The position numbers were made by a program, and so were the translations under genes. Positions 1 through 64,000 of a DNA stretch of 64,000 bases are shown here, piece by piece. Below the pieces are notes generated by a model that did not search any database, was not told the origin of the DNA, and was given only the letters and a program-made list of their open reading frames with translations. Where the stretch lies: NCBI RefSeq assembly GCF_001428065.1, contig NZ_LMSE01000004.1:62001-126000 (forward strand). Reading direction: 5' to 3'. The DNA is from Nostocoides sp. Soil756. GTDB taxonomy: Bacteria; Actinomycetota; Actinomycetes; Actinomycetales; Dermatophilaceae. Numbering within the stretch: position 1 is the stretch's first letter; each line of letters begins with the position of its first letter.

Positions 1-945
1 TCCCGCTTCCGGGAGGCCATCCGCGCGGCCGCGTTCCGGGCCGTGGACAGCACCCTCGGGGCCATCGCCCTGCTGGTGGCGGCGATCCTGGTCATGTGGG
101 TGGTCGCCGGTGCCGTGCGCACCGGGGGGCCGCCGCAGCTGCGGGCGGCCGTGGCCCAGTCGGCGGTGGTGCGCGTCATCGACCTCCTCGTCCCCAGCCA
201 GACCTCGATCCTGGTCGACGACGTCACCCGCGCCCTCGACCGCACCGGCATCCCGCGGGTCTTCGAGGGGCTCGGGCCCGAGCCGATCACGCCGATCGCC
301 GCACCGGACCCCGCCCTCGTCAGCGACCCCCAGGTGGCGCGGGCCGTCGCCTCGGTCATCCACGTGCGGGCCGAGGCCCCCCGCTGCGACCAGACGCAGG
401 TCGGCAGCGGCTGGGTCCTCTCCTCCGGCCACGTCGTCACCAACGCCCACGTCGTGGCCGGGGCCTCCCGGATCACCGTCGACGTCGGCGGGAAGGGCCC
501 CGAGCTCACCGCCCGCGTGGTGGCGTTCGACCCCGACCGTGACATCGCGGTGCTCGCGGTCCCCTCGTTGGCGGCGCGTCCCATCCCCACCGGGTCTGCG
601 CTGGGGCGCGGCGCCGACACCGTGCTGGCCGGGTTCCCCGGCGACGAGGGGCTCTGGGTGGGCGCCGGGCGCGTCCGCGGGGTCCTCGAGGCGCGCGGGG
701 CCAACATCTACGGCGACGCCGGCGCGACCCGCGAGATCTACTCGCTGCGAGCCCAGGTGCGCCAGGGTGCCTCCGGCGGACCGGTGCTCGACACCGATGG
801 CCGGGTGGTCGGGATGATCTTCGCGACCTCCCTCGACGACCCCCAGACCGGCTACGCGCTCACCCTGGCCGAGATGGCGCCGGTGCTGCGTGACGCGGGG
901 GCGGCCCAGGACCGGGTCGGCACCGGGCGCTGCACCGCGCACTGA
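1..945 (+). CDS. marP: MarP-like membrane-anchored serine protease, 5' end missing
   Basis: The frame is open from the first base, so the N-terminal membrane part (CvpA-like in this family) is mostly outside the window. What remains is one hydrophobic helix in the first 40 codons, a linker, and a trypsin-fold protease domain facing the cell exterior. The triad is visible: His in TNAHVV (codon at 448), Asp in DRDIAVL (541) and Ser in GASGGPV (772). In mycobacteria MarP is an extracytoplasmic protease needed for acid tolerance, and it lies near acs there as here. The gene converges on the holin-X gene, with a hairpin between them. The family call is firm; the acid-resistance role is by analogy. 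Confidence 0.88.
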   Translation, partial: SRFREAIRAAAFRAVDSTLGAIALLVAAILVMWVVAGAVRTGGPPQLRAAVAQSAVVRVIDLLVPSQTSILVDDVTRALDRTGIPRVFEGLGPEPITPIAAPDPALVSDPQVARAVASVIHVRAEAPRCDQTQVGSGWVLSSGHVVTNAHVVAGASRITVDVGGKGPELTARVVAFDPDRDIAVLAVPSLAARPIPTGSALGRGADTVLAGFPGDEGLWVGAGRVRGVLEARGANIYGDAGATREIYSLRAQVRQGASGGPVLDTDGRVVGMIFATSLDDPQTGYALTLAEMAPVLRDAGAAQDRVGTGRCTAH

Positions 946-1000
946 CGAGCGGGGCCGCTCCCGGGGCGCACCCAAGGCGGCGGCCCGTCCGTGACCCATG

Positions 1001-1020
1001 GCGCGGGCGGCTGCCCGCGC
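1001..1020. terminator. Hairpin between convergent genes
   Basis: GCGCGGGC, loop GGCT, GCCCGCGC forms a perfect 8-bp stem between the stops of the MarP-like gene (945) and the membrane protein gene (1027). No T-run follows, as is common in GC-rich actinobacteria. It could serve both strands. Confidence 0.5.
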
Positions 1021-1026
1021 GCCGGC

Positions 1027-1419
1027 TCAGCCGTTCTGGTGCTTGAGCGTCGCCACGGTGAGCTTGGCCTGCTCGACCGCCTTCGTGGGGGCGGGCTTCG
1101 CGCGCCGCACGGCCTTGATGCCGAGCAGCCCCAGGACGGCCGCGCCGGCGAGGAAGAGCACGGTCACGATGAGGTAGCCGGCCCAGACCGGCAGCCAGAC
1201 CGCGATCACCCACGCGATGGTGTGGAAGAGGCCGAAGACCGCGAACACGCCCAGCACCGCGGCGCCTCCGAGGAGGCCGGCGCCCTTGCCCAGGACCTTG
1301 GCGCCCTGGCCGATCTCGGCCTTCGCGAGCGCGATCTCACCGCGCACGATCCCCTGGAGGTCGTGCGTGGCGTCGGCCACGAGCTGCCCGATGGTGCGTT
1401 CGGTGCTCTCGGGGGGCAT
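1027..1419 (-). CDS. Phage-holin-family (holin-X/DUF1469 type) membrane protein
   Basis: This is a small inner-membrane protein of 130 residues. An N-terminal amphipathic helix (ERTIGQLVADATHDLQGIVR, about residues 5-24) carries the GEIALAKAEIG signature. Two hydrophobic segments follow at about 48-70 and 75-98, then a basic tail ending KLTVATLKHQNG. The ATG at 1419 was chosen because the signature begins just after it; reading further upstream only enters the antisense of nhaA. The family is called phage holin only by profile similarity and is found in many actinobacteria next to nhaA and acs, so it is not a prophage mark. Its function is unknown. Confidence 0.8.
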   Translation of the reverse strand: MPPESTERTIGQLVADATHDLQGIVRGEIALAKAEIGQGAKVLGKGAGLLGGAAVLGVFAVFGLFHTIAWVIAVWLPVWAGYLIVTVLFLAGAAVLGLLGIKAVRRAKPAPTKAVEQAKLTVATLKHQNG

Positions 1420-1469
1420 GAGGGTCCTCGTGTCGGTCGTCGTCCCACGTCGGGCGGTCTGACCCGACC

Positions 1470-2837
1470 TTACCGAGTCGCCCGGCCCGTGGGCCCCGCC
1501 CGGTCCTGGAAGCAGTCGGGGACGCCGTCTCCGTCGTCGTCGCGGGTCTCGCGCTCGTGGATGCGTCGGTACACCGCGTTGCGTCGGCGCAGGACGACCG
1601 CGGCCAGGGCCGCCGCGAGCACCGACCCGACCAGGATGCCCAGCTTGACGTGCTCGTCGCGCTCGGACCCGGCGCCGAACGCCAGCTCGCCGACGAGCAG
1701 GGAGACCGTGAATCCGACCCCGGTGAGGATCGACAGGCCCGCGATATCGGACCACGCGAGGTCGTCGTCGAGCCGGGCCCGGGTGAAGCGCGCCATGAGG
1801 TAGGTCGACCCGAGGACCCCGACCAGCTTGCCGACGACGAGCCCGGCCACGACGCCGATGGCCACCGGGTCGCTCAGGGCCTGGCCGAGCCCTCCGCTGC
1901 CGATGGCGACCCCCGAGGCGAAGAACGCGAAGACCGGGACGGCGACGCCGGCGGACAGCGGGCGGATGCGGTGCTCGAACCGGTGCGCCACGTCGGTGTC
2001 GGCGGGCAGGGTGCTGACCGACGGCACCCCACGGCGGCGCGGCTTGACCGGCACCACCAGCCCGAGCAGCACCCCCGCCACGGTCGCGTGGACGCCGGAC
2101 GCGTGCACCAGGGCCCAGGTCAGGGCGGCGAGCGGGAGCAGCAGCCACCACGTGGCGATCCGGCGTTGGGTCAGGGCGGCGAAGGCGGCCAGCGGCAGCA
2201 GGGCCAGGACGAGCATCGTGGCGTCGAGGTCGGAGGTGTAGAAGAGCGCGATGATCGTGATGGCGATCAGGTCGTCGACCACGGCGAGGGTGAGGAGGAA
2301 CGAGCGCAGCCCCGACGGCAGGTGCGAGCCGATGACGGCCAGCACCGCGAGCGCGAACGCGATGTCGGTGGCGGTCGGGACGGCCCAGCCGCGCAGCGCG
2401 TCACCGTCGGCCCCGAGCACGGTGACCACCCCGGTGAAGACGAGGGCGGGCATCACGACCCCACAGAACGCGGCGACCACCGGCACCGCCGCCTTGGCGG
2501 GCGAGCGGAGCTCGCCGACGAGGAACTCGCGCTTGAGCTCGAGCCCGGCCACGAAGAAGAAGATGGCGAGCAGGCCGTCGGCCGCCCAGTGGCCCAGGCT
2601 CAGCCGCAGGTGGAACCAGTCGGTGCCGACCTCGGTGTCACGCAGGGCGGCATAGGAGCCGGCCCAGGGGCTGTTGGCCAGGACGACCGCGACCACGGCG
2701 GCGCCGAGCAGGAGGGCGCCGCCGATGGTCTCGGTGCGCAGGGCGTCGGCCACGAACCGGGCCTCGGCCCACGTGGAGGGCCGGGAGAGGAGACGGTGCC
2801 CCTCGGGTCGGTGGCCGGGTGACGGGGACGGGCTCAC
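1470..2837 (-). CDS. nhaA: Na+/H+ antiporter NhaA
   Basis: This integral membrane antiporter expels Na+ in exchange for protons. The 455-residue product shows the family hallmarks: [11 protein letters not shown] and [10 protein letters not shown], which supply the aspartates of the ion-binding site, [13 protein letters not shown] near the N-terminus, and [15 protein letters not shown] late in the protein. The GTG at 2837 is preferred over the more distal upstream start because AGGAG lies 8 bases before it. The C-terminal tail after the last helix contains an acidic stretch, DDDGDGVPD, followed by CFQD. This resembles a calcium-binding thrombospondin-type-3 or EF-hand loop and is not a usual NhaA feature. 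The gene lies between the holin-X gene and acs, all on the minus strand. Confidence 0.93.
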
Positions 2838-2959
2838 GGGGCGGCTCCTGGCGGCGGGCTGGGCCGCGGGCGGGCGCGGCGACGTCGTTGCCGACCAGAC
2901 TTCCCGGCGCACCGCGTCCCACCCTACCGGCGGCCCGCGTCGCCGGCCCGGCACGCACC

Positions 2960-2990
2960 GCGGGGCGCCCCCGAGCTGGGGGCGCCCCGC
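2960..2990 (-). terminator. Intrinsic terminator after acs
   Basis: A perfect 13-bp inverted repeat (GCGGGGCGCCCCC, loop GAGCT, and its complement) sits 14 bases beyond the acs stop. It also separates acs from the start of nhaA, so nhaA probably has its own promoter. Confidence 0.75.
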
Positions 2991-3003
2991 GGGTGGGGCC
3001 GGG

Positions 3004-4968
3004 TCAGTCGGCGGAGTCGGCGCTCATCCCCTGCTGGATCAGGCTCATCACCGAGCTGTCGGCCAGGGTGGTGACATCGCCGACCTCGCGGTTCTCGGCG
3101 ACGTCCTTGAGCAGACGGCGCATGATCTTGCCCGAGCGGGTCTTGGGCAGCTCGGGCACGATCATGATCTGGCGCGGCTTGGCGATGGGCCCGATCTCCT
3201 GGGCCACGTGGTTGCGCAGCTCCTGGACGGTCTCCTCACCGTGGTCGACGGCCTCGCCGCGCAGGATCACGAAGGCGCACACGGCCTGGCCGGTGGTCTC
3301 GTCGGCCGCCCCGACGACGGCCGCCTCGGCGACCGACGGGTGCGAGACCAGGGCCGACTCGATCTCGGCGGTCGAGAGCCGGTGGCCCGAGACGTTCATG
3401 ACGTCGTCGACCCGGCCGAGCAGCCAGATGTTGCCCTTCGCGTCGTACTTGGCGCCGTCGCCCGCGAAGTAGTACTTCGGCCCGAACCGGCTCCAGTACG
3501 TCTCGCGGTAGCGGTCGGGGTCGCCCCAGATGCCGCGCAGCATCCCGGGCCAGGGCTTGGTGAGCACCAGGTAGCCGACCTTCTCGGGCTCGGTGAACGG
3601 CTGCCCGTCGTCGTCGAGGATCTCGGCCGAGATGCCGGGGATGGGGCGCTGGGCCGAGCCCGGCTCGAGGGTGGTGACGCCGGGCAGCGGGCTGATCATG
3701 ATGGCGCCGGTCTCGGTCTGCCACCACGTGTCGACGATGGGGGCCCGGTCGCCGCCGATGTGCTTGCGGTACCAGAGCCACGCTTCGGGGTTGATCGGTT
3801 CGCCGACACTGCCGAGGACCCGGATCGAGGACAGGTCGGACTTCGCCGGGATGTCGGCGCCCCACTTCATGAACGTCCGGATGGCGGTGGGGGCCGTGTA
3901 GAGGATCGAGACCTTGTACTTCTCGACGATCTCCCACCAGCGTCCCTGGTGGGGGCTGTCGGGGGTTCCCTCGTAGAGGACCTGGGTGGCGCCGTTGGCC
4001 AGTGGCCCGTAGACGATGTAGCTGTGGCCGGTGACCCAGCCGACGTCGGCGGTGCACCAGTAGACGTCGGTCTCGGGGTGCAGGTCGTGCACGACGGCGT
4101 TGGTGTACGCGGCGTGGGTGAGGTAGCCACCGGTGGTGTGGAAGATGCCCTTGGGCTTGCCGGTGGTCCCGCTGGTGTAGAGGATGAACAGGGGGTGCTC
4201 GCTGTCCATCGGCCGCGCCTCGTGGGTGTCGCTCTGGGCCTCGACCAGGTCGTGCCACCAGACGTCGCGCTGGTCGTCCCACTCGACCTCGGAGTCGGTG
4301 CGCTTGACCACCAGCACCTTCTCGACCGGGGAGTCGTCGTGGGCGATGGCGGCGACGACCGCCGCCTTGAGCGGCGCGGCCTTGCCGCGCCGCCACTGGC
4401 CGTCGGTGGTGACGACCACCCTGGCCTCGGCGTCGGCGATGCGGGTGTGCAGGGCCTCGGCCGAGAACCCGCCGAAGATGACCGAGTGCGGGGCACCGAT
4501 GCGCGCGCACGCCAGCATCGTGAAGACCGTCTCGGGGATCATCGGCATGTAGATCGCCACGCGGTCGCCGGTCGAGACCCCCAGGGACTCCAGGGCGTTG
4601 GCGGCCTTGGCGACCTCCTTCTGCAGGTCGGCGTAGGTGATGGTGCGGGTGTCGCCGCGCTCGCCCTCGAAGTGGATGGCGACGCGGTCGCCGTGGCCGG
4701 CCTCGACGTGCCGGTCGACGCAGTTGTACGCGACGTTGAGGGTGCCGCCGACGTACCACTTCGCGAAGGGTGCGCCGCTCCAGTCGAGGGTCTGCTCGAA
4801 GTCGGTGGCCCAGGTGAGGCGCTCACGGGCCTGGGCCGCCCAGAAGCCCTCGTGGTCGGCCTCGGCGTCGTCATACATCTGGGCCGTGCCGTTGGCCTGC
4901 GCGGTGAACTCCGCAGCGGGGCTCAGGTCCATCTCGTGCAGGTGGCTCGACAGGCTGTCGTCGCTCAC
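3004..4968 (-). CDS. acs: Acetyl-CoA synthetase
   Basis: This cytoplasmic ligase makes acetyl-CoA from acetate, ATP and CoA through acetyl-AMP. It has 654 residues, the normal length. The adenylate-forming signature [11 protein letters not shown] is at about 264-274, followed by [14 protein letters not shown]. The C-terminal swing domain carries [11 protein letters not shown] with the catalytic and acetylatable lysine at about 614. The GTG at 4968 has GAGGAG 6 bases upstream, while the earlier start at 5094 adds an unrelated low-complexity leader. Acetate symporter genes at 10308 and possibly 14812 would supply its substrate. Divergent from the phenylalanine hydroxylase gene. Confidence 0.96.
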
Positions 4969-5159
4969 GGCTGGCTCCTCCTCGTCGTCGACACTGGTCA
5001 CCCCCCAGCCAACCGGACCGGCGCGGATCGGGCAACCACCCCCCGGCCCCGACGAGACGAGTGGGCCGCCGCTGCGCCGAGCGGCACGTACCACCGCCTC
5101 TCGGGACTGCGCACAATGCCCGGTCGCAGGGGCCGGGGGGTGTCACACCTGTGCACTGG

Positions 5160-5188
5160 TTGACCATGTCACGGGGCATCGGTTCCAT
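5160..5188 (+). promoter_or_regulatory. Likely promoter of the phenylalanine hydroxylase gene
   Basis: TTGACC at 5160-5165 and TTCCAT at 5183-5188 are 17 bases apart, predicting a leader of about 65 bases. The -10 differs from TANNNT at one position. Just upstream is TGTCACACCTGTGCAC, a weak Crp-like dyad that I would not call an operator. Confidence 0.45.
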
Positions 5189-5261
5189 CGTGACGGGTGG
5201 GCGTGGTTCGGTGGACGTCCGGCGCCGCGAGGCGAGGACGACTCACGAGGAGGTGGGCACG

Positions 5262-6158
5262 GTGTTCGAGGACGGACAGCTCTACTCGGCCGTGACGAGG
5301 GAGGACGACGGGACCGTACGGGTCCATCTGGCCGACAACCACCCGGGGCTGGGCGACCGCGCGTACCTGGAGCGGCGGGGCGAGATCGCCGCCGCCGCCC
5401 TGGCCCATCGGCCGGGCGAGCCGCTGCCGACCATCGACTACACCGACGCCGAGCACGGCATCTGGCGCACGGTCTGCGCCGAGCTGGAACCCAAGCACCA
5501 GCGCTACGCCCATCCCGAGTTCCTCGCCGGCAAGAGCGCCCTCGGCCTCCCGACCGACCACGTGCCGCAGCTGGCCGAGGTCACCGAGCGCCTGCTCCCC
5601 CTCACCGGCTGGTCCTACACCGCCGCCCCGGGGCTGGTGCCGCTGCGCGACTTCTACGGGGACCTGGGTCGGCGCACCTTCAACTCGACCCAGTACCTGC
5701 GCCACGGTAGCCGGCCGCTCTACACCCCCGAGCCCGACATCCTGCACGAGGTCGTCGGCCACGGGAACCAGCTCGCGAGCCCGCGCTTCGCCGCGGTCAC
5801 CGAGGCCGCCGGCGCGGCCAGCCTGCGGCTCGAGACCGACGAGGCGCTGAAGTTCGTCGCCGACGTGTTCTGGTTCTCGATGGAGTTCGGGGTGATGGCC
5901 GACGGCGACGAGCTCAAGGCCTACGGTGCCGGCATCCTCAGCAGCTACGGCGAGATGGACGAGTTCCGCGCCATGGAGATCCGCCCGCTCGACCTGGTCG
6001 ACATGGGCACCCTCAACTACGACATCACGGCCTACCAGCCGGTGCTGTTCCGGGCCGACTCCGTCGCCCACCTCGAGGACGTCGTGGGGCACTTCTTCGC
6101 GACCGTCGACGACGACCTCGCGGCTCGGCTGCGGGCCCAGGCGGACGCGTCCGTCTAG
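5262..6158 (+). CDS. phhA: Phenylalanine 4-monooxygenase
   Basis: This iron- and pterin-dependent aromatic amino acid hydroxylase makes tyrosine from phenylalanine. The product has 298 residues, close to the bacterial single-domain form with no ACT regulatory domain. Iron ligands are seen in HEVVGHGNQL (two histidines) and in SMEFGV (glutamate); the substrate-binding region PDILHEVVGH and YFRTFNST-like YGDLGRRTFNSTQYL are intact. The GTG at 5262 follows GAGGAGG by 8 bases; longer starts read through the promoter. No pterin recycling or tyrosine breakdown genes are adjacent. Interestingly, folE (GTP cyclohydrolase, the first pterin step) lies much further on, without obvious linkage. Confidence 0.92.
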   Translation: MFEDGQLYSAVTREDDGTVRVHLADNHPGLGDRAYLERRGEIAAAALAHRPGEPLPTIDYTDAEHGIWRTVCAELEPKHQRYAHPEFLAGKSALGLPTDHVPQLAEVTERLLPLTGWSYTAAPGLVPLRDFYGDLGRRTFNSTQYLRHGSRPLYTPEPDILHEVVGHGNQLASPRFAAVTEAAGAASLRLETDEALKFVADVFWFSMEFGVMADGDELKAYGAGILSSYGEMDEFRAMEIRPLDLVDMGTLNYDITAYQPVLFRADSVAHLEDVVGHFFATVDDDLAARLRAQADASV

Positions 6159-6177
6159 GGGCGGAGGGCCCCCGGCG

Positions 6178-6753
6178 TCACCAGGTGTGGGCCACGTCGA
6201 TGACGAGGCGGCTGCGGTCGGTCGCGGCGTCGTAGAGCGTGAACACGCGGAACGGCAACCGGGCCCGGACGCCCAGGGCGAGCGTGGTGTAGCCCTCGAA
6301 CGACCCGGCCCACCGGACCTGCCGGACGGTGCGGAACCCGGTCACCGACGGCATCGCCGGGCGGGTGGTGGCCCCGCGCTTGACGACGACGGCAAGACGC
6401 GCACCGCCGGCGACGGGGACCGGCGCTCCCTGGCCCTCGGAGTACACGGTCGAGACGTACCGCACCGAGTAGCCCGGGGCCCGCCCGGTCACGTCGACGA
6501 CCAGCCGGTCGTAGCAGGGGTGCTGGCCGGCGCGTACCGCCGTGATGCGACCGGGCAGCAGGGTCGGCGAGGTCTTGGCGAGGGAGCCCCAGGTGACGGC
6601 GCATCCTGCGGCCTCGGCGGTGGTGGAGCCGGCCGCGGCGGGGACGGCGGCCAGGGCGAGCGCGGCGGCGAGCGCGGCCACGGAGCGACGGCGGGTGGCG
6701 CGGCGTGCCGGCGGACGGGTCGACGGTGCGGGGTCTGGGGGGTGGATGGACAT
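6178..6753 (-). CDS. Secreted AMIN-like domain protein
   Basis: The 191-residue protein has an N-terminal twin-arginine-like or Sec signal (RRATRRRSVAALAAALALAA then AVPAAAG). One domain follows, opening with a cysteine pair (GCAVTWG and HPCYDRLVVDV) and closing with RSRLVIDVAHTW. This pattern fits the AMIN-like beta-sandwich domain found in actinobacterial exported proteins, probably cell-envelope binding. The ATG at 6753 has AGGAGG 5 bases upstream. It stands alone, converging on phhA and divergent from the DUF488 gene. Substrate and role are unknown; the domain name is a moderately sure assignment from sequence pattern. Confidence 0.75.
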   Translation of the reverse strand: MSIHPPDPAPSTRPPARRATRRRSVAALAAALALAAVPAAAGSTTAEAAGCAVTWGSLAKTSPTLLPGRITAVRAGQHPCYDRLVVDVTGRAPGYSVRYVSTVYSEGQGAPVPVAGGARLAVVVKRGATTRPAMPSVTGFRTVRQVRWAGSFEGYTTLALGVRARLPFRVFTLYDAATDRSRLVIDVAHTW

Positions 6754-7006
6754 GACGGCCTCCTGGTGACGTGCTCTCCCTGGTGAGGAGGGGCGCGGCG
6801 TGCGTCCGATACATGGACGCGCGACGGCGGCGGCGGGTTGACCCTTCCCGGCGCCGCCGGTGCGGAGGCCGCCATCGCCCGGGCGCAGCGCGGCGGTGGC
6901 CGGGCTCGGTCGTGCGACCATCGACGGGAGGGAGCCGGACCTCGCAGCCCGGGCCGCAGCGTGTGCTCGACCCGTCCCCCGGCCCCAGGTCGAGGAGGAG
7001 ACCGCG

Positions 7007-7576
7007 GTGCCGACATCCACGATGCTGACCTTCGGCCACGGCCGGCTCGACCGTGAGGAGCTCGCCTCGCTGCTCGAGGGGGCGGCCGTCGAGGCGGTCG
7101 TCGACGTCCGGCGCTTCCCCGGGAGCCGTACCAACGCCGCGGCCTCGCGAGGCGCCGTCGAGGACCTGGCCGGCGAGGTCGGCATCGCGTACCGGCAGGA
7201 CGCGCGCCTCGGTGGACGCCGGTCGCTGACCCAGGACGACGACGCCGCCTCGCCCGACACCTGGTGGCAGGTCAAGGCCTTCCGCGCCTACGCCGGGTGG
7301 ACGCGCAGCGAGGAGTTCCGCGCCGGGCTGGCCGACCTCCTCGCCGAGGTGCAGGCGCGCCGGACGGCCGTCATGTGCTCCGAAGCGGTGTGGTGGCGCT
7401 GCCACCGCCGCATCATCAGCGACGTCGTCGCGGTCGAGGGCGGGGTCCGGGTCGAGCACCTCATGCACGACCGGCGCCTCGTCGAGCATCGCGTGAGCGA
7501 GGGCGCCCGGCTCGGGCCCGACGGTCGCCTCGTCTGGGACGCTCAGGCCGGAGGCCGGACGAACCCGGTCTCGTAG
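7007..7576 (+). CDS. DUF488 domain protein
   Basis: The 189-residue cytoplasmic protein opens TMLTFGHGRLDREELASLL and shows the DUF488 features VVDVRRFPGSRTNAAASR and AVMCSEAVWWRCHRRIISD, with a conserved Cys, Glu and His-Arg cluster. The biochemical role of the family is not established. The GTG at 7007 follows AGGAGG with 8 bases between; an ATG at 7022 is possible. The 3' end overlaps the convergent response regulator gene by 34 bases, so the two transcripts are complementary there. Confidence 0.85.
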   Translation: MPTSTMLTFGHGRLDREELASLLEGAAVEAVVDVRRFPGSRTNAAASRGAVEDLAGEVGIAYRQDARLGGRRSLTQDDDAASPDTWWQVKAFRAYAGWTRSEEFRAGLADLLAEVQARRTAVMCSEAVWWRCHRRIISDVVAVEGGVRVEHLMHDRRLVEHRVSEGARLGPDGRLVWDAQAGGRTNPVS

Positions 7577-8196
7577 GCGTACACCACGGCCTGCACCCGA
7601 TCACGCAGGTCGAGCTTCGTGAGCAGCCGGGTGACGTGCGTCTTGACGGTGGAGTGGCTGATGAACAGCTGCTCGGCGATCTCGGCGTTGGAGTGCCCGG
7701 CGGCGACCAGCCGCAGCACCTCGGCCTCGCGCGCGGTCAGCTCGACGGGCGCCGGGCGGGGCCCGGGGGCGGGTCGGCGGGCCACCAGGTCGGCGATGAG
7801 ACGCCGGGTGATCGTGGGGGAGAGCAGCGCCTCGCCGGCGGCCACGGTGCGGATCGCGTCGGTGAGCTGGCTGCCCCGTACGTCCTTGAGCAGGAACCCG
7901 CTGGCTCCCGCGCGCAGCGCCTCGTACACCCACTCGTTGCGGTCGAAGGTAGTCAGCACGAGCACCTTCGGGGGCTCGGGCAGCGCCAGCACGTGTCGGG
8001 TGGCCGTCAGGCCGTCGATGTTCGGCATCCGGATGTCCATGAGCACCACGTCGGGGCGGTGGGCGCGCACGAGCTGCACCGCCTCGATGCCGTCGGCTGC
8101 CTCGGCGACGACGGAGAGGTCGGTCTCCCGGTCGATCAGCGCCCGGAAACCGTCGCGGACCAGGACCTGGTCGTCGGCGAGCAGCACCCGGATCAT
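7543..8196 (-). CDS. NarL/FixJ-type response regulator
   Basis: A DNA-binding response regulator of 217 residues. The receiver domain (about 1-120) has ADDQ, the phosphoacceptor Asp in VVLMDIRMPNIDG, the TTF switch region and the Lys in FLLKDV. The LuxR-type helix-turn-helix (about 148-205) reads LTAREAEVLRLVAAGHSNAEIAEQLF followed by HSTVKTHV. The ATGA overlap at 8193-8196 couples it to the upstream kinase gene, so the pair is a two-component system. The divergent membrane protein gene at 9517 is the nearest plausible target; this is inference. It shares 34 bases with the end of the DUF488 gene. Confidence 0.95.
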   Translation of the reverse strand: MIRVLLADDQVLVRDGFRALIDRETDLSVVAEAADGIEAVQLVRAHRPDVVLMDIRMPNIDGLTATRHVLALPEPPKVLVLTTFDRNEWVYEALRAGASGFLLKDVRGSQLTDAIRTVAAGEALLSPTITRRLIADLVARRPAPGPRPAPVELTAREAEVLRLVAAGHSNAEIAEQLFISHSTVKTHVTRLLTKLDLRDRVQAVVYAYETGFVRPPA

Positions 8197-9356
8197 GGCA
8201 CGGCCACCGTCGCCGGCTCCTCCAGGGGGAAGCGCGCGCAGACGGTGAACCCGCCGTCCGGCGTGCGCCGCGCGTCGAGCGAGCCGCCGTAGACCCCCAC
8301 GCGCTGCCGCATCCCGATCAGCCCCTGGCCGGCGCCGGCCGGGCCGCCGGCGCCCGGGTGGCCGGCGGTGTTCGTGACGCTGACCACCGTGGCGCCCGCC
8401 CGCACGCTGACCTCGAGGTCCACCTGCGCACCGGCGGCGTGCTTGACCACGTTCGTGAGTGCCTCCTGGGCCACCCGGTAGACCGACAGCTCGAGGCCGC
8501 TGGGAAGGTCGACCGCCTCCGGCAGCACCAGCGACCGGAAGGTCAGGCCCGCGCCCGTGGCCCGGTCGACGAGCGCGGGCAGCGAGCGGAGTCCTGGCGC
8601 GGGCCCCGGCGGCTCGGCGTCGAAGAGGTCACCGGTCTGCAGCAGGCCCAGCATGCGCCGCATCTCCCCGAGCGCCTCGCGGGCCGTGCCCTCGACCGCG
8701 TCGAGGTGGCGGTCGGGGTCACGACCGTCCAGCAGCTCGGCGCGCGCCGCCATGGTCTGCAGGACGACGACCGAGAGCCCGTGGCTGACGACGTCGTGGA
8801 GCTCGCGGGCGATCCGCGCCCGCTCCGCGGCGACGGCGCGCGCCGCGTGCTCGTGCCGGTCGTGCTCGGCCCGCTCGGCGCGCCCCACCGCCTCCTCGGC
8901 CGAGGTCGTGCGGCGCGCCACGAGCAGCCCGGCCATCCACATCGTCGTGACGACCGCGAGCGTGAGCAGCACGTCGGCCACCCCGGCGTCCGGTGCCGTG
9001 CGGACCTCGTCGTACGTGGTCACCGCGGCGCCGAGCAGCCACGCGACCACGGCGTCGCGCGGCGTATTGATCGCCCCGACGATGGCGAAGGTCGCCAGCA
9101 GGCCGAAGAACTGCGCCAGCGGTGTCACGGGCGAGACCGCCGAGGCCATGGCGAGACAGGCGAAGGCGACCAGGCTGGCGGCCAGGGGCTGCCGGCGGCG
9201 GGCCAGCAGCACCAGGGCCGAGGCGGCACTGATCAGGGCGGCGGCGGGCCGGTGCGTCGCCGGCCCCACGACGACCGACACCACCTCGGCCAGGGCCAGG
9301 CCGACGAGGAAGTAGTCGAGCGCGCGTCGGCGAGCGTGCTGTGCCCACTGCTGCAT
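8193..9356 (-). CDS. Sensor histidine kinase, HisKA_3 type
   Basis: This membrane kinase of about 387 residues has several N-terminal hydrophobic segments (about 15-160), a dimerisation box ERARIARELHDVVSHGL with the phosphorylated histidine, and an ATPase domain with the N-box YRVAQEALTNVVKHA and GQGLIGMRQRV. It partners the coupled regulator at 7543. The ATG at 9356 is chosen over the GTG at 9377 because a -10 box (TAGTCT, complement of 9364-9369) lies 7 bases before it, as for leaderless genes elsewhere in this window. No extracytoplasmic sensor domain is apparent, so the signal is likely sensed in the membrane. Confidence 0.92.
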   Translation of the reverse strand: MQQWAQHARRRALDYFLVGLALAEVVSVVVGPATHRPAAALISAASALVLLARRRQPLAASLVAFACLAMASAVSPVTPLAQFFGLLATFAIVGAINTPRDAVVAWLLGAAVTTYDEVRTAPDAGVADVLLTLAVVTTMWMAGLLVARRTTSAEEAVGRAERAEHDRHEHAARAVAAERARIARELHDVVSHGLSVVVLQTMAARAELLDGRDPDRHLDAVEGTAREALGEMRRMLGLLQTGDLFDAEPPGPAPGLRSLPALVDRATGAGLTFRSLVLPEAVDLPSGLELSVYRVAQEALTNVVKHAAGAQVDLEVSVRAGATVVSVTNTAGHPGAGGPAGAGQGLIGMRQRVGVYGGSLDARRTPDGGFTVCARFPLEEPATVAVP

Positions 9357-9516
9357 GCTGCCGAGACTAGGCAGCACGGCCGCCTTCGCGCATCCATCCC
9401 GCGATGGACGCCGGCGCCCGGAACCGGTCTGGCGGTGGACGCGGCGGCCACCGACCGGCTCCTACGGTCGGCGTCATCCGGAGCCCCGCAGGGCTCCCAC
9501 GCAACGGAGGAAGCCC

Positions 9517-10170
9517 ATGTCCCGCATCGCGCCGCTGTCCGGTGTTCTCGCCGTCGTCCTGCTCGAGTCCGGTCTGTTCAGCGACCCCACGCCGTGGGTC
9601 GGTGCGCCGACCGACGAGGTCACCCAGTGGTTCGGCGAGCACAGCAACGCCGTCTGGCTCACCTCGGCGACGCTCATCGCGGTGTCCTCCCTCGTCTACG
9701 CGGTGTTCACCGCGGTCCTCACCGAGCGTTTCGCCGTGGCCGGCGCGTCGGTGCGGGCCCGCTCGCTGCTGCAGGGCGCCGGCTACACCTACTCGGCCCT
9801 GGTCCTGGTGGGCGCCGGGCTGTACGCGGCGCCGGCGGTCACCGAGGTCTTCGGCGGTGCGGCCCCCATCACCGCCGACGTCTACCGGGGGCTCTTCGGC
9901 CTCTACAACGGCGTCCTCGACGTGTTCGCGCCGTTCGCGGCGCTGCTGCTCGCGGTCACCGCGGCGGTGACCTCGTTCCGCGTACCGGTCCTGCCGCGGT
10001 GGCTGGCGGTCACGTCGATCCCGCTGGCGCTCCTCATGGTGACCAGCGCCGTCGCTCCGCAGACGGCCGTGGGCCTGTGGGTGCTCCTGACGAGCATCAC
10101 GCTGGCGACCCGGCCGGTGCGCTCCGCCGTGGCGACCACGACCCGGAGCGCCGTCGCCGTCCCGGCCTGA
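9517..10170 (+). CDS. Six-helix-type membrane protein of unknown function
   Basis: A hydrophobic protein of 217 residues starting at ATG 9517, with GGAGG 6 bases upstream. Hydrophobic stretches occur near 5-22, 45-70, 83-105, 125-155 and 160-200, with a short positive tail. The pattern resembles small DUF4386-like integral proteins, but I do not recognise a family with certainty. It is divergent from the two-component system, and a TACGGT box near 9464 may be its -10. That arrangement makes it a candidate output of the kinase pair. Confidence 0.7.
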   Translation: MSRIAPLSGVLAVVLLESGLFSDPTPWVGAPTDEVTQWFGEHSNAVWLTSATLIAVSSLVYAVFTAVLTERFAVAGASVRARSLLQGAGYTYSALVLVGAGLYAAPAVTEVFGGAAPITADVYRGLFGLYNGVLDVFAPFAALLLAVTAAVTSFRVPVLPRWLAVTSIPLALLMVTSAVAPQTAVGLWVLLTSITLATRPVRSAVATTTRSAVAVPA

Positions 10171-10258
10171 GCACCGTCGCCGGTGCCGTCAGAGCCGCAG
10201 GGGGCCTCTGGCGGCTCCGGCTCCGGCTGCGCGCTCCGCCCGGCCGGGGACGACGGAC

Positions 10259-10292
10259 GGCGGCCGCGAGGGATGCTCCCCTCGCGGCCGCC
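10259..10292 (-). terminator. Terminator after the acetate-type symporter
   Basis: A perfect 14-bp stem (GGCGGCCGCGAGGG and complement) with a 6-base loop begins 16 bases beyond the symporter stop. It may also stop transcripts of the convergent membrane protein gene. Confidence 0.75.
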
Positions 10293-10307
10293 GCCGGATG
10301 CGGACCG

Positions 10308-11957
10308 TCAGTGGTCGAGCGCGGCCCCGACGCCGTGACCGGTGAGGCTGCGGACCTCCATCTCGGCGTACTTGCGGGCGTTGTACTCCTTGCTGGTCAC
10401 CGTGCCCAGCCAGCCCAGGAAGAAGGCCAGCGGGATCGAGACGAGCCCGGGGTTGTCGAGCGGGAACCAGTGGAAGTCGACCGCCGCGTTCTGGATCATC
10501 GACGGGCTCGGGCCACCCGGCTCCAGCGGCGCTTTGCCCGAGACCACCGGGCTGAAGACGATCAGCGCGATGGCCGAGACGAGGCCGCCGTAGATCGAGA
10601 ACAGCGCGCCCCGCGTGTTGAACCGCTTCCAGAACAGCGAGTACAGGATGGTCGGCAGGTTCGCGCTGGCGGCCACCGCGAAGGCCAGGGCCACCAGGAA
10701 GGCGATGTTCTGGGTCTTGGCGAAGATGCCGCCGAGGATCGCGACGATGCCGATGACGACCGCCGCGATGCGCGCGACGCGCACCTCCTGCTCCTGGCTG
10801 CCCGCGCCGCGCTTGAAGACCTCCTTGTAGAGGTCGTGGGCGAAGGTGGCCGAGGTGGTGATCGTCAGTCCGGCCACCACCGCGAGGATGGTCGCGAACG
10901 CCACCCCCGAGATGATGCCGAGGAGCACCGAGCCGCCCAGCTCGTAGGCGAGCAGCGGCGCGGCGGCGTTGGCCTTGCCGGGGGCGGCGTTGATCTTGGC
11001 CGGGCCCACCAGGGCGGCCGCGCCGTAGCCGACGACGAGGGTGAGCAGGTAGAACCCGCCGATGAGCCAGATGGCCCACTCCACCGACTTGCGCGCCTGC
11101 TGGCTCGTGGGCACCGTGTAGAAGCGCTGGAGCACGTGGGGGAGGCCCGCGGTGCCGAGCACGAGCGCCATCGCCAGCGACAGGAAGTCGATCTGGGTGG
11201 TCAGGCTCTTGCCGTACTTCAGCCCGGGCTGGAAGAGCTTGTCCCCGGCCTTGGGTGAGTTGTCGGCGGCGGCCTGCAGCAGGGCGGAGAAGTCGAACCC
11301 GTACCGGCCGAGCACCCAGAGGGTGATGACGAAGGTGCCCGCGATGAGCAGCAGGGCCTTGATGATCTGGACGTAGGTCGTGCCCTTCATCCCACCGATG
11401 AGCACGTAGGCGATCATCACGGCGCCCACGACGGCGATCACGAGGTCCTGGGCGAGCTCGCCGTTGATGCCGAGCAGGAGGGAGACCAGGCCGCCGGCGC
11501 CGGCCATCTGCGCCAGGAGGTAGAAGAACGAGACCGCGATCACCGACAGGGCGGTGGCGATGCGGACCGGGCGCTGGCGCAGGCGGAACGACAGGACGTC
11601 GGCCATCGTGAACCGGCCGGTGTTGCGCAGCAGCTCGGCCACGAGCAGCAGGGCGACGAGCCAGGCGACCAGGAAGCCGATGGAGTACAGGAAGCCGTCG
11701 TAGCCCTGGAGGGCGATGGCACCGGCGATGCCGAGGAACGAGGCCGCCGAGAGGTAGTCGCCGGCGATGGCGATGCCGTTCTGGCGTCCGCTGAACGCGC
11801 CGCCGGCGGTGTAGTACTGCGCCGCGGTCTTCTTGCCCGAGGCCACCCGGATGACGATGACCAGGGTGAAGACGACGAAGGCGGCGAAGATGCCGATGTT
11901 GAGCGCGGGCGAGCCGACGCTGGTCGCGGCGTCGGCCGCGGTGAGGGTGAGCGTCAC
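10308..11957 (-). CDS. actP: Cation:acetate symporter-type sodium:solute symporter
   Basis: An integral membrane transporter of 549 residues, probably taking up acetate or another short monocarboxylate with a cation. SSS-family marks include NGIAIAGDYLSAASFLGIAG near 60-80, GTAGLPHVLQRFYTVP (about 275-290) and GVAFATILAVVAGLTITTSATFAHD in the latter half, all typical of the ActP/MctC branch. The GTG at 11957 has AAGGAGGG upstream and starts 3 bases after the stop of the DUF485 gene, so the two are translationally coupled. With acs at 3004 it gives an uptake-activation route for acetate. Substrate is inferred from family. Confidence 0.88.
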   Translation of the reverse strand: MTLTLTAADAATSVGSPALNIGIFAAFVVFTLVIVIRVASGKKTAAQYYTAGGAFSGRQNGIAIAGDYLSAASFLGIAGAIALQGYDGFLYSIGFLVAWLVALLLVAELLRNTGRFTMADVLSFRLRQRPVRIATALSVIAVSFFYLLAQMAGAGGLVSLLLGINGELAQDLVIAVVGAVMIAYVLIGGMKGTTYVQIIKALLLIAGTFVITLWVLGRYGFDFSALLQAAADNSPKAGDKLFQPGLKYGKSLTTQIDFLSLAMALVLGTAGLPHVLQRFYTVPTSQQARKSVEWAIWLIGGFYLLTLVVGYGAAALVGPAKINAAPGKANAAAPLLAYELGGSVLLGIISGVAFATILAVVAGLTITTSATFAHDLYKEVFKRGAGSQEQEVRVARIAAVVIGIVAILGGIFAKTQNIAFLVALAFAVAASANLPTILYSLFWKRFNTRGALFSIYGGLVSAIALIVFSPVVSGKAPLEPGGPSPSMIQNAAVDFHWFPLDNPGLVSIPLAFFLGWLGTVTSKEYNARKYAEMEVRSLTGHGVGAALDH

Positions 11958-11960
11958 GGG

Positions 11961-12299
11961 TCAGCCCTCCTTCTGCGCGTCGAGCCGAGCCCCGAGGCGC
12001 TCGGCCATCGGGTCGAGCTCGCGGTTGGCCCAGCGGGCGTAGATGAACGTGATCGCGAACGTCGTCACGAACTGGCCCAGGCCGAACAGCAGGCCGATGG
12101 TGATGTTGCCGCCCACCGTGCGCCCCATGAAGCCCGGGGCGAAGATCGAGAGCAGGACGTACAGGAAGTACCAGGTGAGGAAGAAGCCGGTCATCGGGAA
12201 GACGAAGCCGCGGAACTTCTTGCGCAGCGCCTGGAACTCGTCCGTGGACTGCAGGGCGAGGTAGGCGTCCTCTTGCTGCGTGCGAGCGTCGGTGCTCAC
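11961..12299 (-). CDS. DUF485 small membrane partner of the symporter
   Basis: The 112-residue protein contains LQSTDEFQALRKKFRGFVFPMTGFF and two membrane helices (about 35-58 and 68-92), the DUF485 pattern. Such genes precede actP in many bacteria (yjcH in E. coli). The GTG at 12299 follows GGAGG by 5 bases; the upstream ATG at 12311 lies within the ribosome site region and is less likely. First gene of a two-gene operon with the symporter. Confidence 0.88.
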   Translation of the reverse strand: MSTDARTQQEDAYLALQSTDEFQALRKKFRGFVFPMTGFFLTWYFLYVLLSIFAPGFMGRTVGGNITIGLLFGLGQFVTTFAITFIYARWANRELDPMAERLGARLDAQKEG

Positions 12300-12508
12300 G
12301 GTCACCTCCATGGTCGGGGCCCGCGCGGGGAGCCCGGGACGGTCCCCAGGGTGGGGCCGGGCGCCGCCGCGCGGCAGGGGTGCGGCCGGACGGCGCGGCG
12401 GGCGGTGGCATGCCGCGGCAGGCGGAGCCCGGCCCCGGCTGTGCGGCGACCCGCGGTGCGCCGAGCGGCGGCTCGCTGCGCCGAGCGGTCGGTGGGCATG
12501 ATGGGCCG

Positions 12509-13549
12509 GTGCGCGCACTGAGGAAGGTCACCGCCGGTCCCGGACTCGAGCTGGTCGAGGTCCCCGACCCCGTCTGCGGGCCCAAGGACGTCATGGTGCG
12601 GGTGCTGCGAGCGGGCATCTGCGGCACCGACCTGCACCTGGAGCAGTGGGACGAGTGGGCGGCCGCTACCGTGCGGGCGCCCCTGACCCTGGGCCACGAG
12701 TTCTGCGGGCGGGTCGTCGAGGTGGGCGCCGACGTCGAGCACGTCGCCGTCGGCGACCTGGTCTCGGGCGAGGGCCACGTGGTGTGCGGGGTGTGCCGCA
12801 ACTGTCGCGCCGGGCGGCGGCACCTGTGCATCAACACCGTGGGCATCGGGGTGAACCGCGACGGTGCCTTCGCCGACCTCGTCGTGGTCCCCGCCACCAA
12901 CGCCTGGGTCCAGCCGGCCGACCTCGACCCCGACCTGGGCGCCGTGTTCGACCCGCTCGGCAACGCCGTGCACACCGCGCTGCAGTGGCCGGTCGTGGGC
13001 GAGGACGTCGCCGTCACCGGCGCCGGGCCCATCGGGGTCATGGCGGTCGCGGTCGTCCGGCACGCCGGGGCGCGGCGCATCGCCGTCACCGACATGTCCG
13101 CCGACCGGCTCGCGCTGGCCCGGGCCGCCGGGGCCGACCACGTCGTCGACGTCTCGCGCGGCGAGGCGCTGGCCGACGCCCAGCGGGGGCTCGGGATGGT
13201 CGAGGGCTTCGACATCGGGCTCGAGATGTCGGGCTCGCCGCTGGCGGTCGAGGACCTGCTGGCCAACATGAACCACGGGGGGAAGGTGGCGCTGCTCGGG
13301 CTGCCGAAGGACCGCTACGCCATCGACTGGGGCCGGGTCATCACCCACATGATCACGCTGCGCGGCATCTACGGCCGCGAGATGTTCGAGACCTGGTACC
13401 TGATGGGCTCGATGCTGGCGTCCTCGCAGCGGCTGCGCGAGTCGGTGTCGTCGGTCATCACCGGGCGCCACCGCGCCGAGCAGTGGCAGGCGGCGTTCGC
13501 CGAGACCCGGTCGGGGCGTGGGGGCAAGGTCGTCCTCGACTGGAGCTGA
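12509..13549 (+). CDS. tdh: L-threonine 3-dehydrogenase
   Basis: A zinc- and NAD-dependent medium-chain dehydrogenase of 346 residues that oxidises threonine to 2-amino-3-ketobutyrate. Catalytic zinc ligands are in GICGTDLHL (Cys) and [13 protein letters not shown] (His-Glu); the structural zinc site is [15 protein letters not shown]; the NAD-binding glycines are [12 protein letters not shown]. The adjacent kbl gene, 61 bases downstream, completes the pathway and identifies the substrate among related dehydrogenases. The GTG at 12509 lacks a ribosome site but has CATGAT 6 bases upstream, a possible leaderless arrangement. Confidence 0.93.
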
Positions 13550-13610
13550 CCAGCGGGGCCTAGGGTGGAGCGTCGGTGACCCCGACGACCCACGACCCCG
13601 AGGAGGCCAC

Positions 13611-14804
<1,194 letters not shown>

Positions 14805-14811
14805 GCCGCCG

Positions 14812-16344
14812 TCAGTCGCGCAGCCGGCTGCGCGCCAGGGTGACCCGTTCGGGGGTGTGCAGCCGCACCAGGACCCGGGCCGTCGACGCCGGGATCCGAC
14901 CCGGCGTCGCCAGCGAGACGAGCACGACGGCGGCGAAGGCCAGCGGGACCGTCCACAGGGCCGGGTTGGCCAGCAGCGCGCCGGGCCAGCCGCCGAGGTC
15001 GCCGCGCGCCATCGTGGTCGCGAGCGACAGGCCGGTGCCGAGGCCGCCCGCGACCAGGCCCGCCATCGCCCCGGGAACCGACAGCCCGCGCCACCAGACG
15101 CCCAGGATGATCAGGGGCGCGAAGGTCGAGGCCGCGACCGTGAACGCCAGCCCGACGGTGGTGGCGAGCCCCAGGGGCTCGATGAGCCGGCTGAGCAGGT
15201 AGGGCAGCACCACGGCCAGCACCGCGGCGAGCCGGAAGCCTCCGGCCCCCGGCGAGTCCCCGCCGGTCAGCCGCGCGAGCTGCGGGCGCAGCAGCTCCTG
15301 GTCGAGCACCCCGGTCACCGACATCGCCAGCCCGGACGCGGTGGAGAGGAACGCGGCGAAGGCGCCCCCGGCGAGCATCGCGGTCAGGAGGTCGCCGCCC
15401 AGCCCCGGTGCCAGCTCGCCCGGGATGCGCAGCACGATCGAGTCCCCGCGCACATCCCCGGGCAGGACGGGGAAGACCACCCGGCCCAAAGCGCCGTACA
15501 CCGGAGGCAGCAGGTAGAACACGCCCAGCAGCGCGATGACGGTGACCGTGGTGCGACGGGCGCCGGGGCCGTCGGGATTGGTGTAGTAGCGCACCAGGAC
15601 GTGCGGCAGCCCCATCGTGCCCAGGCAGAGCGCGAGCACCGTGGAGGCGGTCCGGTACCAGGGATGGTCGCCGGGCCCGGTGGGGCTCAGCGGCGCGTGC
15701 CACTGCGGCGGGACCACCGGGGCGGGGTGCCCACTCCTGACCCACAGCAGCAGCAGCACGAAGGCCGGCACGGCGAGGGCGGTCAGCTTGATCCAGTACT
15801 GCACCGCCTGCACGAAGGTGATCGAGCGCATCCCGCCCGCGCCCACCGCGGCGGCGATGACGACCATCACGACGAACCCCCCGACCCAGGGGGGCGCGCC
15901 GGTGACGAGGGCCAGGGTGAGCCCGGCGCCCTGGAACTGCGGCACCAGGTAGAGCCAGCCGATGGCCACCACCAGCACCGACGAGACCAGCCGCACCGCC
16001 CGCGACCCCAGCCGCGCCTCGGCGAAGTCGGGCAGGGTGTAGGCCCCGGAACGACGCATCGGCGCGGCCACCATCACCAGCAGCACGAGGTAGCCGAGGG
16101 TGTAGCCCACCGGCAGCCAGAGCATGTCGATGCCGCTGCCGTAGATCAGCCCGGCCACCCCGAGGAAGCTGGCGGCGGACAGGTACTCGCCGCCGATGGC
16201 CGAGGCGTTCAGGCGCGGCGACACCGTGCGCCCGGCCACGTAGAAGTCGCTGGTGCGGCGGGACAGCCGCAGCCCGAAGCCCCCCACGACCAGCGTCGTC
16301 AGGCAGACCAGGGCCACGGCCACGATCGAGAGGGGATGGCTCAC
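14812..16344 (-). CDS. Second SSS-family symporter, ActP-like
   Basis: A 510-residue membrane symporter with the same family marks as the one at 10308: NASAIGGEYLSAASFLGVAG (about 45-64), GTMGLPHVLVRYYTNPD, and AGGAFAAFLSTASGLAMSVTG. The GTG at 16344 overlaps the stop of the upstream small membrane gene. It is the last gene of a unit with a LytTR regulator and LytS kinase. By analogy with the E. coli BtsSR and YpdAB systems, which control pyruvate and carboxylate carriers, the unit may sense and import a small organic acid. The substrate itself cannot be read from sequence. Confidence 0.85.
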   Translation of the reverse strand: MSHPLSIVAVALVCLTTLVVGGFGLRLSRRTSDFYVAGRTVSPRLNASAIGGEYLSAASFLGVAGLIYGSGIDMLWLPVGYTLGYLVLLVMVAAPMRRSGAYTLPDFAEARLGSRAVRLVSSVLVVAIGWLYLVPQFQGAGLTLALVTGAPPWVGGFVVMVVIAAAVGAGGMRSITFVQAVQYWIKLTALAVPAFVLLLLWVRSGHPAPVVPPQWHAPLSPTGPGDHPWYRTASTVLALCLGTMGLPHVLVRYYTNPDGPGARRTTVTVIALLGVFYLLPPVYGALGRVVFPVLPGDVRGDSIVLRIPGELAPGLGGDLLTAMLAGGAFAAFLSTASGLAMSVTGVLDQELLRPQLARLTGGDSPGAGGFRLAAVLAVVLPYLLSRLIEPLGLATTVGLAFTVAASTFAPLIILGVWWRGLSVPGAMAGLVAGGLGTGLSLATTMARGDLGGWPGALLANPALWTVPLAFAAVVLVSLATPGRIPASTARVLVRLHTPERVTLARSRLRD

Positions 16345-16715
16345 GGCTGCTCCACGACCTCGGTGAAGTCGGTTTCGAGGCGCTCGCTCTGGCCGGCGTA
16401 CCACCGGGCCAGCACCCAGGCGGCCGGGTACACCGCCACCCCGAGGGCCAGCCAGGGGAACGGGATGCCGAGCACGGTGGTGCTCTGGGTGGCCGGCATC
16501 AGCGACAGCACCACCGGCAGCGCCACCAGCGCGACCACGGTCAGGGCCAGCACCGCCAGCGACAGGCGCAGCTGGGCCCGCATCAGGCCCGCCAGGTAGA
16601 CGTCGCCGAGCTCGGTCTGCTCGTCGAGGTCGCGCGCGGGCCGGCGCGACCCCGGGGTGACCGCACCCCGCCGCGAGCTGGTGACCCGGACCCGCTCGGG
16701 CGGCGGGGCCGTCAC
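16341..16715 (-). CDS. Small two-helix membrane protein between regulator and symporter
   Basis: The 124-residue product has a basic N-terminal tail of about 45 residues and two hydrophobic helices (about 48-72 and 82-105), ending GQSERLETDFTEVVEQP. Position and topology match the DUF485 partner of ActP-type carriers, although the DUF485 sequence signature is not clear. Its GTG overlaps the regulator stop (16712-16715) and its stop overlaps the symporter start (16341-16344), so all three are translationally coupled. Confidence 0.75.
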   Translation of the reverse strand: MTAPPPERVRVTSSRRGAVTPGSRRPARDLDEQTELGDVYLAGLMRAQLRLSLAVLALTVVALVALPVVLSLMPATQSTTVLGIPFPWLALGVAVYPAAWVLARWYAGQSERLETDFTEVVEQP

Positions 16716-17500
16716 GGGAGGTCGGCTCCCGTCCGCCGCGGTGCGGGGCGACGCAGCAGGGTGTCGCGCAGCGCCTTGGTGTGCCGGCGGCTCACCTGCA
16801 GCTCGACCTGCCCGACCAGCACCGAGCAGCGGCCGTGGTCCATCCGCACCTCGTCGACGTGCGGGAGCGCGACCAGGGTGGAGCGGTGGATGCGGACGAA
16901 GCCGACGTCGGCCCACTTCTCCTCGAGGACGCTGAGGGGGACGCGCACGAGGTGCGAGCCGGCGTCGGTGTGCAGGCGCGCGTAGTCGCCGTGGGCCTGG
17001 GCGTAGCGGATCTGGCTGCGAGTGATGAACCGGGTGACGCCGCCGAGCTCGACGGGGATGGTCTCGTCCTCGACCGGGGGCGCCGCGGTGGGCCCGGCGT
17101 CGGGGCGGCCGGTGCCGCGCTCGCGTTGCTCGACCACGCGGCGCACCGCCTCGGCGATCCGCCCGTCGCGCACCGGCTTCATCACGTAGTCGGTGACGTC
17201 GAGGGCGAAGGCGTCGACGGCGTGCCGCTCGTGGGCGGTGACGAAGACGACCTGGGGGCGCACGGCGAAGCGGGAGATGACGCGAGCCAGGGCCATGCCG
17301 TCGAGGCCGGGCATCGAGATGTCGCTGAAGACGACGTCGACGTCGCGGGTGTCGAGCAGGCGCAGCGCGTCGGTGCCGCTGGAGGCGGTGAGCACCTCGG
17401 CCACCCGCTCGTCGCGGCGCAGGAGGAACCCGAGCTCGGAGAGCGCGGGGAGCTCGTCGTCGACGACGAGGGCGACCAGCCCGGCCACGGCGGTGGACAT
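16712..17500 (-). CDS. LytTR-family response regulator
   Basis: The 262-residue regulator has a receiver domain (VVDDELPALSEL, phosphoacceptor in VVFSDISMPGLDG, Lys in YVMKPV) and a C-terminal LytTR DNA-binding domain (about 155-255) with VRIHRSTLVAL and GQVELQVSRRHTKALRD. The ATG at 17500 is preceded by TAGGCT (complement of 17508-17513) 7 bases upstream and no ribosome site, implying its own leaderless promoter between the kinase and regulator genes. Output is probably the coupled symporter operon. Confidence 0.93.
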   Translation of the reverse strand: MSTAVAGLVALVVDDELPALSELGFLLRRDERVAEVLTASSGTDALRLLDTRDVDVVFSDISMPGLDGMALARVISRFAVRPQVVFVTAHERHAVDAFALDVTDYVMKPVRDGRIAEAVRRVVEQRERGTGRPDAGPTAAPPVEDETIPVELGGVTRFITRSQIRYAQAHGDYARLHTDAGSHLVRVPLSVLEEKWADVGFVRIHRSTLVALPHVDEVRMDHGRCSVLVGQVELQVSRRHTKALRDTLLRRPAPRRTGADLP

Positions 17501-17523
17501 GGGCGGCAGCCTACGGCGCCCGC

Positions 17524-18720
17524 TCAGTGCTGGGCGTGCACGCCGGGTGCGAACTTGGGCACCCGGAAGCTCACCCGGGTGCCGGCGCCGGGGGCCGTCT
17601 CGACGACCAGGCCGCACTCGTCGCCGTACACCTGGCGCAGCCGCGCGTCGACGTTCCCCAGCCCCATCGAGTCGTGGGGGTGGGCGCCGTCGAGGATCGC
17701 GCGCACCCGCTCGGGGTCGGTGCCGACCCCGTCGTCCTCGATGGCGATCTCGGCCTCGGAGCCCTGGTCGCTGGCGGTGATGGTCACGTGTCCCACACCC
17801 TCCTTACTGGCCAGCCCGTGCCGTACGGCGTTCTCGACCAGGGGCTGCACCGCCAGGTACGGCAGCGTGACGGTCAGCACCTCCGGGGCCACCAGCAGCG
17901 AGACCCGCAGCCGGTCACCGAAGCGGGCCTGCTCCAGGACCAGGTAGCGCTCGACGTTGCGCAGCTCCTCGGCGAGCGTGGTGAAGGTGCCGCCGGTGCG
18001 CAGGGCGTAGCGGGTGAAGTCGGCGAAGTCCAGCAGCAGCTCGCGGGCGCGGTCGGGGTCGGTCCGCACGAACGAGGCGATCGCCGCGAGGCTGTTGTAG
18101 ATGAAGTGCGGGCTGATCTGGGCCCGCAGCGCCCGCAGCTCGGCCTCCATCACACGGTTGCGGGTGCGCGCGAGCTCGGCCAGGGCCAGCTGGCTGCTGA
18201 CCCAGGACGCGACCTCCTCGGTGGCGCGGGTGAGCCCCGGGCTGGGCTCCTGGGTCCAGGCCGTGAGGGTGCCGACCACGAGGTCGTCGGTGACCAGCGG
18301 CGCCGTGACCGCTCCCCGCAGGGGGCACTCGGGGTCGCCGCAGGCCACGACCTCCTCCGGATGGGCGACCGTGCGGCCGGTCTCGAGGGTCCGCTCCCCG
18401 AGGTCGACGGCCTGCGCGCGGTGGTGCTCGCCGGTGCCGGTCCACGACAGGACGCTCCCGGGGCCGGCGATCGAGACGGCCTGGGCGCCCAGGATCGAGA
18501 GCAGGTGGCGCCCGGCGCGCTCGGCCGACTCCGGGCTGAGGCCCTCCCCGAGGTGGCGCGAGGCGAGCGAGGCGGTGTGCAGGGTGGCGTAGGTGGCGCG
18601 GTCGGTCTCGGAGATGAAGCCGCTGCGCCGGCTGCGGCGCAGGAGGGTGACACCGAGCCACAGCAGCAGCATGGTGCCGGCGACCAGGACGGCCGTGGGC
18701 CAGTGGATGCTGCCGGTCAT
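17524..18720 (-). CDS. LytS/YehU-type sensor kinase with GAF-like domain
   Basis: A 398-residue kinase with a single N-terminal helix (about 6-26) and a cytoplasmic GAF-like segment (about 45-185, with ACGDPECPLRGAVTAPL and VGTLTAW). The His_kinase core shows ISPHFIYNSLAAI with the phosphorylated His, and the ATPase lobe shows VQPLVENAVRHGL. Lacking the 5TM sensor of classical LytS, it probably reads an intracellular ligand through the GAF domain. The ATG at 18720 follows TAGGGT (complement of 18727-18732) by 6 bases. It heads the four-gene unit kinase, regulator, membrane protein, symporter. Confidence 0.9.
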   Translation of the reverse strand: MTGSIHWPTAVLVAGTMLLLWLGVTLLRRSRRSGFISETDRATYATLHTASLASRHLGEGLSPESAERAGRHLLSILGAQAVSIAGPGSVLSWTGTGEHHRAQAVDLGERTLETGRTVAHPEEVVACGDPECPLRGAVTAPLVTDDLVVGTLTAWTQEPSPGLTRATEEVASWVSSQLALAELARTRNRVMEAELRALRAQISPHFIYNSLAAIASFVRTDPDRARELLLDFADFTRYALRTGGTFTTLAEELRNVERYLVLEQARFGDRLRVSLLVAPEVLTVTLPYLAVQPLVENAVRHGLASKEGVGHVTITASDQGSEAEIAIEDDGVGTDPERVRAILDGAHPHDSMGLGNVDARLRQVYGDECGLVVETAPGAGTRVSFRVPKFAPGVHAQH

Positions 18721-18726
18721 GGGCAC

Positions 18727-18736
18727 ACCCTAGGCT
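18727..18736. promoter_or_regulatory. Overlapping divergent -10 boxes
   Basis: ACCCTAGGCT contains TAGGCT on the plus strand (18731-18736) and TAGGGT on the minus strand (18732-18727). The CTAG core is shared, so one site could fire towards the LytS-type kinase (leaderless) and towards the thioesterase gene (leader about 50 bases). Confidence 0.5.
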
Positions 18737-18794
18737 CGGGCGCCAGGACCGGGTCGGCCGCCGAAGGCCCCGGACGACGACGGAAGGGGCCGGG

Positions 18795-19661
18795 GTGTCC
18801 GAGCTCGACGACCTGCTGACCATCACCTGGGGCCGGGCGGCCGAAGGGAGTGCCCCCACGGAGGCCGAGGCCGCGCTGGGCGCAGGGTGGGCGGTCGGCC
18901 CTGCGGTCAACGGCGGCGCCGTGATGGCCGTGGCGGCGGCCGCCCTCGGCGAGACGTTCGCCGGGGCCGGCCATCCCGACCTGCTCACCTGGAGCGCGTT
19001 CTTCCTCTCGCCCACCGCCCCCGGGCCGGTTCGACTCCAGGTCGAGGTGCTGCGCTCGGGCCGGACGGTGTCGACGGGGCAGGTGCTGGTCCTCCAGGAC
19101 GATGCCGGCGGGCTGCGGGAGCGGGCCCGCATCACGGCGACCCTGGCCGACCTCGCGGCGATGGCCGAGCCGGCGCACCGCGCGCCCGCGGCCCCGCCGA
19201 TGCCCCCGCCCGACGCGTGCGTGCCGGCCCGTCGGGACGGCAGCCCGCTGGCCGCGGCCATCACCATCCTCGACCGCCTCGACGTCCGGATCGACCCCGC
19301 CACGGCGGGGTTCGCGGCCGGCCGTCCCACGGGCCGCGGCGAGCTGCGCGCGTGGCTGCGGCTGGCCGACGGGCACGAGCCCGACGTCGCCGTCCTGCCG
19401 CTCGCCGTCGACTGCCTGATGCCGGTGGCCTTCGACCTGGGCGTGCCCGGATGGGCGCCCACCTTCGAGCTCACCGGGCAGGTGCTGGGCCGCCCGGCGC
19501 CCGGGTGGCTCCAGGTGCGCCTGCACGCCGACACCGTGGCCGGCGGGGTCTACGTCGAGGACGCCGACGTGTGGGACTCGACCGGGCGGCTGGTCGCGCG
19601 CTCCCGGCAGCTGGCCGGCATCCGGGTGCCCGAGGGTGGCCTGCCGCCGGTCGCTGGCTAG
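18795..19661 (+). CDS. Acyl-CoA thioesterase-like double-hotdog protein
   Basis: The 288-residue protein fits the thioesterase-superfamily layout of two hotdog halves. The first half has VNGGAVMAVAAAALGETF and LLTWSAFFLSPTAPGPV; the second has FELTGQVLGRPAPGWLQVRL and GGVYVEDADVWDSTGRLVARSRQL, which closely matches the C-terminal motif of TesB-like actinobacterial thioesterases. It would hydrolyse acyl-CoA; chain length is unknown. The GTG start at 18795 has a weak GAAGGGG upstream. Its stop codon TAG is also the first three bases of the -10 box of the next gene. Confidence 0.8.
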   Translation: MSELDDLLTITWGRAAEGSAPTEAEAALGAGWAVGPAVNGGAVMAVAAAALGETFAGAGHPDLLTWSAFFLSPTAPGPVRLQVEVLRSGRTVSTGQVLVLQDDAGGLRERARITATLADLAAMAEPAHRAPAAPPMPPPDACVPARRDGSPLAAAITILDRLDVRIDPATAGFAAGRPTGRGELRAWLRLADGHEPDVAVLPLAVDCLMPVAFDLGVPGWAPTFELTGQVLGRPAPGWLQVRLHADTVAGGVYVEDADVWDSTGRLVARSRQLAGIRVPEGGLPPVAG

Positions 19662-19670
19662 GCTGCCCGG

Positions 19671-20534
19671 ATGCCGTCCGAGCCCGCCGCCGAGTCCCCG
19701 GCGGTCGCGGCCGTGGCCCGGCTGGCCGAGCTCCCCGGGGTCCCTGCGCAGGTCGAGGCCGCGCGGGCCGCGTGCACCCGCCTGCGCTGGCACAACGCCC
19801 TGCGCCGCCGCACCGCGGAGGCCGCCGCCGAGTCGCGGGTGCGCGGAGCCACGGCCAGCGCCGAGCTCGAGGGGGCCAACCTCCCGGTCGACGTCGTGCG
19901 TGACGTGATGCGCGGGGCGGCGACCTGGTCGCCCGACCCCGACCCCGTCGAGCAGGTGGTGCGCGGTGCGGCCGCCGCCACCGCCGAGAGCGAGCACGTG
20001 CTGGGTGTCGTGCTGCGCGCTCCGCTGCAGGCGCTGGCGCGGCTGCACACCGTGGCCGCGGCCGGGCTGGTGGCCGACGACGCCCTGGGCCGCCCGCGGC
20101 GGGCGGGGGAGGGGTGCGCCGAGCTGGGCGACCTGGGGGAGGCGCCGTCCGCGGCCGAGGCCTCGCAACGGCTGCGGGCCGTGGTGCAGGTGCTGCTGGC
20201 GGCGCCCCGGCTGCCGGTGGTCGTCGCGGCGGCCGTGGTGCACGCCGAGATCGTCACCGTGCGGCCGTTCGTGCGCGGCAACGCGGTCGTCGCCCGCGCC
20301 CTGGAGCGCGCGCTGGTGCAGGCGGCCGGGCTCGACCCCACCGGGGTGGCGGTGCTCGAGAAGGGGCACGGCGCCGGCGGGGTGGCCCCCTACGTCGGTG
20401 CGCTCGCGGCCTACGGGCGCGGCGACGTCGCCGGCGTCGGGCTGTGGCTGGCCCACTGCTGCACGGCCGTCGAGGTGGCGGCCGCCGAGGGGGAGCGGGT
20501 CGGCGACGCGGTGCTCGCGGGCCGTCTCACCTAG
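19671..20534 (+). CDS. Fic-like protein with degenerate active site
   Basis: The 287-residue protein resembles the Fic fold: an N-terminal SAELEG (compare the inhibitory S/TxxxEG helix) and a later region VRPFVRGNAVVARALERAL in place of HPFxxGNGRxxR. The catalytic His is Arg, and the second Gly and the Arg are replaced, so AMP transfer is unlikely. Homologues in this chromosomal position are often labelled oxidoreductase. Leaderless: TAGGCT at 19659-19664, six bases, then ATG 19671. It lies directly before two RNA genes and the tad locus, as I recall for Streptomyces SCO3559, so it may have a conserved non-catalytic role. Confidence 0.7.
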   Translation: MPSEPAAESPAVAAVARLAELPGVPAQVEAARAACTRLRWHNALRRRTAEAAAESRVRGATASAELEGANLPVDVVRDVMRGAATWSPDPDPVEQVVRGAAAATAESEHVLGVVLRAPLQALARLHTVAAAGLVADDALGRPRRAGEGCAELGDLGEAPSAAEASQRLRAVVQVLLAAPRLPVVVAAAVVHAEIVTVRPFVRGNAVVARALERALVQAAGLDPTGVAVLEKGHGAGGVAPYVGALAAYGRGDVAGVGLWLAHCCTAVEVAAAEGERVGDAVLAGRLT

Positions 20535-20552
20535 CGGGACGCCGCGGACCCG

Positions 20553-20581
20553 TTGTCGAGGGGGCCGGGCAGGAGTACAAC
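20553..20581 (+). promoter_or_regulatory. Promoter of the candidate Ms1/6S-like RNA
   Basis: TTGTCG at 20553-20558 and TACAAC at 20576-20581 are exactly 17 bases apart and lie just after the Fic-like gene. They predict a start near 20588. No open frame with a ribosome site follows, which favours an RNA gene. Confidence 0.5.
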
Positions 20582-20587
20582 GGAGGG

Positions 20588-20767
20588 GCGAGGTCCTCGA
20601 CCTCCTTCCGAACCACCGCAGGACGACGGGACACCCACGCGCGGGCAGTCCACTGATGGACCGGTCGTCTCGGGCTCGACCCGTGGCGACGGCACGGTTG
20701 CACGCCTGGTCGCCCGCAGGCCCGCGGCGCGAGGAGGCCCCCACTGGCGGTGGGGGCCTCGTCGCGG
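20588..20767 (+). ncRNA. Candidate structured RNA in the Ms1/6S-like position
   Basis: The stretch between a good promoter and a long terminal hairpin is rich in short stems: GAGGTC-CTC-GACCTC, TCCA-CTGA-TGGA and GGG-CTCGA-CCC. It ends with an 11-bp perfect stem GAGGCCCCCAC / GTGGGGGCCTC (20733-20759), flanked by CCCGCG / CGCGGG. In Mycobacterium the RNA polymerase-binding Ms1 RNA, and in Streptomyces a 6S-like RNA, lie beside the 6C RNA and the ssd/tad locus; that is from memory. Position and architecture fit, but I cannot align the sequence, and the 3' end may be further on. Confidence 0.42.
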
Positions 20768-20939
20768 GTCGTCCCGGTAGGCGGCGGCGTCGGACGGCCG
20801 GTGGTGGGTCCGGGACGGTGGTCCGCGGCCCTGCCCTCGGCGCCGGAGTCCCGTTGCGCTGAGGGTCCGCTGATAGCAGGCGCCACGGCGACTCGCCCGG
20901 GCTTGCGCTCACTGGCATGTATGGGACACGAGTGACCCA

Positions 20940-21037
20940 CTCGCTCCCCTTCGGGGTTGAGCGGATGGCGGACCGGCTTCTCCCCCCCGGAGCTCGGCTC
21001 GCCGACGGCCCCGGTTGTCCCCCCGACCGGGGCCGTC
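20940..21037 (+). ncRNA. 6C RNA
   Basis: Two adjacent hairpins each carry a run of six or more C in the loop, the defining feature of 6C RNA. The first, 20967-21003, closes with GGCG/CGCC and holds CCCCCCC. The second, 21004-21037, is a perfect 12-bp stem (GACGGCCCCGGT and complement) with loop TGTCCCCCCG and would also end transcription. A UUCG-capped hairpin (20942-20963) precedes them. 6C RNA lies just upstream of ssd in mycobacteria, as here. The 5' end is approximate. Confidence 0.82.
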
Positions 21038-21083
21038 CCATGTCCGGGAACAAGCAGCCCCTCCACACCGGACGACCCGCCGG

Positions 21084-21121
21084 TCGTCCACAGGCGGCGC
21101 CCGGTCCCGTGGTCGTCCACA
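21084..21121 (+). promoter_or_regulatory. Pair of TCGTCCACA boxes before ssd
   Basis: TCGTCCACA occurs at 21084-21092 and again at 21113-21121, start-to-start distance 29. The same two boxes at the same distance precede the pilin gene (24367 and 24396). They resemble DnaA boxes (TTGTCCACA) but the fixed spacing and placement suggest a tad-locus control element. Confidence 0.55.
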
Positions 21122-21173
21122 GATCGCGGGTCGGGCCTCGACCGGTGGGGGCGGGCGCGGGCACGCTCACGGC

Positions 21174-21920
21174 ATGTCGAACGCAGCCACGGTCATCGCG
21201 GTCGTCGGGGCCTCCGGCGGCCTCGGCGCCAGCACCCTCTCCCTCGCCGTCGGGCGCCGGCTGGCCGCCACCGGCTCACGATCGGTCGTGGTCGACCTCG
21301 CCCTCGGTGCGGGCGGCCTCGACGTCACCGCCGGCATCGAGCACCTCACCGGGCGCCGGTGGGCCGACCTCGCGGGCGTCCGCGGCCGTGTCCCGCCCGG
21401 CCCGTTGCTCGAGGCGCTGCCCGCCGAGGGCGGCTGTCGGGTGCTCTCGGCCGGGGGGCCCGGGCCGGTGATGGTGTCTCCCGGCGCGGTCCGCGACGTC
21501 CTCGAGACGCTCACTACCGCAGGGGTGCCGGTCGCCCTCGATGTCCCGGCGCACAGCCCGCTCCGGGCGGATGCCGTCGCGCGGGCCACGACCGTCGTCG
21601 TCCTCACCGGCCTCACCACTCGTGCTCTCGCGGATGTCGACGCGCTCGTCGAGGCGCTGGTGGAGACGGTCGATGACCTGCCGCACGCCCCGGACCTGCG
21701 GGTGGTCACCCGCGGCGCGCCGCCCTCGGCCGCGGTGCTCGACGACATCGAGGCGCATCTCGGCGTGGGGCACCTGGCCCACCTCGCCGACGACCCTGGG
21801 GTGTGCCGCGACGCCGAGCGCGGTCTCTGGCCGGCGACCTCCCGGGATGCCGTCCGGCGGTGCGCCGACCTCGTCGTCGCCGCGGCGCGAGCACCGGCGG
21901 CAGTGGGCAGGGCGTCGTGA
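21174..21920 (+). CDS. ssd: Ssd/CpaE-like MinD-family ATPase of the Tad locus
   Basis: A 248-residue P-loop-type protein opening VIAVVGASGGLGASTLSLAV. The deviant Walker A lacks both lysines of MinD/CpaE, as in mycobacterial Ssd (septum-site determining). Further marks are VVVDLALGAGGLDVTAG and PVALDVPAHSPLRADAV. It is shorter than mycobacterial Ssd (about 350), lacking the N-terminal receiver-like part. It would localise the Tad machinery or influence division; given the lost lysines, ATP hydrolysis is doubtful. First of a seven-gene unit; stop overlaps the cpaF start. Confidence 0.85.
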   Translation: MSNAATVIAVVGASGGLGASTLSLAVGRRLAATGSRSVVVDLALGAGGLDVTAGIEHLTGRRWADLAGVRGRVPPGPLLEALPAEGGCRVLSAGGPGPVMVSPGAVRDVLETLTTAGVPVALDVPAHSPLRADAVARATTVVVLTGLTTRALADVDALVEALVETVDDLPHAPDLRVVTRGAPPSAAVLDDIEAHLGVGHLAHLADDPGVCRDAERGLWPATSRDAVRRCADLVVAAARAPAAVGRAS

Positions 21921-23089
21921 GCGGGCCGGCCGCCGAGCCCCTGCGCGCCGCGGTGGAGCGCTCGATCCGGGCCGGGAAGCCGCCCACCGTGGGCGCCATC
22001 GGACGGATGGCGCACGAGCAGCAGGCCGTCCTCGGCGACGAGGGGCGCCGGGACGCCGCCGGGCGGCTGGCCGACCGGGTCGTCGGCTTCGGTCCGCTCG
22101 CCCCCCTCCTGGCCGACTCCGTCGTCACCGACGTCCTGGTCAACGGTGACGGCCGGGTGTGGGTCGACCGGGGGGCGGGGGTGGAGCGGGCCGCCGCCGT
22201 GGTGGACCGCGAGGACCTGCGGCCGCTGGCCGTGCGGCTCGCCGGGCTCGCCGGGCGTCGGCTCGACGACTCCCAGCCGTGGGTCGACGGCACGCTGCCC
22301 GGCGGGGTACGGCTGCACGCGGTCCTCCCGCCGTTGGCCGAGGGCGGGGCACACCTCAGCCTCCGGGTGGCCCGGCACCGCGCGGGCCGCGTCACGGCCC
22401 TGGCCGGCCTCGGGGCGGTCGGGCCCGACGGTGTCCGCGTCCTGCGGGCGTTGATGGCGGCGCGCGCGAGCCTCCTCGTCACCGGGGGGACCGGCGCCGG
22501 CAAGACCACCGTCCTGGCGGCGCTGCTGGCCGAGTGCCCCGCCCACGAGCGGCTCGTGGTCGTCGAGGACGTCCGCGAGCTCGACCCCGACCACCCCCAC
22601 GTCGTCCGCCTCCAGGGCCGGTCCGCCAACGTCGAAGGGGTCGGCGGGGTGTCGCTCGCGGTCCTGGTGCGCCAGGCGCTGCGGATGCGGCCCGACCGGT
22701 TGGTCGTCGGGGAGGTGCGCGGAGCCGAGGTCCGCGAGCTCCTGGCCGCCCTCAACACCGGTCACGAGGGCGGCGCCGGAACGCTGCATGCCAACGGCCC
22801 CGAGGAGGTGCCGGCCCGGCTCGAGGCGCTCGGCTCCCTCGCCGGGCTGCCGCGCGAGGCGGTGCACGCCCAGCTGCGAGGCGCCCTGCAGGCCGTGGTC
22901 CACGTCGCACGTGGTGCCGACGGTCGCCGGCGGGTCGACCGGGTCGGCGTCCCCGTCACGATCCCGGACGGCTCGGTCGTGGTCCGGACCGCGATGACCC
23001 ACCGGGCCGGCGACCTGCGGCCGGCCGGCCACTGGGGCTCGCTGGTCGACCTGCTCGGGGGCGACCCCACGCAGGGCGGTGCCGGGTGA
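21917..23089 (+). CDS. cpaF: Tad secretion ATPase CpaF/TadA
   Basis: A hexameric type II/IV secretion ATPase of 390 residues that powers pilus assembly from the cytoplasm. An N-terminal domain (GFGPLAPLLADSVVTDVLVNG) is followed by Walker A GGTGAGKTT (about 194-202), Asp box VVVEDVREL, Walker B RPDRLVVGEVRGAE and the His box NTGHEGGAGTLHAN. The GTG at 21917 overlaps the ssd stop (GTGA). Works with TadB and TadC encoded next. Confidence 0.95.
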   Translation: MSGPAAEPLRAAVERSIRAGKPPTVGAIGRMAHEQQAVLGDEGRRDAAGRLADRVVGFGPLAPLLADSVVTDVLVNGDGRVWVDRGAGVERAAAVVDREDLRPLAVRLAGLAGRRLDDSQPWVDGTLPGGVRLHAVLPPLAEGGAHLSLRVARHRAGRVTALAGLGAVGPDGVRVLRALMAARASLLVTGGTGAGKTTVLAALLAECPAHERLVVVEDVRELDPDHPHVVRLQGRSANVEGVGGVSLAVLVRQALRMRPDRLVVGEVRGAEVRELLAALNTGHEGGAGTLHANGPEEVPARLEALGSLAGLPREAVHAQLRGALQAVVHVARGADGRRRVDRVGVPVTIPDGSVVVRTAMTHRAGDLRPAGHWGSLVDLLGGDPTQGGAG

Positions 23090-23799
23090 GGGCGGTGCTG
23101 CTGGCCGTGGTCGTGGCGGCGGCCGTCCTGGCGTGGCCGTCGGGGAACGTGGGGCGCCGACCGGGCGCCACCGAGGTCCGTGCGGTGGTCCGTGCGGTGG
23201 GCCGCTTGCGCGGGCGCTTCGGTCGCCACCGCGCCACGGCCCCGGGCGGGTGGGTCGCCGATCTCGCCGAGGTGGTGGCCGTCGGCCTGCGAGCAGGGCT
23301 CGACCTCCCCGGGGCGCTCCGGGTCGCGACGACCTCGCCCTCGGTGCGCTCGGCCGCGCCCTGGCTGGGCGAGCGCTGCACCACGTCGGCGTCGCCCGTC
23401 GTCGCCCTGCTCGAGCCACCGCCGGCCGTCGACGCGCGGACCCGCTCCGACCTCGCCGTGCTGGCCCGGGCGTGGCGGGTCTCCGAGGCCACCGGGGCGG
23501 CGGCCTCGCACACGACCGCGGCGGCCGCGGCGTCGGTGCGGGCCCGCCACGAGTCCGAACGCCGGGTCGGTGCGGCGCTGGCGGGCCCGCGCGCCTCGAT
23601 GCGGCTGCTCACGCTGCTGCCGCTGGGTGGCCCCCTGGTCGGTCTCCTGCTGGGCATCGACCCCGTCTCGCTCTACGGCACCGCTGCGGCGCGGTGGGCC
23701 GGGGTGGGCGGCCTCGTGCTCACCGCCACCGGCTGGTCGTGGTCGGCCGCGCTGGTCCGGCGGGCGCAGCGCCCCGCTGACACCTCGGGGGCGCCATGA
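23086..23799 (+). CDS. tadB: TadB-like inner-membrane platform protein
   Basis: The 237-residue protein has an N-terminal helix (about 2-18) and the type II secretion F domain: LAEVVAVGLRAGLDLPGALRV, LARAWRVSEATGAAASHTTA, then two C-terminal helices (about 172-192 and 203-225). GTGA overlap with the cpaF stop. It is short relative to typical TadB (about 300), as usual for the actinobacterial version. Confidence 0.88.
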   Translation: MRAVLLAVVVAAAVLAWPSGNVGRRPGATEVRAVVRAVGRLRGRFGRHRATAPGGWVADLAEVVAVGLRAGLDLPGALRVATTSPSVRSAAPWLGERCTTSASPVVALLEPPPAVDARTRSDLAVLARAWRVSEATGAAASHTTAAAAASVRARHESERRVGAALAGPRASMRLLTLLPLGGPLVGLLLGIDPVSLYGTAAARWAGVGGLVLTATGWSWSAALVRRAQRPADTSGAP

Positions 23800-24356
23800 C
23801 GCCGGGTCTGGTCGGGCTGCTGGTGCTCCTGGCGGGGGTCCTGCCGCCTCCGAGGGCGGTCTCGCGGCGGGCGCTCAGGATGGCCGAGCGCGGGGCGGAT
23901 GCCGGCGGGGGCGGGGCGGCCGCTGCAGCCGTGGCGGACGCCGCAGCGGCCCTGGGGCTCCTGGCGGCCGTCCTGCGCGGTGGTGGTGGGACGGTCGAGA
24001 GTCTGGAGGCGGTGGCGAGGGTCGAGCCCGGGCCGGCGGGGCGCGAGCTGGCCGTGGTCGCCGCCGCGCACCGGTGGGGGGCGGCGCCGGAGCAGGCCTG
24101 GCAGCACGTGGGATCGGGGTGGTCGGCGGCCGCCGCGGCCTGGCACGCCGCCCACGCGGCGGGGGCTGCCCCTGCGGCCCTGCTCGAGGAAGCCGCGCGG
24201 CGGATGATCGACGTCGAGTCCCGCCGGGTGGAGGCCGCCGTGCATCGCGCCGGGGTCCTCCTCGTGCTCCCGCTGGGGCTCTGCTTCCTGCCGGGCTTCG
24301 TCGCCACGACGGTCGCCCCGGTGGTGCTCCTGCTGCTCGGCGACGGGCTGGCGTGA
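23796..24356 (+). CDS. tadC: TadC-like inner-membrane platform protein
   Basis: The 186-residue second T2SSF-domain protein has a first helix at about 3-20, an alanine-rich F domain with AVLRGGGGTVESLEAVARV and APAALLEEAARRMIDVESRRVEA, and a closing helix pair LVLPLGLCFLPGFVATTVAP onwards. Starts in an ATGA overlap with tadB. Partner of TadB in the pilus platform. Confidence 0.87.
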   Translation: MTPGLVGLLVLLAGVLPPPRAVSRRALRMAERGADAGGGGAAAAAVADAAAALGLLAAVLRGGGGTVESLEAVARVEPGPAGRELAVVAAAHRWGAAPEQAWQHVGSGWSAAAAAWHAAHAAGAAPAALLEEAARRMIDVESRRVEAAVHRAGVLLVLPLGLCFLPGFVATTVAPVVLLLLGDGLA

Positions 24357-24366
24357 GCGCGGCGCG

Positions 24367-24404
24367 TCGTCCACAGGCCACCGCCGGGCCGGTCTCCGTC
24401 CACA
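24367..24404 (+). promoter_or_regulatory. Pair of CGTCCACAG boxes before the pilin gene
   Basis: TCGTCCACA at 24367-24375 and CCGTCCACA at 24396-24404 repeat the arrangement before ssd: both pairs read CACAGG, 19 bases, CGTCCACAGA. The 138-base gap containing them is the only real gap in the tad locus, so it probably marks a second transcription start for the pilin and TadE genes. Confidence 0.55.
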
Positions 24405-24494
24405 GACCAGGGCGAGGGTCTCGTCCCGGTCGGCCTCGGGCGCGAGGCTCGGAGCGAGGGCGCGAGAGGCGCGCCCCGACAGGGGAGGTCAGCC

Positions 24495-24695
24495 ATGACA
24501 GCACGCATCATTCACCGGTCCCGGGCCGTGGCCCGGCAGCTACGGCACCTCGGCGAGGAGGGGATGACCACGGCCGAGTACGCGGTCGGGACGGTCGCTG
24601 CCGTGGCCTTCGCGGCGCTGCTGCTCGCGGTCGTCAAGTCCGGGCCCGTCAAGGCCGCGCTGACGCAGATCATCGTCTCGGCGCTGGGCACGTGA
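24495..24695 (+). CDS. DUF4244 Flp-type pilin
   Basis: The 66-residue precursor has a basic leader, then GEEGMTTAEYAVGTVAAVAFAALLLAV, in which G/MTTAEYA resembles the prepilin-peptidase site and the conserved Glu of type IV pilins, followed by one hydrophobic helix and a short C-terminus. DUF4244 genes hold this position in mycobacterial tad loci. Probably the major pilus subunit. ATG with GGGGAGG upstream. No prepilin peptidase is in the window. Confidence 0.87.
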   Translation: MTARIIHRSRAVARQLRHLGEEGMTTAEYAVGTVAAVAFAALLLAVVKSGPVKAALTQIIVSALGT

Positions 24696-25072
24696 GCCGA
24701 GCGGCTCGGGTCGAGGGCGGGATGGTCACCGCGGAGCTCGCGGTGGCTGTCCCGGCCCTGCTCGTCGTCCTGGCGCTCGCCCTCTCGGCGGTCCGGCTGG
24801 GGATCGACGGGGTTCGGGCGGTCGACGCCGCGCACCTCGCGGCGCGGGTGGCTGCGCGGGGTGAGGCGCAGGGCGCGGCGCGAGCCGAGGCGGTACGCCA
24901 CGCCCCCTCCGGGTCGGTGGTGGTCGTCGACGTCGGGGGCGCCTGGGTGCGGGTCAAGGTCACGCCCCCGGTCCCATCGCTGCTCGCGCTGCTGGGGGTC
25001 GGGGCGCCGACCGGCGACGCGCGGGCCCGGCTCGAGGCCTCGGGCCCCGGGCGCGCCTCCCCGGAGGCCTGA
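24692..25072 (+). CDS. TadE-like pseudopilin
   Basis: The 126-residue protein has a near N-terminal signature EGGMVTAELAVAVPALLVVLALAL, a pilin-like cleavage and helix region, then a small exported domain with VVVVDVGGAWVRVKV. The GTG at 24692 overlaps the pilin stop. Equivalent to mycobacterial Rv3655c; probably a minor pilin. Confidence 0.85.
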   Translation: MSRAARVEGGMVTAELAVAVPALLVVLALALSAVRLGIDGVRAVDAAHLAARVAARGEAQGAARAEAVRHAPSGSVVVVDVGGAWVRVKVTPPVPSLLALLGVGAPTGDARARLEASGPGRASPEA

Positions 25073-25074
25073 CC

Positions 25075-25458
25075 ATGACGGGTGCCGGCCCGTGGCGGGG
25101 CGAACAGGGCAGCGCGACCGTCCTGGTCCTGGCCGCCCTGGGGGTGCTCGCCAGCGTGCTGGTCGCCGCACTGGTCCTCGCCGCGGTCGTGCGTGACACC
25201 CACCGCGCCGCGAACGTCGCCGACCGGGCCGCCCTGGCCGCGGCCGCCGGCCTGCTGCGGGGCGGTGCGCCCGACTGTGGCGCGGCCTCCGAGGTCGCCC
25301 GAGCGGCCCGGGCCGTCCTGTCGTCGTGCGCAGCCGGCGGTGGCGGCGTCACGGTCGAGGTCGCGGTCCCGCTCCGCGTGCGGTCGTGGTGGCCCGGGCT
25401 CCCGGCGACGGCGCGAGGCGCCGCCACGGCCGGACTCGCTCGGGAGGCGACGCCGTGA
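25075..25458 (+). CDS. TadE/TadG-like minor pilin (Rv3654c type)
   Basis: The 127-residue protein has an N-terminal GEQGSATVLVLAALGVLASVLVAALVLAAVV helix and the RAANVADRAALAAAAGLL segment typical of Rv3654c-like proteins, then two cysteines (DCGAAS, LSSC) in the exported domain. Starts 2 bases after the TadE stop. Last gene of the tad locus; converges on the coiled-coil protein gene. Confidence 0.83.
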   Translation: MTGAGPWRGEQGSATVLVLAALGVLASVLVAALVLAAVVRDTHRAANVADRAALAAAAGLLRGGAPDCGAASEVARAARAVLSSCAAGGGGVTVEVAVPLRVRSWWPGLPATARGAATAGLAREATP

Positions 25459-25531
25459 ACCGCGGTGTGGCGCTGCGGCGCAGCCGCCTCCGCGGGCGGA
25501 GCCGGGCCCGGGGCGACCGCCTGGGGTGCGG

Positions 25532-26026
25532 TCAGCGCGTGGTGCCGGCCGGGGGCTCGCCGTCGGGGCGGGTCTCGGTGCGCGCCTCGGCCACCTCGGC
25601 CCGGCGACGGGCGGTCTCGGTTGCGGTGTGCTGCTCGGCCACCCGGGTCTCCGCATCGCGGCGCAGCTCGGCCTCGCGCTCCTCGTGGCGGCGACGCTCG
25701 TCCTCGAGCTGGCGCTCGCGGGCGGCGACCTCCTCCTTCATCCGGGCCTCGTCGGCCAGCCGACGCTCCTCGGCCTCGCGGGCGCTCTCCCTGGCCTCCA
25801 CCCGGCGGCGGTGGCTCCGCTTGGTCCCGACGCGCAGCAGGAACCAGCCGAACCAGAAGACGGTGATGATGACCATGCCGGCCACGAGCAGGGCCAGCGG
25901 CGGCAGGCTCAACGTCCCCCCGAGCACCGGGATGTCGACGGTGTCGGTGAGTGACCCCGTGCCGATGAAGAGCAGGATCCCCGCCACGAGGGCGACGAGG
26001 ACGAGGAGCACGCCGAGGATGACCAT
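25532..26026 (-). CDS. Two-helix membrane protein with charged coiled-coil tail
   Basis: The 164-residue protein has two membrane helices (about 1-22 and 40-64). A long Arg/Glu-rich tail (about 72-145; RRVEARESAREAEERRLADE and similar) is almost surely helical and coiled-coil, on the cytoplasmic side by the positive-inside rule. The layout recalls LapA-domain proteins, but I do not assign a family. Leaderless start: TAGGGT (complement of 26034-26039) lies 7 bases before ATG 26026. Situated between the tad locus and the helicase. Confidence 0.75.
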   Translation of the reverse strand: MVILGVLLVLVALVAGILLFIGTGSLTDTVDIPVLGGTLSLPPLALLVAGMVIITVFWFGWFLLRVGTKRSHRRRVEARESAREAEERRLADEARMKEEVAARERQLEDERRRHEEREAELRRDAETRVAEQHTATETARRRAEVAEARTETRPDGEPPAGTTR

Positions 26027-26085
26027 GGTGCGGACCCTACCCCCCTGACCAGCAGGAATGCGGCCGCGCGCCGCTCGGTCCGCCC

Positions 26086-28368
26086 TCAGCCGAGCGAGGC
26101 GAGGGCGAGCTCGAGCACCGTCACGGCGGCGGCCTTGTCCAGCGGCTCGTTGCCGTTGCCGCACTTGGGCGACTGCACGCAGGCGGGGCAGCCGCTGCGG
26201 CACGGGCACCCCAGCACGGCGTCGCGGGTCGCGCCCACCCACTCCTCGAAGGCCTCGAAGGCGCGCTCGGCGAACCCGGCGCCCCCGGGGTAGCCGTCGT
26301 AGACCATCACGGTGGGCAGCCCGGTGTCGGGATGCAGCGCGGTCGACACCCCGCCCACGTCCCAGCGGTCGGAGGTGGCGACCAGCGGCAGCATCCCGAT
26401 GGCCGCGTGCTCGGCGGCGTGCAGCGCGCCCGGCACCGCCGGTGCGCCCACCCCAGCGGCATCGAGCACCTCCTCGGGGAGCGTCCACCACACGCCCTTG
26501 GTGGTCAGCGTCTGCTCGGGCAGCTCGAGCGCATGGGTCCCGATGACCTCGCCACTCGGCAGGCGTCGGATGAAGCCGGTGACCTGGCTGGTCACCCGCA
26601 CCGTGCCGAAGGACACCTCGACCCGGGCCCGGCGCACCGAGCGCTCGGTGGCCAGCAGGTCGAACCGGCTCACGGACTGGGCCGAGGTCGACCAGCCGGG
26701 ATCGCCGCGCACGGCGTGGGCCGCCCGGCCCGCCAGGTCCAGGTCGGTCACGACCCACGTGTCGCCCTGGTGCACGTGCACCGCGCCGGTGTGCACCTGG
26801 GTGTGCGACGACGCCTCGTCGACGGTGCCGATGACGCGCCCGGTGCGCGTCTCGAGAACCGCCACGACCTCGCCCGCGCCGCGCAGCGAGAGGTGGTCGG
26901 TGGGCCGGTCCTCGCGCGCCCAGAACCACCCGGCCGGCCGGCGGCGCAGGATCCCGCGCTCGACCAGGACGTCGAGCAGCCGGCGCGACGACGGCCCGAA
27001 CAGCTCGAGGTCGGCCTCCGCCAGCGGCAGCTCGGCCGCCGCGGCCGCGAGGTGCGGCGCCAGCACGTGGGGGTTGTCGGGGTCGACGACGGTGCTCTCG
27101 ACGGCCGCCCCGAAGATCGCGGACGGGTTGCGGACCAGGTAGGAGTCGAGCGGGTCGTCGGCCGCCACCAGCACGGCCAGCGAGTCCTCGCCGGAGCGCC
27201 CGGCCCGCCCGGCCTGCTGCCACAGGCTGGCGCGCCGGCCCGGCCATCCCGCCATGACGACCGCGTCGAGGCCACTCACGTCGATGCCGAGCTCGAGGGC
27301 GTTGGTGGCGGCCAGGCCGCGCACCGCCCCCGAACGGAGCCCCCGCTCGACCAGCCGCCGGTCCTGGGGGAGGTAGCCGCCGCGGTAGGCCGACACGCCC
27401 TCGGCCAGGGTGGGGTCGCGTTCCTCGAGGCGCCGCCGCGCCCCCGCGGCCAGGGCCTCGGACCCCGCGCGGCTGCGCGCGAAGGCCACCGTCTGCACCC
27501 CGCGCTCGACCAGGTCGGCCAGGATGTCGGCCGCCTCGGTGGTGGCCGAGCGCCGGCTGCCGTCGTCGCCGGTGGCGGGCTCCCACAGCGCGAAGGTCAG
27601 GGCGCCGCGCGGTGAGCCGTCGGTCGTCACCGCGCGTACCGGCAGCCCGGTCAGGCGCGAGGCGTGGGCGGCGGGGTCGCTGACCGTGGCCGACGCCAGC
27701 ACGAACGTGGGGGTCGACCCGTAGCGCCCCGCCACCCGCCGCAGCCGCCGCAGCACCGCCGCCACGTGCGCGCCGAACACGCCCCGGTAGACGTGGCACT
27801 CGTCGACGACCACGTAGCGCAGCCCCCGGAGGAAGCGCGACCAGCGCTGGTGGCCGGGCAGCAGCGAGTGGTGCAGGAGATCGGGGTTGGTGAGCACCAG
27901 GTTGGCGTGCTCGCGGACCCACCGTCGCTCGTCGGGCGGGGTGTCGCCGTCGTAGGTGGCCGCCCGTACCCCCGGCACCGCCAGCCGGTCGACGCGGGCC
28001 AGCTGGTCGGCGGCCAGCGCCTTGGTGGGGGAGAGGTACAGCGTCGTGGGCCCCCGCACACCACCCGCGAGCGCGCCGTCGGCCAGCGACCCCAGGACCG
28101 GCACGAGGTAGCCGAGGCTCTTGCCCGAGGCCGTGCCGGTGGCCAGCACCACGTGCTCGCCGGCGTGGACCAGGTCGATCGCCTCGCGCTGGTGGCTCCA
28201 CAGCTGGTCCACCCCGGCCCCCAGCAGGGCCGACAGCACGGCTGGTGACACCTCGGTCGGCCAGGGCGCCGGGCGGGCCGCCCGGGCCGGTATGTGCTCG
28301 ACGTGCAGGAGCCGTTCCGCCCGCTGACCACGGGCCATGTGGGCCAGATGCTGGGCAGGGGTGGACAC
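26086..28368 (-). CDS. DEAD/DEAH helicase with DUF1998 C-terminus (YprA/Rv3649 type)
   Basis: A 760-residue superfamily 2 helicase. N-terminal RecA lobe: Q-region LWSHQREAI, Walker A TGTASGKSLGYL, TLYLSPTKALAADQ, box II VVDECHVYRG, motif III ASATVSDP. Second lobe: TVAFARSRAGSE, TNALELGIDVSGLDAV, QQAGRAGRSGE. A distal region ends in a cysteine cluster, CPCRSGCPACVQSPKCG, of the DUF1998 type that binds zinc. The GTG at 28368 is preceded 7 bases upstream by TACCGT. A nucleic acid repair role is likely, as MrfA-like relatives act in crosslink repair, but this is unproven here. Confidence 0.92.
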   Translation of the reverse strand: MSTPAQHLAHMARGQRAERLLHVEHIPARAARPAPWPTEVSPAVLSALLGAGVDQLWSHQREAIDLVHAGEHVVLATGTASGKSLGYLVPVLGSLADGALAGGVRGPTTLYLSPTKALAADQLARVDRLAVPGVRAATYDGDTPPDERRWVREHANLVLTNPDLLHHSLLPGHQRWSRFLRGLRYVVVDECHVYRGVFGAHVAAVLRRLRRVAGRYGSTPTFVLASATVSDPAAHASRLTGLPVRAVTTDGSPRGALTFALWEPATGDDGSRRSATTEAADILADLVERGVQTVAFARSRAGSEALAAGARRRLEERDPTLAEGVSAYRGGYLPQDRRLVERGLRSGAVRGLAATNALELGIDVSGLDAVVMAGWPGRRASLWQQAGRAGRSGEDSLAVLVAADDPLDSYLVRNPSAIFGAAVESTVVDPDNPHVLAPHLAAAAAELPLAEADLELFGPSSRRLLDVLVERGILRRRPAGWFWAREDRPTDHLSLRGAGEVVAVLETRTGRVIGTVDEASSHTQVHTGAVHVHQGDTWVVTDLDLAGRAAHAVRGDPGWSTSAQSVSRFDLLATERSVRRARVEVSFGTVRVTSQVTGFIRRLPSGEVIGTHALELPEQTLTTKGVWWTLPEEVLDAAGVGAPAVPGALHAAEHAAIGMLPLVATSDRWDVGGVSTALHPDTGLPTVMVYDGYPGGAGFAERAFEAFEEWVGATRDAVLGCPCRSGCPACVQSPKCGNGNEPLDKAAAVTVLELALASLG

Positions 28369-28374
28369 GACGGT

Positions 28375-28381
28375 TACGGTA
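28375..28381. promoter_or_regulatory. Symmetric -10 box between helicase and bldG
   Basis: TTACGGTAA gives TACGGT on the plus strand (28375-28380) and TACCGT on the minus strand (28381-28376). The minus box sits 7 bases from the helicase GTG; the plus box would give bldG a leader of about 70 bases. Confidence 0.45.
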
Positions 28382-28457
28382 ATCCTTGGTCCCCACAGCC
28401 CGACCGGCTCGCAGACCCATCGCCAGACCATCCAGCGGCATCTGAGGAGCACAACGC

Positions 28458-28793
28458 GTGGAGCTCTCCGTGACCACGTCCCACCACGACGACGTCAGCG
28501 TCGTCACGGTCGAGGGTGAGGTGGACGTCCACACGGCCGCCCAGCTCCGCCAGTCCCTGGACCAGGAGATCACCGGCGGCCACGTCCGCCTCGTCGTCGA
28601 TCTCGACGCCGTCTCCTTCCTGGACTCCACCGGCCTCGGCGTCCTCGTCGGCCGGCTCAAGCTGGTCCGCAACGGCTCGGGCTGGCTGCGCATCGTCTGC
28701 TCCAGCGACCGGATCCTGCGGGTCTTCCGGATCACCGGCCTGGACAAGGTGTTCGGCATCCACGCCAGCGTGGACGAGGCCATCGCCGCCTGA
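28458..28793 (+). CDS. bldG: BldG-like anti-sigma factor antagonist (STAS)
   Basis: The 111-residue STAS domain protein has VEGEVDVHTAAQLRQ and LVVDLDAVSFLDSTGLGVLVG, whose Ser in DSTGLG is the phosphorylation site. When unphosphorylated such proteins bind anti-sigma kinases and free a sigma factor. The neighbourhood (helicase divergent upstream, pyrophosphatase and topA downstream) matches Streptomyces bldG. The anti-sigma partner that follows bldG there is missing here: hppA is next. The GTG at 28458 has GAGGAG 8 bases upstream. Confidence 0.88.
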   Translation: MELSVTTSHHDDVSVVTVEGEVDVHTAAQLRQSLDQEITGGHVRLVVDLDAVSFLDSTGLGVLVGRLKLVRNGSGWLRIVCSSDRILRVFRITGLDKVFGIHASVDEAIAA

Positions 28794-28950
28794 GCGGTCT
28801 CCCTGCAGGTCATCGCGCCGGGTGTGAACCGCGTCACCCCCACCCGGGCGGGCGGCATTCGCGGGCGGACGGGTACAGTCACGCCGGACCGTCCCCGCCA
28901 TCGGCGCTCAACCGCGCCCGGGGGCGAAACACGCCGTCAAGGAGGATGGA

Positions 28951-31371
28951 ATGGCACCCCTCGCACTCGCGAACGCCGAGTCGGGAGCCCTGGACCTGAC
29001 CGGGACGAACCTGACCCTGGTCATCACGGTCGCGGTGATCGCCCTGGTGGCGCTCGTCATGGGCTTCGTCTTCCGTGGTCAGGTCCTCGCGGCCGACCCC
29101 GGGACAGAGAAGATGCAGGAGATCGGCGACGCCGTCGAGGAGGGGGCCCAGGCCTACCTCGCGCGGCAGTTCAAGACCCTCGCGCCCTTCGTCGTCATCG
29201 TCTTCGGCCTCCTGCTCCTGCTGCCCGCCGACACCGCGGGTGTCCGCTGGGGCCGCTCGGGCTTCTTCGTCCTCGGCGCCCTCTTCTCGGCGGCCATCGG
29301 CTACCTCGGCATGAGCCTGGCGGTCAAGGCCAACGTGCGCGTCGCGTCGGCCGCCCGCCACGAGGGCGGTCGCGACGCCGGCATGAAGATCGCCTTCCGC
29401 ACCGGCGGCGTCGTCGGGATGGTGACCGTGGGCCTCGGCCTGCTGGGCGCCTCCGTCGTCGTCCTGATCTACAAGGGTGAGGCCCCCAAGGTCCTCGAGG
29501 GCTTCGGCTTCGGCGCCGCCCTGCTCGCCATGTTCATGCGCGTCGGCGGCGGCATCTTCACGAAGGCCGCCGACGTCGGCGCCGACCTGGTCGGCAAGGT
29601 CGAGGCCGGCATCCCCGAGGACGACCCGCGCAACGCCGCCACCATCGCCGACAACGTGGGCGACAACGTCGGCGACTGCGCCGGCATGGCCGCCGACCTC
29701 TTCGAGTCCTACGCCGTCACCCTGGTGGCCGCGCTGATCCTCGGCTCGGTCGCCTTCGGGGCCTACGGACTGGTCTTCCCGCTGATCATCCCCGCCATCG
29801 GCGCGCTCACCGCGCTGCTCGGCGTCTTCATCACCAAGGCCCGGCCGGGCGAGAACGCGCTGAGCGCCATCAACCGCGGGTTCTACATCGCGGCCGCCAT
29901 CTCGGCCGTCCTCTCCGGGATCGCTGCCTACACCTACCTGCCGGCCTCCTACGCCGACCTCGGCTCCAGCAACGAGCAGATCGCGGCGCTCACCGGCGAC
30001 CCGCGCCTCACGGCGTTCCTGGCCGTGGTCATCGGCATCGTCCTGGCCGGCATCATCCTGTGGCTCACCGGCCACTACACCGGCACCGACAAGCGCCCCA
30101 CCCTCGACGTCGCCCGCACCTCGCTCACCGGGCCCGCCACCGTCGTGCTCTCGGGCATCGGCGTCGGTCTCGAGTCGGCCGTCTTCACCGCGGCCATCAT
30201 CGGTGGCGCCGTGTACCTGGCGTTCCTGCTCGGCGGCGGAGCGGTCTCGCTGTCGCTGTTCCTCATCGCGCTGGCCGGCTGCGGCCTGCTCACCACGGTG
30301 GGCGTCATCGTGGCCATGGACACCTTCGGCCCGGTCTCGGACAACGCCCAGGGCATCGCCGAGATGTCGGGCGACGTCGACGGCGAGGGCGCGCAGATCC
30401 TCACCGAGCTCGACGCGGTCGGCAACACCACCAAGGCCATCACCAAGGGCATCGCCATCGCCACCGCCGTCCTCGCGGCCACGGCCCTGTTCGGCTCCTA
30501 CACCGATGCCTGGCAGAGCGCGCTCAACACCATCGACCCGCAAGCCCTGAGCCAGGAGCAGCTGAAGTCGGCGCAGGCCTTCGTCATCGACGCGCAGGGC
30601 CTGGTCACCACGCCCTCCACGCTGGTCGGCCTCATCCTCGGTGCCGCCGTCGTGTTCCTGTTCTCCGGCCTCGCCATCAACGCCGTCACCCGCGCCGCCG
30701 GTGCCATCGTCTTCGAGGTGCGCCGCCAGTTCCGCGAGCACCCCGGGATCATGAACTACACCGAGAAGCCCGAGTACGGCCGGGTGGTCGACATCTGCAC
30801 CCGTGACTCGCTGCGCGAGCTCGCCACCCCGGGACTGCTGGCCGCGCTGATGCCGGTCGCGGTCGGGTTCGGTCTCGGCATCGGCGCCCTCGCGGGCTTC
30901 CTCGCCGGCGCCATCGGCTCCGGCGCGCTGATGGCCGTCTTCCTCGCCAACTCCGGCGGGTCGTGGGACAACGCCAAGAAGATCGTCGAGGACGGCGCGC
31001 ACGGCGGCAAGGGCTCCGAGGCCCACGCGGCCACCGTCATCGGCGACACCGTCGGTGACCCGTTCAAGGACACCGCCGGCCCGGCCATCAACCCGCTGCT
31101 CAAGGTGATGAACCTGGTCTCGGTGCTCATCGCGCCCGCGATCATCACCCTCTCGATCGGCGTCGACGCCTCGGCCCCGATCCGCTACGGCATCGCCGCG
31201 GTCGCGATCCTCATCGTCGCGGGGGCGGTGGCCTACTCCAAGAGCAAGGACCTCGCCATCGGGGGCGACGACATCGAGCCCCAGGCCCGCGTCGACGTCA
31301 CCCCCACGGGTGACCAGCCGGGTGTGGTCGACGACGTCGACCTCGAGAAGGAGCGCTCGACGCAGGTCTGA
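28951..31371 (+). CDS. hppA: Membrane-bound H+-translocating pyrophosphatase, K+-independent type
   Basis: An integral membrane pump of 806 residues that couples pyrophosphate hydrolysis to proton export. Substrate-binding motifs are DNVGDNVGDCAGMAADLFESY and GGSWDNAKK. GNTTKAITKG (about 491-500) has Lys and Thr at the two positions that separate K+-independent from K+-dependent enzymes, so potassium should not be needed. The ATG at 28951 has AAGGAGG 5 bases upstream; TACAGT at 28874-28879 is a likely -10. A soluble pyrophosphatase gene is also present at 55566. The C-terminal 45 residues are an acidic hydrophilic extension. Confidence 0.96.
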   Translation: MAPLALANAESGALDLTGTNLTLVITVAVIALVALVMGFVFRGQVLAADPGTEKMQEIGDAVEEGAQAYLARQFKTLAPFVVIVFGLLLLLPADTAGVRWGRSGFFVLGALFSAAIGYLGMSLAVKANVRVASAARHEGGRDAGMKIAFRTGGVVGMVTVGLGLLGASVVVLIYKGEAPKVLEGFGFGAALLAMFMRVGGGIFTKAADVGADLVGKVEAGIPEDDPRNAATIADNVGDNVGDCAGMAADLFESYAVTLVAALILGSVAFGAYGLVFPLIIPAIGALTALLGVFITKARPGENALSAINRGFYIAAAISAVLSGIAAYTYLPASYADLGSSNEQIAALTGDPRLTAFLAVVIGIVLAGIILWLTGHYTGTDKRPTLDVARTSLTGPATVVLSGIGVGLESAVFTAAIIGGAVYLAFLLGGGAVSLSLFLIALAGCGLLTTVGVIVAMDTFGPVSDNAQGIAEMSGDVDGEGAQILTELDAVGNTTKAITKGIAIATAVLAATALFGSYTDAWQSALNTIDPQALSQEQLKSAQAFVIDAQGLVTTPSTLVGLILGAAVVFLFSGLAINAVTRAAGAIVFEVRRQFREHPGIMNYTEKPEYGRVVDICTRDSLRELATPGLLAALMPVAVGFGLGIGALAGFLAGAIGSGALMAVFLANSGGSWDNAKKIVEDGAHGGKGSEAHAATVIGDTVGDPFKDTAGPAINPLLKVMNLVSVLIAPAIITLSIGVDASAPIRYGIAAVAILIVAGAVAYSKSKDLAIGGDDIEPQARVDVTPTGDQPGVVDDVDLEKERSTQV

Positions 31372-31386
31372 CGCACCGCTCACGGC

Positions 31387-31423
31387 CCGAGGGGCCGGTC
31401 CCACCGTGGGTCCGGCCCCTCGG
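31387..31423 (+). terminator. Terminator after hppA
   Basis: An interrupted stem of 12 plus 5 bp (CCGAGGGGCCGG then CCCAC, mirrored) starts 15 bases past the hppA stop and has a single-base apex, so the tip probably opens. No T-run. Confidence 0.7.
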
Positions 31424-31485
31424 CACGTCCACCGCCGGGGCCTCGGCCCGTCCACCGCGCGGTCGGAGCCCTAGGCTCGATCCCG

Positions 31486-32991
31486 ATGACCGCGAACCCG
31501 CCCCGCGTCGACCCCCCGCTGGTCGACCGCCTCCGTGCCGACCTCACCGCCACCGGCTTCACCGTCGCCGGGGTCACCGCCCTGCTCGGGCCCCTCGCGG
31601 CGGCCGCGCTCGACCGCGAGCAGGCCCTGCCGGCCCAGCGGGTCACCGACACCGTGGGCGGCCCGCTCGCCGCGCTCGTGCGGCTGTTCACCCTCGGCGA
31701 CCCGGTCGACGCCACCGAGGTGGCGGCCGCGCTGCCGACCCTCGGCGTCGACGGCGCGGCTGCCCTGGGCCTGCTCGCCCCCGAGGGTGACGCCCTGGTC
31801 GCGCTCTGCGACGTGCGCCCCTATGCCACCGAGGGCTCGGACTGGTGGGTGACCTCCGACCTCGGCGAGCTCGCCACCGGCCGCCCGCTCCGCCCCGACC
31901 ACGTGCTCGGCGTGGGCGGTGCGTCGGCCACCCTGGCCTCCTGGACCCCGCGTCCCGAGGTGGCCAGCGCCCTCGACCTCGGGACCGGCTGCGGCGTCCA
32001 GGCCCTGCACCTGGGGGCGCACGCCGGCCGGGTCGTCGTCACCGACCTCTCCGAGCGCGCCCTGGCGTTCGCCCGGTTCAACGCCGCGCTCAACGGGACC
32101 ACCTGGGACGTGCGCGCGGGCTCGATGCTGGACCCGGTCGACGGCGAGCGCTTCGACCTCGTGGTGAGCAACCCGCCGTTCGTCATCACCCCCCGCTCGG
32201 GGGCGGTGCCACTGTTCGAGTACCGCGACGGCGGCGCGAGCGGCGACGACCTGGTCCGCGACCTCGTCCGCCGGGTCGGGCGGCACCTCGAGCCGGGCGG
32301 TCTGGCGCAGCTGCTCGGCAACTGGGAGGTCCCACGCGGGGCGACCTGGCAGGACCGGGTGGGGGAGTGGCTCGACGGCCTCGGGCTCGACGCCTGGGTG
32401 GTCCAGCGCGAGACCCAGGACCCCGCCGAGTACGCCGAGACCTGGGCCCGCGACGGCGGCCACCACCCGGGCACCGCCGACTTCAACGGGATGTACGCCG
32501 CCTGGCTCGACGACTTCGCCGCCCGCGACGTCGAGGCCATCGGGTTCGGGGTGGTCACGCTGCAGCGGCCGTCCACCGGGCGCGAGCCGTTCCGCGACCT
32601 CGTCGACGCCCCCGGGCCGGTCGAGCAGCCGATGGGCCCGAGCGTCCTGGCCGGGATGCGGGCGCGCACCTGGCTGGCCGAGCACGACGACGACGCCGTC
32701 CTCGACCTCGCCTGGCGGTGCGCGCCCGACGTCACCGAGGAGCGCCATGCGGTGCCCGGCGAGCCGGACCCGCGGGTCATCCTGCTGCGCCAGGGTGGCG
32801 GCCTGCGCCGGCAGCTGCTGCTCTCGACCGTCACGGCCGCCTTCGCGTCGGTCTGCGACGGCGACCTGCCCGCCGGGGCGGCCGTGGCCGCCATCGCCGG
32901 GCTCCTCGGGCTCGACGACGGCCAGGTCCGGGCCGAGGTGGTGGCCTTCGTCCGTGATGCCGCCGCCGACGGGCTGCTGCTGCGCCCGTAG
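31486..32991 (+). CDS. Class I SAM-dependent methyltransferase with NPPF motif
   Basis: The 501-residue protein has an N-terminal helical domain (about 1-130), a Rossmann methyltransferase core (ALDLGTGCGVQALHLGAHA for SAM; VVVTDLSERAL; FDLVVSNPPFVI), and a C-terminal winged-helix-like region of about 150 residues. The NPPF motif is that of enzymes methylating planar amino groups such as adenine N6, guanine N2 or glutamine, so the target may be RNA or a protein. Leaderless: TAGGCT at 31472-31477, 8 bases, ATG 31486. It stands between hppA and the TetR gene. Confidence 0.85.
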   Translation: MTANPPRVDPPLVDRLRADLTATGFTVAGVTALLGPLAAAALDREQALPAQRVTDTVGGPLAALVRLFTLGDPVDATEVAAALPTLGVDGAAALGLLAPEGDALVALCDVRPYATEGSDWWVTSDLGELATGRPLRPDHVLGVGGASATLASWTPRPEVASALDLGTGCGVQALHLGAHAGRVVVTDLSERALAFARFNAALNGTTWDVRAGSMLDPVDGERFDLVVSNPPFVITPRSGAVPLFEYRDGGASGDDLVRDLVRRVGRHLEPGGLAQLLGNWEVPRGATWQDRVGEWLDGLGLDAWVVQRETQDPAEYAETWARDGGHHPGTADFNGMYAAWLDDFAARDVEAIGFGVVTLQRPSTGREPFRDLVDAPGPVEQPMGPSVLAGMRARTWLAEHDDDAVLDLAWRCAPDVTEERHAVPGEPDPRVILLRQGGGLRRQLLLSTVTAAFASVCDGDLPAGAAVAAIAGLLGLDDGQVRAEVVAFVRDAAADGLLLRP

Positions 32992-33016
32992 CCGGGGGCT
33001 CCGCCGGAAACCCGTT

Positions 33017-33036
33017 GTGAGTGAGTGCTCACTCAC
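33017..33036. promoter_or_regulatory. Perfect TetR-type operator
   Basis: GTGAGTGAG, two bases TG, CTCACTCAC: a perfect 9-bp-arm palindrome. It ends one base before the -10 box TATGCT (33038-33043), which in turn lies 8 bases before the regulator's GTG. It must cover the -35 region, so binding by the adjacent TetR protein would repress the whole exporter operon. Confidence 0.85.
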
Positions 33037-33051
33037 TTATGCTGTCGTTCC

Positions 33052-33654
33052 GTGACACCTCGTGCCCGCGCGATGAGCCCCGACGAGCGGCGGGCCGCGA
33101 TCGTCGAGGTCACCGTCCCGCTCCTGCGTGAGCACGGCGCGGCGGTCACGACCAAGCAGGTGGCCGAGGCGGCCGGTATCGCCGAAGGCACCGTGTTCAA
33201 GGCGTTCGGCACCAAGGACGACCTCGTCCAGGCGTGCGTCGGGTCGGTCTTCGACTCCACCCCGGCCGTGGCCCGGCTGCGCGGCATCGACCGCGACCTC
33301 ACCCTCGACGAGCGCCTCACCGAGGGGGTGCGGGTGCTGCAGCAACACGTCGAGCAGGTCGTGGGCCTGATCTCGGTGCTCATGCACTCCGGCGCCCCGG
33401 CCCCGGTGGGCCACAAGCCCACCCGTCACTCCGACCCCGCGGTCGAGGCTGCTCTCGCCGACCTCGTCGGGCCCGACGCCCCCACGCTGCGCAAGCCGGT
33501 CGACGAGGTGGTGGGCCTGCTGCAGCTCCTCACCCTCTCGAGCGTGCACCCGCTGATGGCCACCGGCCGCCTCGACGCGGCCGAGATCGTCTCGGTCGTC
33601 CTCGACGGCACCCGGCGCCACCCCACCCTCCCCGACCATCCCGAGGAGCGCTGA
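33052..33654 (+). CDS. TetR-family repressor of the ABC exporter operon
   Basis: The 200-residue regulator has a helix-turn-helix at about 20-60 ([29 protein letters not shown]) and a variable ligand domain after it. The GTG at 33052 is leaderless, directly behind a perfect palindrome. Its stop shares a base with the ATG of the first ABC gene (TGATG), so regulator and exporter are one transcript and one coupled translation unit. Expected to bind its own operator and release it when the exporter substrate appears; the ligand is unknown. Confidence 0.93.
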
Positions 33655-35387
33655 TGCTCGTCCGCCTCGTTCGCACCCACCTGCGCCCGTACTCCGGCGC
33701 GCTGGCGGTGCTGCTGGTCCTGCAGCTGGTCGGGACCCTGGCCTCGCTCTACCTGCCGAGCCTGAACGGCCGGATCATCGACGAGGGCGTGGCCGTCGGC
33801 GACACCGCGTTCATCCTGAACGCCGGAATGTGGATGCTCGGGGTCTCCTTCCTCCAGATCCTCGCCACCATCGCCGCCACCCGCATCGGTGCCCTGAGTG
33901 CGGCCTCGCTCGGCCGCGACCTGCGGGCCGCCGTCTTCCACCGGGTCGGCTCGTTCTCGGCCCGCGAGGTCTCGGCCTTCGGCGCCCCCACGCTCATCAG
34001 CCGCTCCACCAACGACGTGCAGCAGGTGCAGCAGGTCGTCTACATGGGTCTGGCGCTGATGGTGACCGCCCCCATCATGATGGTCGGCGGCATCATCATG
34101 GCGCTGCGCGAGGACGCCGGGCTCTCGTGGCTCGTCGCGGTGGCGGTCCCGCTGCTGGGGGCTTCGGTCGGCCTGGTGATCAGCCGGATGCTGCCGCACT
34201 TCCGCGCCATGCAGAAGGCGGTCGACACCGTCAACCGCATCCTGCGGGAGCAGATCACCGGCATCCGGGTGGTGCGGGCGTTCGTGCGCGAGGACGTCGA
34301 GCGCGCGCGCTTCGCCGAGGCCAACCGCACCTACACCGGCACCGCGCTGGCCGTCGGGCGGCTGATGGCGTTGGCCTTCCCCATCGTCATGGTGCTGTTC
34401 AACGCCTCCACCGTCGCCGTCATCTGGTTCGGCGCCCACCGCGTCGACGCCGGCCGGATGCAGATCGGCGCGCTCACGGCCTTCATGGCCTACCTCATCC
34501 AGATCCTGATGGCGGTGATGATGGCGACCTTCATGTCGATGATGATCCCGCGGGCCAGCGTCTCGGCGGGGCGGATCTCGCAGGTGCTCGACACCGAGTC
34601 CTCGGTCGTGCCCCCCGCCGTCCCCCGGCCCCTCCCGTCGGGACCGGTCACGGTCGAGCTGCGCGGGGCGACCTTCGCCTACCCGGGCGCGGAGGCGCCG
34701 GTGCTGCGCGAGGTCTCCTTCACCGCCCGGCCCGGCACCACCACCGCGGTGGTCGGGTCCACCGGCGCCGGCAAGACCACCCTGGTCGGGCTCGTCCCGC
34801 GGCTGCACGACGTGACCGGCGGCGCCGTCCTGGTCGGTGGGGTCGACGTCCGCGAGGCCGCGCTCGAGGACCTGTGGGCGCGCATCGGCCTGGTGCCGCA
34901 GCGCCCGTTCCTGTTCCGCGGCACCGTCGCCAGCAACCTGCGCCAGGGAGATGCCGACGCCACCGACGACGAGCTGTGGGCGGCCCTGCGCATCGCCCAG
35001 GCCGAGGACTTCGTGCGCGCCCTCCCGGAGGGGCTCGACGCCCCGATCGCGCAGGGGGGGACCAACGTCAGCGGCGGCCAACGGCAGCGACTGGCCATCG
35101 CGCGGGCCCTGGTGCGGCGCCCAGCGGTGTACCTCTTCGACGACGCGTTCTCGGCGCTCGACGTCGCCACCGACGCCCGGCTGCGGGCCGCCCTGGCCCC
35201 GGCCACCCTCGACGCCACCGTCATCGTCGTGGCCCAGCGCGTCTCGACCATCCTCGATGCCGACCAGGTCGTCGTCCTCGACGACGGCGCGGTCGTGGGG
35301 ACCGGAACCCACGACGAGCTCCTCGCGACCTGCCCGACCTACCGCGAGATCGTCGAGAGCCAGCAGACGAGCGAGGTCAGCGCATGA
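33654..35387 (+). CDS. ABC exporter half-transporter A (Asp in place of catalytic Glu)
   Basis: The 577-residue protein has a six-helix membrane domain (about 1-320) and a nucleotide-binding domain with Walker [10 protein letters not shown] (about 368), an intact signature NVSGGQRQR and Walker [13 protein letters not shown]. The residue after the Walker B Asp, normally catalytic Glu, is Asp (about 497). Together with the altered signature in the partner protein this makes one ATP site of the pair degenerate, as in TM287/288 and BmrCD heterodimers. Multidrug or peptide export is the usual role. ATG overlaps the TetR stop. Confidence 0.93.
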
Positions 35388-37414
35388 GCGAGCTCAAGTC
35401 CGCCGAGGAGAAGGAGGCCGAAGCCCGTCGCGGGCCGGCCGGTGCTCGCCGCGGGGGGCCGCCGCACGCCGCCATCGGGATGCCCACCGAGAAGTCCCAG
35501 GACTTCGGCCCCTCGGCCCGGCGCGTCCTGCGGCTGCTGCACCCCGAGCGCCCGGTCGTGGTCGGCGCCCTCACCCTGGCCCTCGGCAGTGTCGTGCTCA
35601 ACGCCATCGGGCCCAAGATCCTCGGCCGGGCCACGGACCTGGTGTTCGCGGGAGTCTTCAGCCGCCGGATCCCGGCCGGGATCACCCAGGAGCAGGCCGT
35701 CGAGCGGTTGCGTGCCAGTGGCCAGGGGCGGACGGCCGACGTGCTGGCCGCGATGGAGCACGTCGTCCCGGGCCGGGGTGTCGACTTCGGCGCCCTGGGC
35801 CAGGTGCTGCTGGTGGTGCTGGCCATCTATGTCGTGGCGGCCGGCCTCCAGCTGGCGCAGGGCCTCCTGCTCACCGGCGTGGTCAACCGCACCGTCTTCC
35901 GCCTCCGCCGCGACGTCGAGGACAAGCTCAACCGGCTGCCGCTGCCGTACTTCGACGCCCAGCCCCGCGGTGAGCTGCTGAGCCGGGTCACCAACGACAT
36001 CGACAACATGGCCCAGAGCCTCCAGCAGACCCTGAGCCAGCTCGTCACCTCGCTGCTCACCGTCGTCGCGGTGGTCGCGATGATGGTCTGGATCAGCCCG
36101 CTCCTCGCGGTCATCGCCCTCGTGACGATCCCGGTGACCATGCTGGTCACCGCCGCCATCGGCAAGCGCAGCCAGGGCCACTTCGTGCAGCAGTGGAAGA
36201 GCACCGGCGAGGTCAACGGTGTGGTCGAGGAGACCTTCACCGGGCACGAGCTGGTCAAGGTCTTCGGGCGCCAGGCGGAGGCCGACCGCGAGTTCGCGGT
36301 GCGCAACGACGCCCTGCACCACGCCACCTTCCGGGCCCAGTTCATCAGCGGCGTCATCATGCCCACCCTGATGTTCATCGGGAACCTCAACTACGTGGTG
36401 ATCGCCGTGGTCGGTGGCCTGCGGGTGGCCTCGGGCACGATGAGCCTCGGCGACGTGCAGGCGTTCATCCAGTACTCGCGCCAGTTCACCCAGCCGCTCA
36501 CCCAGGTCGCGTCGATGGCCAACCTCATGCAGAGCGGGGTGGCCTCCGCCGAGCGCGTGTTCGAGGTCCTCGACGCGCCCGAGCAGGAGACGGAGTCGTC
36601 GTCGCCGCAGCGGATCACCGACCCCCGTGGGCGGGTGGCGTTCGAGGACGTCTCGTTCGCCTACACCCCCGATCGCCCGCTGCTCGAGCACCTCGACCTG
36701 GTCGTCGAGCCCGGGCAGACGGTCGCCATCGTCGGTCCCACCGGCGCCGGCAAGACCACCCTGGTCAACCTGGTGCTGCGCTTCTACGAGCTCGACGGCG
36801 GCCGGATCACGCTCGACGGGGTCGACATCCGCGACCTCACCCGCCACGACCTGCGCTCGCGCACCGGGATGGTGCTCCAGGACACCTGGCTGTTCGCCGG
36901 CACCATCCGCGAGAACATCGCCTACGGCCGCCCGGGCGCGAGCGACGACGAGATCGTGGAAGCCGCGCGGGCCACCTACGTCGACCGCTTCGTTCACTCG
37001 CTGCCCGACGGCTACGACACCGTGCTGAACGCCGAGGCCGACAACATCAGTGCCGGTGAGCGGCAGCTGGTCACCATCGCCCGCGCCTTCCTCGCGAACC
37101 CCTCGTTGCTGATCCTCGACGAGGCCACCAGCTCGGTCGACACCCGCACCGAGCTGCTGGTGCAGCAGGCGATGGCCGCCCTGCGCAGCGACCGCACGAG
37201 CTTCGTCATCGCCCACCGCCTCTCGACCATCCGCGACGCCGACCTCATCCTCGTGATGGAGGACGGCCGCATCGTCGAGCGCGGCTCGCACGCCCGGCTC
37301 CTGGCCGCCGGGGGCGCCTTCGCCCGGCTGCACGCGGCCCAGTTCGCGGCGGCCCTCGGCGACGAGGAGGGTGCCCCGGTGGGTGCCGGGCAGGGGGGTC
37401 CGTCACGCACCTGA
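35384..37414 (+). CDS. ABC exporter half-transporter B (altered signature)
   Basis: The 676-residue partner has a hydrophilic N-terminal tail of about 45 residues, a membrane domain with an unusual inserted loop (about 95-130, [19 protein letters not shown]), and an NBD with Walker [10 protein letters not shown] (about 451), signature NISAGERQL (about 554) in place of SGGQ, and a normal Walker [13 protein letters not shown] with Glu at about 580. Its own Glu and the partner's intact signature form the working ATP site. Starts in an ATGA overlap with half A. Confidence 0.93.
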
Positions 37415-37422
37415 CCTGTGCC

Positions 37423-37452
37423 GCGCCGAAATCGGCGCACCTCGCCGAGGTG
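37423..37452 (+). terminator. Double hairpin after the exporter operon
   Basis: GCGCCG/CGGCGC is followed at once by CACCTC/GAGGTG. It begins 9 bases after the exporter stop and precedes the -10 box TAGCGT (37473-37478) of the next gene. Confidence 0.45.
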
Positions 37453-37520
37453 CCCCGGGGCGGGTGAGGGTCTAGCGTGACGGGCGGTGCCGAGCACGGT
37501 GCTGACTCGACGGGGAGCAG

Positions 37521-39314
37521 GTGGTGGATGTGGTCGCAGCAGCAGCCCACGAGACGGTGACGGGCGTCGTGGGAATGGTCCCCGCCGACACCCTCATCGA
37601 CGCCAGCCCGGTCGACTACCTCATCCTCGCCGTCTACTTCGCCTTCGTGCTGGGCATCGGCCTGCTGGCCCGGCGTTCGGTGAGCGACTCCATCGACTTC
37701 TTCCTCTCCGGGCGCTCGCTGCCCGCCTGGGTGACCGGCCTGGCCTTCATCTCGGCCAACCTCGGCGCCGTCGAGATCATGGGGATGAGCGCCAACGGGG
37801 CCCAGTTCGGCATCGCCACCGTGCACTACTTCTGGGTCGGCGCCATCCCCGCGATGCTGTTCCTCGGCATCGTGATGATGCCGTTCTACTACGGCTCCAA
37901 GGTGCGCTCGGTCCCCGAGTTCATGCTGCGCCGCTTCGACCACCGGGCCCACCTGGTCAACTCCATCTCCTTCGCCGTGGCGCAGCTGCTCATCGCCGGT
38001 GTCAACCTCTACCTGCTCGGCTCGATCGTGCACGCGCTGCTCGGCTGGCCGCTGTGGGTGGCGCTGATCGTCGCGGCCGCCATCGTCCTGTCCTACATCA
38101 CCCTGGGCGGGCTGTCGGCGGCGATCTACAACGAGGTGCTCCAGTTCTTCGTCATCGTGGCCAGCCTGCTGCCGCTGGTCATCATCGGCCTCAACCGGGT
38201 CGGTGGCTGGGGCGGGCTCGAGGCCAAGATCACCGAAGCGGCCGCCAAGGCCCCCGCCTCGGCCAGTGTGCCGCCGGCCGAGCAGCAGCTCAACGCGTGG
38301 CCGGGGCAGGCCCTCACCGGCTTCGACAGCGGTTTCTGGTCGGTCGTCGGCATCGTGTTCGGGCTGGGCTTCGTGCTCTCCTTCGGCTACTGGACGACCA
38401 ACTTCGTCGAGGTCCAGCGCGCGATGGCCTCCGACTCGATCTCGGCGGCCCGCAAGACGCCGGTCATCGGAGCCTTCCCCAAGATGTTCGTGCCGTTCCT
38501 GACCATCGTCCCCGGCATGATCGCCGCGGTGCTGGTGCCCGAGATCGTCGCCCTCAAGAACGGTGGCAGCCCGCCGGGCGGCGCCTCGGGGCAGGGGGTC
38601 GCGTACAACGACTCGCTGCTGTACCTGATGCGCGACGTGCTGCCCAACGGGCTCCTCGGCCTCGCGCTCACCGGTCTGCTGGCGGCGTTCATGGCCGGCA
38701 TGGCGGCCAACATCTCGGCCTTCAACACCGTGTTCAGCTACGACCTGTGGGAGCGCTACATCCGCAAGGACCGCTCCGACGACTACTACCTGCGCATCGG
38801 CCGGCTGGCCACGGTGGGGGCGACCGTCATCGCCATCTTCACGGCCGCCATCGCGAGCTCGTTCACGAACATCATGAACTACCTGCAGACCTTGTTCGGG
38901 TTCTTCAACGCGCCGCTGTTCGCCACCTTCATCCTCGGCATGTTCTGGAAGCGGATGACGCCGGCCGCGGGCTGGAGCGGCCTGGTCTCGGGCACCCTGT
39001 CGGCGGTCGTCGTGGCGTTCCTCAGCCAGAACTCCTTCGGGTCGGCGAGCCTCGGGGTCATCCCGCTCAGCGGCCAGGGCGCCGCCTTCGTCGCCGCCTC
39101 CACCGCCTTCGTCGTCGACATCGCGGTCTCGGTGGCCGTCACCTACCGCACCGAGTCCAAGCCGGTCGAGGAGCTCGTCGGGCTGGTGTACTCCGAGACC
39201 CCGATCGAGACCCGCACCGACCCGCACGAGGCGGGCTACCCCTGGTACCGGCGCACCGTGCCGCTGGCCGGCGTGGCCCTCGTCATGGTCATCATCCTCA
39301 ACATCCTCTTCTGA
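37521..39314 (+). CDS. Sodium:solute symporter, SglT-like branch
   Basis: A 597-residue membrane symporter of the SSS family but a different branch from the two ActP-type carriers. Marks include FFLSGRSLPAWVTGLAFISANLGAVEIMGMSANG (about 54-87), GLSAAIYNEVLQFF and FGLGFVLSFGYWTTNFVEVQRA, resembling the sugar and polyol carriers. The GTG at 37521 has GGGGAG upstream; the promoter box TAGCGT lies about 43 bases before. The following gene encodes a small membrane protein that may be its subunit. The substrate is not deducible. Confidence 0.88.
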   Translation: MVDVVAAAAHETVTGVVGMVPADTLIDASPVDYLILAVYFAFVLGIGLLARRSVSDSIDFFLSGRSLPAWVTGLAFISANLGAVEIMGMSANGAQFGIATVHYFWVGAIPAMLFLGIVMMPFYYGSKVRSVPEFMLRRFDHRAHLVNSISFAVAQLLIAGVNLYLLGSIVHALLGWPLWVALIVAAAIVLSYITLGGLSAAIYNEVLQFFVIVASLLPLVIIGLNRVGGWGGLEAKITEAAAKAPASASVPPAEQQLNAWPGQALTGFDSGFWSVVGIVFGLGFVLSFGYWTTNFVEVQRAMASDSISAARKTPVIGAFPKMFVPFLTIVPGMIAAVLVPEIVALKNGGSPPGGASGQGVAYNDSLLYLMRDVLPNGLLGLALTGLLAAFMAGMAANISAFNTVFSYDLWERYIRKDRSDDYYLRIGRLATVGATVIAIFTAAIASSFTNIMNYLQTLFGFFNAPLFATFILGMFWKRMTPAAGWSGLVSGTLSAVVVAFLSQNSFGSASLGVIPLSGQGAAFVAASTAFVVDIAVSVAVTYRTESKPVEELVGLVYSETPIETRTDPHEAGYPWYRRTVPLAGVALVMVIILNILF

Positions 39315-39326
39315 GCAGGAGTCGTC

Positions 39327-39617
39327 ATGGCCGAGAAGCACACCGCGGGGGCGTTCGACATCCGCAACATCATCGGGCTCCTGCTGACCATCTACGGCGT
39401 GATCCTCACCCTGATGGGCATCTTCGCCGACGCGGAGCCCCAGAAGACCGGTGGGATCAACGCCAACCTCTACGCCGGGATCGCGCTGCTCGTGGTCGGG
39501 CTCGGGTTCATCGCCTGGTCGCGGCTGCGGCCGGTGGTCGTGCCCGAGGAGGTCCCCGAGGTCGGCGACGATCCCACGCGTCCCGCGCCCAAGAAGCGCC
39601 CGCGGGCCGGGCACTGA
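39327..39617 (+). CDS. Small membrane protein, probable symporter partner
   Basis: The 96-residue protein has two hydrophobic helices (about 12-32 and 48-66) and a C-terminal proline- and lysine-rich tail. It begins 12 bases after the symporter stop with AGGAG 5 bases before the ATG, so it is co-expressed. It is not DUF485-like. Its role as an accessory subunit is inferred from position only. Confidence 0.7.
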   Translation: MAEKHTAGAFDIRNIIGLLLTIYGVILTLMGIFADAEPQKTGGINANLYAGIALLVVGLGFIAWSRLRPVVVPEEVPEVGDDPTRPAPKKRPRAGH

Positions 39618-39622
39618 CGGCG

Positions 39623-40327
39623 GTGGGTGGCACCCCGACCCGCGTCGGCGACCTCGCGGCGTACCTGGCCGTCCCACCCGGCGAAGGACCCTGGCCCGGG
39701 GTCGTGCTCGTCCACGAGGCCTTCGGGCTCGACGACAACATGCGCGCGCACGCCGACCGGCTGGCCGCCGCCGGCTTCCTGGTGCTGGCGCCCGACCTGT
39801 TCTCGCGCGGGCGCCGGGTCGCGTGCCTCCGGGCGACGTTCGCGGCGCTGGGCCGCGGGAGCGGGCCGGCCTTCGACGACATCGAGGCCGCCCGCCAGCA
39901 GGTCGTCGACGACCCGCGCTGCACCGGGCGGGCCGGCGTCATCGGCTTCTGCCTGGGTGGCGCCTTCGCCCTGGCCCTGGCCGGGCGCCCCGGCTGGTCG
40001 GCGTCGGCGGTGAACTACGGGATGCTGCCCTCCGACCCGTCCGCGCTCGACGGGGCCTGCCCGGTGGTGGCCAGCTACGGCGGTCGTGACCGGTCGCTGC
40101 GCGGCGCGGCCGGGAGGCTCGAGCAGGCGCTCGCATCGCGCGGCGTCCCCCACGACGTGGAGGAGTACCCGGCGGCCGGGCACTCGTTCCTCAACCCCCA
40201 GGACCTCGCGCCCTGGTACATCGCGCCCATCACCCGGTTCGCGCTGCACGCCCGGCCCGAGCCCGCCAGCGCCCGCGACGCCTGGGCCCGCATCGAGGCC
40301 TTCCTCCACGAGCACCTGGCCGCCTGA
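39623..40327 (+). CDS. Dienelactone hydrolase family protein
   Basis: The 234-residue alpha/beta hydrolase has the DLH layout: LVHEAFGLDDNMRAHADRLA near the N-terminus, nucleophile Cys in GVIGFCLGGAFALALA (about 112), Asp in ASYGGRD, and His in AAGHSFLNP. In the family it opens lactone or similar ester bonds; here no aromatic catabolism genes accompany it. The GTG at 39623 lacks a good ribosome site, 5 bases after the previous stop, suggesting translational coupling; the start is moderately uncertain. Confidence 0.85.
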   Translation: MGGTPTRVGDLAAYLAVPPGEGPWPGVVLVHEAFGLDDNMRAHADRLAAAGFLVLAPDLFSRGRRVACLRATFAALGRGSGPAFDDIEAARQQVVDDPRCTGRAGVIGFCLGGAFALALAGRPGWSASAVNYGMLPSDPSALDGACPVVASYGGRDRSLRGAAGRLEQALASRGVPHDVEEYPAAGHSFLNPQDLAPWYIAPITRFALHARPEPASARDAWARIEAFLHEHLAA

Positions 40328-40375
40328 GGCCGAGGGGGCGCCGGCGGGGACCGCCCTTGCCTCCGAAGCGGCGGC

Positions 40376-41182
40376 TCAGGCGAACTGCCAGGAGCGTTTG
40401 CTGAGGCCGAACCAGAACCCGTCGATGACGCTCTCGACGGTGTCGGCCGCCAGCGTCCCGGATGCCGACGCGGCGCCGAGCGCCACGTAGAGGGGCGCCC
40501 AGTGCTCGGTGCGGGGGTGGGCCTCGACAGCGGCCGGGGCGCGCTCGAGGAAGTCCAGGACGGCATCGACGTCCCCGGCGCCCACGGCCTCGGCGGCCCA
40601 GTGGTCGAACTCGGCCGACGCGCTGGGCGGGGAGGCGTCCGGGCCGGCCGACGGGTCGAACCACGCCAGGTTGTGGGTCGTGAAGCCGGAGCCGACGATG
40701 AGCACGTTCTCGTCGCGCAGCGGGGACAGGCGCCGGCCCAGCTCGAAGAGGCGCCGGGGATCGAGGGTCGGCATCGACAGCTGCAGGGTGGGGACGTCGG
40801 CCGCGGGGAACATCTCCTTCAGCGGCACGTAGGCGCCGTGGTCGAGGCCGCGGCGGGGGTCCTGGTGCAGCTCCTCACCGGCGCCCGCCAGCAGCTGGGC
40901 CACGGAGCGCGCCAGGCCGGGCGCCCCGGGGGCGTCGTAGGTGACCTCGTAGTAGCGCTGGGGGAACCCCCAGAAGTCGTACAGGAGGGGGACGTCGCCG
41001 GTGGTGGCCGACACCGCGACGGGCGCCAGCTCCCAGTGCGCCGAGACGATGAGCACGGAGTCGGGCTTCGGCAGGTCGGAGCCCCAGGCCCCCAGCTGGC
41101 CGGTCCAGGTCGCGTCGTCGGCCAGCGGGGGCGCCCCGTGGCTGAGGTAGAGGACGGGTGGGCGCTGCTCGGTGTCGGACAT
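40376..41182 (-). CDS. ygiD: DODA-type extradiol ring-cleavage dioxygenase (YgiD-like)
   Basis: The 268-residue class III extradiol dioxygenase is of the 4,5-DOPA dioxygenase type, a non-haem metal enzyme. Metal-ligand histidines are seen in YLSHGAPPL, VSAHWE and GSGFTTHNL, and HGAYVPLKEMFP is a hallmark. The ATG at 41182 has GAGGAG 6 bases upstream. A MarR-like half-palindrome (GTTGA, CTGT, TCAAC at 41202-41215) lies just upstream, so the gene is probably induced by an aromatic compound. No MarR gene is adjacent. Confidence 0.88.
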   Translation of the reverse strand: MSDTEQRPPVLYLSHGAPPLADDATWTGQLGAWGSDLPKPDSVLIVSAHWELAPVAVSATTGDVPLLYDFWGFPQRYYEVTYDAPGAPGLARSVAQLLAGAGEELHQDPRRGLDHGAYVPLKEMFPAADVPTLQLSMPTLDPRRLFELGRRLSPLRDENVLIVGSGFTTHNLAWFDPSAGPDASPPSASAEFDHWAAEAVGAGDVDAVLDFLERAPAAVEAHPRTEHWAPLYVALGAASASGTLAADTVESVIDGFWFGLSKRSWQFA

Positions 41183-41500
41183 CGGGGCTCCTCGGCATGT
41201 AGTTGACTGTTCAACCACTAGGGGGAGCATACTCCGCTCCGGGCTCGGCGTCGACCGTTCGCGCCGCCCGGCCCGGGCCGCACCGGTCAGGCTGCGGCGC
41301 ACCGGCCCCCTGGGACCGGTGCGGGGCGAGATCACCGGGGCCGGACGGCCTCGGCGGTGCGCGGCCCCGGCCGGCGCGACGCGCGGCGGATGGACCCCGT
41401 TGCGCTCCGGCAGGCGTCGGGCGCTACCGTCGGCCACGTCCGCACGTCGGAGCAGCGACGAATCCGCTGCACGTGGCCGGACGGAACAGGTAGGTGCACC
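41183..41500. other. Divergent intergenic region ygiD-topA
   Basis: A 318-base gap without a gene. It contains the inverted repeat above at the ygiD end. For topA it holds TTGCGC (41400-41405) and TACCGT (41425-41430), 19 bases apart, giving a leader of about 65 bases. The middle contains GCACCGGCCCC and GGACCGGTGC (41298-41326), which can pair into a hairpin; its role is unclear. Confidence 0.55.
41202..41215. promoter_or_regulatory. MarR-like inverted repeat before the dioxygenase gene
   Basis: GTTGA, four bases CTGT, TCAAC, within AT-richer flanks (ATGTA before, CCACTA after) that stand out in this GC-rich DNA. It lies 20 bases upstream of the minus-strand ATG and therefore over its promoter. 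Confidence 0.5.
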
Positions 41501-44275
41501 ATGGCAGGACGCAAGCTCGTGATCGTCGAGTCGCCCGCGAAGGCCAAGACGATCGCCGGGTACCTCGGCAAGGACTGGGACGTCGAGGCGTCGGTGGGCC
41601 ACATCCGCGACATCCCCACCCCGAGCGAGATGCCGGCGGAGATGAAGAAGGGCCCCTTCGGCCGCTTCGGGGTCAACATCGAGAACGACTTCGACCCCTA
41701 CTACGTGGTCGACGCCGACAAGCGCAAGAAGGTCCGCGAGCTCAAGGCCCTTCTGAAGAACGCCGACGAGCTCTACCTCGCCACGGATGAGGACCGCGAG
41801 GGCGAGGCCATCGCGTGGCACCTCTACGAGACCCTCCAGCCCAAGGTCCCCGTCAAGCGGATGGTCTTCCACGAGATCACCAAGGAGGCCATCCAGCGCG
41901 CCTCCACCCAGACCCGCGACATCAACGTCGCCCTCGTCGACGCCCAGGAGACCCGCCGCATCCTCGACCGCCTCTACGGCTACGAGGTCAGCCCGGTCCT
42001 GTGGCGCAAGGTCGCCCCCAAGCTCTCCGCCGGGCGCGTGCAGTCGGTCGCCACCCGGATGGTCGTCGAGCGCGAGCGCGAGCGGATGGCGTTCGTGCGG
42101 GCTGGCTACTGGGACGTCGACGCCGACGTCACCCCGGCCGGCGACGAGGACCTGTTCACCGCCCGCCTCACCGGCGTCGACGGCAAGCGCGTCGCCACCG
42201 GCCGCGACTTCGCCGACGACGGCTCGCTCAAGGGCGACAAGGCCGTGCAGCTCGACGAGGAGCGGGCCACCGGCATCGCGCAGGCCCTGCGCACCGCCAC
42301 CGTCACGGTCGCGGAGGTCTCCGAGAAGCCGTACACCCGCCGGCCCAGTGCGCCCTTCACCACCAGCACCCTGCAGCAGGAGGCCTCGCGCAAGCTGCGC
42401 CTCAACAGCCGCAACGCGATGCGGGTGGCCCAGCGCCTGTACGAGAACGGCTACATCACCTACATGCGGACCGACAGCACCACGCTGTCGGACGCCGCGC
42501 TCACGGCCGCCCGGACCCAGGCCCGCGACATGTACGGGGCCGCCTCGGTGCCCGACGCCCCGCGGCGGTACGAGAAGAAGGTCAAGAACGCCCAGGAGGC
42601 GCACGAGGCCATCCGCCCCGCCGGCGACACGTTCCGCACCCCCGCCCAGGTCCGGGGCGAGCTGCGCGGCGACGAGTTCGCGATGTACGAGCTGATCTGG
42701 ATGCGCACCGTCGCCTCGCAGATGGCCGACGCCCGCGGCTCGACCGCGTCGGTGCGCCTGGCGGCTACGCTGCCCGACACCGCCCCGGCCCGCCAGGTCG
42801 AGCTCTCGGCCAGCGGCACCGTCATCACCTTCCGCGGCTTCCTGGCCGCCTACGAGGAGGGCCGCGACGACACCCGCGGCCGCGACGACGAGGAGCGCCG
42901 CCTCCCCAAGCTCGGGGCAGGCCGCGAGCTCACCGTCCGGCGCGCCGAGGCCGGAGGTCACGAGACGTCCCCTCCGGCCCGCTACACCGAGGCCACCCTG
43001 GTCAAGGCGATGGAGGAGCGCGGCATCGGGCGTCCTTCGACCTACGCCTCGACCATCGGCACCATCCAGGACCGCGGCTACGTCAACACCAAGGGCTCGG
43101 CCCTGGTGCCGAGCTGGCTGGCGTTCGCCGTCACCCGGCTGATGGAGGAGCACTTCGGCCGGCTGGTCGACTACGACTTCACCGCCTCGATGGAGGAGGA
43201 CCTCGACGCCATCGCCCGCGGCGACGAGCAGCGCGCCGCCTGGCTCGGCCGGTTCTACTTCGGCGACGAGGCCACCTCGGCCGAGGGGCTGCGCTCGCTG
43301 GTCGAGGACCTCGGCGACATCGACGCCCGCGCCATCTCCACCATCGAGATCGGCGACGGCATCGTCGTGCGCGTCGGGCGGTACGGCCCGTACGTCGAGG
43401 AGGTCGTCCCGGCCGGCATCGACCCGCGCACCGGCGAGGTCACCGACGCGGTGGCCGCTGCCTCCGGCGACTCCCAGCCCCGGCGCGCGTCCATCACCGA
43501 CGACGTGCCTCCGGACGAGCTGACCCCGGCCATGGCCCGCGAGCTGCTCGACCAGGCCGCCGACGACGGCCGGGTCCTCGGCCAGGAGCCCGGCACCGGA
43601 CGCGACATCGTGGCCCGGGCCGGCCGCTACGGGCCCTACGTCACCGAGGTCATCCCCGAGGAGGAGCAGGGCAAGGGCAAGAACAAGGTCAAGCCCCGCA
43701 CCGCATCCCTCTTCAAGGACATGGACCTCGCGAGCATCGACCTCGACACCGCCCTGCGGCTGCTGTCGCTGCCCCGTGTCGTCGGCACCGACCCGGAGTC
43801 GGGCGAGGAGATCACCGCGCAGAACGGCCGCTACGGGCCGTACCTGAAGAAGGGCACCGACTCGCGCTCGATCACCAGCGAGCAGCAGCTCTTCGACATC
43901 ACCCTCGACGAGGCGCTCGCCATCTACGCCCAGCCCAAGCAGCGGGGGCGCGCGGCCGCCAAGCCGCCGCTGGCCGAGCTCGGCACCGACCCCGTGTCGG
44001 GCCGGCCCGTCGTGGTCAAGGACGGCCGGTTCGGGCCGTACGTCACCGACGGCGAGACCAACGCGACGCTGCGCAAGGACGACGACCCCGAGAAGATCAC
44101 CCCCGAGCGCGGGTACGAGCTCCTCGCCGACAAGCGCGCCCGCGGGCCGGTGAAGAAGACCGCCAAGAAGGCCACGAAGAAGACGACCACCAAGAAGGCC
44201 GTGACCAAGAAGGCCACGACCAAGAAGGCCACGACCAAGAAGGCGACGACGAAGCGGGCCACCACGAAGGCCTGA
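41501..44275 (+). CDS. topA: DNA topoisomerase I
   Basis: The 924-residue type IA topoisomerase relaxes negative supercoils. The TOPRIM region is at the start (LVIVESPAKAKTIAGYLG, ATDEDREGEAIAWHL); the catalytic tyrosine is Y321 in YMRTDSTTLSD. The C-terminus has four copies of the GRYGPY-type repeat (RVGRYGPYVEE, RAGRYGPYVTE, QNGRYGPYLKK, KDGRFGPYVTD) and no zinc fingers, the actinobacterial form. A final tail of about 40 residues is built from KKATT repeats and should bind DNA. The ATG at 41501 has AGGTAGG upstream. Confidence 0.97.
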   Translation: MAGRKLVIVESPAKAKTIAGYLGKDWDVEASVGHIRDIPTPSEMPAEMKKGPFGRFGVNIENDFDPYYVVDADKRKKVRELKALLKNADELYLATDEDREGEAIAWHLYETLQPKVPVKRMVFHEITKEAIQRASTQTRDINVALVDAQETRRILDRLYGYEVSPVLWRKVAPKLSAGRVQSVATRMVVERERERMAFVRAGYWDVDADVTPAGDEDLFTARLTGVDGKRVATGRDFADDGSLKGDKAVQLDEERATGIAQALRTATVTVAEVSEKPYTRRPSAPFTTSTLQQEASRKLRLNSRNAMRVAQRLYENGYITYMRTDSTTLSDAALTAARTQARDMYGAASVPDAPRRYEKKVKNAQEAHEAIRPAGDTFRTPAQVRGELRGDEFAMYELIWMRTVASQMADARGSTASVRLAATLPDTAPARQVELSASGTVITFRGFLAAYEEGRDDTRGRDDEERRLPKLGAGRELTVRRAEAGGHETSPPARYTEATLVKAMEERGIGRPSTYASTIGTIQDRGYVNTKGSALVPSWLAFAVTRLMEEHFGRLVDYDFTASMEEDLDAIARGDEQRAAWLGRFYFGDEATSAEGLRSLVEDLGDIDARAISTIEIGDGIVVRVGRYGPYVEEVVPAGIDPRTGEVTDAVAAASGDSQPRRASITDDVPPDELTPAMARELLDQAADDGRVLGQEPGTGRDIVARAGRYGPYVTEVIPEEEQGKGKNKVKPRTASLFKDMDLASIDLDTALRLLSLPRVVGTDPESGEEITAQNGRYGPYLKKGTDSRSITSEQQLFDITLDEALAIYAQPKQRGRAAAKPPLAELGTDPVSGRPVVVKDGRFGPYVTDGETNATLRKDDDPEKITPERGYELLADKRARGPVKKTAKKATKKTTTKKAVTKKATTKKATTKKATTKRATTKA
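44154..44270 (+). repeat. Tandem Lys-Ala-Thr codon repeat in topA
   Basis: Degenerate 15-base units (accaagaaggccacg) recur, encoding KATTK blocks at the topoisomerase C-terminus. Copy number in such tracts often varies between strains. Confidence 0.7.
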
Positions 44276-44338
44276 CGCGGGCCCGACCGGGCGGATGCTG
44301 CGGGCCGCTCTCACCCGGCGGCGACGTAGCGTGGCGGC

Positions 44339-44770
44339 ATGGCCATCGTCTCCAGTCCCGGGTACGCCCACGTCCGCCTCACCGTCACCGACATCGGGCG
44401 GTCGGTGGCGTTCTACGACCGACTCTTCGGGTGGCCCAAGGCCATCGACGCCTCCGAGCGCGCCGGCGAGCCCGGCGTCGCCGAGTCCCCCGAGGCGTTC
44501 TACGGCGGGGTCGTCTACCAGACCCCCCAGGGCACCCTCTTCGGGCTGCGCCCGGTGGGCCGCGAGGCGTTCCGCTCGGAGGTCACCGGGCTCGACCACG
44601 TCAGCTTCGCGGTCGAGGGGCGCGCCGACCTCGAGGCCGCGGCCGCCGCGCTCACCGAGGCCGGGGTCGAGCATGGCGAGATCAGCGACCTCACCGACGC
44701 GGGCCTGGCCATCCTGTCGATCCAGGACCCCGACGACATCAACATCGAGCTCACCGCGCCCCTCGGCTGA
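44339..44770 (+). CDS. VOC/glyoxalase-fold protein
   Basis: The 143-residue single VOC domain has HVRLTVTDIGRSVAFYDRLFGW at the start and LDHVSFAVEG in the second half, ending in DPDDINIELTAPLG, with His and Glu at the usual metal positions. The reaction is unknown; such proteins act as lyases, dioxygenases or resistance binders. Leaderless: TAGCGT at 44327-44332, six bases, ATG 44339. Confidence 0.85.
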   Translation: MAIVSSPGYAHVRLTVTDIGRSVAFYDRLFGWPKAIDASERAGEPGVAESPEAFYGGVVYQTPQGTLFGLRPVGREAFRSEVTGLDHVSFAVEGRADLEAAAAALTEAGVEHGEISDLTDAGLAILSIQDPDDINIELTAPLG

Positions 44771-44796
44771 CTCCGGGGCCGGCGGCGGGAACCGGC

Positions 44797-44827
44797 TTGA
44801 CCCTCACCCGACGTCAGGCACCACGGT
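44797..44827 (+). promoter_or_regulatory. MerR-type promoter with 19-base spacer
   Basis: TTGACC at 44797-44802 and CACGGT at 44822-44827 are 19 bases apart, the long spacer that MerR-family activators twist into use. The spacer contains a dyad around CCTCACCCGACGTCAGG. The ATG of the regulator is 7 bases after the -10, so the transcript would be leaderless and self-activated. Confidence 0.6.
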
Positions 44828-44834
44828 GGATGAC

Positions 44835-45626
44835 ATGACCACCACGCGCCAGCACACTGCTCGCATGGAGCTGACGGTCGGCCAGGTCGCCGAGGCCTTC
44901 GGTGTCACGGTGCGCACACTGCACCACTACGACGCCATCGGTCTCGTCGTCCCGTCCGCCCGCACCCCCGCGGGGTACCGCCTCTACACCGAGGCCGACC
45001 TCGCGCGGCTCGCCACGGTCGTCACGTACCGCCGGCTCGACCTGCCTCTGGACGAGGTCAAGGCCCTGCTCGACGGCGACGGGACGCCCGCGGAGCACCT
45101 GCGGCGCCAGCGCGAGGTGGTCGTGTCCCGGCTGGGCGAGCTCGAGCAGCTCGTCACGGCCATCGACCGAGCACTGGAGAGAGAGATGGACGAGCAGCCC
45201 GCCACGACCGAGGACCTCAAGGAGCTCTTCGGCGACGGCTTCGGTGAGGAGTACCAGCAGGAGGCCCAGGAGCGCTGGGGCGAGAGCGACGCGTGGCAGC
45301 AGTCGGCCGGCCGCACCGCGCAGTACACGAAGGCCGACTGGGAGGCCGTCAAGGCCGAGCAGGACGCCGTGAACGCGGCGTTCGTCGCAGCGATGGAGTC
45401 CGGGGCGCCGGCGACGTCCGAGGCGGCGATGGATGCCGCCGAGGCCCACCGGGAGCACATCGAGCGCCGCTTCTACGACCTCGACCACGCGTTCCACCGG
45501 AACCTGGCCGACATGTACGTCACCGACCCGCGGTTCACCACGACCTACGACGACCTGGCACCCGGCCTCGCACAGTACGTTCGCGACGCCATCCACGCCA
45601 ACGCCGACCGGCACGAAAGCCTCTGA
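44835..45626 (+). CDS. TipA-like MerR regulator with TipAS domain
   Basis: The 263-residue protein has an N-terminal MerR helix-turn-helix (about 11-80: VGQVAEAFGVTVRTLHHYDAIGL and PAGYRLYTEADLARL), a coiled-coil linker (about 85-125), and a C-terminal TipAS-type domain (about 130-263, with WGESDAWQQS and HREHIERRFYDLDHAFHRNLADMYVTDPRF). TipAS domains bind thiopeptide antibiotics and other hydrophobic ligands. No target gene is adjacent apart from itself; autoregulation is suggested by the promoter. An internal ATG at 44865 could give a slightly shorter form. Confidence 0.9.
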   Translation: MTTTRQHTARMELTVGQVAEAFGVTVRTLHHYDAIGLVVPSARTPAGYRLYTEADLARLATVVTYRRLDLPLDEVKALLDGDGTPAEHLRRQREVVVSRLGELEQLVTAIDRALEREMDEQPATTEDLKELFGDGFGEEYQQEAQERWGESDAWQQSAGRTAQYTKADWEAVKAEQDAVNAAFVAAMESGAPATSEAAMDAAEAHREHIERRFYDLDHAFHRNLADMYVTDPRFTTTYDDLAPGLAQYVRDAIHANADRHESL

Positions 45627-45687
45627 CCGGGCCCGCGTCGGCAGGCCGAGGACGTGCGGTGTCGCGGGGCTGGCCTAGGCTCGCGGC

Positions 45688-46332
45688 GTGACGGGTGCGA
45701 GCGGGGTGTTCATCGCCTTCGAGGGCGGCGACGGCGCGGGCAAGTCCACCCAGGTGCGGCTCCTCGCCGAGGTCCTGCGCGCCCGGGGCCGTCAGGTGCT
45801 GGTCACCCGCCAGCCCGGCGGCACCGAGCTCGGCGTCGCCATCCGCGACCTCGTCCTGCACGGCGACCACGTCTCGCCGCGGGCCGAGGCGCTGCTCTTC
45901 GCCGCCGACAAGGCCCACCACGTCGACGTGGTCATCCGCCCGGCCGTCGCCGCCGGGCAGGTCGTGATCACCGACCGCTACACCGACTCCGCCGTCGCCT
46001 ACCAGGGCGCCGGGCGCGACCTCGGCGCCGACGAGGTGCACGACCTGCAGATGTGGGCGGTCGGCGACCTCGTCCCCGACCTCACCGTCGTGGTCGACGT
46101 GCCGTCGGGCGAGGGGCGTCGCCGGCGGGGCGAGGTGCACGACCGCCTCGAGTCCGAGGCCGACGACTTCCACGACTCGGTGCGCCAGCACTTCCTCGCC
46201 GTGGCCCGGGGCACCCCGCACCGCTACCTCGTCGTCGACGGCACCATCCCGCCGGATGCCGTCCACGCCCAGGTCCTGGCGCGGGTCGAGGCGATGGGAG
46301 TCGTCGAGCCGGCCCCCCGGGGTCTGTCGTGA
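45688..46332 (+). CDS. tmk: Thymidylate kinase
   Basis: The 214-residue kinase makes dTDP from dTMP. P-loop FEGGDGAGKSTQ (about 11-22), DRY motif in VVITDRYTDSAVAYQGAGR, and the lid region GRRRRGEVHDRLE. Leaderless: TAGGCT at 45676-45681, six bases, GTG 45688. Its stop overlaps the holB start (GTGA), the usual actinobacterial pairing of the two genes. Confidence 0.95.
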   Translation: MTGASGVFIAFEGGDGAGKSTQVRLLAEVLRARGRQVLVTRQPGGTELGVAIRDLVLHGDHVSPRAEALLFAADKAHHVDVVIRPAVAAGQVVITDRYTDSAVAYQGAGRDLGADEVHDLQMWAVGDLVPDLTVVVDVPSGEGRRRRGEVHDRLESEADDFHDSVRQHFLAVARGTPHRYLVVDGTIPPDAVHAQVLARVEAMGVVEPAPRGLS

Positions 46333-47468
46333 GCGTCTGGCGCGACGTCATCGGCCAGGAGAAGGCCGTCGCCACCCTCGAGCGGGCGGTGCGCGATCCC
46401 GCCTCGATGACGCACGCCTGGCTCTTCACCGGGCCGCCGGGGTCGGGTCGCTCGGTCGCGGCCCGGGCCTTCGCGGCGGCGCTGCTGTGCCCGCAGGGCG
46501 GATGCGGCGAGTGCCGCGAGTGCCGCACCGCGCTCGACGCCACGCACGCCGACGTCGACGTCATCGCCACCGAGGGCCTCTCCATCAAGGTCGAGCAGGC
46601 TCGCGACCTCGTCGCCCTGGCCGCGCACCGGCCGTCGGTCGGGCGCTACCGCGTCCTCATCGTCGAGGACGCCGACCGCCTCACCGAGCGCGCCGCCGAC
46701 GCGCTGCTCAAGGCGCTCGAGGAACCAACGCCGCGCACCGTCTGGATGCTGTGCGCCCCCTCGGTCGAGGACGTCATCATCACCATCCGCTCGCGCTCGC
46801 GGCACGTGCGGCTGCGCACCCCGTCGGTCGAGGCCGTCGCCGACCTCCTGGTGCGCCGCGACGGTGTCGACCACCCGATGGCGCTCTACGCCGCCCGCGC
46901 GGCCCAGTCGCACGTGGGGATGGCCCGCCGCCTCGCCCGCGACGAGCACGCCCGCATCCGCCGCCACGACGTCGTCGCGATGGCCACCAAGATCGTCACC
47001 GTCGGCGAGGCGGTCGACGCCGCGGCCGACCTCGTCACCATCGCCCAGGAGGAGTCGGCCGCCGCCTCCGGCGAGCGCGACGCCGCCGAGAAGGCCCGGC
47101 TGCTCGAGATCCTCGGCGCCGACCCGTCGGCGCGCACCCAGCCGCCCCACATCCGCTCGCAGGTGTCGGCCCTCGAGAAGGATCAGAAGGCCCGTGCCAC
47201 CCGCTTCACCCGCGACGTGCTCGACCGGTCGCTGGTCGACCTGCTCTCGGTCTACCGCGACGCGCTGGTGCTGCGCACCGGGGCCGGCAGCGCGCTGGTC
47301 AACGAGGACAGCCGTCAGGTGGTCACCCGGGTCGCCGAGGTGCTCACCGCCGAGCAGCTGCTGCTGGCCATGGACGCCGTGGGGACCGCGCGCGAGCGCA
47401 TCGACGCCAACGTCGCACCGCTGCTCGCGCTCGAGGCGATGGCGCTCGGGCTGCGGCTGCCGCGCTGA
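46329..47468 (+). CDS. holB: DNA polymerase III subunit delta'
   Basis: The 379-residue clamp-loader subunit has VWRDVIGQEKAVATLERAV, a P-loop-like GPPGSGRSVAARAFAAALLC, zinc-binding cysteines in CGECRECRTAL, and the sensor region DAVLLKAL-like AADALLKALEEPTPRTVWML. Translationally coupled to tmk. Converged on by nothing; the next gene has its own promoter. Confidence 0.93.
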   Translation: MSVWRDVIGQEKAVATLERAVRDPASMTHAWLFTGPPGSGRSVAARAFAAALLCPQGGCGECRECRTALDATHADVDVIATEGLSIKVEQARDLVALAAHRPSVGRYRVLIVEDADRLTERAADALLKALEEPTPRTVWMLCAPSVEDVIITIRSRSRHVRLRTPSVEAVADLLVRRDGVDHPMALYAARAAQSHVGMARRLARDEHARIRRHDVVAMATKIVTVGEAVDAAADLVTIAQEESAAASGERDAAEKARLLEILGADPSARTQPPHIRSQVSALEKDQKARATRFTRDVLDRSLVDLLSVYRDALVLRTGAGSALVNEDSRQVVTRVAEVLTAEQLLLAMDAVGTARERIDANVAPLLALEAMALGLRLPR

Positions 47469-47572
47469 CCAGCGGCGACGCATCCCCTCGGCCCTCCGGG
47501 CGAGGTCGATCGCTGCCGTTTCGTGACCTCCCCCGGCCGGGTCTCCCAGAACGCTCGCCTATCGTCCTGTCC

Positions 47573-49120
47573 ATGAGCCTGCGCCCCCTCGCCCTCGTCG
47601 CGGGCGCCGTCGCCGCTGCCACCGTCCTCGCCGGATGCTCCGTCGTCAACGACGTGCGCGACCAGGTCCAGTCGCGACCGTCGGTGGCCGTCACCCCCCA
47701 GCCCCCGCCCTCGGGAGCCCCGGGCCTGGACCGCTTCTACCGTCAGCGGCTCGACTGGCAGGACTGCTCGGGCGCCGAGTGTGCCCGGCTCACGGTGCCC
47801 GTCGACTACGCCGACCCCTCGGGCAGCACCATCGAGATCGCGGTCCTGCGGGTGCCGGCCAAGCGGGCGAGCAAGCGCATCGGGTCGCTCGTCGTGAACC
47901 CCGGCGGACCGGGCGGCTCGGGCGTCGACTACGCGCGGGCCGCCGACTTCATCGTCGGCAAGGGGGTGCGCGACGCCTACGACATCGTCGGGTTCGACCC
48001 CCGCGGGGTGGGCCGCTCCGCCCCGGTCGACTGCCTCACCGACGCCCAGCTCGACGACTTCCTCGGGTCCGACCCCACGCCCGACGACCCGACCGAGGAG
48101 CAGCAGTTCGCCGCCGGCGCGGCCTCCTTCGCACGCTCGTGTGCGACCACCAGCGGGGCGCTCCTGGCGCACGTCTCCACTGAGGACGCCGCTCGGGACA
48201 TGGACGTGCTGCGGGCCGCGCTCGGCGAGAAGAAGCTCACCTACCTGGGCAAGTCCTACGGCACCTACCTCGGCGCCACCTACGCCGACCTCTTCCCGCA
48301 GCAGGTCGGCCGGTTCGTGCTCGACGGCGTGGTGCCGCCCGACCTCACCAGCGCGCAGATCAACCTCGGCCAGGCCGAGGGCTTCGAGCTCGCCACCCGC
48401 TCGTTCGCCGCGTACTGCGTCAAGGAGGGCGACTGCCCGCTGGGGACCTCGGTCGAGGCGGTGATGGAGAACCTGCGTTCGTTCCTGAAGAAGGTCGACA
48501 CCACGCCGGTGCCCAAGACCGGTGACGCGACCGTGCCGGCGCTCACCGAGGGCTGGGCCTCGCTGGGCATCGCGGCCGCCATGTACGACCAGGGCGCCTG
48601 GCGCACCCTGATGGATGCCATGACCACCGCCCTGGCCGGCGACGGCACCGCCCTGATGCAGCTGGCCGACCAGTACGCCGACCGCAACCCCGGCGGCGGC
48701 TACGCGGGCAACATCATGGAGGTCATCTACGCGGTCAACTGCCTCGACCGGCCGGAGTCGAGCTCGCTGTCGGAGCGCGAGGCCATGGCCGACGAGGCGG
48801 CCGCGAAGGCGCCGACCTGGGGCCGCTACCTCGCCTGGAGCTCGCTGCCCTGTGGCTTCTGGCCGGTGAAGCCGACGGGGGAGCCGCACGAGGTAACGGC
48901 CGCGGGAGCCGAGCCCATCGTCGTCATCGGGACGACCCGCGACCCCGCGACGCCGTACGCCTGGTCGGTGCGCCTGCACGACCAGCTCGCGAAGGCGTCC
49001 CTCATCACCTTCGACGGCGACGGCCACACCGCCTACACCCGCTCGAACGCGTGCGTCGACGGCGCCGTCGACGCCTGGTACCTCAAGGGGGTGCTCCCGA
49101 AGGACGGGCTGCGCTGCTGA
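47573..49120 (+). CDS. Secreted lipoprotein alpha/beta hydrolase (tripeptidyl aminopeptidase-like, S33)
   Basis: The 515-residue exported hydrolase has a lipoprotein signal with lipobox VLAGCS (Cys at about 22), then the fold: oxyanion NPGGPGGSG, GFDPRGVGRS, nucleophile Ser in GKSYGTYLG, Asp in GTTRDPATP and His in DGDGHTAY. The C-terminal TAP-like domain carries conserved cysteines. Probably removes tripeptides from peptides outside the membrane. Leaderless: TATCGT at 47560-47565, 7 bases, ATG 47573. The same gene follows holB in Streptomyces, as I recall. Confidence 0.9.
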   Translation: MSLRPLALVAGAVAAATVLAGCSVVNDVRDQVQSRPSVAVTPQPPPSGAPGLDRFYRQRLDWQDCSGAECARLTVPVDYADPSGSTIEIAVLRVPAKRASKRIGSLVVNPGGPGGSGVDYARAADFIVGKGVRDAYDIVGFDPRGVGRSAPVDCLTDAQLDDFLGSDPTPDDPTEEQQFAAGAASFARSCATTSGALLAHVSTEDAARDMDVLRAALGEKKLTYLGKSYGTYLGATYADLFPQQVGRFVLDGVVPPDLTSAQINLGQAEGFELATRSFAAYCVKEGDCPLGTSVEAVMENLRSFLKKVDTTPVPKTGDATVPALTEGWASLGIAAAMYDQGAWRTLMDAMTTALAGDGTALMQLADQYADRNPGGGYAGNIMEVIYAVNCLDRPESSSLSEREAMADEAAAKAPTWGRYLAWSSLPCGFWPVKPTGEPHEVTAAGAEPIVVIGTTRDPATPYAWSVRLHDQLAKASLITFDGDGHTAYTRSNACVDGAVDAWYLKGVLPKDGLRC

Positions 49121-49197
49121 GTGCCGTCCCCGAGGTGGGCGGCGCGGCTGTGCCCGGTCGGGGGGTGGCGGATTCGCGAACGCGCGGCCCGGCTCCC

Positions 49198-49203
49198 TAT
49201 ACT
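49198..49203 (+). promoter_or_regulatory. -10 box of the tRNA-Thr gene
   Basis: TATACT, the best -10 match in this stretch, lies 32 bases before the tRNA. A TTCGCG at 49173-49178 may be the -35. Confidence 0.55.
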
Positions 49204-49235
49204 CGTGCGACGTGTTCGGCCCCGGCCGGGCGCCC

Positions 49236-49312
49236 GCCGCCTTAGCTCAGTCGGCCAGAGCGATTCACTCGTAATGAATAGGTCGTCGGTTCGATTCCGA
49301 CAGGCGGCTCCA
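49236..49312 (+). tRNA. tRNA-Thr (anticodon CGT), CCA encoded
   Basis: The acceptor arms GCCGCCT (49236-49242) and AGGCGGC (49302-49308) pair over 7 bp; the D-loop has AGCTCAGTCGG; the anticodon stem ATTCA/TGAAT encloses CTCGTAA; the T-arm has GGTTCGATTCC. The discriminator T is followed by an encoded CCA. Reads the ACG threonine codon. The accessory dab block starts about 120 bases downstream. Confidence 0.95.
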
Positions 49313-49329
49313 CGCAGCACCGCTGGTCA

Positions 49330-49360
49330 GGCCCTCTCGACGCTTGTCGAGGGGGCCTTT
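49330..49360 (+). terminator. Terminator of tRNA-Thr
   Basis: GGCCCTCTCGA and TCGAGGGGGCC pair over 11 positions with one G-T pair and a 6-base loop, followed by TTT. One of the few hairpins here with a T-run. Confidence 0.75.
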
Positions 49361-49428
49361 CCGCCCCCCTCACGGAACGCCGCCACGCGTCCGGTGGTCC
49401 GCTCGGCCCCGGTCCGTGGCTGGGCGTG

Positions 49429-49484
49429 ACGCAGAAGTTCGCCGCACACCCGGCAATTGCGGCGTGCGGCCCGAACTTCTGCGT
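49429..49484. repeat. 56-bp near-perfect palindrome, left of the dab block
   Basis: The arms ACGCAGAAGTTCG (49429-49441) and CGAACTTCTGCGT (49472-49484) are perfect. Inner arms CCGCAC (49442-49447) and GTGCGG (49464-49469) continue the stem, and the centre is GCAATTGC. It lies 30 bases beyond the stop of the regulator gene, so it may be its terminator, but the length and symmetry also fit a REP-like or MITE-like element. Confidence 0.75.
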
Positions 49485-49513
49485 GCCGCCGACGCCTCCG
49501 GGCGACCCGGCGG

Positions 49514-49819
49514 TCAGGTCGCGTCGTCCCCGTCGGCCTCGAAGATGGCCAGGAGGGCCGCCACGCGGGTCGAGGACTCGGCCGGATGGCGCAGGTGCCG
49601 GTCGGGCGCGAGCCGGTAGGTGTTGCGCCGACCGACGCGGTGCTTGGTGATGTACCCGGCGGTCTCGAGGTCGCCGACGATCGACATGGCCGCCCGCTCG
49701 CTGATCCCGACCGACGAGGCGAGCTCGCGGACCTTGGCGTGCGGCGAACGGCTGATCGCCACGAGGACGTGACCGTGGTTGGACAGGAAGGTCCAGGGCC
49801 GCGCCGGAGCATCGCTCAT
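49514..49819 (-). CDS. Small winged-helix regulator of the dab operon
   Basis: The 101-residue protein is little more than one winged helix-turn-helix: FLSNHGHVLVAISRSPHAKVRELASSVGISERAAMSIVGDLETAGYITKHR is its core, ending RNTYRLAPDRHLRHP. The fold is MarR/ArsR-like; no metal-binding cysteines are present. Leaderless: TACGCT (complement of 49826-49831) lies six bases before ATG 49819. It is divergent from the dabBA fusion, with 79 bases between the starts, and a perfect 36-bp palindrome lies across the latter's promoter. It is the obvious candidate to bind it. Confidence 0.82.
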   Translation of the reverse strand: MSDAPARPWTFLSNHGHVLVAISRSPHAKVRELASSVGISERAAMSIVGDLETAGYITKHRVGRRNTYRLAPDRHLRHPAESSTRVAALLAIFEADGDDAT

Positions 49820-49861
49820 CCGCAGAGCGTAGCGACCACGCGACCGCGGAGTGGGCGCCGC

Positions 49862-49901
49862 TTGACACATGCAGCACAATGCATGCATTGTGCTGCATGT
49901 G
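49862..49901 (+). promoter_or_regulatory. dabBA promoter within a perfect 36-bp palindrome
   Basis: -35 TTGACA at 49862-49867; a -10 CATTGT at 49886-49891 is 18 bases on, and GTG 49899 follows 7 bases later. The palindrome spans 49866-49901: CACATGCAGCACAATGCA followed immediately by its exact complement. It runs from the -35 to the start codon, so a bound dimer or pair of dimers must block transcription. Confidence 0.8.
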
Positions 49902-52900
49902 ATCCCTCTGCTCGGCGCTCGCGTCCTCTCGCTGTCGATCCTGCTGCTCGGTGCCGTCGGCCTGCTCGTGGGGGCCGGGGACGGTCCCCCGGAAGGAGCG
50001 CTCCCGCTCGGGCCCGGGCTCTCGTGGCGCTGGCGGTTGGACGTCGCGGCGTGCGTCCTCCTCGTCTTCTTCGGAGTCCTGGGGTGGGTGATCGCCCGGT
50101 TCTGTGACGCCAACCTGCGCGGGCGCGACCGGGCCGGCCGGGTCGGGGTCCTCCTCACCGGCCTGCTCCTCGCCCTGACGGTGCTGGCCGTGAGCAGCAG
50201 CATCGTGATGTTCGCGGTCGGCTGGACGGCCAGCGGCCTGCTGATGACCGTCCTCATCGCGGGCGCCGGCACCGAGCGGGCCGGGGCCGCGGCCCGCAGG
50301 ATGCGCACCACCCTCCTCCTGGGCGACGCCGCGCTGTGGCTGGGCGTGCTCGCCTGGGCCGCGTGGTTGCCCTCGACCGACCGGGCGGGCGTCGTCACGA
50401 GCGCCGGCGGCGGGCAGCTGGCCGTCGTGGCAACCCTCCTCGCCCTCGCCTGCGTGGCGCGCAGCGGCCTGGTCCCGGCGCACCGCTGGCTGCCGGAGAC
50501 CGCGGAGGCGCCGTCGCCGGTCTCGGCCCTGCTGCATGCCGGCATCGTCAACGGAGCCGGCGTGCTCGCGGTCATGGCGTGGCCGGTCTTCGCGGCCGCG
50601 CCGGCCGTGCTGGCGGGGCTCTTCGCGGTGGGCGTGGTGACCCTGGTCATCGGGGGGTGGTCGGGGGCCGCCCGTCGCGACGTCAAGGGCCGGCTCGCCT
50701 CGTCGACGACGACCCAGATGGCGTACATGACGATCCAGGTCGGCCTCGGGCTGCCGGCCATGGCGCTGATGCACCTCGCGGCGCACGGCTGCTACAAGGC
50801 GTGGCTGTTCCTGCGGGCCGGGGGGGCCGTCGACCGGCACGGCAACCGCTGGGCGACCGTGCGCCGGCCCGCGGTCCAGCTCCCGGCCGCCGTGGCCGCC
50901 CTGTTGGTCCTCGCCGTGCCGGCCTGGCCCGCCGCCCGAGCGCTCCTGGAGACCCAAGGGCTGGTGGCAGCGCTCCCGGTGGCGGTGGCCGCCGCCGCGG
51001 TCACCCTCAGCGGGTGGCACGCCGCATCACTCGCCCGCGTCGGGACCGGCGCGGTCGTCGGGGTGGTCCTGCTCGCGGACGTCCTCGGGACGGCCTACCT
51101 CTGGGCGATGGTGGGATGGGAGCACGTCCTGAGCCCCGTTCTCCCGCCGGAGCCCGTGTGGCAGGGCGGGATCGCCGTGCTCCTGCTGGCGGTCGGGGCC
51201 CTCGCCGGCTTCGTCCTCGTCTCCGGCAGCCGGCGGATCGTCAGCAACCCCTCCGACGCCCTGTCCCTGCGCCTGTTCCCGTTGACCATGACGCCGGGGT
51301 CGCGGGCCCGGGGGAGCGTTCCGCCGGCTGTTCTGCGAGCCGCCGCATCCGGCGCCGCGCCCGAGCCGTCCGCCGACGAGCGCACCACCCTGATCGCCAC
51401 CGTCGAGTCGGTGGCGCGCGCCGACGGCCCGGCGTGGCCGCTGCGGGCCATGGTCGCCGCCAACCCCCTGGCGGGGCTGGAACACCTGCCCTACCTCGAC
51501 GCCATCGCAGCGGCCGAGGCGTTCCACGGGCACGACCTGCAGCCGGGCCTGTCCTTCTACCTCCACCGCCACGAGACCGGCCGGATCACCGACACCGACC
51601 TGTCCAGCGCGCAACGCCGGCGCGACGGCGCCCAGCCGGCACCGGGGGAGCTGGTCGCCCGGACCCGGCTCCTCGCCGCTGCCGCGCAGCGGCCGCCCCG
51701 TGCCCCCGGCTCACGCCTCGTCCAGCAGCGCGCCCTGCCGCAGGCCGAGGTCGTCGTCGCCGAGCACGAGAACGCGTGGACCCAGCTCGCCTGGTCGACC
51801 GTGTCCCCCCGGGCCGACCGCGGGAGCTCCGCGGCCCGCGACGAACCCGAGGGGCCCTACAGCCTGTGGCGTCGCGCGGCGCAGCACCGAGGGTACGACC
51901 GCGTCATCGGGATCGACGGCGCATCCCAGTGGGCCCGGTCGCTGCCCGCGGACCCCGTCGCCGCGATCCTGCTGCTCCTGCGCCTGGCGGGCGCCAGCAG
52001 GCCGGACGCGCCGGCCCTGGTCGCGAGTACCCTGGCCGCCGCGCCGGGGTGGAGCGCCCACGCGGCCTGGAGAGCGCGTGAGCAGGGATCCCCCCACCCG
52101 CTCCTCGAGCTCGTCGCGCTGCGCCTGGCGCACGACGTCCTGGTCGCCCTCTCCTGCGACCCGGGGCCGGCCTCGGACCCGGATGTGGGCACGCCCGAGC
52201 GTTCCGACGCCGCGCCGGTGCGGGACGCGGAGCTCCTGTCTCTCTGGCAGGACGCCCTGGAGGTCGGCCCCCAGCGCCGGCTCGTCGCCTCGTTGCGGAG
52301 GCCCGACGTCCGGGCGGCGGGCGACGGGGCGCGAGGACGACCCGCGAGCCAGTCGCTCTGGTGCATCGACGTGCGCTCGGAGCGCATCAGACGTCACCTC
52401 GAGGCCGTGGGGAACCACGAGACCTACGGCTTCGCCGGCTTCTTCGGCGCGGCCATCCGCTTCGTCGACGTCGAGGGTCATGGCCACGACCTGTGCCCCG
52501 CGCTGGTCCGGCCCCAGTTCACGGTCACCGAGGGACTCCGGCCCCTGCGCTTCCGTGAGGCCGTGCACCGGACCGCGACCTCCGTGTCCCGACACCCGGT
52601 GGCCGCGCTGGCGGTCGCCGAGGGAGGTGGGGTGCTGTCCGCCACGACCGCGGTCGCCACCACGGTGGTGCCGGGACGGGCCCGGCGGATGGCGCGGTCC
52701 GCGACCGCGCGCGGCGTCCGGCCCGCGGACACCGCCTCCCTCGTCCTCCCCTGGAGCCTCGACGAGAAGACCGACGTGGTCGAGTCCTCGCTGCGCGCCA
52801 TCGGCCTCGTCGACGGCTTCGCGCCGGTCGTGCTCGTCTGCGGCCACGGCGCGACGGTGGAGAACAACGCCTACGCGACGTCCTACGACTGCGGGGCCTG

Positions 52901-53846
52901 CGGCGGCCATCCCGGGCCGGTCAACGCGTCCGTCCTGGCGCACCTGATCAACGACCCGGACGTGCGGGCGCGCCTGGTGGAGCGGGGGATCCGCATCCCC
53001 GACGACACCCGGGCCGTCGCCGGCCTGCACGACACCACCACCGACCGGGTCGAGGTCCTCGACCGGGTGGAGGACCCTGCGCTGCTGCGTGACCTCGCCG
53101 CCGCGAGCCGTGCCGCGGCCGCCGAACGGCTCCAGGGGCTCCCGCCACGTCGCCGGGCCGACACCGTCACCGGTCTGGCCGACCGGGCGGCGGACTGGTC
53201 CGAGCCGACGCCGGAGTGGGGCCTCGCGGGGAACGCGGCGCTGGTCATCGGGCCGCGGTCGCTCACCCGCGGCGTGGACCTGCAGGGCCGGGTGTTCCTG
53301 CACTCCTACGACGCCGCCCTCGACCCCCACGGCGAGATCCTCGAGCAGCTCCTGACCGCACCGCTCGTGGTCGCGCAGTGGATCAACGCGCAGTACAACT
53401 TCTCGGCCCTGGCCCCCTCGAGCCTGGGCGCGGGCGACAAGACCACCCACAACGTCGTCGGCGACGTCGGGGTCGTCACCGGCGCCCGCGGCGACCTGCG
53501 GGTCGGGCTGCCCTGGCAGGCGCTGTTCACCGACGACCCGGCCCTCGGAAACCCGGATGCCCTCGTCCACGAGCCGCTCCGGCTGAGCGCCCTCGTCGCC
53601 GCGGCCCCGGAGGCCATCGGTGCCGTCATCGGCCGGCACGAGGTCCTGCGCAACCTCGTGGTCAACCGGTGGATCACCGTCATGGCCCTCGACGACGACA
53701 CCGTGAGCGTCCTGCGCCCCGAGCTGACCTGGTCCCGGTGGCAGGAGGCGGATGGCGCCGGCCCCACCCCCGCGCCGTCCCGGGGGAGCGCGCCGTCCCC
53801 GAGAATCCGGCCCGAGCCCGTACCCCTCCCGCAGGAGCAGTCATGA
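49899..53846 (+). CDS. dabBA: DabB-DabA fusion: putative inorganic carbon uptake pump
   Basis: A 1315-residue protein. Residues 1 to about 450 are a NuoL/DabB-type membrane module: HRWLPETAEAPSPVSALLHAG (about 195), DVKGRLASSTTTQMAYM (about 261), HGCYKAWLFL with K300. A linker of about 50 residues leads to a complete DUF2309/DabA domain: ANPLAGLEHLPY (about 521), CIDVRSE (C822, D824) and CGHGATVENN to YDCGACGG (H983, C998). These four residues match the zinc ligands of DabA, and the His-Cys distance of 15 is the same. In DAB/MpsAB systems separate A and B subunits couple cation entry to one-way CO2 hydration. An in-frame ATG at 49869 lies within the palindrome and is less likely. Confidence 0.9.
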   Translation: MIPLLGARVLSLSILLLGAVGLLVGAGDGPPEGALPLGPGLSWRWRLDVAACVLLVFFGVLGWVIARFCDANLRGRDRAGRVGVLLTGLLLALTVLAVSSSIVMFAVGWTASGLLMTVLIAGAGTERAGAAARRMRTTLLLGDAALWLGVLAWAAWLPSTDRAGVVTSAGGGQLAVVATLLALACVARSGLVPAHRWLPETAEAPSPVSALLHAGIVNGAGVLAVMAWPVFAAAPAVLAGLFAVGVVTLVIGGWSGAARRDVKGRLASSTTTQMAYMTIQVGLGLPAMALMHLAAHGCYKAWLFLRAGGAVDRHGNRWATVRRPAVQLPAAVAALLVLAVPAWPAARALLETQGLVAALPVAVAAAAVTLSGWHAASLARVGTGAVVGVVLLADVLGTAYLWAMVGWEHVLSPVLPPEPVWQGGIAVLLLAVGALAGFVLVSGSRRIVSNPSDALSLRLFPLTMTPGSRARGSVPPAVLRAAASGAAPEPSADERTTLIATVESVARADGPAWPLRAMVAANPLAGLEHLPYLDAIAAAEAFHGHDLQPGLSFYLHRHETGRITDTDLSSAQRRRDGAQPAPGELVARTRLLAAAAQRPPRAPGSRLVQQRALPQAEVVVAEHENAWTQLAWSTVSPRADRGSSAARDEPEGPYSLWRRAAQHRGYDRVIGIDGASQWARSLPADPVAAILLLLRLAGASRPDAPALVASTLAAAPGWSAHAAWRAREQGSPHPLLELVALRLAHDVLVALSCDPGPASDPDVGTPERSDAAPVRDAELLSLWQDALEVGPQRRLVASLRRPDVRAAGDGARGRPASQSLWCIDVRSERIRRHLEAVGNHETYGFAGFFGAAIRFVDVEGHGHDLCPALVRPQFTVTEGLRPLRFREAVHRTATSVSRHPVAALAVAEGGGVLSATTAVATTVVPGRARRMARSATARGVRPADTASLVLPWSLDEKTDVVESSLRAIGLVDGFAPVVLVCGHGATVENNAYATSYDCGACGGHPGPVNASVLAHLINDPDVRARLVERGIRIPDDTRAVAGLHDTTTDRVEVLDRVEDPALLRDLAAASRAAAAERLQGLPPRRRADTVTGLADRAADWSEPTPEWGLAGNAALVIGPRSLTRGVDLQGRVFLHSYDAALDPHGEILEQLLTAPLVVAQWINAQYNFSALAPSSLGAGDKTTHNVVGDVGVVTGARGDLRVGLPWQALFTDDPALGNPDALVHEPLRLSALVAAAPEAIGAVIGRHEVLRNLVVNRWITVMALDDDTVSVLRPELTWSRWQEADGAGPTPAPSRGSAPSPRIRPEPVPLPQEQS

Positions 53847-54760
53847 ACAGCATCGACACCACGCCCGTCACCGACCGTCACGCCCCCGCGGTGCCGAACC
53901 CCTACGTCGGCCGCCCGCTGGTGATGGCCACGCAGCACGGCAAGGCCGACGTCGTCGGAGACCTGTTCGCGGCCGTCGGGCTGCACGTCATCCCGGTCGC
54001 CGTCGACACCGACCGGTTCGGCACCTTCACCCCCGAGGTCCCGCGCCCGGGCGATGCCGAGGACGTGGCCGTGGCCAAGGCGCGGGCGGGCGCCGCGGCG
54101 GCCCGGCTGCCCCTGGCCCTCGCCTCCGAGGGAACCTTCACCCCGGACCCCGACACCGGGCTCCTGGTCGTCCAGCGCGAGCTGCTCGTCCTCGTCGACA
54201 CCGAGCGCGACCTGACCATCACGGGCCGTGCAGCCGGCCCCGCCCCGTGGGCGCGTTCCTGGGCCGTGGACGCCGGCGCGGATGCCGATGCCGACCTCGA
54301 CCGGATCCTGGCGGAGGTGGACCTGTCGCACCAGCGGGTCATCGCCCGCCCCGACCCGGCGGCCGCGCCGTCCTCGTCGGCCCCGGCATCCGCGGGCATC
54401 ACGAAGGGCGTCGACTCCCCAGGGGCGCTCCGTGACGCCGTCCGTCACGCCGCCCGCTGGTCGCCGCGGGTCGTCGTCGAGACCGACCTGCGGGCCGACC
54501 AGGCTCCGGACCGGCACGCCGTCATCCGGCGCGCGGCCGTCGACCTCATCCACCGGATGCACACGGACTGCCCGGCGTGCGGCCGACCCGGCTTCGGCGC
54601 CGAGGAACACACCGGCCGGGCGCCATGCTCCGCCTGCGGTGCCACCACGGCGCGGCCGACGCACGTCGTGCACCGGTGCCCCCACTGCTCGCACGAGGTC
54701 CGCACCCCCGCCGGGGAGGGCACCGCGAGCCCGGGCGACTGCCCCGAGTGCAACCCGTGA
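53843..54760 (+). CDS. DUF6671-type protein coupled to dabBA
   Basis: The 305-residue cytoplasmic protein is of unknown function. The N-terminal two thirds (about 15-210) begin RPLVMATQHGKADVVGDLFA and include TDRFGTFTPEVPRPGDAEDVAVAKARAGA and LPLALASEGTFTPDP, reminiscent of the ITPase/Maf-like fold though without proof. The C-terminus has four CxxC pairs (CPAC, CSAC, CPHC, CPEC), likely two zinc ribbons. Start ATG 53843 overlaps the dabBA stop (ATGA), with AGGAG upstream, so the two are co-translated. Family label is from memory. Confidence 0.72.
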   Translation: MNSIDTTPVTDRHAPAVPNPYVGRPLVMATQHGKADVVGDLFAAVGLHVIPVAVDTDRFGTFTPEVPRPGDAEDVAVAKARAGAAAARLPLALASEGTFTPDPDTGLLVVQRELLVLVDTERDLTITGRAAGPAPWARSWAVDAGADADADLDRILAEVDLSHQRVIARPDPAAAPSSSAPASAGITKGVDSPGALRDAVRHAARWSPRVVVETDLRADQAPDRHAVIRRAAVDLIHRMHTDCPACGRPGFGAEEHTGRAPCSACGATTARPTHVVHRCPHCSHEVRTPAGEGTASPGDCPECNP

Positions 54761-54854
54761 CCGGCCCCCGGCCCGGGGCACGGAGCGGCGTGACGGGCGC
54801 CGGGCCCGTGCGGCTCGTGGTGCTGCGGCCGACCGTCGACGAGGATGACGTGGC

Positions 54855-55358
54855 ATGAGCCGCCCTCGCCCCCGCCCGCTGCGCCCCGGCCCCGGCCAGG
54901 AGTCCGTCTGGGACTACCCCCGCCCGCCCGCCGTCGATGCGAGCGGGGAGTCGGTCGAGGTCTGGCTGGGCGGCGTCCGGATCGCGCTGAGCACCCGCCC
55001 CCTGCGCGTCCTCGAGACCAGCCACCCCCCGACGTACTACCTGCCGAGCGCCGACTTCGCCGAGGGTGCGCTGCGCCCGGCCACCGGCTCGTCGTACTGC
55101 GAGTGGAAGGGCGAGGCGGCGTACTACGACGTGGTGGGCGGCGGCGTGGTCGCCCCCCGCGCCGGCTGGACCTACCCAAGCCCCACCCGGGGCTTCGAGG
55201 TGCTGCTCGACCACGTGGCCGTGATGCCCGGGGCGCTGGACCGCTGCCTCGTCGACGACGAGGTGGTGACGCCCCAGGCGGGCGGCTTCTACGGCGGCTG
55301 GATCACGAGCCGGGTCGTCGGCCCCTTCAAGGGCGAACCCGGGAGCTGGGGCTGGTAG
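54855..55358 (+). CDS. DUF427 domain protein
   Basis: The 167-residue protein shows the DUF427 pattern: VEVWLGGVRIALSTRPLRVLETSHPPTYYLP, TGSSYCEWKGEAAYYDVV, FEVLLDHVAVMP and the ending GGFYGGWITSRVVGPFKGEPG. The function of the family is not known. The gap of 94 bases to the DUF6671 gene makes operon membership uncertain. ATG 54855 with a distant GAGGA. It is the last gene of the accessory block before ppa. Confidence 0.87.
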   Translation: MSRPRPRPLRPGPGQESVWDYPRPPAVDASGESVEVWLGGVRIALSTRPLRVLETSHPPTYYLPSADFAEGALRPATGSSYCEWKGEAAYYDVVGGGVVAPRAGWTYPSPTRGFEVLLDHVAVMPGALDRCLVDDEVVTPQAGGFYGGWITSRVVGPFKGEPGSWGW

Positions 55359-55406
55359 TCCGCTGGTCCTGCGCCGGAGCTGACTGCCCAGGCGAACCGG
55401 GGCGTG

Positions 55407-55474
55407 CGAGCGCGCCGGGGGGCATCCGAGCGCGCCGGGGGGCATCCGAGCGCGCCGGGGGGCATCCGAGCGCG
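55407..55474. repeat. 20-bp tandem repeat, 3.4 copies
   Basis: The unit CGAGCGCGCCGGGGGGCATC occurs three times without a mismatch from 55407 to 55466, followed by a partial copy CGAGCGCG. It is intergenic between DUF427 and ppa. Confidence 0.9.
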
Positions 55475-55484
55475 ACCTTGGCAC

Positions 55485-55538
55485 CGGGACCTTCACGGAC
55501 GCACCGGAACGGTTGCGGTGTCCCCGTGAAGGTTCCCG
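55485..55538. repeat. 54-bp imperfect palindrome, right of the dab block
   Basis: The outer arms CGGGACCTTCACGG and CCGTGAAGGTTCCCG differ by one inserted base; inner GCACCG pairs with CGGTGT. The core TTGCGGTG resembles TTGCGGCGTG in the palindrome at 49429. It begins 28 bases past the ppa stop, so it may be the ppa terminator or one of a pair of elements bounding the block. Confidence 0.65.
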
Positions 55539-55565
55539 CATGGGGCGAAAAAGTTGCCCGCGGGG

Positions 55566-56198
55566 TCAGTCGTCGCTGAGCGGCTTGTCCTTGGTGGCCA
55601 GCTCGGCGCGCGCCTTCTCGGCGGCCGCGGCCAGCTCGTCGCTGGTGTGCGCGGAGGTGGCCGCCGGGGCCGGGATCTCGGCGTGCGGGGGCATCCGCCA
55701 CCGGGCCGTGGTGAGGCCGGCTGCCCGGGCCCGCTCGAGCGCCTCGGTGATGCAGCTCTCGGCCTCCTCGCGCCCCGCCCAGTGGGCCCCCTGGACCGAC
55801 TTGCCCGGCTCGAGGTCCTTGTAGGTCTCGAAGAAGTGCTGGATCTCGAGCCGGTCGAACTCGGTGATGTGCTCGAGCTCGCTGATGTGCGCCTTGCGGG
55901 GGTCGCCCGCGGGGATGCACAGGATCTTGTCGTCGCCGCCCGCCTCGTCGCGCATGTGGAACATCCCGATGGGGCGCGCCCGCACGATGCAGCCGGGGAA
56001 GGTCGGCTCGTCGAGCAGGACCAGCGCGTCGAGCGGGTCGCCGTCCTCACCGAGGGTGTCCTCGATGTAGCCGTAGTCCGACGGGTACGACATCGCCGTG
56101 AAGAGCATCCGGTCGAGGCGGATGCGACCCGTCTCGTGGTCGACCTCGTACTTGTTGCGGTGACCCTTGGGGATCTCGATGGTGACGTCGAACTCCAC
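55566..56198 (-). CDS. ppa: Soluble inorganic pyrophosphatase, family I
   Basis: The 210-residue enzyme hydrolyses pyrophosphate in the cytoplasm. It has [19 protein letters not shown], the metal-binding signature [18 protein letters not shown], and [10 protein letters not shown]. The catalytic core is complete by about residue 160; a further 45-residue Ala/Glu-rich tail ([18 protein letters not shown]) is an addition to the usual actinobacterial length. The GTG at 56198 has GGGAG 9 bases upstream; earlier starts run into the promoter region shared with dacB. Confidence 0.95.
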
Positions 56199-56292
56199 GG
56201 CGTGTTGCTCCCTCGTAGTGCGCTGTGCTGCGTGACCTAGGCTCGAGCGACAGTCTGGCGCATGGATCGCCGTGGGGACGAAGGGAGTGTCG

Positions 56293-57735
56293 GTGAGACG
56301 TGTCATGGTCGCGTCCCTGACGGCGCTCGCGCTCCTCGGCGTCGGCGGCTACGCGACCGCGGACGTCCTCGACGTGGCCCCCGGGATCCTGACCCTCGAC
56401 CGCCCCGGTCTCGTGCCGACGCCCACGGTGTCGGGCAGCCCCGCCCCGGTCGTGCTGCCGACGCCGGGCCGCTCGGCCCCCGCGTTGCGCGCCGCCGCTG
56501 CCGACGCCTCTGTGCCCACCACCGACGGCCTCCGTGCGGCGGTGGACGCGGCCGCCACCGACCCGGAGCTGGCCGGCCACCTCGGGATGAGCGTGCGCGA
56601 CGGGGTCACCGGTACCGAGCTCCTCGGGGTGCGCCCCACCGAGGCGCGGGTGCCGGCGTCCACGGCGAAGCTGCTGGCGGCCGTGGCGATCACCGACACC
56701 CTCGACCTCGGGGCCCGCATCCCCACGACGGTTGTGGCCCCGCCCGGCTCCCCCGACCTGGTGCTGGTCGTGAAGGGCGACATGCTGCTGTCCCCGACGG
56801 CCGGCGACCCCGACGCCGTCGAGGGCCGGGCCGGCCTGGCCGACCTGGCCGACCAGGTGGCCGCGGCGTTGCGGCCTCGCGGGCGCACGACGGTGCGGCT
56901 GCGGCTGGACCTCTCGTTCGCCCCCGGCCCGCGCATCCCTCCCACCTGGGTCCGCAACGACGTGCGCGACGGCTTCGCCGGGCCAGTGGTGATGACCGGT
57001 CTGAGCACCCTGCAGGCCCGCCCGCTGCGGCCGGCGCCCACCGTGCCCGAGGCCGCGGTCGCCCGCGCGCTGGTGGCACGGCTGGCCGAGCGTGGCGTAC
57101 AGGCCACCCTCGCGCCGGCCGACACCTGGACCGCGCCCGCACCCGAGGGGGCCGAGGTGCTCGGCAGGGTGGAGTCGGCCACGTACGGCGAGCTGCTCGG
57201 CCACGCGCTCGCCGTCAGTGACAACACCCTGGCCGAGAGCCTGGTGCGCCAGGCGGCCGCCACCGCCGGCGCCCCCACCCGAGCGGCCGGCGACAACGCC
57301 GCGTTCATCCGCGGCCGCCTCGAGGCCGACGGGATCCCCGTCCCTGGCCTCGTGCTCAAGGACGCCAGCGGCCTGAGCCCCGGCCAGGCCGTCGCCCCGG
57401 TCACCCTCTCGGCGGTGCTGGCCCGAGCCGTGGAAGGCGGCTCCGAGCCGCTGCGCAGCGTGGTCGCGGGGCTGCCGGTCTCGGGCCTCGAGGGGACCCT
57501 CGCCGGTCGGTTCACCGAGAAGGCGACCGCCGACGTCCTCGGGGTGCCACGGGCCAAGACCGGCACCCTGCGCCAGGGCTCTTCGCTCGCGGGGACGACC
57601 ACCACCGTGCAGGGCCGCCCGCTGCTCTTCGTCGTCCAGGTCGACGGGTTCGCCCAGACCTTCGACGGAACGCTGCGAGCCCGCGCCGCGTTGGACCGGA
57701 TCGTGGCCGCCCTCACCCGATGCGGTTGTCGGTGA
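56293..57735 (+). CDS. dacB: D-alanyl-D-alanine carboxypeptidase/endopeptidase (PBP4 type)
   Basis: The 480-residue exported class C penicillin-binding protein trims peptidoglycan stem peptides. Signal or anchor [20 protein letters not shown], a Thr/Pro linker, then SxxK as PASTAKLL, SxN as VSDNTLAES and KTG as AKTGTLRQ. It has the large PBP4 insertion between the first two motifs. The GTG at 56293 fits AAGGGAG at 5 bases; GTGs at 56272 and 56287 are alternatives. TAGGCT at 56238-56243 is the likely -10. Follows ppa divergently, as in mycobacteria. Confidence 0.92.
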
Positions 57736-57759
57736 CCGTCGTGATGAGAGGCTGAGCGC

Positions 57760-58800
57760 GTGGCATACGTCGACTGGGAGTTCGCGAAGACGACGGGTCG
57801 AGCTCTCGTCCCGGCCGGCCCGGTGGTCTCGCCGGCGGAGGCGAAGGCCGAGGTCGCCGCCATCCGCGCCGCCGCGCGCTCCGCTCGCGGCCCGGTCGCC
57901 GAGACCGCCCGGCTGCACACCCCGCCCGACGCGCCCGATGCCCTGGTCGTGGACCGGGCGACCTGGATCTCGCTCAACGTCGACTCGATGGCGGCCCTGC
58001 TCGAGCCCGCGGTCGAGGCCCTCGTGCAGCGCCGGGGCACCGCCCCGGGCCCCGCGGCCCAGGCCGTGGGCGGCAAGGTCACCGGCGCCGAGTCCGGGGC
58101 GCTGCTCGCGTTCATGGCCAGCAAGGTCCTCGGCCAGTACGACCTCGCGCCCGACGGCACCCCCAGCCTGCTGCTCGTCGCCCCCAACCTGATGGCGACC
58201 GCGCGCGAGCTGGCGGTCGACCCCGCCGACTTCCGGACCTGGGTCTGCATGCACGAGGAGACCCACCGCGTGCAGTTCACCGCCAACCCGTGGCTGCGCG
58301 AGCACGTCATCGCGCAGGCCCGCCACCTCGCGGTCGACCTGGCCCCCGACCAGGAGCGGATGCACGAGATCGTCTCGCGCATCACCGAGCGCCTGCCCGA
58401 GCTGTTCTCCGAGGGCAGCACCGGCGTCGCCGAGCTCTTCACCACCCCCGAGCAGCGCGACCAGCTGGCCCGTCTCACCGCCGTCATGTCGCTGCTCGAG
58501 GGGCACGCCGACGTCGTGATGGACGACGTGGGGCCGGCCCACATCCCGACCGTGGCCGCCATCCGCGCCAAGTTCACGACCCGCCGCAAGGGCGCCGGCT
58601 CCGCCGACCGGCTGCTGCGCAGGCTGCTGGGGCTCGAGGCCAAGATGCGCCAGTACCACGACGGCGCCGTGTTCGTCCGGGCCGTGCAGGAGAAGGTCGG
58701 GGTCGACGGCTTCAACGCCGTGTGGACCTCGCCCGAAACCCTGCCGCAGCCGCAGGAGATCGCGGACCCGCTGGCCTGGGTCCGCCGCGTCCACGCCTGA
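57760..58800 (+). CDS. Zinc-dependent metalloprotease-fold protein (DUF2342)
   Basis: The 346-residue protein has the actinobacterial DUF2342 signature: DWEFAKTTGRAL, VDRATWISLNVDSM, a zincin motif MHEETHRVQF and LLEGHADVVMDDVG, followed by RLLGLEAKMRQYHDGAVFV. The HExxH suggests zinc binding; a protease activity is only by fold. Homologues sit between dacB and tilS in many actinobacteria. GTG start at 57760, 24 bases after dacB. Confidence 0.88.
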   Translation: MAYVDWEFAKTTGRALVPAGPVVSPAEAKAEVAAIRAAARSARGPVAETARLHTPPDAPDALVVDRATWISLNVDSMAALLEPAVEALVQRRGTAPGPAAQAVGGKVTGAESGALLAFMASKVLGQYDLAPDGTPSLLLVAPNLMATARELAVDPADFRTWVCMHEETHRVQFTANPWLREHVIAQARHLAVDLAPDQERMHEIVSRITERLPELFSEGSTGVAELFTTPEQRDQLARLTAVMSLLEGHADVVMDDVGPAHIPTVAAIRAKFTTRRKGAGSADRLLRRLLGLEAKMRQYHDGAVFVRAVQEKVGVDGFNAVWTSPETLPQPQEIADPLAWVRRVHA

Positions 58801-58826
58801 CCCGACCCGTCCGGGATGATGGGGCC

Positions 58827-58841
58827 GTGAGGGCCCGATGA
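58827..58841 (+). other. Four-codon mini-frame overlapping the tilS start
   Basis: GTG AGG GCC CGA TGA: its GTG is six bases after GATGAT, a possible -10, and its stop overlaps the tilS ATG (58838). tilS itself has no ribosome site, so re-initiation after the mini-frame is a possible start mechanism. Confidence 0.35.
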
Positions 58842-59839
58842 CGCGCGCGTGGGGCAGGCCGCATCCCGCCGTCGCCGCCGTGCGCTCGGCCGTGCGAGCC
58901 GCCCTGGCCGAGTGCGACCCCGGTGACCTGGCGCTCGTCGCCTGCAGCGGGGGAGCCGACTCGCTGGCCCTGGCCGACGCCGCCCGGCAGGCGTCCGGCC
59001 CGGCCGGTGTCCGGGTGGGTGCCGTCGTCGTCGACCACGGCCTGCAGGGTGGCTCGCGCGAGGTCGCCGACACGGTGGGTCGGCGGCTCGCCGACCTCGG
59101 GCTCGACCCGGTGCAGGTCGTGTCGTGCCCGCCGACCGGGCCCGGGGGCGGGTCCGGCGGGCTCGAGGCGGCCGCGCGCGCCGCCCGCTACCGCGCGCTC
59201 GACGCCGCCGCCGACGAGCACGGAGCCCGCCTGGTGCTGCTCGGCCACACCCGCGACGACCAGGCCGAGCAGGTGCTGCTGGGGCTCGCCCGCGGAAGCG
59301 GCGCCCGCAGCCTGGCCGGGATGCCGCCCGCTCGCGGGCGCTACCGGCGCCCGCTGCTCGTGGTCACCCGCGCGCAGACCCGGGCCGCCTGCGCCGCCGA
59401 GGGGCTGACCTGGTGGGACGACCCGATGAACGAGGACCCCGCCTTCGCCCGGGTGCGCGCCCGCCGGGCCCTGGCCGACCTCGAGGCCCAGCTCGGGCCC
59501 GGGCTGGGCGCCGCGCTGGCCCGCAGCGCCGCCCAGCTGCGCGAGGACGCCGACCACCTCGACACCCTCGCCGACGGGGCCGTGGCGGGCCTGGGTGCGG
59601 CGCCGTGGCGGGTCGAGGCACTCGCGGCCCTGCCCCGCGCCGTGCGCACCCGCACCTGGCGCCGGCTCCTCGTGGCCGCCGGCGCCCCGGCCGGGCAGCT
59701 GTCGAGCCGTCACACCGACGCCTGTGACCGGCTCCTCACGCACTGGCACGGCCAGGGCGCCGTGCACGTGCCCGGGGGACTGCGGGTGAGGAGATCCGGC
59801 GGGCGGGTGTCCATCGCCCGTCCCGATCGGGTTGACTAG
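58838..59839 (+). CDS. tilS: tRNA(Ile)-lysidine synthase
   Basis: The 333-residue PP-loop enzyme converts C34 of tRNA-Ile(CAU) to lysidine with ATP and lysine. PP-loop [12 protein letters not shown] (about 36-47), [29 protein letters not shown] and the [18 protein letters not shown] motif are all present. It lacks the long C-terminal domains of E. coli TilS, like other actinobacterial forms. Start ATG 58838. Followed by hpt. Confidence 0.93.
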
Positions 59840-59873
59840 GGCCCACCACCCCCCAGCCCGACCAGGAGCCGCA

Positions 59874-60425
59874 GTGGACGCCGCCCACATGGGAGCAGAT
59901 CTCGAACGAGTCCTCATCACCGAGGAGGAGATCCACGCCCGGCTCGAGGAGCTCGCGGGCTACATCACCGAACGTTACGAGGGCCAGGACCTCCTGCTGG
60001 TCGGCGTGCTCAAGGGGGCCGTCATGGTGATGGCCGACCTGATGAGGGCCCTGCCGGGCAGCGTGCCGGTCGACTGGATGGCCGTGTCGTCCTACGGGTC
60101 GGGCACCAAGTCCAGCGGCGTCGTGCGCATCCTGAAGGACCTCGACGGCGACATCACCGGCCGCCACGTGCTGATCGTCGAGGACATCATCGACTCGGGC
60201 CTGACGCTGTCGTGGATCAAGTCCAACCTCGAGTCGCGCAGCCCCGCCTCGGTCGAGATCTGCACCCTGCTGCGCAAGCCCGATGCGGCCAAGGTCCAGG
60301 TCGACGTGGCCTGGGTCGGCTTCGACATCCCCAACGAGTTCGTGGTCGGCTACGGCCTCGACTACGCCGAGGCGTACCGCGGGCTGCGGGTCGTCGGGAC
60401 CCTCGCCCCCCACGTCTACAGCTGA
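59874..60425 (+). CDS. hpt: Hypoxanthine phosphoribosyltransferase
   Basis: The 183-residue purine-salvage enzyme makes IMP or GMP from hypoxanthine or guanine and PRPP. The PRPP loop is [32 protein letters not shown] and [11 protein letters not shown] are also typical; [17 protein letters not shown] is in the hood. The GTG at 59874 has AGGAG 5 bases upstream; ATG 59889 is an alternative. Lies between tilS and ftsH in the conserved order. Confidence 0.95.
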
Positions 60426-60521
60426 CCGTCGTCGAACCCTGCGGAACACGCGCACCCGCGGGCTCGTTGCTAGCGTGTACCAGTCCGGACGGCGTGACCC
60501 CCGGGCCAGATGACGACGAGC

Positions 60522-60554
60522 AGGAGGTCGGGGCGTGAGCCCCGTGGCCAGATG
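60522..60554 (+). promoter_or_regulatory. Hairpin-bridged ribosome site of ftsH
   Basis: AGGAGG at 60522-60527 is 24 bases before the ftsH ATG, too far to act directly. Between them CGGGGC, GTGA, GCCCCG (60529-60544) forms a 6-bp hairpin with a GNRA-type tetraloop. Folded, it leaves an effective distance of 8 bases. Confidence 0.5.
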
Positions 60555-62654
60555 GACTTCAAACGCATTCTCAAGGCCCCGGTGTTCTGGGTCCTCGCCG
60601 CGCTCGTGTTGCTGCTGGTCGTCTTCACCACCGGTGGCGACGGCGGCTACACCACGATCACGACGTCCCAGGCCGAGAAGCTCATCACCGAGAAGAAGGT
60701 CGACTCGGCGGTCATGTCCACCGACAACGTCCTGACCCTCGACCTCAAGGACGGCCAGACCTTCTCCGACCCGGCCACGAACGTCAAGGACGCCACGAAG
60801 GTCCGTGCCGAGTACGTCGACGCGCGCGCCGACAGCCTGGTCAGCGAGCTCAAGACGAACCTGCCCGACGGCTACGACGACAAGGTCCAGGGCGACAGCA
60901 CCTTCTGGACGATCTTCATCAGCTTCTTCCCCGTCCTGCTGCTCGTCGGCCTCTTCTGGTGGCTGATGAGCCAGGCCCAGGGCGGCGGCTCGCGGGTCAT
61001 GCAGTTCGGCAAGTCCCGGGCCAAGCTCGCCACCAAGGACACCCCCAAGGTCACCTTCGCCGACGTCGCCGGGGCCGACGAGGCCGTCGAGGAGCTCCAG
61101 GAGATCGTCGAGTTCCTCCGCGAGCCGGCCAAGTTCCTCGCCGTCGGCGCCAAGATCCCCAAGGGCGTGCTGCTCTACGGCCAGCCCGGTACCGGCAAGA
61201 CCCTGCTGGCGCGGGCCGTCGCCGGTGAGGCCGGCGTGCCGTTCTACTCGATCTCCGGCTCGGACTTCGTGGAGATGTTCGTCGGCGTCGGTGCCTCCCG
61301 GGTGCGCGACCTGTTCGAGCAGGCCAAGTCGAACGCGCCCGCCATCGTCTTCGTCGACGAGATCGACGCCGTCGGCCGCCACCGCGGTGCGGGGATGGGC
61401 GGCGGCCACGACGAGCGCGAGCAGACCCTGAACCAGCTGCTCGTCGAGATGGACGGCTTCGACGTCAAGACCAACGTCATCCTCATCGCCGCCACCAACC
61501 GCCCCGACATCCTCGACCCCGCGCTGCTGCGCCCGGGCCGTTTCGACCGCCAGATCAGTGTCGAGAACCCCGACATGATCGGGCGGCACAAGATCCTCCA
61601 GGTGCACGCGCAGGGCAAGCCGATGGCCTCCGACGTCGACCTGCTGGCCGTCGCGCGGCGCACCCCCGGATTCACCGGTGCCGACCTGGCCAACGTCCTC
61701 AACGAGGCCGCGCTGCTCACCGCGCGCACCGACAAGAAGCTCATCGACGACGAGGTCCTCGACGAGGCCATCGACCGCGTGATCGCGGGCCCGCAGAAGC
61801 GCACCCGCATCATGTCGGCCAAGGAGCGCAAGATCACGGCCTACCACGAGGGCGGCCACGCCCTGGTGGCGGCGGGGATGAACCACACCGACCCCGTCAC
61901 CAAGGTCACGATCCTGCCGCGCGGGCGCGCCCTTGGCTACACGATGGTGCTGCCGCTCGACGACAAGTACTCCACCACCCGCAACGAGATCCTCGACCAG
62001 CTCGCGTACGCCCTCGGCGGGCGCGTGGCCGAGGAGATCATCTTCCACGACCCCACCACCGGGGCGGCGAACGACATCGAGAAGGCCACCGCCATGGCCC
62101 GCAAGATGGTCACCGAGTACGGGATGAGCGAGCGGGTCGGCGCCATCAAGCTCGGCCAGAGCCAGGGCGAGCCCTTCCTCGGCCGCGACATGGGCCACCA
62201 GCGCGACTACTCCGAGCAGGTCGCCGCCATCGTCGACGAGGAGGTCCGCAAGCTCGTCGACACCGCGCACGACGAGGCGTGGCACGTCGTCAACGACAAC
62301 CGCGACCTCCTCGACCGGCTCGTCCTCGAGCTGCTCGACAAGGAGACCCTCAACGCCGCCGAGCTGGCCGAGCTGTTCAAGGACATCCACAAGCGCCCGG
62401 CGCGCCCCACGTGGCTGTCCAGCGAGCACCGCACGCTCTCGAACATCCCCCCGGTCCTGACCCCGGCCGAGGCCGCCGCCATGAACGGGCGCAACGGCTC
62501 CGGGGCGCCGCAGGGTGCCACCGTCACCCCCGGCGACCCGCAGACCCAGGCCGCCATCGACGCGCAGGCCGCCGTCGGTGCCAAGACCACCCCGGACGAG
62601 CACCCGCCGACCGAGGTCATCGAGATCCCCGAGGGCGGTCGTGTCGAACCCTGA
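60552..62654 (+). CDS. ftsH: ATP-dependent zinc metalloprotease FtsH
   Basis: A membrane-anchored AAA protease of 700 residues that degrades membrane and regulatory proteins. Two N-terminal helices (about 10-25 and 118-138) flank an extracytoplasmic domain. The AAA domain has Walker A GQPGTGKT (about 210-217), Walker [12 protein letters not shown], and the second region of homology [21 protein letters not shown]; the protease site is HEGGH (about 432-436). A Pro/Ala-rich tail ends the protein. ATG 60552 ([14 protein letters not shown]) matches the family start; ATG 60510 would add 14 unrelated residues. The last 14 bases overlap folE. Confidence 0.96.
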
Positions 62655-63258
62655 TCCCGCCGGTCCCGCCGGTTCCTTCGTCCACCCGCCGGTCGACGTC
62701 CCGCGCGCGCGGGCGGCGGTGCGCGAGTTCCTGATCGCCATCGGCGAGGACCCCGACCGTGACGGTCTCCTCGAGACCCCGGCCCGGGTCGCCAAGGCCG
62801 CTGTCGAGCTCTACGCCGGCCTGCGCCAGGACCCGGCCGAGGTGCTGTCGAAGACCTTCGCGATCGAGCACGAGGAGCTCGTGATCGTGCGGGACATCCC
62901 GATGTACTCGACGTGCGAGCACCACCTGCTGCCCTTCCACGGCGTGGCGCACATCGGCTACATCCCGGCCGCCGACGGCAAGGTCACCGGCCTCAGCAAG
63001 CTGGGCCGGTTGGTCGAGGTGTTCGCCCGGCGCCCCCAGGTGCAGGAGCAGATCACCACCCAGGTCGCCGACGCGCTGGTCACGCACCTCGGCGCCCAGG
63101 GCGTCATCGTGGTCGTCGAGGCCGAGCACCTGTGCATGTCGATGCGTGGTGTCCAGAAGCCGGGCTCGCGCACCATCACCTCGGCCGTGCGCGGCCAGCT
63201 GCGCGACCCGGCCACGCGGGCGGAGGCGATGGCGCTCCTGCTCGGCGGGAAGCGATGA
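62641..63258 (+). CDS. folE: GTP cyclohydrolase I
   Basis: The 205-residue enzyme makes dihydroneopterin triphosphate from GTP, the first step of folate synthesis. Zinc ligands are in [13 protein letters not shown] (Cys and His) and [16 protein letters not shown] (Cys); [20 protein letters not shown] is typical. The GTG at 62641 overlaps the ftsH end by 14 bases, with GAGGGCGG just upstream. Its stop overlaps the folP start (ATGA). Confidence 0.96.
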
Positions 63259-64000
63259 CCGGAGCCGTCGGGCTCCCCAGCGGCCGCGCCGGCCGCCCCG
63301 TCGTGATGGGCGTCGTCAACGTCACCCCGGACTCGTTCAGCGACGGGGGGGCCTGGTTCCAGCCGTCCGACGCGCTGGAGCACGGGCGGGTGCTCCGGGC
63401 GCAGGGCGCCGACGTGCTCGACGTGGGCGGGGAGTCGACCCGCCCGGGCGCCGAGCGGCCCAGCGAGGCCGAGGAGCTGCGGCGGGTGCTACCGGTCGTC
63501 GAGGCCCTGGCCGAGCTCGGCCCGGTCTCGGTCGACACCATGCGCTCCGGCGTCGCCGCCGCCGCCCTGGACGCCGGGGCCACGCTGGTCAACGACGTCT
63601 CGGGGGGCCTGGCCGACCCCGAGATGGTGCCGCTGGTCGCCGAGCGCGAGGTGCCGCTGGTCGTCATGCACTGGCGCGGACACAGCACCTCGATGCAGTC
63701 GCGCGCGGTGTACGGCGACGTCGTGGCCGACGTGCGCCGCGAGCTCGCCGAGCGGGTCGAGGCCATCGAGGCCGCCGGTGTGCCGCGGTCGCGCCTCGTC
63801 CTCGACCCGGGCTTCGGCTTCGCGAAGACCGCCGCGCACAACTGGGAGGTCCTGCGCCGCCTCGGCGAGCTGGTCGACCTCGGGCTGCCGGTGCTCGTGG
63901 GCACCTCCCGCAAGGCCTTCCTCGGCCGGGTGGGGCGCGCGGCCGGCGCCGAGCGCGCCCCCCTCGAGCGTGACGTGGCCACCGCCGTCACCACTGCCTA
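63255..64000 (+). CDS. folP: Dihydropteroate synthase, 3' end beyond window
   Basis: The target of sulfonamides; joins p-aminobenzoate to the pterin. The first 248 codons are present: [18 protein letters not shown] with the pyrophosphate-binding Asn, [36 protein letters not shown] and [19 protein letters not shown]. The frame stays open to the last base of the window. ATG 63255 overlaps the folE stop, so folate genes are coupled: ftsH, folE, folP, as in mycobacteria. Confidence 0.95.

Follow-up and report, generated by a model that had tools for sequence, protein, structure and literature searches.

The closest described relatives of the locus analysed here are the DAB and MpsAB inorganic-carbon systems. 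DAB2 of the autotroph Halothiobacillus neapolitanus (PDB 9rd0) is encoded by two genes, and in the available portions of the report on its structure the zinc is held by Cys, His, Cys and a water molecule, with an Asp paired to an Arg (PMC13144422). The same portions describe an engineered DabB2-DabA2 fusion without significant effect on growth yield, and mention neither a winged-helix (wHTH) regulator nor DUF6671. In the heterotroph Staphylococcus aureus the family is represented by MpsAB, again two proteins, and the organism has, in the accessible part of that account, no carbonic anhydrase (PMC8567241). Whether natural fusions had been described was left open by the first-pass annotation; they have, since the sections available of two reports give a DabB-DabA (MpsA-MpsB) fusion in Acidimicrobium ferrooxidans (PMC6689103, PMC13144422). 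A further point of comparison is the SbtA bicarbonate transporter with SbtB, a PII-like protein for which the part of the source at hand gives ATPase/ADPase activity (PMC10991534). The window, the whole 64,000-nucleotide stretch of Nostocoides sp. Soil756 that was analysed, encodes a one-chain pump of this already known kind together with a shared helper gene and control gene that do not seem to have been recognised before.

A DabB-DabA fusion in a single frame

The cassette is accessory and adjoins a tRNA-Thr (CGT) gene on the plus strand (49236..49312), which forms its left flank. An imperfect 34-nt inverted repeat (49423..49490), a possible terminator, separates this tRNA from the regulator gene. 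In G053, a genome of the same genus, the gap from tRNA-Thr to the DUF427 gene is only about 200 bp, a nearly empty site. No attachment-site repeat of the tRNA was seen at the opposite end of the cassette.

The open frame at 49869-53846 has 1325 codons from its ATG and 1315 from a GTG at 49899; the GTG is favoured because a -10-like hexamer, chosen by eye, lies 7 nt before this presumed start in all five aligned sequences, the window included. The fused gene is thus placed at 49899..53846 on the plus strand. A profile search matched both PF00361 (E 5e-26) and PF10070 (E 5e-195) within this one frame, bearing out the 1315-residue fusion proposed earlier. A frameshift or sequencing error that merged two genes had been named as one outcome that would undo the proposal. 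Nothing was seen in favour of such an artefact, whether of assembly or of sequencing, and we regard it as ruled out for practical purposes: GC3 stays at 0.90-0.99 throughout the 13 blocks that run to codon 1300, the junction included, so that no frameshift is seen, and a one-frame fusion of the same make occurs in all seven other DabA-bearing genomes of a 149-genome family sample. Altogether the single frame is found in ten proteins, including those of Actinotalea lenta and A. ferrooxidans. Length of the open frame was discarded as a sign of fusion, the long frames at loci L050-L054 being large DabA frames with DabB downstream.

The DabB module comprises approximately residues 1-450 (49899..51248, plus strand) and is followed by a linker of about residues 451-490 (51249..51368, boundaries approximate). 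In a single-sequence search, complex-I chains rank above DabB2. A profile built from 22 DabB modules, on the other hand, gives the DabB of DAB2 its highest score, 330 bits, with no other chain above 243.5, which identifies this half as DabB, as had been suggested, and rejects the view that it is merely NuoL-like. All seven proton-path residues of DabB2 (S256, H260, K310, S316, H339, H343 and K347) are retained on alignment, as S209, H213, K263, S269, H292, H296 and K300, and the position of the NuoL Glu is occupied by T110. At the DabB2 ion-pair positions D185 is kept as D143, while K235 is replaced by R188 and R182 by L140. The two replacements tell against the reading as a DAB pump; according to the available text on DAB2, the three residues serve tuning and are not essential (PMC13144422).

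The DabA module, residues 503-1259 (51405..53675, plus strand), is complete, matching PF10070 over profile positions 2-747 of 747 with 650.5 bits. The DabA2 zinc ligands C351, H524 and C539 correspond to C822, H983 and C998, and the Asp353-Arg355 dyad to D824 and R826; on the plus strand the C822-I-D824-V-R826 segment lies at 52362..52376 and the stretch from H983 to C998, with the remaining two ligands, at 52845..52892. The first-pass annotation had listed C822, D824, H983 and C998 as four zinc ligands: the positions are correct, but by homology to DAB2 the Asp would pair with Arg rather than with zinc. Glu444 of the membrane-inserted finger of DabA2, on the proton path, aligns with E908 (52620..52622, plus strand), a position at which P. 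jejuensis has Asp. Both modules are homologous to those of DAB2, with the key residues aligned. In a structure model of residues 30-1229 (pLDDT 67, pTM 0.68) the N-terminal half finds its counterparts in NuoL chains, and the best 50 matches listed include no DabA chain.

A rival reading makes the fusion a Na+/bicarbonate symporter of the MpsAB type, or else a membrane-potential device, in place of a proton-driven vectorial carbonic anhydrase, given that MpsAB of S. aureus has been proposed as a Na+/HCO3- symporter in the available portions of two papers (PMC6689103, PMC13144422) and that two homologues of the wHTH gene adjoin Mrp Na+/H+ antiporter genes. We consider this unlikely, as the carbonic-anhydrase zinc site, the Asp-Arg dyad and the finger Glu are all retained, and as DAB2, in the accessible part of the report, gave no relief of sodium stress and was fully active without sodium (PMC13144422). 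It seems more improbable still that the cassette was acquired horizontally and is now decaying, with no function at present. The sporadic occurrence of DabA (8 of 149 family genomes), the tRNA-Thr neighbour with its nearly empty site in G053 and a shortened DUF6671-like stretch in genome G005 would all fit such decay; against it, the catalytic residues are kept, the frames are intact, and between the window and genome G128 the regulator is 94% and the fusion 78% identical.

Genome G228, taken here as A. ferrooxidans, has the same module order in a single open frame of 1409 codons. Its DAB, DUF6671 and wHTH genes, unlike those of the window, lie at three separate places, and the fusions close to that of the window form a separate clade in both the DabA and DabB trees. 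Grouping the ten fused sequences as one clade was rejected for DabA (quick tree, p-AU 0.001); the DabB tree agrees with this split, although its A. ferrooxidans branch is long and the AU test was made for DabA only. This separation suggests that the window-type fusion probably arose a second time, independently of the A. ferrooxidans one.

The divergent winged-helix gene and the palindrome

A minimal winged-helix regulator of 101 residues (MarR/ArsR-like; 49514..49819, minus strand) diverges from the fusion gene, as first described, and is the only strong copy in the genome. Within its 415-codon frame the MarR-family profiles PF12802 and PF01047 score 24.6 and 18.8 bits, below their curated cut-offs of 27 and 24.6, and the protein is therefore named only as winged-helix.

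Between the two genes a perfect 36-bp palindrome (49866..49901), the predicted operator, spans a predicted leaderless promoter from its -35-like element to the start codon and contains three half-sites of the CACATGCA type that recur every 14 bp. The -35-like TTGACA (49862..49867, plus strand) was read from the sequence, and the -10-like CATTGT (49886..49891, plus strand), 7 nt 5′ of the GTG, was picked by eye; the latter is a weak match in the window and a better one in three relatives. In none of four aligned relatives is the palindrome perfect. Near other wHTH genes, palindromes with at least 10 paired bases and at most two mismatches were found in 4 of 25 regions (the window, L081, L090 and L099), the other 21 having none.

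A dyad of the form TACATGAA-N6-TTCATGTA reaches 12 of 16 matches at spacer 6 in 12 of 60 loci outside the first-guess set; the 14 other spacers give 0-3 such loci, and 57 control stretches give none at spacer 6. The 60 loci are not a clean hold-out, as the motif was lengthened from TACATG to TACATGAA after data had been seen. The original 6-mer scores 10 of 12 in 6 of the 60 loci, and 13 other spacers give 0-3. Fifteen fresh regions were fetched and yielded eight usable loci, only one of which reaches 12 of 16, no better than at spacer 8; this result lowered both our overall confidence and the odds that we give to control by the wHTH protein. That it controls the cassette remains on balance probable. 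Its action as the cassette's own repressor, as originally put forward, is plausible from the position of the palindrome on the predicted promoter, and homologues of the gene also adjoin unrelated genes.

DUF6671 and its gene neighbourhood

The DUF6671 gene (305 residues; 53843..54760, plus strand) overlaps the stop codon of the fusion through ATGA, in agreement with the translational coupling noted previously. PF20376 matches with an E-value of 1.5e-20, scanned inside a longer frame. Eight cysteines, C243-C303 (54569..54751, plus strand), form four CxxC pairs that are invariant in all six aligned sequences, consistent with two predicted zinc ribbons. The structure model (pLDDT 85) has its best PDB matches in RdgB, YjjX and Maf (Foldseek E 4.6e-5, probability 1.00), with low TM-scores for the top two of 0.30 and 0.33 by query and 0.42 and 0.54 by target, and sequence identity to the top 14 matches of 8-19%. 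The N-terminal part models, tentatively in view of these scores, as an ITPase/Maf/YjjX-like fold, to which, in distinction from that superfamily, the predicted ribbons are added at the C-terminus. The zinc-ribbon partner envisaged in the first-pass annotation is upheld as far as the predicted ribbons go, and the protein appears to be more than that. No PII-like match was found among the best 50 of 727 PDB matches, so that in fold DUF6671 appears to differ from SbtB. No paper was found under the DUF6671 name in the literature searched.

Across 396 genomes of the phylum, DabA occurs in 23, DUF6671 in 8 and the wHTH gene in 56. DabA and DUF6671 co-occur in six (p 5e-7), DabA and the wHTH gene in nine (p 0.002), and all eight DUF6671 genomes carry the wHTH gene (p 1e-7). 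Telling against a general partnership with DAB, 17 of the 23 DabA genomes of this sample have no DUF6671 match. A set of 37 DUF6671 loci includes DabA in 16, SbtA in 5 and the wHTH gene in 30; where SbtA is present it lies 357-407 bp away, with the wHTH gene there too. Half of the ten SbtA-bearing wHTH genomes have SbtA within 2 kb of the wHTH gene. Enrichment of SbtA in wHTH genomes was not shown (10 of 55 against 2 of 25, p 0.32), so that adjacency is what links it to the wHTH gene. The wHTH and DUF6671 genes keep company with DAB in both its split and its fused form, and also with bicarbonate transporters of the SbtA kind.

A different reading is that DUF6671 is a general enzyme, for instance a house-cleaning NTP pyrophosphatase, linked to central metabolism through icd and with no part in carbon uptake. 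The ITPase-like fold would suit this, as would isocitrate dehydrogenase in 12 of the 37 loci (with 7-12 bp between match ends in three) and the absence of a DUF6671 match in 5 of the 8 DabA genomes of the family sample. It is made rather doubtful by the wHTH gene in all eight DUF6671 genomes and DabA in six of them, by the close SbtA neighbours, and by the order DabB-DabA-DUF6671 recurring in a different phylum, in an Archangium MAG.

Carbon context and proposed function

The same genome encodes a beta-carbonic anhydrase with C-x-D-x-R and H-x2-C motifs, of a family matched in 147 of the 149 sampled genomes. A role for DAB in replacing a missing carbonic anhydrase is accordingly rejected, and the need for DAB is not evident; S. 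aureus, on the available text, has MpsAB only, whereas this genome has both. RuBisCO-based fixation is likewise rejected, no match to the RuBisCO large subunit being found in the genome. The earlier idea of a self-contained carbon supply is weakened by the carbonic anhydrase and by the accessory position beside tRNA-Thr. The accompanying suggestions, that one chain fixes the 1:1 stoichiometry and that the cassette may serve growth at low CO2, are not supported in that form.

As a whole explanation, a fused DAB pump with a wHTH operator switch and DUF6671 as transporter partner seems likely to us. The protein would belong to the DAB/MpsAB family as a single-chain form, in which the DabB half would let protons, or some other cation, cross the membrane while the attached DabA half would use the energy so derived to convert CO2 to bicarbonate in the cytoplasm, one way. 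Its gene would be transcribed from the leaderless promoter, with the -35, -10 and start codon at or inside the palindrome, and the divergent wHTH protein would most likely bind there and repress both genes until inorganic carbon runs short. DUF6671, presumably co-translated with the pump, would most likely serve inorganic-carbon transporters, DAB in the window and SbtA elsewhere, as a soluble zinc-ribbon partner that handles nucleotides, comparable to SbtB in role though not in fold.

More tentatively, in a reading that taken together is less likely than not, the wHTH and DUF6671 genes may make up a so far unrecognised module by which Actinomycetota respond to inorganic carbon, with outliers among the Acidobacteriota and the Myxococcota. 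Its targets would be split DAB, fused DAB and SbtA, along with CO2-handling enzymes such as isocitrate dehydrogenase; the wHTH protein would sense carbon status through operators resembling TACATGAA-N6-TTCATGTA, and the ITPase-fold zinc-ribbon protein would tune the transporter by a nucleotide signal, in an SbtB-like role.

In the one-chain pump, nature offers a parallel to the fusion that was engineered for the DAB2 structure, and its apparent separateness from the A. ferrooxidans protein suggests that tethering of the subunits has been favoured on two or more occasions. Of greater consequence, the pairing of DUF6671 with the wHTH gene offers a first testable role for a family of unknown function, and makes the wHTH protein a candidate regulator of inorganic-carbon uptake in actinobacteria.

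The fused gene and its probable identity as a DAB pump

The first-pass annotation had described a single frame holding DabB and DabA modules with a coupled DUF6671 gene and a divergent winged-helix regulator, and this is borne out in the source genome (3.47 Mb, rated 100% complete; the window is G000:C4:62001-126000). The fused gene (49899-53846, GTG start, 1315 amino acids) matches PF00361 and PF10070 of Pfam; with an ATG further upstream, at 49869, as its start it would have 1325 amino acids. The DUF6671 gene (305 amino acids) starts within the fusion stop at an ATGA overlap (53843-53846). The regulator, here wHTH (49514-49819, minus strand, 101 amino acids), falls slightly below the Pfam MarR cut-offs when scanned within a 415-codon frame. 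Between a tRNA gene and the regulator lies an imperfect inverted repeat with 34-nt arms (49423-49490), which may be a terminator or a mobile repeat.

With the fusion as a single-sequence query complex-I chains rank above DabB2, so that a profile was needed for the DabB assignment. A profile built on 22 DabB modules, with fused as well as split loci represented, scores DabB2 of the DAB2 complex (PDB 9rd0) at 330 bits and the next chain at 243.5; the N-terminal half aligns with DabB, as proposed, and by this profile is assigned as DabB and not merely NuoL. Residues S209, H213, K263, S269, H292, H296 and K300 match seven proton-path residues of DabB2 that were mutated in the DAB2 study (PMC13144422). 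Of the DabB2 tuning ion pairs, D185 is kept as D143, while K235 is replaced by R188 and R182 by L140.

In the DabA half, C822, H983 and C998 lie at the zinc site, D824 and R826 correspond to the dyad, and E908 takes the position of the finger Glu444 in DAB2; the counterparts of all these residues are reported as important in the DAB2 study (PMC13144422). C822, D824, H983 and C998 had been named as four zinc ligands. All are present, but only three would be ligands; in the DAB2 structure (PMC13144422) the zinc is held by three ligands and a water and the aspartate belongs to the dyad, which makes D824 the putative dyad partner. Judged from its sequence, the fused protein is likely a working DAB, the two-part energised pump for CO2 or bicarbonate.

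Spread and origin of the fusion

DabA is found in 8 of 149 family genomes, the window's and seven others, and is fused to DabB in one frame in all eight; the same single frame in seven further genomes shows that the fusion is genuine rather than two genes wrongly joined. Across the phylum sample DabA occurs in 23 of 396 genomes, and of the 13 (of 22 outside the window) put through a shared-frame test one is fused (taken as A. ferrooxidans) and 12 are split. Actinotalea lenta, reached via DUF6671, is also fused. At L050-L054, loci of an Actinomycetota group, DabA is an enlarged variant with frames of ~1300 codons, and DabB lies downstream of it (order A-B).

In quick-search trees built on a selection of the collected loci, with 33 DabA and 33 DabB modules, the fusions from Actinotalea and the window's family, nine in all, cluster for both modules (SH-aLRT 99 each), and the A. 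ferrooxidans fusion falls elsewhere, with a long DabB branch. The hosts of the nine we take to be Micrococcales. A single clade of all ten fusions was rejected for DabA (p-AU 0.001). As the A. ferrooxidans fusion is separate in both trees and the joint DabA clade is rejected, there were probably two independent fusions, in Micrococcales and in A. ferrooxidans. Whether such fusions were already described had been left as a question; PMC6689103 describes the natural fusion of A. ferrooxidans, and the fusion as a kind is already known. No paper on the Micrococcales fusions was found in the open-licence PMC literature.

Promoter and predicted operator

A perfect gapless palindrome with arms of 18 (49866-49901), the longest of its kind in the 64-kb window (next longest 11), stretches from a -35-like TTGACA up to the GTG start. 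A -10-like hexamer, picked by eye, lies 7 nt ahead of the start codon in the window and all four relatives aligned, which points to a leaderless fusion mRNA and to the 1315-residue start. The palindrome is imperfect in these relatives, with CATG-like boxes still at 14-bp steps.

A first half-site guess from seven loci, TACATG with a spacer of 10, gave 10/12 matches in 6 of 60 other wHTH-upstream loci and in 0-3 at the other 13 spacers (4-17). The motif TACATGAA-N6-TTCATGTA, extended after inspecting the results on these same 60 loci and so not a clean hold-out, reached 12/16 matches in 12 of them, in 0-3 at 14 other spacers and, at the same spacer, in 0 of 57 control stretches 1 kb further. 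The 12 comprise four fused-DAB loci beyond the guess set (L046-L048, L078), three SbtA/DUF6671 loci (L092, L102, L103, the last two with an identical site), one split DAB (L097) and four from one other family (L113-L116). Fresh wHTH loci, eight usable of 15 tried, gave one at 12, no better than spacer 8. From this result and the make-up of the 12, the predicted operator fits the fused-DAB and SbtA loci rather than the wHTH family as a whole. L103 (CAMCPZ010000015.1) is from a MAG labelled Bifidobacterium breve; its neighbour genes match those of L102, a Nanopelagicales MAG, at 93-95%, and the label is probably wrong.

Since the palindrome core occurs once in the genome at up to three mismatches and there is only one strong wHTH copy, the two likely form a switch dedicated to the fusion operon. 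That wHTH controls the fusion seems reasonably probable.

Genomic company and possible roles

DUF6671 is present in 8 of 396 phylum genomes, all eight with wHTH (p 1e-7) and six with DabA (p 5e-7), and DabA and wHTH occur together in nine (p 0.002), p values that treat genomes as independent though they are related by phylogeny. It is absent from 17 of the 23 DabA genomes of that sample. In the family it is found in 3 of 149 genomes, all DAB genomes of the window's genus, with no match in the five DAB genomes from other genera. In the relative G005, whose genome has no match to the DUF6671 family, the fused gene is directly followed by a stretch resembling DUF6671 over 78 aligned residues (L047:10144-10377), probably a shortened copy.

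Scanning 84,980 species genomes with the DUF6671 alignment gave 37 loci, obtained via one peptide pattern and not exhaustive. DabA is found in 16, the bicarbonate transporter SbtA in 5 (by PF05982, Pfam, 327 bits, in one and by similarity in the others) and isocitrate dehydrogenase in 12 (2 also with DabA); for five of the six with none of these, the available sequence ends within 2.8 kb of the DUF6671 gene on one or both sides. wHTH is present in 30, within 1.5 kb in 23. The window, the relative G128, the genus-mate P. jejuensis and A. lenta have the full arrangement, with wHTH diverging from a fused DabBA and DUF6671 behind the fusion, and in an Archangium MAG DUF6671 follows a split DabB-DabA after 21 bp. 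At L095, L096 and L098 DUF6671 follows isocitrate dehydrogenase, a second kind of partner, with 7-12 bp between match ends.

T-x-H-x-K, DTD, GTF, ASEG and DLRA motifs are invariant across six DUF6671 homologues, as are eight cysteines arranged in CxxC pairs. Against the PDB, an AlphaFold2 model from six sequences (pLDDT 85, pTM 0.80) hits RdgB, YjjX, Maf and proteins related to them, with 14 matches at E up to 0.001, 8-19% identity and low TM-scores. No paper was found under the name DUF6671 in the literature searched. The SbtA partner SbtB has ATPase/ADPase activity, according to PMC10991534, and so sets a precedent for a bicarbonate transporter whose partner handles nucleotides; by this analogy an SbtB-like role in another fold would be a reasonable guess. 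The chances that DUF6671 acts in carbon uptake appear about even, and a nucleotide signal as its way of doing so is unlikely. Our confidence in the DAB, wHTH and DUF6671 roles is in each case a judgement, none computed.

Among 38 further wHTH loci (raw counts, selected neighbours scanned) the gene lies beside SbtA in 5, SulP in 1 and Mrp in 2 (both scanned), and also beside STAS-ANTAR, EAL/GGDEF and desaturase genes. In this set homologues also occur near purK (L142, scanned), purE/purK (L145, by eye) and an acyl-CoA carboxyltransferase gene (L139). The family reaches beyond carbon genes, and may regulate carboxylation more widely, purK/purE and carboxyltransferase being users of bicarbonate or CO2.

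The cassette is located between tRNA-Thr and a DUF427 gene, an interval of ~200 bp in the relative G053 and with 1.0-2.5 kb of other DNA in four other genus members; that of P. jejuensis is at another site, ~2.4 kb from a tRNA cluster. A search for attachment repeats gave none. The interval after tRNA-Thr(CGT) (window 49312-54855; L165-L169) varies in length across genus genomes and may therefore be an insertion hotspot.

RuBisCO had no match in the source genome. A beta-carbonic anhydrase is encoded (PF00484, 49.5 bits) with C-M-D-S-R and H-T-R-C, which we take to be the motifs of this enzyme, and PF00484 is matched in 147 of 149 family genomes. Because the genome also encodes this enzyme, the DAB pump is an accessory supply in addition to it rather than the sole candidate.
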